Positions 1-15,477 of a stretch of 15,477 nucleotides of DNA are shown here, piece after piece. The stretch's first letter is position 1; every line of letters begins with the position of its first letter. Origin of the DNA: Candidatus Cloacimonadota bacterium. Its GTDB lineage: Bacteria > Cloacimonadota > Cloacimonadia > Cloacimonadales > Cloacimonadaceae. The DNA lies in contig JAQUJJ010000088.1 in NCBI GenBank assembly GCA_028681035.1, positions 1-15,477 on the forward strand, read 5' to 3'. The notes below the pieces were generated by a model. It saw only the letters and a program-made list of their open reading frames with translations, was not told where the DNA came from and searched no databases. Both the position numbers and the translations under genes were made by a program.

Positions 1-10
1 TCGCAGGAGC

Positions 11-62
11 GCGACGGGCTGAAGCCCTTCTCCGCAAGCTCCGAAGGGCTTCAGCCCGTCGC
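11..62. repeat. REP-like GC-rich palindrome
   Basis: Two 20-nt arms, 11-30 and 43-62, are perfect reverse complements around a 12-nt loop (31-42). The core contains the word GGGCTGAAGCCC and its complement. The element is intergenic, has no T-run, and stands apart in GC content from the AT-rich sequence after it. This fits a dispersed REP-type palindrome better than a rho-independent terminator. Copy number in the genome cannot be seen from this window. Confidence 0.8.
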
Positions 63-166
63 AATAAGGTAGCTTAGTGAAAAAGAGATTGACAGGAATA
101 ATGAGATGATAAATAGTGTGATTGGTCGTTTGACCTTAGATAGAGTGTAAGAGGTGAGGACTTAAA

Positions 167-253
167 ATGTTCTCAAAGAACGTCAGTAACAATGAGTTGG
201 AATTTACACCAACCTTTGGGACTCAACTTTTTATTGGAGTTAAAAAATGTTAA
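167..253 (+). CDS. 28-aa small ORF overlapping the lipoprotein start
   Basis: This short frame starts at ATG 167 behind a strong ribosome-binding site (GAGGTGAGG at 151-159, about 7 nt before the ATG). It ends at TAA 251-253, so it overlaps the first 7 nt of the next gene, which starts at 247 in another frame. The predicted peptide starts MFSKNVSNNELEF and ends FIGVKKC, and has no recognisable family. It could be a translated leader coupled to the lipoprotein or a genuine small protein; chance is possible at this length. A weak promoter-like TTGACA (89-94) with AATAGT (112-117) lies upstream at 17-nt spacing. The strong Shine-Dalgarno plus the overlap are the only support. Confidence 0.4.
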   Translation: MFSKNVSNNELEFTPTFGTQLFIGVKKC

Positions 254-987
254 AATTATTCGTTCAAATCATCTCGCTACTCTTAGTTGTGTCACTTGTT
301 AGCTGCCAAAGCGGAATCGTGCAAGTTCAAAAACCACTCAAGCAAAGCCTTGGCGAAATGCATAACCGTTTAGCTGAGTATGTAATGAAAAGTCCAAACT
401 ATATGGCCTGTATGTCGAAAGATGTTGACACTTTGTTTACAATTGATGCATACGAAGCATATATGAGTGCGTCGAAAGAATTCTTGATGGATAATGGAGT
501 CACTGCCTCTGAAGCTGACGAATACTTGGCACAGACAGACTCACTTTTATTCATGATAGGTGCACTTAAAATTGATAATAATGAAGTTGTAGTGGAAAAT
601 TTTGATTCCGACTATCTTGACACAGTGTATGACTACGTAAAAAACCATGTGCCATTAGAAATAATTGAAGGGTCGAATATTAACGCAATATACGATGATT
701 ATAGGCTTGGTAAATCATATTCAGACATCAGAGATCGCATTGATCAGATACCCATTGACAATTATCCTGAGAATCAGATCAACAAACTGTTGGATTTCAT
801 CTCGGTTTTCCAATCTTCAGCTCAGTATTGGCCAGAAATGGAACCTGAAATATTGGCACTTCCTGGGGGAATAGGAGTAATACTCTGGGATTGTGCTGGT
901 GGACTTATTGGAGGATGTGTCCATTGGGCTGTTGGATTGTTGATGGCAACACTTTTTTCAATGATAGCGTTTCAAAAATACAAGTGA
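247..987 (+). CDS. Lipoprotein with glycine-rich hydrophobic tail, unknown function
   Basis: This 246-aa protein has a lipoprotein signal peptide: a hydrophobic stretch at residues 5-19 followed by lipobox LVSC with the acceptor Cys20. After cleavage it would be lipid-anchored, probably in the outer membrane. The middle (about 30-200) is acidic and mostly helical in character. The C-terminus (about 206-242) is hydrophobic and glycine-rich, with WDCAGG at 214-219. A small HN motif at 39-40 and a YW at 194-195 resemble, from memory, a scattered Bacteroidota lipoprotein group with an HN..L start and a D..GA..G tail; that link is inference. The start is supported by GGAG at 236-239. The downstream 142-aa gene follows after 44 nt with its own GGAG, so the two are probably cotranscribed. 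No enzymatic motif was found. Confidence 0.8.
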   Translation: MLKLFVQIISLLLVVSLVSCQSGIVQVQKPLKQSLGEMHNRLAEYVMKSPNYMACMSKDVDTLFTIDAYEAYMSASKEFLMDNGVTASEADEYLAQTDSLLFMIGALKIDNNEVVVENFDSDYLDTVYDYVKNHVPLEIIEGSNINAIYDDYRLGKSYSDIRDRIDQIPIDNYPENQINKLLDFISVFQSSAQYWPEMEPEILALPGGIGVILWDCAGGLIGGCVHWAVGLLMATLFSMIAFQKYK

Positions 988-1031
988 GCTATTGATAATC
1001 CTTAGTAAAAGCGAAACATATAGGAGTAATT

Positions 1032-1460
1032 ATGAACCCATTTTACTATCTTCTGATCGGGATATTGTTGCCTGTAATCCCTGTTTATTGCTCAATAGTA
1101 GCGAATGGCAAAAAGTGGGCAGGGAAAAGCAGCCCGCTACATAAAAAAGTAATCCTTGCAATTTCAAGGAGTCATCTCTATGATTATTTAGCTCAATTAG
1201 GGATAAGTAGCAATATTCAGATAAGCATAATTGACGAGAATGAGATCATTATCAAAATGAATCCCTGCCTTTCTCATTCAGGGTTGGTGTACAGGCTGCT
1301 TATCAGCACTTCTGATGTAATGTTAAAGTTAGAGATTCATGGATTCACATCATGGTATCTACCACAGAATTTTGTGATACGAAAGCACCTGGAATTGTTC
1401 GCTGATAGGTTGAAGCTTCTGGAACTGGCTAATGTTATGATTACAGCAACGACAAATTGA
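1032..1460 (+). CDS. Small membrane-anchored protein, unknown function
   Basis: This 142-aa protein has one strong hydrophobic segment at about residues 5-24, followed by a lysine-rich stretch (GKKWAGK), so it is probably anchored with the remainder in the cytoplasm. The rest (about 40-142) is a compact mixed alpha/beta region ending in a helical LKLLELANVMI. I recognise no domain. The ribosome-binding site GGAG (1022-1025) lies 6 nt before the ATG. It lies 44 nt after the lipoprotein gene on the same strand, so a shared transcript and possibly a shared function (partner or immunity-type protein) are plausible but unproven. Confidence 0.7.
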   Translation: MNPFYYLLIGILLPVIPVYCSIVANGKKWAGKSSPLHKKVILAISRSHLYDYLAQLGISSNIQISIIDENEIIIKMNPCLSHSGLVYRLLISTSDVMLKLEIHGFTSWYLPQNFVIRKHLELFADRLKLLELANVMITATTN

Positions 1461-1597
1461 TCCCGCATATGAAAAATGTACATATCAATCTAATAATTCT
1501 CCATAGGATTTCTACAAATATAAGTATGTGATTTTATGAGGATCAGGATTGTTGTGTCTATTCTTAGCTGAATGGACCCATTAGCAGTATCAAACTT

Positions 1598-1630
1598 GCC
1601 CGGATTTCTGCCTCCATCGGAAATCCGGGC
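1598..1630. terminator. Hairpin after the 142-aa gene (terminator or REP-like)
   Basis: An 11-bp perfect stem (1598-1608 with 1620-1630, GCCCGGATTTC) encloses an 11-nt loop. It lies about 140 nt downstream of the 142-aa gene. The sequence after it (AGATTTCTATTAC) is only modestly T-rich, so termination is uncertain. A palindromic repeat of the same general build as the one at 11-62 is the alternative. Nothing else was seen between 1461 and 1737. Confidence 0.5.
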
Positions 1631-1737
1631 AGATTTCTATTACAGAGCAAGAGAGGATCTGCGGACTTTGCTCAGTCCGACCACTTACATTTTGAGCCGC
1701 ATATCTTAGAATTCGGCACTTAAATCTCAAGGCAGCT

Positions 1738-2361
1738 TTGTCGAAGGGCAGATACACCGAGGTCTACAATGACATTAATGGTGATCTGGTGAACTTCTGG
1801 TGTTACATCAAGCAGCACCCTGAGGCCTTTGTGACCGAGTTGAATCAATACCTCGTATCCAGAGAGATGTTCGACACGTTCGCCCAACATGAGCCCAGAA
1901 CGGAGCTTGAGCGGGCGATCCGTTTTTACTTCCAGTTGTCCTGCAGCTATGGCTCAAGGTCAAAGAACTTCTGCATCATGCAGGGCTACAAGTATATGCC
2001 GCTGCGAAACCTTGAGAAGGTGAAAGCAGCCTCGGAACGGCCCCGACAGGTGATTATCGAGAAGCAGGACTTTGCGAAACTCATTGCCCGCTTTGACACG
2101 CCCAATACCTTCTTCTACCTCGACCCACCTTATTACACAAAGGAGCATCTATACGACAGAGAAGACGCAGATGCATTTACCAAGCATGAAGAACTGGCAG
2201 CCATCCTAAAAAGCATAAAAGGGAAGTTCTTGTTATCCTACAATAACGATCCGTTTATCCGCACACTCTACCAAGGCTTCACAATCGATGAAGTCGAAGC
2301 GCAATACACCGTCTCCGGTGCGTTCCAGACTGAGACTGAGTTGCTGATTAGGAATTACTAA
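1738..2361 (+). pseudogene. 5'-truncated Dam-type DNA adenine methylase
   Basis: The frame matches the D12 class of N6-adenine methyltransferases from the second conserved block onward: YTEVYNDINGDLVNFW near the start, DPPY at residues 129-132 (nucleotide-flipping and catalytic motif IV), and an intact family-like C-terminus (GAFQTETELLIRNY). The N-terminal part with the SAM-binding motif (KWAGGK / FxGxG, normally about 40 residues earlier) is missing. The frame is open upstream only to a TGA at 1693-1695, and the extra residues do not resemble it. The only start is a TTG without a Shine-Dalgarno site. Family members are usually about 260-290 aa. The protein is probably inactive. Such methylases are common in phages, which fits the tail genes downstream. 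Its stop overlaps the convergent cyclase stop by 4 nt. Confidence 0.85.
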
Positions 2362-2984
2362 CAGAGGTATTTATGTACATCATACTGGAAGAGAACTGGT
2401 AGTGGGCTTATTCCTTTCATTTTTTCAGGATCTACTTCTAATGGCTCAAGCATCATCATCCACTTCTTTTTCTCTACCGTTTTTTGTAGTAAATTGTGGA
2501 ATTCCTCATTACATACGATCCGGTTTTCTGCTACTGAAGCCATACGAGCAGTTAAGTCGATACCCTTACCATAATAATCAACTGATACGATGGGAGTGAA
2601 ACTGACATCATATATATCATTGGAGTATGTAATTGCGATCTTTATGTTTGACCTGAGATCGGGTTCGAAATTTTCTGCTGCTGTTATTAACATATTCATC
2701 AGCTTATTTGCAATTTTAGGTTCGGGATCGCTTTCTATGAAGTACATTAACTCATCTCCAACAGTTTTGAGAACAGGGACTACTCCTTCAAATGAATAAT
2801 CGTGAAACCGAAACAATGTATTATGAAGGTTAATGCACCAGTTCGAGAATGGGACATTATACTTGATTTCGGTAGAACCAACTACATCAGCCATAACACA
2901 AAATCCAGAAATTGGCTTCTTATTCTTGATATCATCAATGTCTGTTTTTGTAAGTTGCCTAGAAATGTCGAGTGGCAGTTTCAT
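2358..2984 (-). CDS. Stand-alone class III nucleotidyl cyclase domain protein
   Basis: This 208-aa soluble protein is a single class III cyclase catalytic domain, which converts an NTP to a 3',5'-cyclic NMP as a dimer. Both metal aspartates are present: D33 in MADVVGSTE and D77 in LKTVGDELM. Lys73 and Asp136 align with the two base-selecting residues of adenylyl cyclases. In the segment YGKGIDLTARM the usual transition-state Asn is Asp143, while Arg147 is kept. The C-terminal KGISPLPVLFQYDV matches the normal end of the fold. There are no membrane, receiver or HAMP parts. AGGAG at 2991-2995 (complement) lies 6 nt before the start. It runs opposite to the surrounding phage genes, like a moron. 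Such short cyclases include the Pycsar defence cyclases (cCMP/cUMP), but no TIR or membrane effector is adjacent, and the K/D pair would by the classical rule suggest ATP. Confidence 0.85.
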   Translation of the reverse strand: MKLPLDISRQLTKTDIDDIKNKKPISGFCVMADVVGSTEIKYNVPFSNWCINLHNTLFRFHDYSFEGVVPVLKTVGDELMYFIESDPEPKIANKLMNMLITAAENFEPDLRSNIKIAITYSNDIYDVSFTPIVSVDYYGKGIDLTARMASVAENRIVCNEEFHNLLQKTVEKKKWMMMLEPLEVDPEKMKGISPLPVLFQYDVHKYLC

Positions 2985-3050
2985 AATGAACTCCTAATAT
3001 TTATGATTAATCAAACTTTATTGAGTCATAGCTATTGTCAATGAGGAATT

Positions 3051-6026
3051 ATGCCTGACTTAACTTTCAAACTCATCCTCGTCACAGACGATGCCAACAT
3101 AAAGCTTGCAGAAGTCAAGCAGGAGGCTCAGTCCGCCCAGTCTGTAGTGGAGAAGCCTGCCTCGGTTAAAATATCTGCAGAGCAGGCACTGGCTACGATC
3201 AGAGATGTGAAGATAGCAGTGGATGGAGTGATGCAGGTTGTGGGTGGTCTGGTCAGGTCTATGAATGGCCTGCTTGATGCATCGCTTGGTCAGCGACAGG
3301 CTGTGACCCTGGCTTCGATTGCTTTCGGTGATGCTGCTGTTGAGATGGGCAACTTCGCTTCTTCTATGCAGTCTGTGACCAATTTCGAAGATGATCAGCT
3401 ACTATCTTTGATGTCCAAGCTGTCCCAGACCTTCAAACTGAACAAGGATGAGATTCAGCAGCTTGTGCCAGTGCTATTGGACTTTACAGAAGCTAATAAA
3501 GCCACTGGGATGAGTGTAGAATCTGCCTTTGATCTGATGGGTCGAGCATTGAATGGTCATACTGAGATGTTAGGTCGTTATGGGATAGAGCTTGATGATA
3601 CCAGGCTCAAGAGCGAAGGGGTATCTTATCTGGTCGAAAAGCTTGGTGAGGACTATGGTGGTACTGCCACTGCTCTGGCTGATCTACGGCTGCAGAATGC
3701 CAATGCTTGGGGTGATATCCAAGAGACCGTAGGCGATATGCTGACTGCCATGATCAACCCACTGCTTTCAGGTTTGAAGCTGCTCATGGATGCATATAAC
3801 AGCCTGTCTCCAGTGATGAGAGGCTTCGTAGCGGGGATCGTGATCGCCATTCCGGTTATTGGTACCGTTACCACTGCCGTTACAGCACTGACGGCTGCCT
3901 ATCATGCCTTGCAGGTAGCGATGAACCCGGTAGCTGGCATTATCGGTATTGCCGTGGGTGCCTTGTCGATCTTGGGTTTCGGATTGGCGGCAGCTTCAGT
4001 TAAAACGGATGCTGTGACCGCATCTCAGCGTACCTTGAATGTTGAGATCAAGGACGCTCATCGTCAGGTCTCGGTAGAGGCTGAGAAGTTCAATATCCTG
4101 TCCTCTCGGCTCCTGGAGTTACGCTCTGCAACCTCTCTGACCTCTGCCGATAAACGGGAGATGAAGAACGTCATTAAGTCGCTCAATGACAACTACTCTG
4201 ACTATCTGGGCAATATCAATTTAGAGACCACTGCTTACAATAACCTGGCATCAGCCCTGCGTAGTGCCTCTGAAGCACTGGTGCAGAAGAAGATTGCTGA
4301 GATCTTTGGACAGAAATACAGTGCTCAAGTACAAGCAGTGGCAGAACTGCAGATACAACTTGATGAACTGAGTCCGGCTGCGGAACGGGCTCGTGATCGC
4401 ATGAACCAGTTGCGCTCTACGGTAGATTGGAACTTCCTGACCAGTGATGCCAATGCGATGGGCTTCAACCCTGCCGCATACTTTGGCAATGACGGTGAGT
4501 GGCTCAAGTTAGAGAGAGTGGTTAATCAGTTCGGTGCCTTGGGTGGACGCCTACAGGCTGCCAAATACGACCTGCAAAGCCTCGGTGAAGCCTATCGTAA
4601 GGCCATGTTGGAAGTGCCTGATCTCAGCTTCGATCATGGTGGTGGTGGCAATACAGGCTCTGCACCTGCTCCCAATCCTGCTGCTTCCGAAGCAGAAGCC
4701 AAACGCAAGGAAGCACTTCGCTTGATGGAGGACTTAGCCAAACTGCGCCAGCCTGAGACCGAGAAGATCGAGATTGAGTATCAGCGTAGGCTTGCTTTGA
4801 TACAGGAATACACCCAAGATGGCAGTGATGCTGAACGTCAGGCTATTGCAGATTTGGATTCTTGGAAAACAGATCAGGATCAGCAGATAACCGATAAAGA
4901 GAAGTCTACCGTGCAATCCAGATACAAGGCAGAAATCGACTACTTCTCTAATCTCCAGAACCTCGGGGTCTCTTCTTATGATGCGCTCAAGATCAGTATG
5001 GAAGAGTATTACGCTTGGGCACAGCAGAACCTTTCGGAGAAGGAACAGCAGCTTATCCAGGCTCAGATGAATGAAGCCCAACAGACGCATGCTAAGCTGC
5101 TGCAAGACAGGCAGGATGAAGAGAAAGCCAAGCTGCAAGAGCTGCAGGATATCCGGGACGAGTTCTATACCCGTGATCTGGATAACGTCGGAGACTCTTA
5201 CAGTAAGCAACTTCTTGAAGTGGATCGCTATTACGAGAGAATGAAAGAGAAGCTGCTGGCCGCAGGCATGAGCGAGGTCGAGATTGAGCGGCAGAAGCAA
5301 GAGACCTTACAGACACTCCAAACCAACCATCAGCTTCAGGTTGCCAGTGGTATCTCCAAGATCTTCGGTAACCTTGCCGCTGCCCAGGATAAGGACACCG
5401 AACGTGGCTTCAAGATGTGGAAAGCTTCAGCTATGGCTCAGGGTTACGTGGATACCTTCTCTGCGGCTATTGGAGCCTATAAGTCCATGATCGGCATCCC
5501 GGTTGTGGGTCCCGGTTTGGCAGTGGCAGCAGCCGCAGCAGCGATGGCAGCAGGTATAGCCAATATTGCCCGCATCAGTGCCACCAAGTTCGAAAAGAAA
5601 GCTACTGGGGGCTTGTTAACCGGACCCTCTCATGCTCAAGGTGGCATCCTGATCGAAGCCGAAGGTAACGAATACGTCACTGCTAAAGACAGAGTCAAGG
5701 CACTGGGCAAGAACCTCTTTGACTTCCTTAACTTTGCTCCTATAGACAAGGTGAAGCTTGCCTTTGCAGGTTTGCCACTTCCCTCAGTACCCATTCCTGC
5801 CAACCTGGGCTCAGCTTATGCCGCTGGTGGCACTATCTCTAATAACAGCAGTATGAATACCTTATTGGAAATCATGGCTGATATGCGGGATGAGCTTGTC
5901 TCACTCAAGCAGACGGTAATGGATTCCAAGCCTATAATAGACATACATGTCGATCCACTCAGTAATGACCCGGTAAAGATCTCTGAGATAGCTGATACGG
6001 GCAAGCTGATCAGAAGTGAATTGTAG
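3051..6026 (+). CDS. Phage tail tape-measure protein
   Basis: At 991 aa this is by far the longest phage gene here, as expected for the protein that sets tail length and helps DNA entry. It has a helical N-terminal region (about 1-250) containing a tape-measure-like block (LDASLGQRQAVTLASIAFGD onward). A hydrophobic double segment follows at about 255-322 (GFVAGIVIAIPVIG onward). Long charged coiled-coil stretches occur at about 555-630 and 660-765. An alanine-rich helix at about 820-850 is followed by a glycine-rich tail (ATGGLLTGPSHAQGG) typical of tape-measure C-termini. The start ATG is preceded by GAGG at 3043-3046. The gene is intact, unlike its neighbours, and its first codon lies 67 nt from the divergent cyclase start. 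No muralytic domain was recognised. Confidence 0.9.
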   Translation: MPDLTFKLILVTDDANIKLAEVKQEAQSAQSVVEKPASVKISAEQALATIRDVKIAVDGVMQVVGGLVRSMNGLLDASLGQRQAVTLASIAFGDAAVEMGNFASSMQSVTNFEDDQLLSLMSKLSQTFKLNKDEIQQLVPVLLDFTEANKATGMSVESAFDLMGRALNGHTEMLGRYGIELDDTRLKSEGVSYLVEKLGEDYGGTATALADLRLQNANAWGDIQETVGDMLTAMINPLLSGLKLLMDAYNSLSPVMRGFVAGIVIAIPVIGTVTTAVTALTAAYHALQVAMNPVAGIIGIAVGALSILGFGLAAASVKTDAVTASQRTLNVEIKDAHRQVSVEAEKFNILSSRLLELRSATSLTSADKREMKNVIKSLNDNYSDYLGNINLETTAYNNLASALRSASEALVQKKIAEIFGQKYSAQVQAVAELQIQLDELSPAAERARDRMNQLRSTVDWNFLTSDANAMGFNPAAYFGNDGEWLKLERVVNQFGALGGRLQAAKYDLQSLGEAYRKAMLEVPDLSFDHGGGGNTGSAPAPNPAASEAEAKRKEALRLMEDLAKLRQPETEKIEIEYQRRLALIQEYTQDGSDAERQAIADLDSWKTDQDQQITDKEKSTVQSRYKAEIDYFSNLQNLGVSSYDALKISMEEYYAWAQQNLSEKEQQLIQAQMNEAQQTHAKLLQDRQDEEKAKLQELQDIRDEFYTRDLDNVGDSYSKQLLEVDRYYERMKEKLLAAGMSEVEIERQKQETLQTLQTNHQLQVASGISKIFGNLAAAQDKDTERGFKMWKASAMAQGYVDTFSAAIGAYKSMIGIPVVGPGLAVAAAAAAMAAGIANIARISATKFEKKATGGLLTGPSHAQGGILIEAEGNEYVTAKDRVKALGKNLFDFLNFAPIDKVKLAFAGLPLPSVPIPANLGSAYAAGGTISNNSSMNTLLEIMADMRDELVSLKQTVMDSKPIIDIHVDPLSNDPVKISEIADTGKLIRSEL

Positions 6027-6046
6027 AGTAAGTAGAGGATAAGGAA

Positions 6047-7534
6047 ATGCCAAACCTCTTCAAGATTGAGTTCATCCAAGGCAAAACCACTGCCAGTGAC
6101 TATAACCAACTAAAGCATAGCCTGGTCGATACAGCGGCAAACAGAGCTATCCTCAGTCTATCTGTCTCTGCCGATAAGCTGCAATCGGTCTCCAACTATA
6201 CTCGTGAACCCAAGCGGCTGGTCATTGAGTGCTTTCCCACTACCTGGATACAGGATAACATCCTCTCCGGCAGCAATGAACACGAGCGTTATGTCTCGCA
6301 CTTTGAGGTAAGGGTTTATCGGGATAATCTGCTGTTCTTTACAGGCATCATCGACACTTCCCAACTCTCCTTTGATATCAGCTCCAGCATCCTGAAGATC
6401 ACCTGTTAAGATAAGATCAAGCTGCTTTCACTCTATTCCGATCTCACTCACTATTACAGTCTAACCGCTGGCTATCTGCCGATCTGGATACTGGCATACT
6501 TTCTGCAGGATATCGAGCAGACCATACCCATCTCCATACCGTATTTAAACCAGTTCACGGTGCCGACTCTTAACCTCACATCCGGAAACGCTTTGACCAT
6601 CGCTCATGTTGATTTCGATGATATGCTCGAGTTTCCCAATCCCACCGGAGGCTGGACATACAGCCATCACAGTTCCGGCTGGCCGGGACCCTATGCTGGC
6701 TTCATTGTAGATACAATAGGAAACAAGATCAGCTACGTCTTTGCCTATAAAAAGGTGATCCAGGCGACCTATCCCAATCCTGCCGCTACCCGCTATCAAG
6801 GCAGATTCAGAGCCAGAATCTACAAGTTCTACAACAACATCTGTCCAGTCCTAATCGAGTATGATGAGCGCACAGACTGGGTAGAAGACCTGCCTTCTTT
6901 AGATAACGCCTATAACGAGTTCATGAGCTTCTTTACCGAGCATGGCATCAACCAGACCACGCTCTTTACTAACCTCTCCAGTACGGGCAGCCTCGGCTCA
7001 GCCTACTATGGCAGCAGCCAATACTACAATCACTGGGTGGAAGCCAACTTTCATGGCAATCTCTTTCCTGCTAAACTGCAGCCCGGCAAGTCTTACGAGA
7101 CCCTCAAGGAATAGCAGACCGATAATATCAAGGCACTCCAGGCAATGCTGATGCTCTATAATGCTACCATCTATACCAATGTCAGTGGACAGATCATCCT
7201 TAAGAACAAGGATGACTATTCTACTGCTATCATAGACATAGCGGATGAGGATGTAGTCAGCTTCATGACCAAGCGGGGTAATCCGGAGAAACCGGAGATC
7301 GCCTCACTGGACATAATGGCCGGAGATACAGCTCAGCTGCAAACCCATATCAAAGACTATCTGATCGACTTTCACGACTCCAAGTGGAGCTGCGAAACAG
7401 TAATAGACAATCTCTCCAAATATAACCTCAGCATCCAGTCCAAAATCCGCATCAAAACCAAGGTCTATGCCATTACCGAACTGGAGCGGGACTATATAAA
7501 TGATGAATATAAGGTGAAAGCATGGCTGCTATAA
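6047..7534 (+). pseudogene. Phage tail protein gene with two in-frame stop codons
   Basis: One reading frame of 496 codons runs from ATG 6047 (GAGGA at 6035-6039) to TAA 7532-7534, broken by TAA at 6407-6409 and TAG at 7112-7114. Protein-like sequence continues in the same frame across both: ILKITC, stop, DKIKLLSLYSDLTHYY, and KSYETLKE, stop, QTDNIKALQ. Both fit single-base nonsense changes. Recoding is unlikely because neighbouring genes end normally with TAG or TAA. Position just after the tape measure suggests a baseplate or distal tail protein. The N-terminal part (FKIEFIQGKTTASDYNQL, then a YxSHFEVRVYRDNLLFFTGIIDTSQ region) looks like a tail/hub beta-domain. Three fragments could in principle be translated separately, but only the first has a proper start. 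Confidence 0.8.
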
Positions 7535-7983
7535 AAGGCTTCAAACTGATCCGTTGGGCTGATGACGGTATATTCTACTATTTCTGTGAGAATGGGCAGG
7601 TGGAATATAACCCGGCTCAGAAGTATCGTATCGAGAAGAAGAATGCTTACGATCCCACTTACATCCATAGAAGAGAAGCTTACAGGGAGGACTCCTTCGA
7701 TCTGGAGGCTGTGCTCGAACCTCAGCAGTATTACAGTTTGATGACTTACCTGCTCGGCCCCGGCAAGTTCTATCTGGAATACACTGCCTACAATGAAGTT
7801 AAGCACCAGTTCCCCGTAAATATAGCCCAACTGCCCAAGTGTCCGGATGATCTGCATGAGTTCCCTACCAAGATCAAATTCAGCTTTGAATCCAGATACA
7901 TCGGCTCACCCGGTTACATCGACTTCGGCATCATCATTATTACCGACTTTGACGAGACGGTTAACCCACCTAACCAAAATTAG
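7522..7983 (+). CDS. Conserved-looking phage tail protein
   Basis: This 153-aa protein starts inside the end of the preceding tail gene (13-nt overlap), the tight packing usual in phage tail modules. It is rich in aromatic residues and beta-type segments (FYYFCENGQVEY, YYSLMTYLLGPGKFYLEY), without signal peptide or membrane segment. The pattern of a short beta-rich protein between tail-tip and fibre genes fits a minor tail or baseplate component, but I recognise no named family. The frame is intact and ends at TAG 7981-7983. Confidence 0.7.
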   Translation: MAAIKGFKLIRWADDGIFYYFCENGQVEYNPAQKYRIEKKNAYDPTYIHRREAYREDSFDLEAVLEPQQYYSLMTYLLGPGKFYLEYTAYNEVKHQFPVNIAQLPKCPDDLHEFPTKIKFSFESRYIGSPGYIDFGIIIITDFDETVNPPNQN

Positions 7984-8006
7984 ACAGAAGCATAACAGGA
8001 GCACAC

Positions 8007-8662
8007 ATGTATAAATTCGCCATCAGCTACTACACTATGGAAGGCACTGAACGTAAACCCCAATCGGGAGTGGATATGCGTCTGCTCAGACCCGGGCAGT
8101 CTTGGTCGGAAGGCAAGAAACTGATCGAAATCACCCCCAACTCCGGCTACTACGAGATCGGCATTCAAGCCGAAGCAGACTGCGGTTTTTATGAGCTCTG
8201 GGACAATCTTGGCAGTTCAGCAGGTCAGTTCAGCGGTAAGTCCTGCACGATCGGTAAACTTGATGCCAAAGGTTTGCAGAACAACTGCATCTATGGTAAT
8301 CACATAGAAGATGGAGTGGTCACGGGTAGCAAGATCGCCAATGCAGCGATCTCTACCCATCATCTGCAAGACGGTCTATTATCGCTATCCAAACTTCAAT
8401 ACGAGCTTCAGGATCAAGATAAGGGCATGGGAGACAATACCCAAAACAGCCCTGCCAGTTGCAGGGATGACCGTTTTATCGTGCATAAGCTGCAGAACGA
8501 ATACGCTACTGCCCCTCACATCATCTTGACCAACCGTGCAACTGCTTTCTCTTCATCTCTGAGATCAAGCAGGATGGCGGCCAGATAAGCATTACCATTG
8601 GTATTGGTAACAACTTCGATGCCGAACAAGCAAAATATCAATTGATAGCCTTAGCCGTCTAA
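8007..8662 (+). pseudogene. Frameshifted phage tail-fibre / lectin-like gene
   Basis: The original frame starts at ATG 8007 (AGGAG at 7997-8001) and reads well to about HIILTN near 8534, then degrades into a serine/arginine-rich tail ending at 8588. From about 8540 a second frame (offset -1) continues with sensible protein: CFLFISEIKQDGGQ, then SITIGIGNNFDAEQAKYQLIALAV, to TAA 8660-8662. A one-base deletion or two-base insertion between about 8526 and 8545 explains this. The repaired product would be about 218 aa: an N-terminal beta domain (1-75), a repeat-like linker (LDAKGLQ, IEDGVVTGSKIANAAISTHHL) typical of fibre collars, and an end resembling H-type lectin strands (final YQLIALAV). It would have recognised the host surface. 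Confidence 0.7.
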
Positions 8663-8971
8663 GAATAATCGCCAAGAGACAATAAGAAAGCTTAGAGATA
8701 ATCTGGATCATCGAAGCGATTTGCAGAAACTGTGATCAAATTTGCAGAAACGGTGATCAGAGATATGCCCAAAATAGCCATTTGCAGTTTTCAGTGATCA
8801 GATTTGCAGTTTTCAGTGATCAAGTACAGATGCTCTCACCTGTAAAAAAGAAAGGGAAAGCGAGAAATTACTTGACAGCAATCATTGGTGGCGGTTTCTT
8901 TAGTTTTGGGTGTGAAACTATTGAATTCACATTACTAAAATTAATGTTCTCAGCCCTTAAAAGGAGGAATC
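8663..8971. other. Noncoding gap between phage remnant and lipoprotein gene
   Basis: This 309-nt stretch has no convincing gene. It holds the four-copy repeat at 8719-8823 and, nearer the next gene, a TTGACA at 8872-8877 that could be a -35 box, without a good -10 at 17 nt. A frame opening at 8782 reads through the repeats and into the lipoprotein gene in another phase, has no ribosome-binding site and looks accidental. Confidence 0.6.
8719..8823. repeat. Four direct repeats ATTTGCAG(N)GTGATCA, possible IS end relic
   Basis: Four near-identical 21-22 nt units occur at 8719-8739, 8740-8760, 8780-8801 and 8802-8823. Each begins ATTTGCAG and ends GTGATCAR. The first pair shares AAAC before the GTGATCA end and the second pair shares TTTTCA, so they form two pairs of adjacent copies separated by 19 nt (8761-8779). 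Multiple terminal repeats of this build are known for ends of IS21-family elements, but no transposase gene is in the window. The alternative is an operator array for a regulator of the downstream lipoprotein gene. Confidence 0.75.
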
Positions 8972-10678
8972 ATGAGGAACAGAAAGAGTGGTATTATAGT
9001 TCTCAGTATGCTAGTTCTTTTAGTATTATTGGGTGTTAGTGCCTGTGAAAAGGACAAACCTACAACTCCATCCGCCCCCAGCGGGTTCATAACGGGAACC
9101 GTTTTCTCTCAAGGCAGAGCTGTCTTGGCTGGTGTAACAGTTAAAGTAGGCACGATAAGCACAGAAACCAATATGTATGGTACTTATATGCTCAGCGGAA
9201 TCCCCGTGGGTGCAAGCACTAAGGTGGATTTCGAGATAGCTGAATATATCACTTTGCAAAAGACCATAAGCGTAGAAAATGGAAAAACATCTTACCTTAG
9301 CTGCACAATGTTTAAGCCGACTCAAACTACAATAGTGCCTTCCGTGGATAATACTCTTTACGATGGCGGTGCCCAGATTGTTATTCCTGCCAATGCTTTT
9401 GTGGATGCACAAGGCACTGCTTTTACTGGTAATGTGCTAACTGAAGTGAAATACTTCGATCCCACTTTGCCTGAGTGTATAGAATCCTTCCCGGGGACTT
9501 TCTCCGGTTTGCGTGAAGATGGAGTTACTATAACGGATTTTGAATCCTACGGCTTTATCAGCGCACAGTTCTTCAAGAGCACTGCGCCAACTGAAGAGCT
9601 GAACCTTGCCTCTGGCAAAGAAGCATCCTTGATAGCCCCGATTCCCTACTCATTACAAGCCAATGCACCCGCCACTATCCCCTTGTGGTACTACGACGAT
9701 GTGGCAGGTATCTGGAAAGAACAGGGAGCAGCCACCAGAGTAGGAAATAACTATGAAGGCAATGTATCTCACTTCACCTATTGGAACTTTGACCAACCTA
9801 TCACAATTTCAGACAAATCTACCATTACAGGAAAAGTAGTTTGGAACGATACCAATCATAGCCCCATCGCAAATGCACAGGTAGTTGCCACTGGCGAAAA
9901 TTATTCAGGATATACCAAAGTGTATTCTGCCTCTGATGGTAGCTTTAGCATTTCCGTGAAAGCCAACGCACAAGTGAAAATCCGCGCATACATTGGGCAG
10001 AATAGCTCTCCCAACACAGCAACAATAAACACCGCCGCTGGTGAAGGAACTATGGCAATAGCAGATATCGTGATTAGCGATGAAAGCTATACCTTGAATG
10101 GCAGTTTAGTGGATAGCTCCAGCCAGCCTCTGGCTAATGAATATGGCAATATCACCGTAGTCAGCACAGGAGATTATATTGGCGGATTCCAAACAGATGC
10201 TAATGGCAATTTCTCTACGAAGGTATATCTTTCAAATAGTAAAGCTATTATTTCCATTTATTTTAGCACAGGTTGGGGAGGTAACGGATTGTATTCTTCA
10301 AACGTTCAATACACAGTTCCCCAAATTGGTCAGATTTACAACATTCCTAATCCTATCATGATGGGCGAAGGTGGAAAGGTAACCGGCTTACTGAAAGATA
10401 ATAATGGCAATCTCATTACAAATACATCCGTGTTTTTCATGCAAGAAGATGGAACTCAACAAGGCGAGATGTACGCAAGCGTGGACGAGAATGGACGCTT
10501 TGTAATGTCTCAAGCTCCTAATTTGGTGATTTCAGGTGTAAAAGCATACACCTATACTAGTAATACGAATTACGTTACTGCCAATACTTTTTCCTTAACA
10601 TTCTCAGGTTCTGGAGCAGAGCCTATCGATATCGGGATATTGAACTTTATTGTGGATACCACTCCTAGGAAAAAGTAG
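8972..10678 (+). CDS. Multi-domain surface lipoprotein with carboxypeptidase-regulatory-like repeats
   Basis: This 568-aa protein has a signal peptide with lipobox VSAC and acceptor Cys25, followed by a Pro/Thr/Ser linker (about 28-37), so it is lipid-anchored and probably exposed. Four beta-sandwich modules of the carboxypeptidase D regulatory type can be seen by their G.V.....PL..A.V.V......T...G.F pattern: about residues 38-113, then three in series after about 283 (starting TGKVVWND, LNGSLVDSS and VTGLLKDN). Between them, about 117-275, lies a different beta region beginning GGAQIVIPANAFVDAQG, like the extracellular domain of CILP/FAM171-type proteins, and ending at SHFTYWNFD. No catalytic motif is visible; roles in adhesion or carbohydrate/surface binding are inferred only. 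GGAGG at 8963-8967 sits just before the ATG. The gene stands alone, with a terminator 16 nt after its stop. Confidence 0.85.
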   Translation: MRNRKSGIIVLSMLVLLVLLGVSACEKDKPTTPSAPSGFITGTVFSQGRAVLAGVTVKVGTISTETNMYGTYMLSGIPVGASTKVDFEIAEYITLQKTISVENGKTSYLSCTMFKPTQTTIVPSVDNTLYDGGAQIVIPANAFVDAQGTAFTGNVLTEVKYFDPTLPECIESFPGTFSGLREDGVTITDFESYGFISAQFFKSTAPTEELNLASGKEASLIAPIPYSLQANAPATIPLWYYDDVAGIWKEQGAATRVGNNYEGNVSHFTYWNFDQPITISDKSTITGKVVWNDTNHSPIANAQVVATGENYSGYTKVYSASDGSFSISVKANAQVKIRAYIGQNSSPNTATINTAAGEGTMAIADIVISDESYTLNGSLVDSSSQPLANEYGNITVVSTGDYIGGFQTDANGNFSTKVYLSNSKAIISIYFSTGWGGNGLYSSNVQYTVPQIGQIYNIPNPIMMGEGGKVTGLLKDNNGNLITNTSVFFMQEDGTQQGEMYASVDENGRFVMSQAPNLVISGVKAYTYTSNTNYVTANTFSLTFSGSGAEPIDIGILNFIVDTTPRKK

Positions 10679-10693
10679 CTAGTTTACACATAT

Positions 10694-10730
10694 AAAGGGA
10701 GCGGGAATAGTATCCTGCTCCCCCTTTTGT
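10694..10730 (+). terminator. Rho-independent terminator of the surface lipoprotein gene
   Basis: A 10-bp stem with one G-T pair (10697-10706 with 10713-10722, arm GGGAGCGGGA) and a 6-nt loop is followed by CCTTTTGT. It begins 16 nt after the stop of the lipoprotein gene, separating it from the operon that starts at 10908. The following 10731-10907 shows no gene and no clear promoter. Confidence 0.8.
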
Positions 10731-10897
10731 CTTCGCCAAGTGCCCCAAAGGAAGAGTTTTTTGGCTCATTTATTGCAAATAACAGCCCTTACCCTGCATT
10801 ATCTGAAACTAATATGAGGGATTTGAAGAATTCCTCTGTAGTAATAAGTAACTAAGTTTAGAAAGCATCCGAACATAATGACAAGAATTAAGCCAAA

Positions 10898-10905
10898 AGA
10901 GGTGG
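10898..10905 (+). promoter_or_regulatory. Ribosome-binding site deciding the PqqD-like start
   Basis: AGAGGTGG lies 2-5 nt before ATG 10908 (GAGG core 5 nt away), whereas the in-frame ATG at 10878 has no purine-rich site before it. The shorter, 82-aa form is therefore preferred. Confidence 0.7.
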
Positions 10906-10907
10906 AC

Positions 10908-11156
10908 ATGAATACCGACCAATTGATGACCCTTGCCGTGAACAAGAACGGCTTTATCTTCGATCCCGCAAATGGAGTAAGCTATACAGTTAATGATACC
11001 GGTTTATTCATTCTAAAACACCTGCAAAAAGGGGTGGATAAGGATGATATAATACCCTTGATAACCGAAGAATACGACGTTAATATAGAGAACGCCCGTA
11101 GCGATATAGAACACTATATGTCCATGCTAAAAGCCTTGCATTTGGTGGACGCATGA
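10908..11156 (+). CDS. PqqD-family peptide-binding/recognition protein
   Basis: This 82-aa protein (92 aa if the weak ATG at 10878 were used) matches the PqqD family throughout: a first beta pair (FIFDPANGVSYTVNDTG), helix FILKHLQKG, helix DDIIPLITEEY, then a last helix (DIEHYMSMLKALHLV). PqqD proteins are small winged-helix carriers that hold a precursor peptide for a modifying enzyme (RiPP recognition element); free-standing copies also occur with kinases and ligases. The stop TGA overlaps the ATG of the ATP-grasp gene by 4 nt (ATGA), so the pair is translationally coupled and likely works together. No radical SAM enzyme or precursor peptide gene is next to it, which is unlike PQQ synthesis. 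It probably delivers a substrate to the ATP-grasp ligase; this is inference. Confidence 0.8.
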   Translation: MNTDQLMTLAVNKNGFIFDPANGVSYTVNDTGLFILKHLQKGVDKDDIIPLITEEYDVNIENARSDIEHYMSMLKALHLVDA

Positions 11157-12229
11157 TGCCCAACCTGAAACACCTTAATATAACTATCGCCGTAACAGGG
11201 CTTAAAACAGGCGACAACCCTCAGCCCGGCGTGGCGGTGATACGCAGCATTCGTGCGGCAGGCTTTACAGGCAAGATAATCGGCTTAGTTTATGACGCTA
11301 TGGAATCCGGCATATATCTTGAAGGTATCGCTGATGAAGTTTATCAGATGCCTTATCCTTCCACGGGCGCAAACTCATTCTTAGCTCGCTTGGATTATAT
11401 CCTTAGCGTTAGCAAGATTGATGTCATCATCCCCACTTTGGATTCCGAGATACCCATCTACATCCGCCTGGAAAAAGAGCTGCAAGAACGTGGAATCCAT
11501 ACATATTTACCCACTGAAGAGCAATTTAACCTGCGTGATAAGATTAAGCTTTCCCAATTCTTCCCGCCCAAAGGCATAGACATTCCCAAAACTCACTTAA
11601 TTAACTCCGCTGACCAGATTACTAAACTAAAAGACGAGCTAAACTTCCCTGTTATCATCAAAGGCAGACTGTACGAAGCATATAAAGCTGCCAATGTCTT
11701 TGAAGCGCAGAAGTACTTTTACGAGCTTCAGGCGAAATGGGGCTTGCCTATTATTATGCAGGAAATCATCGATGGCGACGAGTTTAATGTGGTGATAGTA
11801 GGCGATGGCAAAGGCGGCTGCCTCGGCATGGTTCCCCAACGTAAACTGGTGATTACCGATAAAGGCAAAGGCTTTGGCGGCGTGGTGGTGAAGAACCCCG
11901 GCTTGGAAAGCTATGCCAATAAAGTAATCGAGGCACTCTCCTGGCGCGGACCCTGCGAACTGGAAATTATGAAAGATGAAGAAGGCGTGTTCTACCTCAT
12001 CGAGATAAACCCTCGCTTCCCTGCCTGGGTGCGTTTGGCGGAAGGCAGCGGGCAAAACCAGCCCGCCGCAACCGTACTTCTGGCATTAGGCGAAGAACAA
12101 GTGCAACTGCCTCCTTTTAGACCTGGAACGCTTTTTATCCGCCATGCGGAAGACATCATCAGCGACATCAGCTTACTTGGCGAAATCTCCGTTAATGGAG
12201 AACTTATCAGAACAAAGGAAGAGAAATGA
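11153..12229 (+). CDS. CarB-like ATP-grasp ligase
   Basis: This 358-aa cytoplasmic enzyme has the ATP-grasp layout: an N-terminal Rossmann-like pre-ATP domain (about 1-120, with VIIPTLDSE at 91-99), then the ATP-binding lobes. Visible key residues are Lys130 and Lys170 (FPVIIKGR) for ATP phosphates, the QEIIDGDEF hinge at 203-211, and Glu271, Glu284 and Asn286 (CELEI and LIEINPR) for Mg2+. Family members join a carboxylate, activated as acyl phosphate, to an amine. It resembles the carbamoyl-phosphate-synthase-large-subunit/PylC group. The start ATG 11153 overlaps the PqqD stop, with GGTGG at 11144-11148. Its own stop overlaps the next start by ATGA. The acceptor and donor substrates are not readable from sequence. 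In this operon an amino-acid or peptide amide ligation is the simplest reading. Confidence 0.85.
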   Translation: MMPNLKHLNITIAVTGLKTGDNPQPGVAVIRSIRAAGFTGKIIGLVYDAMESGIYLEGIADEVYQMPYPSTGANSFLARLDYILSVSKIDVIIPTLDSEIPIYIRLEKELQERGIHTYLPTEEQFNLRDKIKLSQFFPPKGIDIPKTHLINSADQITKLKDELNFPVIIKGRLYEAYKAANVFEAQKYFYELQAKWGLPIIMQEIIDGDEFNVVIVGDGKGGCLGMVPQRKLVITDKGKGFGGVVVKNPGLESYANKVIEALSWRGPCELEIMKDEEGVFYLIEINPRFPAWVRLAEGSGQNQPAATVLLALGEEQVQLPPFRPGTLFIRHAEDIISDISLLGEISVNGELIRTKEEK

Positions 12230-13575
12230 AAAAGAACTATACAGCCCCATACATCGAACGTAACAGTGCCGGCAACCTGAATAAGTATGCTCATACAACC
12301 GTGGTGCGTCATCAAGATAACATAGATGGCGTGCTTATCAAGGACTTAATTGCAGAGCACGGCTCTCCCTTGTTCGTATTTTCTGAGAAACAAATCCGCA
12401 GGACTTATCGCCGTTTGCTGGATACCATCCGCATCCATTACCCGCTTGCCGACATCACTTGGTCTTACAAAACCAACTACCTCTCTGCCATCTGCAATAT
12501 CTTCCATCAGGAAGGAGCACCCGCAGAGGTTGTATCTGGCATGGAATACGAGCTGGCACGTCATAACGGCATTGCCGGCGACAATATCTACTTCAACGGA
12601 CCCTCCAAGCGCAAAAGCGATTTGCATCGTGCCATCAGCGAAGGTGCTGCCATACATATTGACCATCTGGAAGAGCTGTACTTAATCGAGAAACTTGCAG
12701 AAGAGCTGAACATCACCCCCAAAGTGGCAATTCGCATGAACATGGATACCGGCATAAGCCCGCTGTGGACACGCTTCGGATTTAACTACGAGAACGGCGA
12801 AGCCTACCGCACTGTGCAGCGCATAATATCCGGCGGCAAGATGCAGCTTGCGGGTTTACACACTCATATAGGCACCTTTATCTTGGATCCCAATGCTTAC
12901 TACTGGGCTGCCAGCAAGATGCTTAGCTTTGCCCAAACGATTAAAGAAAACTTCGATATTGTAGTGGATTACATCGATCTTGGCGGGGGCTTTGCATCTC
13001 AGAATACTCTGCATGATCAATATACTCCCGGCGAACTTGCCTCGCCTTCTTTCGAGCAGTATGCCGAAGCCATCGGCACTGCCTTCAACGCCTCCATATT
13101 TGTAAAAGAACACCGTCCCCGCTTGCTTCTGGAAACTGGCAGAGTGCTGATAGACGATGCGGGCTACTTAATTGCCAGCGTGTTGGGCAAGAAGAACCTT
13201 CCCACCGGCGAACGTGCCGTAATTCTGGATGCTGGAGTTAACGTGAATATCACCGCCTGGTGGTATAAACAGCGTTTGTTGCCCACCAAGCCCTTCCCCG
13301 GAAGTTACCAGAATACCGTGTTTTACGGTCCGCTGTGCATGAATATTGATGTTATCCGTCCGGCAATGCCTTTCCCCGATCTGTATTACGGCGATACGGT
13401 GCTTATTTCCCCTGTGGGAGCATACAACGTTACCCAATGGATGCAATTTATAGAATACCGTCCCAATGTGTGCCTCATTTCCGAAACTGGCAAGGTAGAG
13501 ATAATCCGTGAAAAGGAAGATATCAGCGATATGATAGCCAGGGAGTTCATTCCGGAGCATCTTAGACGGGTTTGA
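12226..13575 (+). CDS. Fold-type III PLP-dependent amino-acid decarboxylase, LysA-like
   Basis: This 449-aa protein belongs to the alanine-racemase-fold decarboxylases (diaminopimelate, ornithine/arginine, carboxynorspermidine types). Visible motifs are Lys82 in SYKTN (Schiff base with PLP), RFGF at 183-186, GLHTHIG at 210-216, DLGGGF at 251-256, ETGR at 303-306 (phosphate and pyridine binding, normally EPGR) and GPLC at 368-371 with Cys371. In true LysA the Cys is followed by ESxD, which binds the substrate's distal end; here it reads CMNID, so the substrate is probably not diaminopimelate. Tyr400 follows in VGAYN. Length is within the usual 400-450 aa. AAGGA at 12215-12219 precedes the start, which overlaps the ATP-grasp stop by 4 nt. 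It should release CO2 from an amino acid or from an amino-acid end of a conjugate. Confidence 0.85.
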   Translation: MKKNYTAPYIERNSAGNLNKYAHTTVVRHQDNIDGVLIKDLIAEHGSPLFVFSEKQIRRTYRRLLDTIRIHYPLADITWSYKTNYLSAICNIFHQEGAPAEVVSGMEYELARHNGIAGDNIYFNGPSKRKSDLHRAISEGAAIHIDHLEELYLIEKLAEELNITPKVAIRMNMDTGISPLWTRFGFNYENGEAYRTVQRIISGGKMQLAGLHTHIGTFILDPNAYYWAASKMLSFAQTIKENFDIVVDYIDLGGGFASQNTLHDQYTPGELASPSFEQYAEAIGTAFNASIFVKEHRPRLLLETGRVLIDDAGYLIASVLGKKNLPTGERAVILDAGVNVNITAWWYKQRLLPTKPFPGSYQNTVFYGPLCMNIDVIRPAMPFPDLYYGDTVLISPVGAYNVTQWMQFIEYRPNVCLISETGKVEIIREKEDISDMIAREFIPEHLRRV

Positions 13576-13579
13576 GCAT

Positions 13580-15477
13580 ATGAAGCCTGTAGTGCGCATA
13601 ATGCCCTTTTTCAGAGCAGTAGGCAGCGTAGTCCTTGCCATTCCGCACAGCTATGCTTCTATACTGTTTTCTGATTCCATTCTGTTGGGTCTGATGCTGC
13701 TATTGGTAACTCTGCTTTCTCCTGTTGTGGGCTTATCGGGCTTGGTGTCTCTTGTAGTAGCGATTCTGGTATCCCGCAGCATGGGTTTTGAAAGCTGGGA
13801 ATCCCGTAGTGGCATTGCCGCTTTTAACAGCCTGATTGTTGGCATGGCAGTTGGTTATTATTACCCCATGCAGATGATTACGCATGCACCCACTTTCTAC
13901 TTTGGTTTCCTGGCGATGATTTCCATTATCACGCTGCTTCTGTATCTGCTAATAAGCTACCTATCTAACACCTTCTTCCGTCTTCCCGCCATGAGCCTAC
14001 CTTTTTCCATTGTGGCATTGTTGCTTTGGTTCTATTTTGCCCGGTTGGGTTACTTATCCAATTATCCTTTCGATAAATTGCTGCTTTTCTCCACGCCACC
14101 AGCACTACCGGAGTTCTGGCGGCTTTTCTTTATCAGCCTTGGCTCCATATTTTTTACCCCTGAAGTAGTGGCGGGTATGCTGGTAGGCTTAGCGTTGTTA
14201 ATTATCACCCGCATCGGCTTTGTGCTGGCACTATTAGGATGGACAATCAGCTATTTCCTGATGCATCTGATGGGCAGTGTACCCGGCAGCGGCATGTTCT
14301 ATCCCGGTTTCAATGGCATCCTGATTATGCTGGCAGTGGGCGGAATATACCTTCTCCCCAGCAAGACTTCCTGGTTGGTGGCTGCTTTTTCTACAGCCAT
14401 CGGATTCATACTGATCATGCTGTTTAACCTTACTTACTATCATTTCAACAGTTATACTGGGCTATACTCGACCTTAAGTGTGCCGGTATTTGCCTTCCCG
14501 CTGAATATCGTGGTGCTTTTGGTAATCTTTACGTTGCGCTTGCGCATTGTGGTGAATAAACCGGTGATGAACGACTTTGGGGTCTTCAATCCAGAGCAAG
14601 CCCTGCAAACTTACCAAGAGAGGCACAAACGCTTCAGCAGCCTCGGTATTCCCCAGTTTGCTCTTCCTTTACAGGGAGAGTGGCAAATCACCCAAGGGCA
14701 TAATGGCGAACATACCCACAAATTGGATTGGGCTTACGCCTGGGATTTTGAGATGCAGGATACCAAAAGCAAGCCCTATGCCTCCGATGAAAACACCCTA
14801 AGCGACTATTATGCCTACGGAAAACCTGTTTTTGCCTCTGCTGCCGGCTATGTGGTGAAGCTAATGGACGGCGTGCTCGACAACCCCATTGGACAGCTAA
14901 ACACTCGCGATAATTGGGGCAACTACCTTTGCCTCTCACATGGTTATGGACTTTACAGCTTTTATTCCCACCTAAAACAAGGTAGCTTAGTTGCTAAAAT
15001 GGGGGATTACTTAAAGCAAGGCGATAAACTAGGCTTGATTGGCAATTCCGGACGCTCTGCAGTGCCGCATCTGCATTTCCAGATTCAGCTTGGTGCGGAG
15101 GCAGGTAGCCGTAGCCGCTTGTCTCATCTTGTAAACTATAAACTGCACAGTGGCAATGGCATAGAGTTTATCGGCAGTGGCATTCCCAAGAAGGGTGAGC
15201 TGCTTTCCCCGCTGGTGCCGGAAGAACATCTACAAAGCATGCTGGGCTTGCAAAACCAAGCCGAATTAACACTACAGGTTAATAGCGGGAAACGCCAAAA
15301 ACAAGAAACCTGGAAGATAGAGCTGGATTTTTGGGGTAAATTTAGGGCTAGCTCTAGCAGAAATAGCAATCTGGAATTTAGTGTGTATGGCGGCATCTAC
15401 AATGCTCTTTCGCTGAAAGGGAATCGCAATAGTGCTTTAGCTGCCTTTGCCTTGCTGATTTCTCGCTTGCCTTATAG
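13580..15477 (+). CDS. Urea-transporter-like membrane domain fused to M23 metallopeptidase, partial
   Basis: The frame is open from ATG 13580, 4 nt after the decarboxylase stop, to the right edge (631 whole codons, no stop), so the C-terminus is missing. Residues about 8-320 form a polytopic membrane domain with the two-fold internal repeat of urea transporters: SYASILFSDSILLGL in the first half and SIFFTPEVVAGMLVGL (Glu195) in the second, and matching FNSLIVGMAVG and FNGILIMLAVGG segments. Residues about 365-510 are an M23 peptidase domain: His378/His380 and Asp383 (HTHKLD), the YSHL segment, and HLH at 497-499, giving the zinc ligands. A further basic and beta-rich part follows from about 520. 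M23 enzymes cut peptidoglycan or glycine-containing cross-links. No good Shine-Dalgarno is seen, so translation is probably coupled. The fusion suggests a channel with an attached peptidase. Confidence 0.85.
   Translation, partial: MKPVVRIMPFFRAVGSVVLAIPHSYASILFSDSILLGLMLLLVTLLSPVVGLSGLVSLVVAILVSRSMGFESWESRSGIAAFNSLIVGMAVGYYYPMQMITHAPTFYFGFLAMISIITLLLYLLISYLSNTFFRLPAMSLPFSIVALLLWFYFARLGYLSNYPFDKLLLFSTPPALPEFWRLFFISLGSIFFTPEVVAGMLVGLALLIITRIGFVLALLGWTISYFLMHLMGSVPGSGMFYPGFNGILIMLAVGGIYLLPSKTSWLVAAFSTAIGFILIMLFNLTYYHFNSYTGLYSTLSVPVFAFPLNIVVLLVIFTLRLRIVVNKPVMNDFGVFNPEQALQTYQERHKRFSSLGIPQFALPLQGEWQITQGHNGEHTHKLDWAYAWDFEMQDTKSKPYASDENTLSDYYAYGKPVFASAAGYVVKLMDGVLDNPIGQLNTRDNWGNYLCLSHGYGLYSFYSHLKQGSLVAKMGDYLKQGDKLGLIGNSGRSAVPHLHFQIQLGAEAGSRSRLSHLVNYKLHSGNGIEFIGSGIPKKGELLSPLVPEEHLQSMLGLQNQAELTLQVNSGKRQKQETWKIELDFWGKFRASSSRNSNLEFSVYGGIYNALSLKGNRNSALAAFALLISRLPY

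Follow-up and report, generated by a model that had tools for sequence, protein, structure and literature searches.

A conserved operon encoding a lasso-type RRE protein whose likely ligand is a leader-like tail on its own decarboxylase

Introduction

In genome mining, RREs are taken as pointers to precursor peptides. In lasso and LPP systems, discrete RREs of the PqqD fold (e.g., TfuB1, TbiB1, PbaB1, and LppB) recognize the leader of a precursor peptide through the motif [Y/W]xxPx[L/V/I/F/A], and the accessible text of PMC13381572 indicates that the pocket residue facing the leader aromatic varies with that aromatic, that LppB Asp70 hydrogen-bonds the leader Tyr in a crystal contact, and that the RRE of lasso-like systems serves the leader peptidase.

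Other described systems resemble parts of the operon reported here. The N-citrylornithine decarboxylase FigC acts on a free N-acylated ornithine, with H357 and R387 proposed by docking as its citrate contacts, and the maturation of microcin C involves MccE, another member of this decarboxylase clade (accessible sections of PMC7857480). The urea selectivity filter residues of the channel dvUT have likewise been listed (accessible sections of PMC4357013). Butirosin BtrK, a decarboxylase related by fold to the one of this operon, acts on carrier-bound glutamate. It is reportedly paired with the ATP-grasp ligase BtrJ, and in the LysW/LysX/LysK amino-group-carrier system an ATP-grasp enzyme attaches an amino acid to a carrier protein for tailoring and subsequent release by a metallopeptidase.

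The operon shares with the lasso/LPP pairs a discrete PqqD-fold RRE and a putative ligand of the [Y/W]xxPx[hydrophobic] type. It differs from them in that the motif is carried by a 449-aa enzyme instead of a precursor peptide, Phe is allowed as the aromatic residue, and the neighboring genes encode an ATP-grasp ligase, a decarboxylase, and a channel-peptidase. No description of this gene combination was found in the PMC literature; the operon is unmentioned in the accessible parts of a survey of Bacteroidales RiPPs (PMC10352776) and of two further reports (PMC13097080 and PMC12710340).

A four-gene operon conserved across phyla

The window, i.e., the whole 15,477-nt stretch analyzed, ends with four forward-strand frames. 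They encode an 82-aa PqqD-like protein, i.e., a discrete RRE protein (10908..11156), a carbamoyl-phosphate-synthase-like ATP-grasp ligase (11153..12229), a PLP-dependent decarboxylase of the alanine-racemase fold which is nearest to FslC/FigC (449 aa, 12226..13575), and a urea-transporter (UT)/M23 fusion (13580..15477) whose 3' end is cut by the window at 15477 and whose closest relative, P0121, is 733 aa long. Coordinates confirm the arrangement given in the first-pass annotation, with 4-nt overlaps between pqqD and the ATP-grasp gene and between the latter and the decarboxylase gene, followed by a 4-nt gap before the fusion. Its domain calls were also recovered by Pfam (PqqD PF05402, 1.2e-12; ATP-grasp_3 and ATPgrasp_Ter; Orn_Arg_deC N- and C-terminal domains; Urea transporter, 3.9e-40; Peptidase_M23, 1.7e-15). 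The sequence AGAGGTGG sits directly 5' of the pqqD start at 10908; in L001, L004, and L005, which are close relatives, the protein likewise has 82 aa, and this makes a longer form from the earlier ATG (10878) less likely.

The ATP-grasp marker was present in 34/395, 33/124, 16/149, 50/198, 1/98, and 102/247 genomes of six taxon draws, which overlap partly; of the marker-positive genomes in the draws of 198 and 247, 98 were taken as 100 regions and the others were left out. Among the 227 loci with an ATP-grasp gene, 135 were set aside from the count of gene order as their flanks were too short (at least 1.5 kb upstream and at least 5.5 kb downstream of this gene being required). The order PqqD, ATP-grasp, decarboxylase, and UT/M23 on one strand was found in 87 of the 90 unique fully flanked loci (89/92 before removal of two duplicates), with all 90 having PqqD, 89 the decarboxylase, and 87 UT/M23. 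In three genomes, UT/M23 is located apart from the other operon genes, which counts against the explanation preferred here. For residue analyses, 10 of the 227 loci (no PqqD, or a decarboxylase shorter than 380 aa) and then 11 duplicates were removed, leaving 217 and finally 206 unique operons; the UT/M23 pieces of L006 and L118 were kept separate, and the sample of homologues comprised 80 of 507 matching stretches.

The operon occurs in Bacteroidota, Cloacimonadota, and Marinimicrobia-type bacteria, including the named isolates Algoriphagus formosus, A. kandeliae, and Rhodonellum psychrophilum. The four genes form one operon. The first-pass annotation had proposed one coupled unit, to be abandoned if gene order was not conserved in relatives, and this proposal is borne out because the order is kept across phyla (87/90 loci). 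As in that annotation, no housekeeping pathway was recognized. A search of the PADLOC-DB models with the four proteins of the window and two from L001 returned no family at E up to 0.001, and an anti-phage defence system was rejected on this result for the six proteins.

A leader-like tail on the decarboxylase and its covariation with the RRE

The PqqD-family domain of the operon is nearest to leader-binding RREs. Its best PDB matches are the lasso RREs TfuB1 (6jx3, 1.5e-11) and TbiB1 (5v1u, 1.7e-11), compared with 0.038 for the PqqD of PQQ biosynthesis, and the model NF033530 (lasso_PqqD_Strm) matches 19 of the 19 members scanned, the window protein scoring 43.2, under the curated cut-off of 70.

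A sequence carrying the corresponding leader motif was found at the N-terminus of the decarboxylase. In the window, this tail, MKKNYTAPYIERNSAGNLNKYAHT, spans 12226..12297 on the forward strand, with codons for Tyr5 at 12238-12240, Pro8 at 12247-12249, and the invariant Lys20 at 12283-12285. Every decarboxylase of the 206 unique operons has such a tail, usually of the form [YF]xxPx[IVL]...[NSD]K[FY]G, with P8, K20, and Ile/Val/Leu at position 10 each in 206/206; the co-encoded [Y/W]xxPx[hydrophobic] motif thus accompanies the RRE in all 206 operons, as a Phe variant in 53. In a smaller set, [YF]xxPx[ILV] was present in 125 of 126 decarboxylases and, after its start was re-chosen, in the 126th. 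The second conserved block, containing K20, lies about 10 residues past the RRE-binding half. A decarboxylase tail with the leader motif of lasso-type RREs is new here.

The tail appears to be an addition to the enzyme, because, among homologues with a solved structure, the top-scoring ones (FigC, the DAP decarboxylase of M. jannaschii, and BtrK) align only from residues 30-36 onward, although the boundary is not clean, as two lower-scoring DAP decarboxylases align from residues 18 and 26 in a single-sequence search. The mean AlphaFold2 pLDDT is 47 for residues 1-10 and 38 for residues 11-20, low values which are not specific to the tail since five further stretches of the decarboxylase, including some close to the active site, likewise fall below 50.

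The aromatic residue of the tail covaries with PqqD position 79 (PbaB1 numbering), which in the window is Asp66 (codon 11103..11105, forward strand) and aligns with LppB Asp70. Tail Tyr is paired with Asp or Asn in 153/153 operons (D 141, N 12) and tail Phe with Tyr, Ser, Ala, or His in 53/53 (Y 42, S 7, A 3, H 1). Of the 33,972 column pairs between PqqD and the decarboxylase, this one has the top rank (z 14.7), and it coincides with the crystal contact between LppB Asp70 and the leader Tyr (accessible text of PMC13381572). The fourth-ranked pair, PqqD 68 x tail residue 3, lies near a published backbone contact, and the second, PqqD 79 x tail residue 19, is without known contact and may be hitch-hiking. 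A Pagel-type test of the pairing gave a likelihood ratio of 65.8, although such tests overstate cases with few events, and the observed partition was not reproduced by any of 20,000 traits simulated independently. The tail class switches about five times on the tree, two of these switches being forced by well-supported branches, and independent pairs were concordant in 2/2 cases, too few for significance; Tyr tails placed among Phe tails again carry Asn or Asp at PqqD 79. Collectively, these sequence data make it likely that the PqqD-like protein is an RRE adaptor binding the N-terminal tail of the operon's own decarboxylase.

Search for a separate precursor peptide

A profile built from the tail, to which at least four of the genomes searched had supplied rows, gave one strong match per genome, the decarboxylase itself, in 20/20 operon-bearing genomes (E = 5.7e-14 to 2.5e-5; next best, 0.0086), and no second tail-like leader in any of the 20. 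Among 20 genomes lacking the ATP-grasp marker, no match was better than 0.054. A motif check of local ORFs of 25-379 aa revealed no leader-bearing precursor, and among 1,911 ORFs of 25-80 aa around the 206 operons the widest similarity cluster covered five operons; the clustering of neighboring genes took in ORFs from about 80 aa upward. A nearby precursor peptide was rejected on these grounds, and the short precursor with a leader which defines a RiPP pathway was not found, these searches being blind to any precursor that is encoded at a distance from the operon and has a different leader. Hence, of the peptide recognition suggested by the first-pass annotation, the PqqD-type recognition is kept as likely, the separate peptide gains no support, the most likely ligand being the decarboxylase tail (206/206), and the short conserved ORF that it advised looking for nearby was not found (5/206 at most).

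The decarboxylase and the ATP-grasp ligase

Residues K82, C371, M372, and D375 of the decarboxylase are invariant (206/206). When its pocket is compared with the determinants of FigC (accessible sections of PMC7857480), M372, I374, and W346 are found in 206/206 and T343 in 196/206. The acidic position after the catalytic Cys is Met in 206/206, the DAP-binding Arg position is Thr in 196, Ser in 9, and Ala in 1, and FigC H357 and R387 align with I374 (206/206) and Q404 (204/206, two gaps). The enzyme had been labeled LysA-like, but an identity as LysA (DAP decarboxylase) was rejected, the acidic residue and the Arg being replaced and the window protein scoring 199.1 against a lysA cut-off of 297.9. 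A strict citrate-type siderophore decarboxylase was similarly rejected, as I374 and Q404 replace the citrate ligands and the FslC/FigC score of 223.8 is under the curated cut-off of 500. FigC/FslC (7kh2) is nevertheless the closest enzyme by sequence and fold and shares the Met beside the catalytic Cys, whereas the operon enzyme has the leader-like tail and altered citrate ligands, and no NIS synthetase was recognized alongside. Unlike in BtrJ/BtrK/BtrI, no acyl carrier protein was recognized in the operon; if there is a carrier at all, this role would fall to the tail and its invariant Lys.

In the ATP-grasp ligase, E284, N286, and R288 are invariant (206/206). Solved relatives of its profile include carbamoyl-phosphate synthetase, 2pn1, and biotin carboxylases, among others. 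A link to PylC, suggested by the Pfam name, was rejected as PylC is not named in the list of 53 matches (E up to 0.01). Residue F289, which adjoins the catalytic N286/R288, forms with tail residue 18 the first-ranked of 152,874 decarboxylase x ATP-grasp pairs (z 12.6): P18 tails go with I/L/M at position 289 in 95/95, and T18 tails with F in 16 operons and I in 5. This link may reflect clade history because the class of residue 289 changes only twice.

The urea-transporter/M23 fusion

The fusion consists of a UT channel domain (residues 20-318; 13637..14533, forward strand) and an M23 metallopeptidase domain (about residues 359-535; 14654..15184, forward strand). Its halves have the folds of SLC14-type urea channels (dvUT, UT-A, and UT-B) and of LytM/M23 peptidases, respectively; unlike these, they are joined in one protein, with a change at the Glu187 site and a predicted cytoplasmic M23 half. 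The M23 residues H380, D389, H464, H497, and H499 are invariant (196/196), their His/Asp/His set corresponding to the metal and catalytic residues of M23 peptidases. Fold matches of the fusion hardly extend over its C-terminal part (about residues 540-733). The filter residues of dvUT include Q24, V25, F27, and F243. In dvUT numbering and among 196 proteins, F27 is kept in 195, F190 in 192, L84 in 170, L247 in 176, and Q24 in 139, T130 is mostly Ser (187), and T294 is Ser in 126, Ala in 34, and Val in 26. The Glu187 site is Ala or Ser in 168/196 (Ala 123, Ser 45), so the selectivity filter is partly changed. Loss of the whole urea filter, which the clade of the window had suggested, was rejected for the family (Gln24 kept in 139/196, Thr130 mostly Ser).

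Both ends of the UT domain lie on the K/R-rich side, a charge pattern which would place the M23 domain in the cytoplasm, and it is thus probably not a wall peptidase. In L092, UT and M23 are two ORFs, the separate M23 ORF having no signal peptide; this locus was not used for topology because the break falls at a run of seven T.

Proposed function and alternatives

We consider it probable that this operon encodes an RRE adaptor which holds the decarboxylase tail, a complex which works on an amino-acid conjugate, and a UT/M23 protein which releases the product and passes it outward. Most confidently, PqqD would bind the tail through its YxxPxI part, so that ligase and decarboxylase would work together in a single complex. 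Next in confidence, the ligase would join an amino acid to an acceptor ahead of decarboxylation, an order suggested by the loss from the decarboxylase of the residues for a free distal amine (the acidic residue by the Cys) or a distal carboxylate (the DAP Arg). The coupled conjugate pathway proposed in the first-pass annotation gains support here, as ligation followed by decarboxylation would fit the active-site residues. With less confidence, the second tail block with its invariant Lys may meet another enzyme, most simply at the ATP-grasp active site, and, least confidently, the cytoplasmic M23 domain might cut the product free for export through the UT pore and then TPR and outer-membrane-barrel-like proteins. 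As PqqD would hold the decarboxylase tail and not a separate peptide, the unit would make and export an amino-acid-derived compound.

The role of K20 divides the readings of the tail. It might solely tether the decarboxylase to PqqD and the ligase, with a free small molecule receiving the amino acid, by analogy with FigA/FigC-type siderophore chemistry, and K20 being structural. This is possible if rather unlikely: RRE binding accounts for the YxxPxI half without modification and the free substrate of FigC, the nearest enzyme, offers a precedent, but the FigC citrate residues are replaced and the second block, constant at K20 in 206/206, lies beyond the RRE-binding half. Judged from this invariance, K20 is possibly the acceptor of the amino acid. 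More doubtful still is a full substrate arm in which PqqD would clamp YxxPxI, the ligase load K20, the decarboxylase swing the arm into its own site, M23 free the amine, and the channel export it. If true, it would represent a new carrier-based biosynthesis, RRE-guided without a precursor peptide. It would be like the LysW/LysX/LysK system in the logic of loading, tailoring, and release, whereas no LysW-like protein was recognized, the peptidase of the operon is a channel-fused M23, and the tailoring would be a decarboxylation.

Three other readings are improbable. In a classical RiPP pathway, the three enzymes would modify a precursor encoded elsewhere, with the tail as a side copy of its leader; kinship of PqqD to lasso RREs and the precedent of MccE speak for this, but no second leader was found in 20/20 genomes or in the local ORFs checked, and the widest cluster of short ORFs covers 5/206. 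As a yet slimmer prospect, the decarboxylase could be the client, its tail being presented by PqqD for modification or clipping (e.g., by M23) so that the enzyme is activated at the membrane, in keeping with the service of lasso-like RREs to a leader peptidase and with a co-encoded peptidase having five invariant M23 residues (196/196); the tail is, however, conserved at K20 and not at an obvious cleavage pair. Least probable is covariation from descent alone, with PqqD serving another ligand and the tail having a role internal to the decarboxylase. The few switches would suit it, but it has to contend with zero exceptions in 206 operons, a top rank which coincides with a published contact, the regained Asn/Asp of Tyr tails, and 0/20,000 matching simulations.

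Under the preferred reading of an RRE holding an enzyme tail, a widespread RRE family appears to take such a tail as its ligand, and PqqD-marked loci could therefore be misread as RiPP clusters. If so, RRE clamps would have a wider role as adaptors around which biosynthetic complexes are assembled.

Envelope genes around the operon

The operon is usually followed or flanked by an envelope part, which comprises a TPR gene, an outer-membrane-barrel-like gene, and, at some loci, a gene for a secreted protein. The TPR gene is usually 3' of the four genes (83/93 unique loci), and outer-membrane-like genes, counted by a loose rule based on length, hydrophobic start, and C-terminal residue, are near the operon in 79/93, in 64 of these through the f5/f6 families. 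The four genes of the first-pass annotation are thus upheld, and its size for the unit is not, the envelope part usually extending it. Being conserved across phyla, usually with this envelope part, the operon probably makes something these bacteria use. In the window, a CarboxypepD_reg-repeat lipoprotein-like gene (8972..10678, forward strand) lies 5' of the operon as a possible partner, and it belongs to a similarity family shared with a gene 5' of the operon in the relative L001.

Operon layout and conservation

The four-gene operon at 10908..15477 (+) is a fact of the sequence. The frames encoding a PqqD-like protein (82 aa), an ATP-grasp ligase, a PLP-dependent decarboxylase and a urea-transporter/M23 fusion (UT/M23) lie where the first-pass annotation had placed them. 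Neighbouring frames overlap by 4 nt at 11153-11156 and 12226-12229, and UT/M23 follows the decarboxylase after a 4-nt gap. The UT/M23 gene, which starts at 13580, runs off the window end; its closest relative has 733 aa. For the window, the genome collection gave Candidatus Cloacimonetes bacterium HGW-Cloacimonetes-3 as the best match (L001, 84% over UT/M23).

Scanning of a UT/M23 alignment against genome contigs yielded 507 relatives. The best 80 of the 507 come from Cloacimonadota, Bacteroidota, Balneolaceae, Rhodothermaceae, one Chlorobiota bacterium and one Marinimicrobia bacterium, and among them the order PqqD, ATP-grasp, decarboxylase, UT/M23 recurs. After addition of 161 further regions from whole genomes, all four genes were found in this order on one strand in 87 of the 90 unique loci whose flanks were sufficiently long; the first-pass annotation's refuting condition, a gene order not conserved in relatives, thus does not hold. 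In two exceptions (L082 and L083), UT/M23 is located elsewhere in the same genomes (L039 and L046), the decarboxylase of L083 being also not seen within the locus, while in L131 UT/M23 is inverted; G001 is a third genome with operon parts on separate contigs (L021 and L081). The ATP-grasp profile proved to be a clean marker, with its own matches above 500 bits and others below 50 in the first 12 genomes. It was detected in 34/395, 33/124, 16/149, 50/198, 1/98 and 102/247 genomes across six partly overlapping draws, and its distribution is thus patchy. Two genomes, G908 (L183, L241) and G910 (L190, L221), each contain two full-length ATP-grasp profile matches, the second one in G908 being much weaker (231 vs 599 bits).

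A leader-like tail on the decarboxylase and its probable recognition by PqqD

The decarboxylase carries approximately 25 additional N-terminal residues compared with its best-scoring homologues of known structure, as alignments to FigC, the M. jannaschii DAP decarboxylase and BtrK start at query residues 30-36. This tail is likewise a fact of the sequence. Its motif, [YF]xxPx[ILV], is present in 125 of 126 decarboxylases and also in the last one after its start was re-chosen. Pro8 and Lys20 are the same in every one of 206 unique operons, and residue 10 is always Ile, Val or Leu. Asn, Ser or Asp predominates at residue 19 and Phe or Tyr at residue 21, residue 22 being Gly or Ala. AlphaFold2 assigned very low confidence to residues 1-25 and mostly above 90 to the adjoining barrel; low values also occur in five further stretches, some of them close to the active site. 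A free tail would be expected to score in this way, but this is not a proof of one.

Several lines of evidence connect this tail to the operon PqqD. Against solved structures, the PqqD profile best matched the lasso RiPP recognition elements (RREs) TfuB1 (1.5e-11) and TbiB1 (1.7e-11), the match to PQQ-type PqqD being far weaker (0.038). Lasso-type RREs have been reported to bind the motif [Y/W]xxPx[L/V/I/F/A] in a pocket split by a Phe, Asp70 of LppB forming a hydrogen bond with the leader Tyr (PMC13381572). This residue aligns with Asp66 of the window's PqqD (position 79 in PbaB1 numbering), and 116 of the 119 pairs examined across the family have Phe or Tyr as the pocket-dividing aromatic. 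Position 79 follows the tail aromatic without exception in the 206 operons: with a Tyr tail it is Asp (141) or Asn (12), and with a Phe tail Tyr (42), Ser (7), Ala (3) or His (1). Among 33,972 PqqD x decarboxylase column pairs, this one comes out top by corrected mutual information (z 14.7), and the fourth-ranked pair, PqqD 68 with tail residue 3, lies near a published backbone contact.

When the tail is left out of the tree, about five changes of tail class are seen, with both traits switching in concert; since only two of these changes are forced by well-supported branches, a sign test is without power. A Pagel-type test gave a likelihood ratio (LR) of 65.8; of 20,000 traits simulated as independent, not one reproduced the partition. 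Such tests overstate few-event cases. A stronger argument is that the top pair of an unguided scan is also the one singled out by published crystal structures. Collectively, kinship, motif and covariation make a clamp of PqqD on the tail well supported at the sequence level, and the operon PqqD appears to be a new RRE variant whose likely ligand is the tail of an enzyme.

A less likely alternative is that PqqD serves a precursor with a different leader, encoded elsewhere in the genome. A 26-column tail profile gave one strong match per genome in 20/20 operon-bearing genomes (E 5.7e-14 to 2.5e-5), at least 4 of which had contributed rows to the profile. This match was always the decarboxylase start just 3' of the ATP-grasp gene, the next best reaching 0.0086, and 20 genomes that lack the ATP-grasp marker gave no match better than 0.054. 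Local ORFs from 25 aa contained no second copy of the tail motif pattern used. A short conserved ORF near the operons, which the first-pass annotation had suggested seeking, did not emerge either, the widest similarity cluster among 1,911 ORFs of 25-80 aa from 206 operons covering 5 operons. These searches returned no likely ligand other than the decarboxylase tail.

Proposed chemistry

The PLP lysine and the catalytic Cys of the decarboxylase are kept in 206/206 sequences, while the pocket residues differ from those of characterized homologues. In DAP, lysine/ornithine and arginine decarboxylases, an acidic residue binds the distal amine (PMC7857480); the operon enzyme has a Met at this site. 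Similarly, Thr (196/206) replaces the Arg with which DAP decarboxylase binds the distal carboxylate, and H357 and R387, proposed from docking to contact citrate in FigC (PMC7857480), correspond to I374 and Q404. From these replacements, the distal group of the substrate is probably neither a free amine nor citrate but, for example, an amide, which would fit the product expected from the adjoining ATP-grasp ligase. SbnH, AcsE and MccE, of the same clade, act on conjugated amino acids (PMC7857480), as does, according to its PDB name, BtrK, placed in this clade by the same source.

Among 152,874 decarboxylase x ATP-grasp column pairs, the first rank (z 12.6) is held by tail residue 18, two before Lys20, and F289, which adjoins the catalytic N286 and R288 of the ligase. 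As F289 switches class just twice on the tree, this covariation is only a hint that the tail may reach the ATP-grasp active site. We infer that ligation by the ATP-grasp enzyme would precede decarboxylation; hypothetically, Lys20 could serve as a carrier site and the M23 domain could release the product.

Genomic surroundings

Of 93 unique loci, 83 have a TPR protein of a single family downstream of the operon. By a loose rule, 79 of the 93 also have a downstream gene that is outer-membrane-barrel-like, 64 of them through two recurrent families. A secreted-protein family occurs within or adjoining the operon in 28 loci (e.g., L068 7712-8494 and L098 5917-6762), including three where it lies between core genes (L068, L086 and L116). 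In a scan of three members, a type IX secretion tail was recognised in two and an FG-GAP-like match likewise in two, in one case below its cut-off.

In L127 (8051-8476), L130 and L132, the gene directly 5' of pqqD encodes a secreted protein of roughly 142 aa whose C-terminal end is Cys-rich and conserved (VDCxLxYCxWCKxNGFH...). Members of its similarity family were seen in 9 loci, and the one member scanned had no Pfam match; the protein is a possible substrate or partner. Upstream families recur as well: a gene with a heavy-metal-associated half and an AraC-like regulator half (by eye) lies 5' of pqqD in 8 loci (L037, L042, L050, L058, L059, L063, L065 and L072), and a second family, DUF2202/ferritin-like by eye, in 6 loci. 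A metal link, based on these by-eye likenesses, is possible.

In the window itself, a phage-like stretch (3051-8588) adjoins the operon; it encodes a tail tape-measure protein (phrog_3336, 2.4e-20), after which come small ORFs that had no PHROG match. Before this stretch lie an ORF that resembles a DNA methyltransferase and starts with TTG (1738-2361, +; phrog_56, 2.4e-52) and, convergent with a 4-nt overlap, a protein (2358-2984, -) whose ADVVGST...VGDEL motif we take to be a class III cyclase-like pattern. Finally, in L092 (9944-12198), UT and M23 occupy two ORFs that overlap, the M23 ORF being without a signal peptide; since the break falls at a run of seven T, this split may be a sequencing error.
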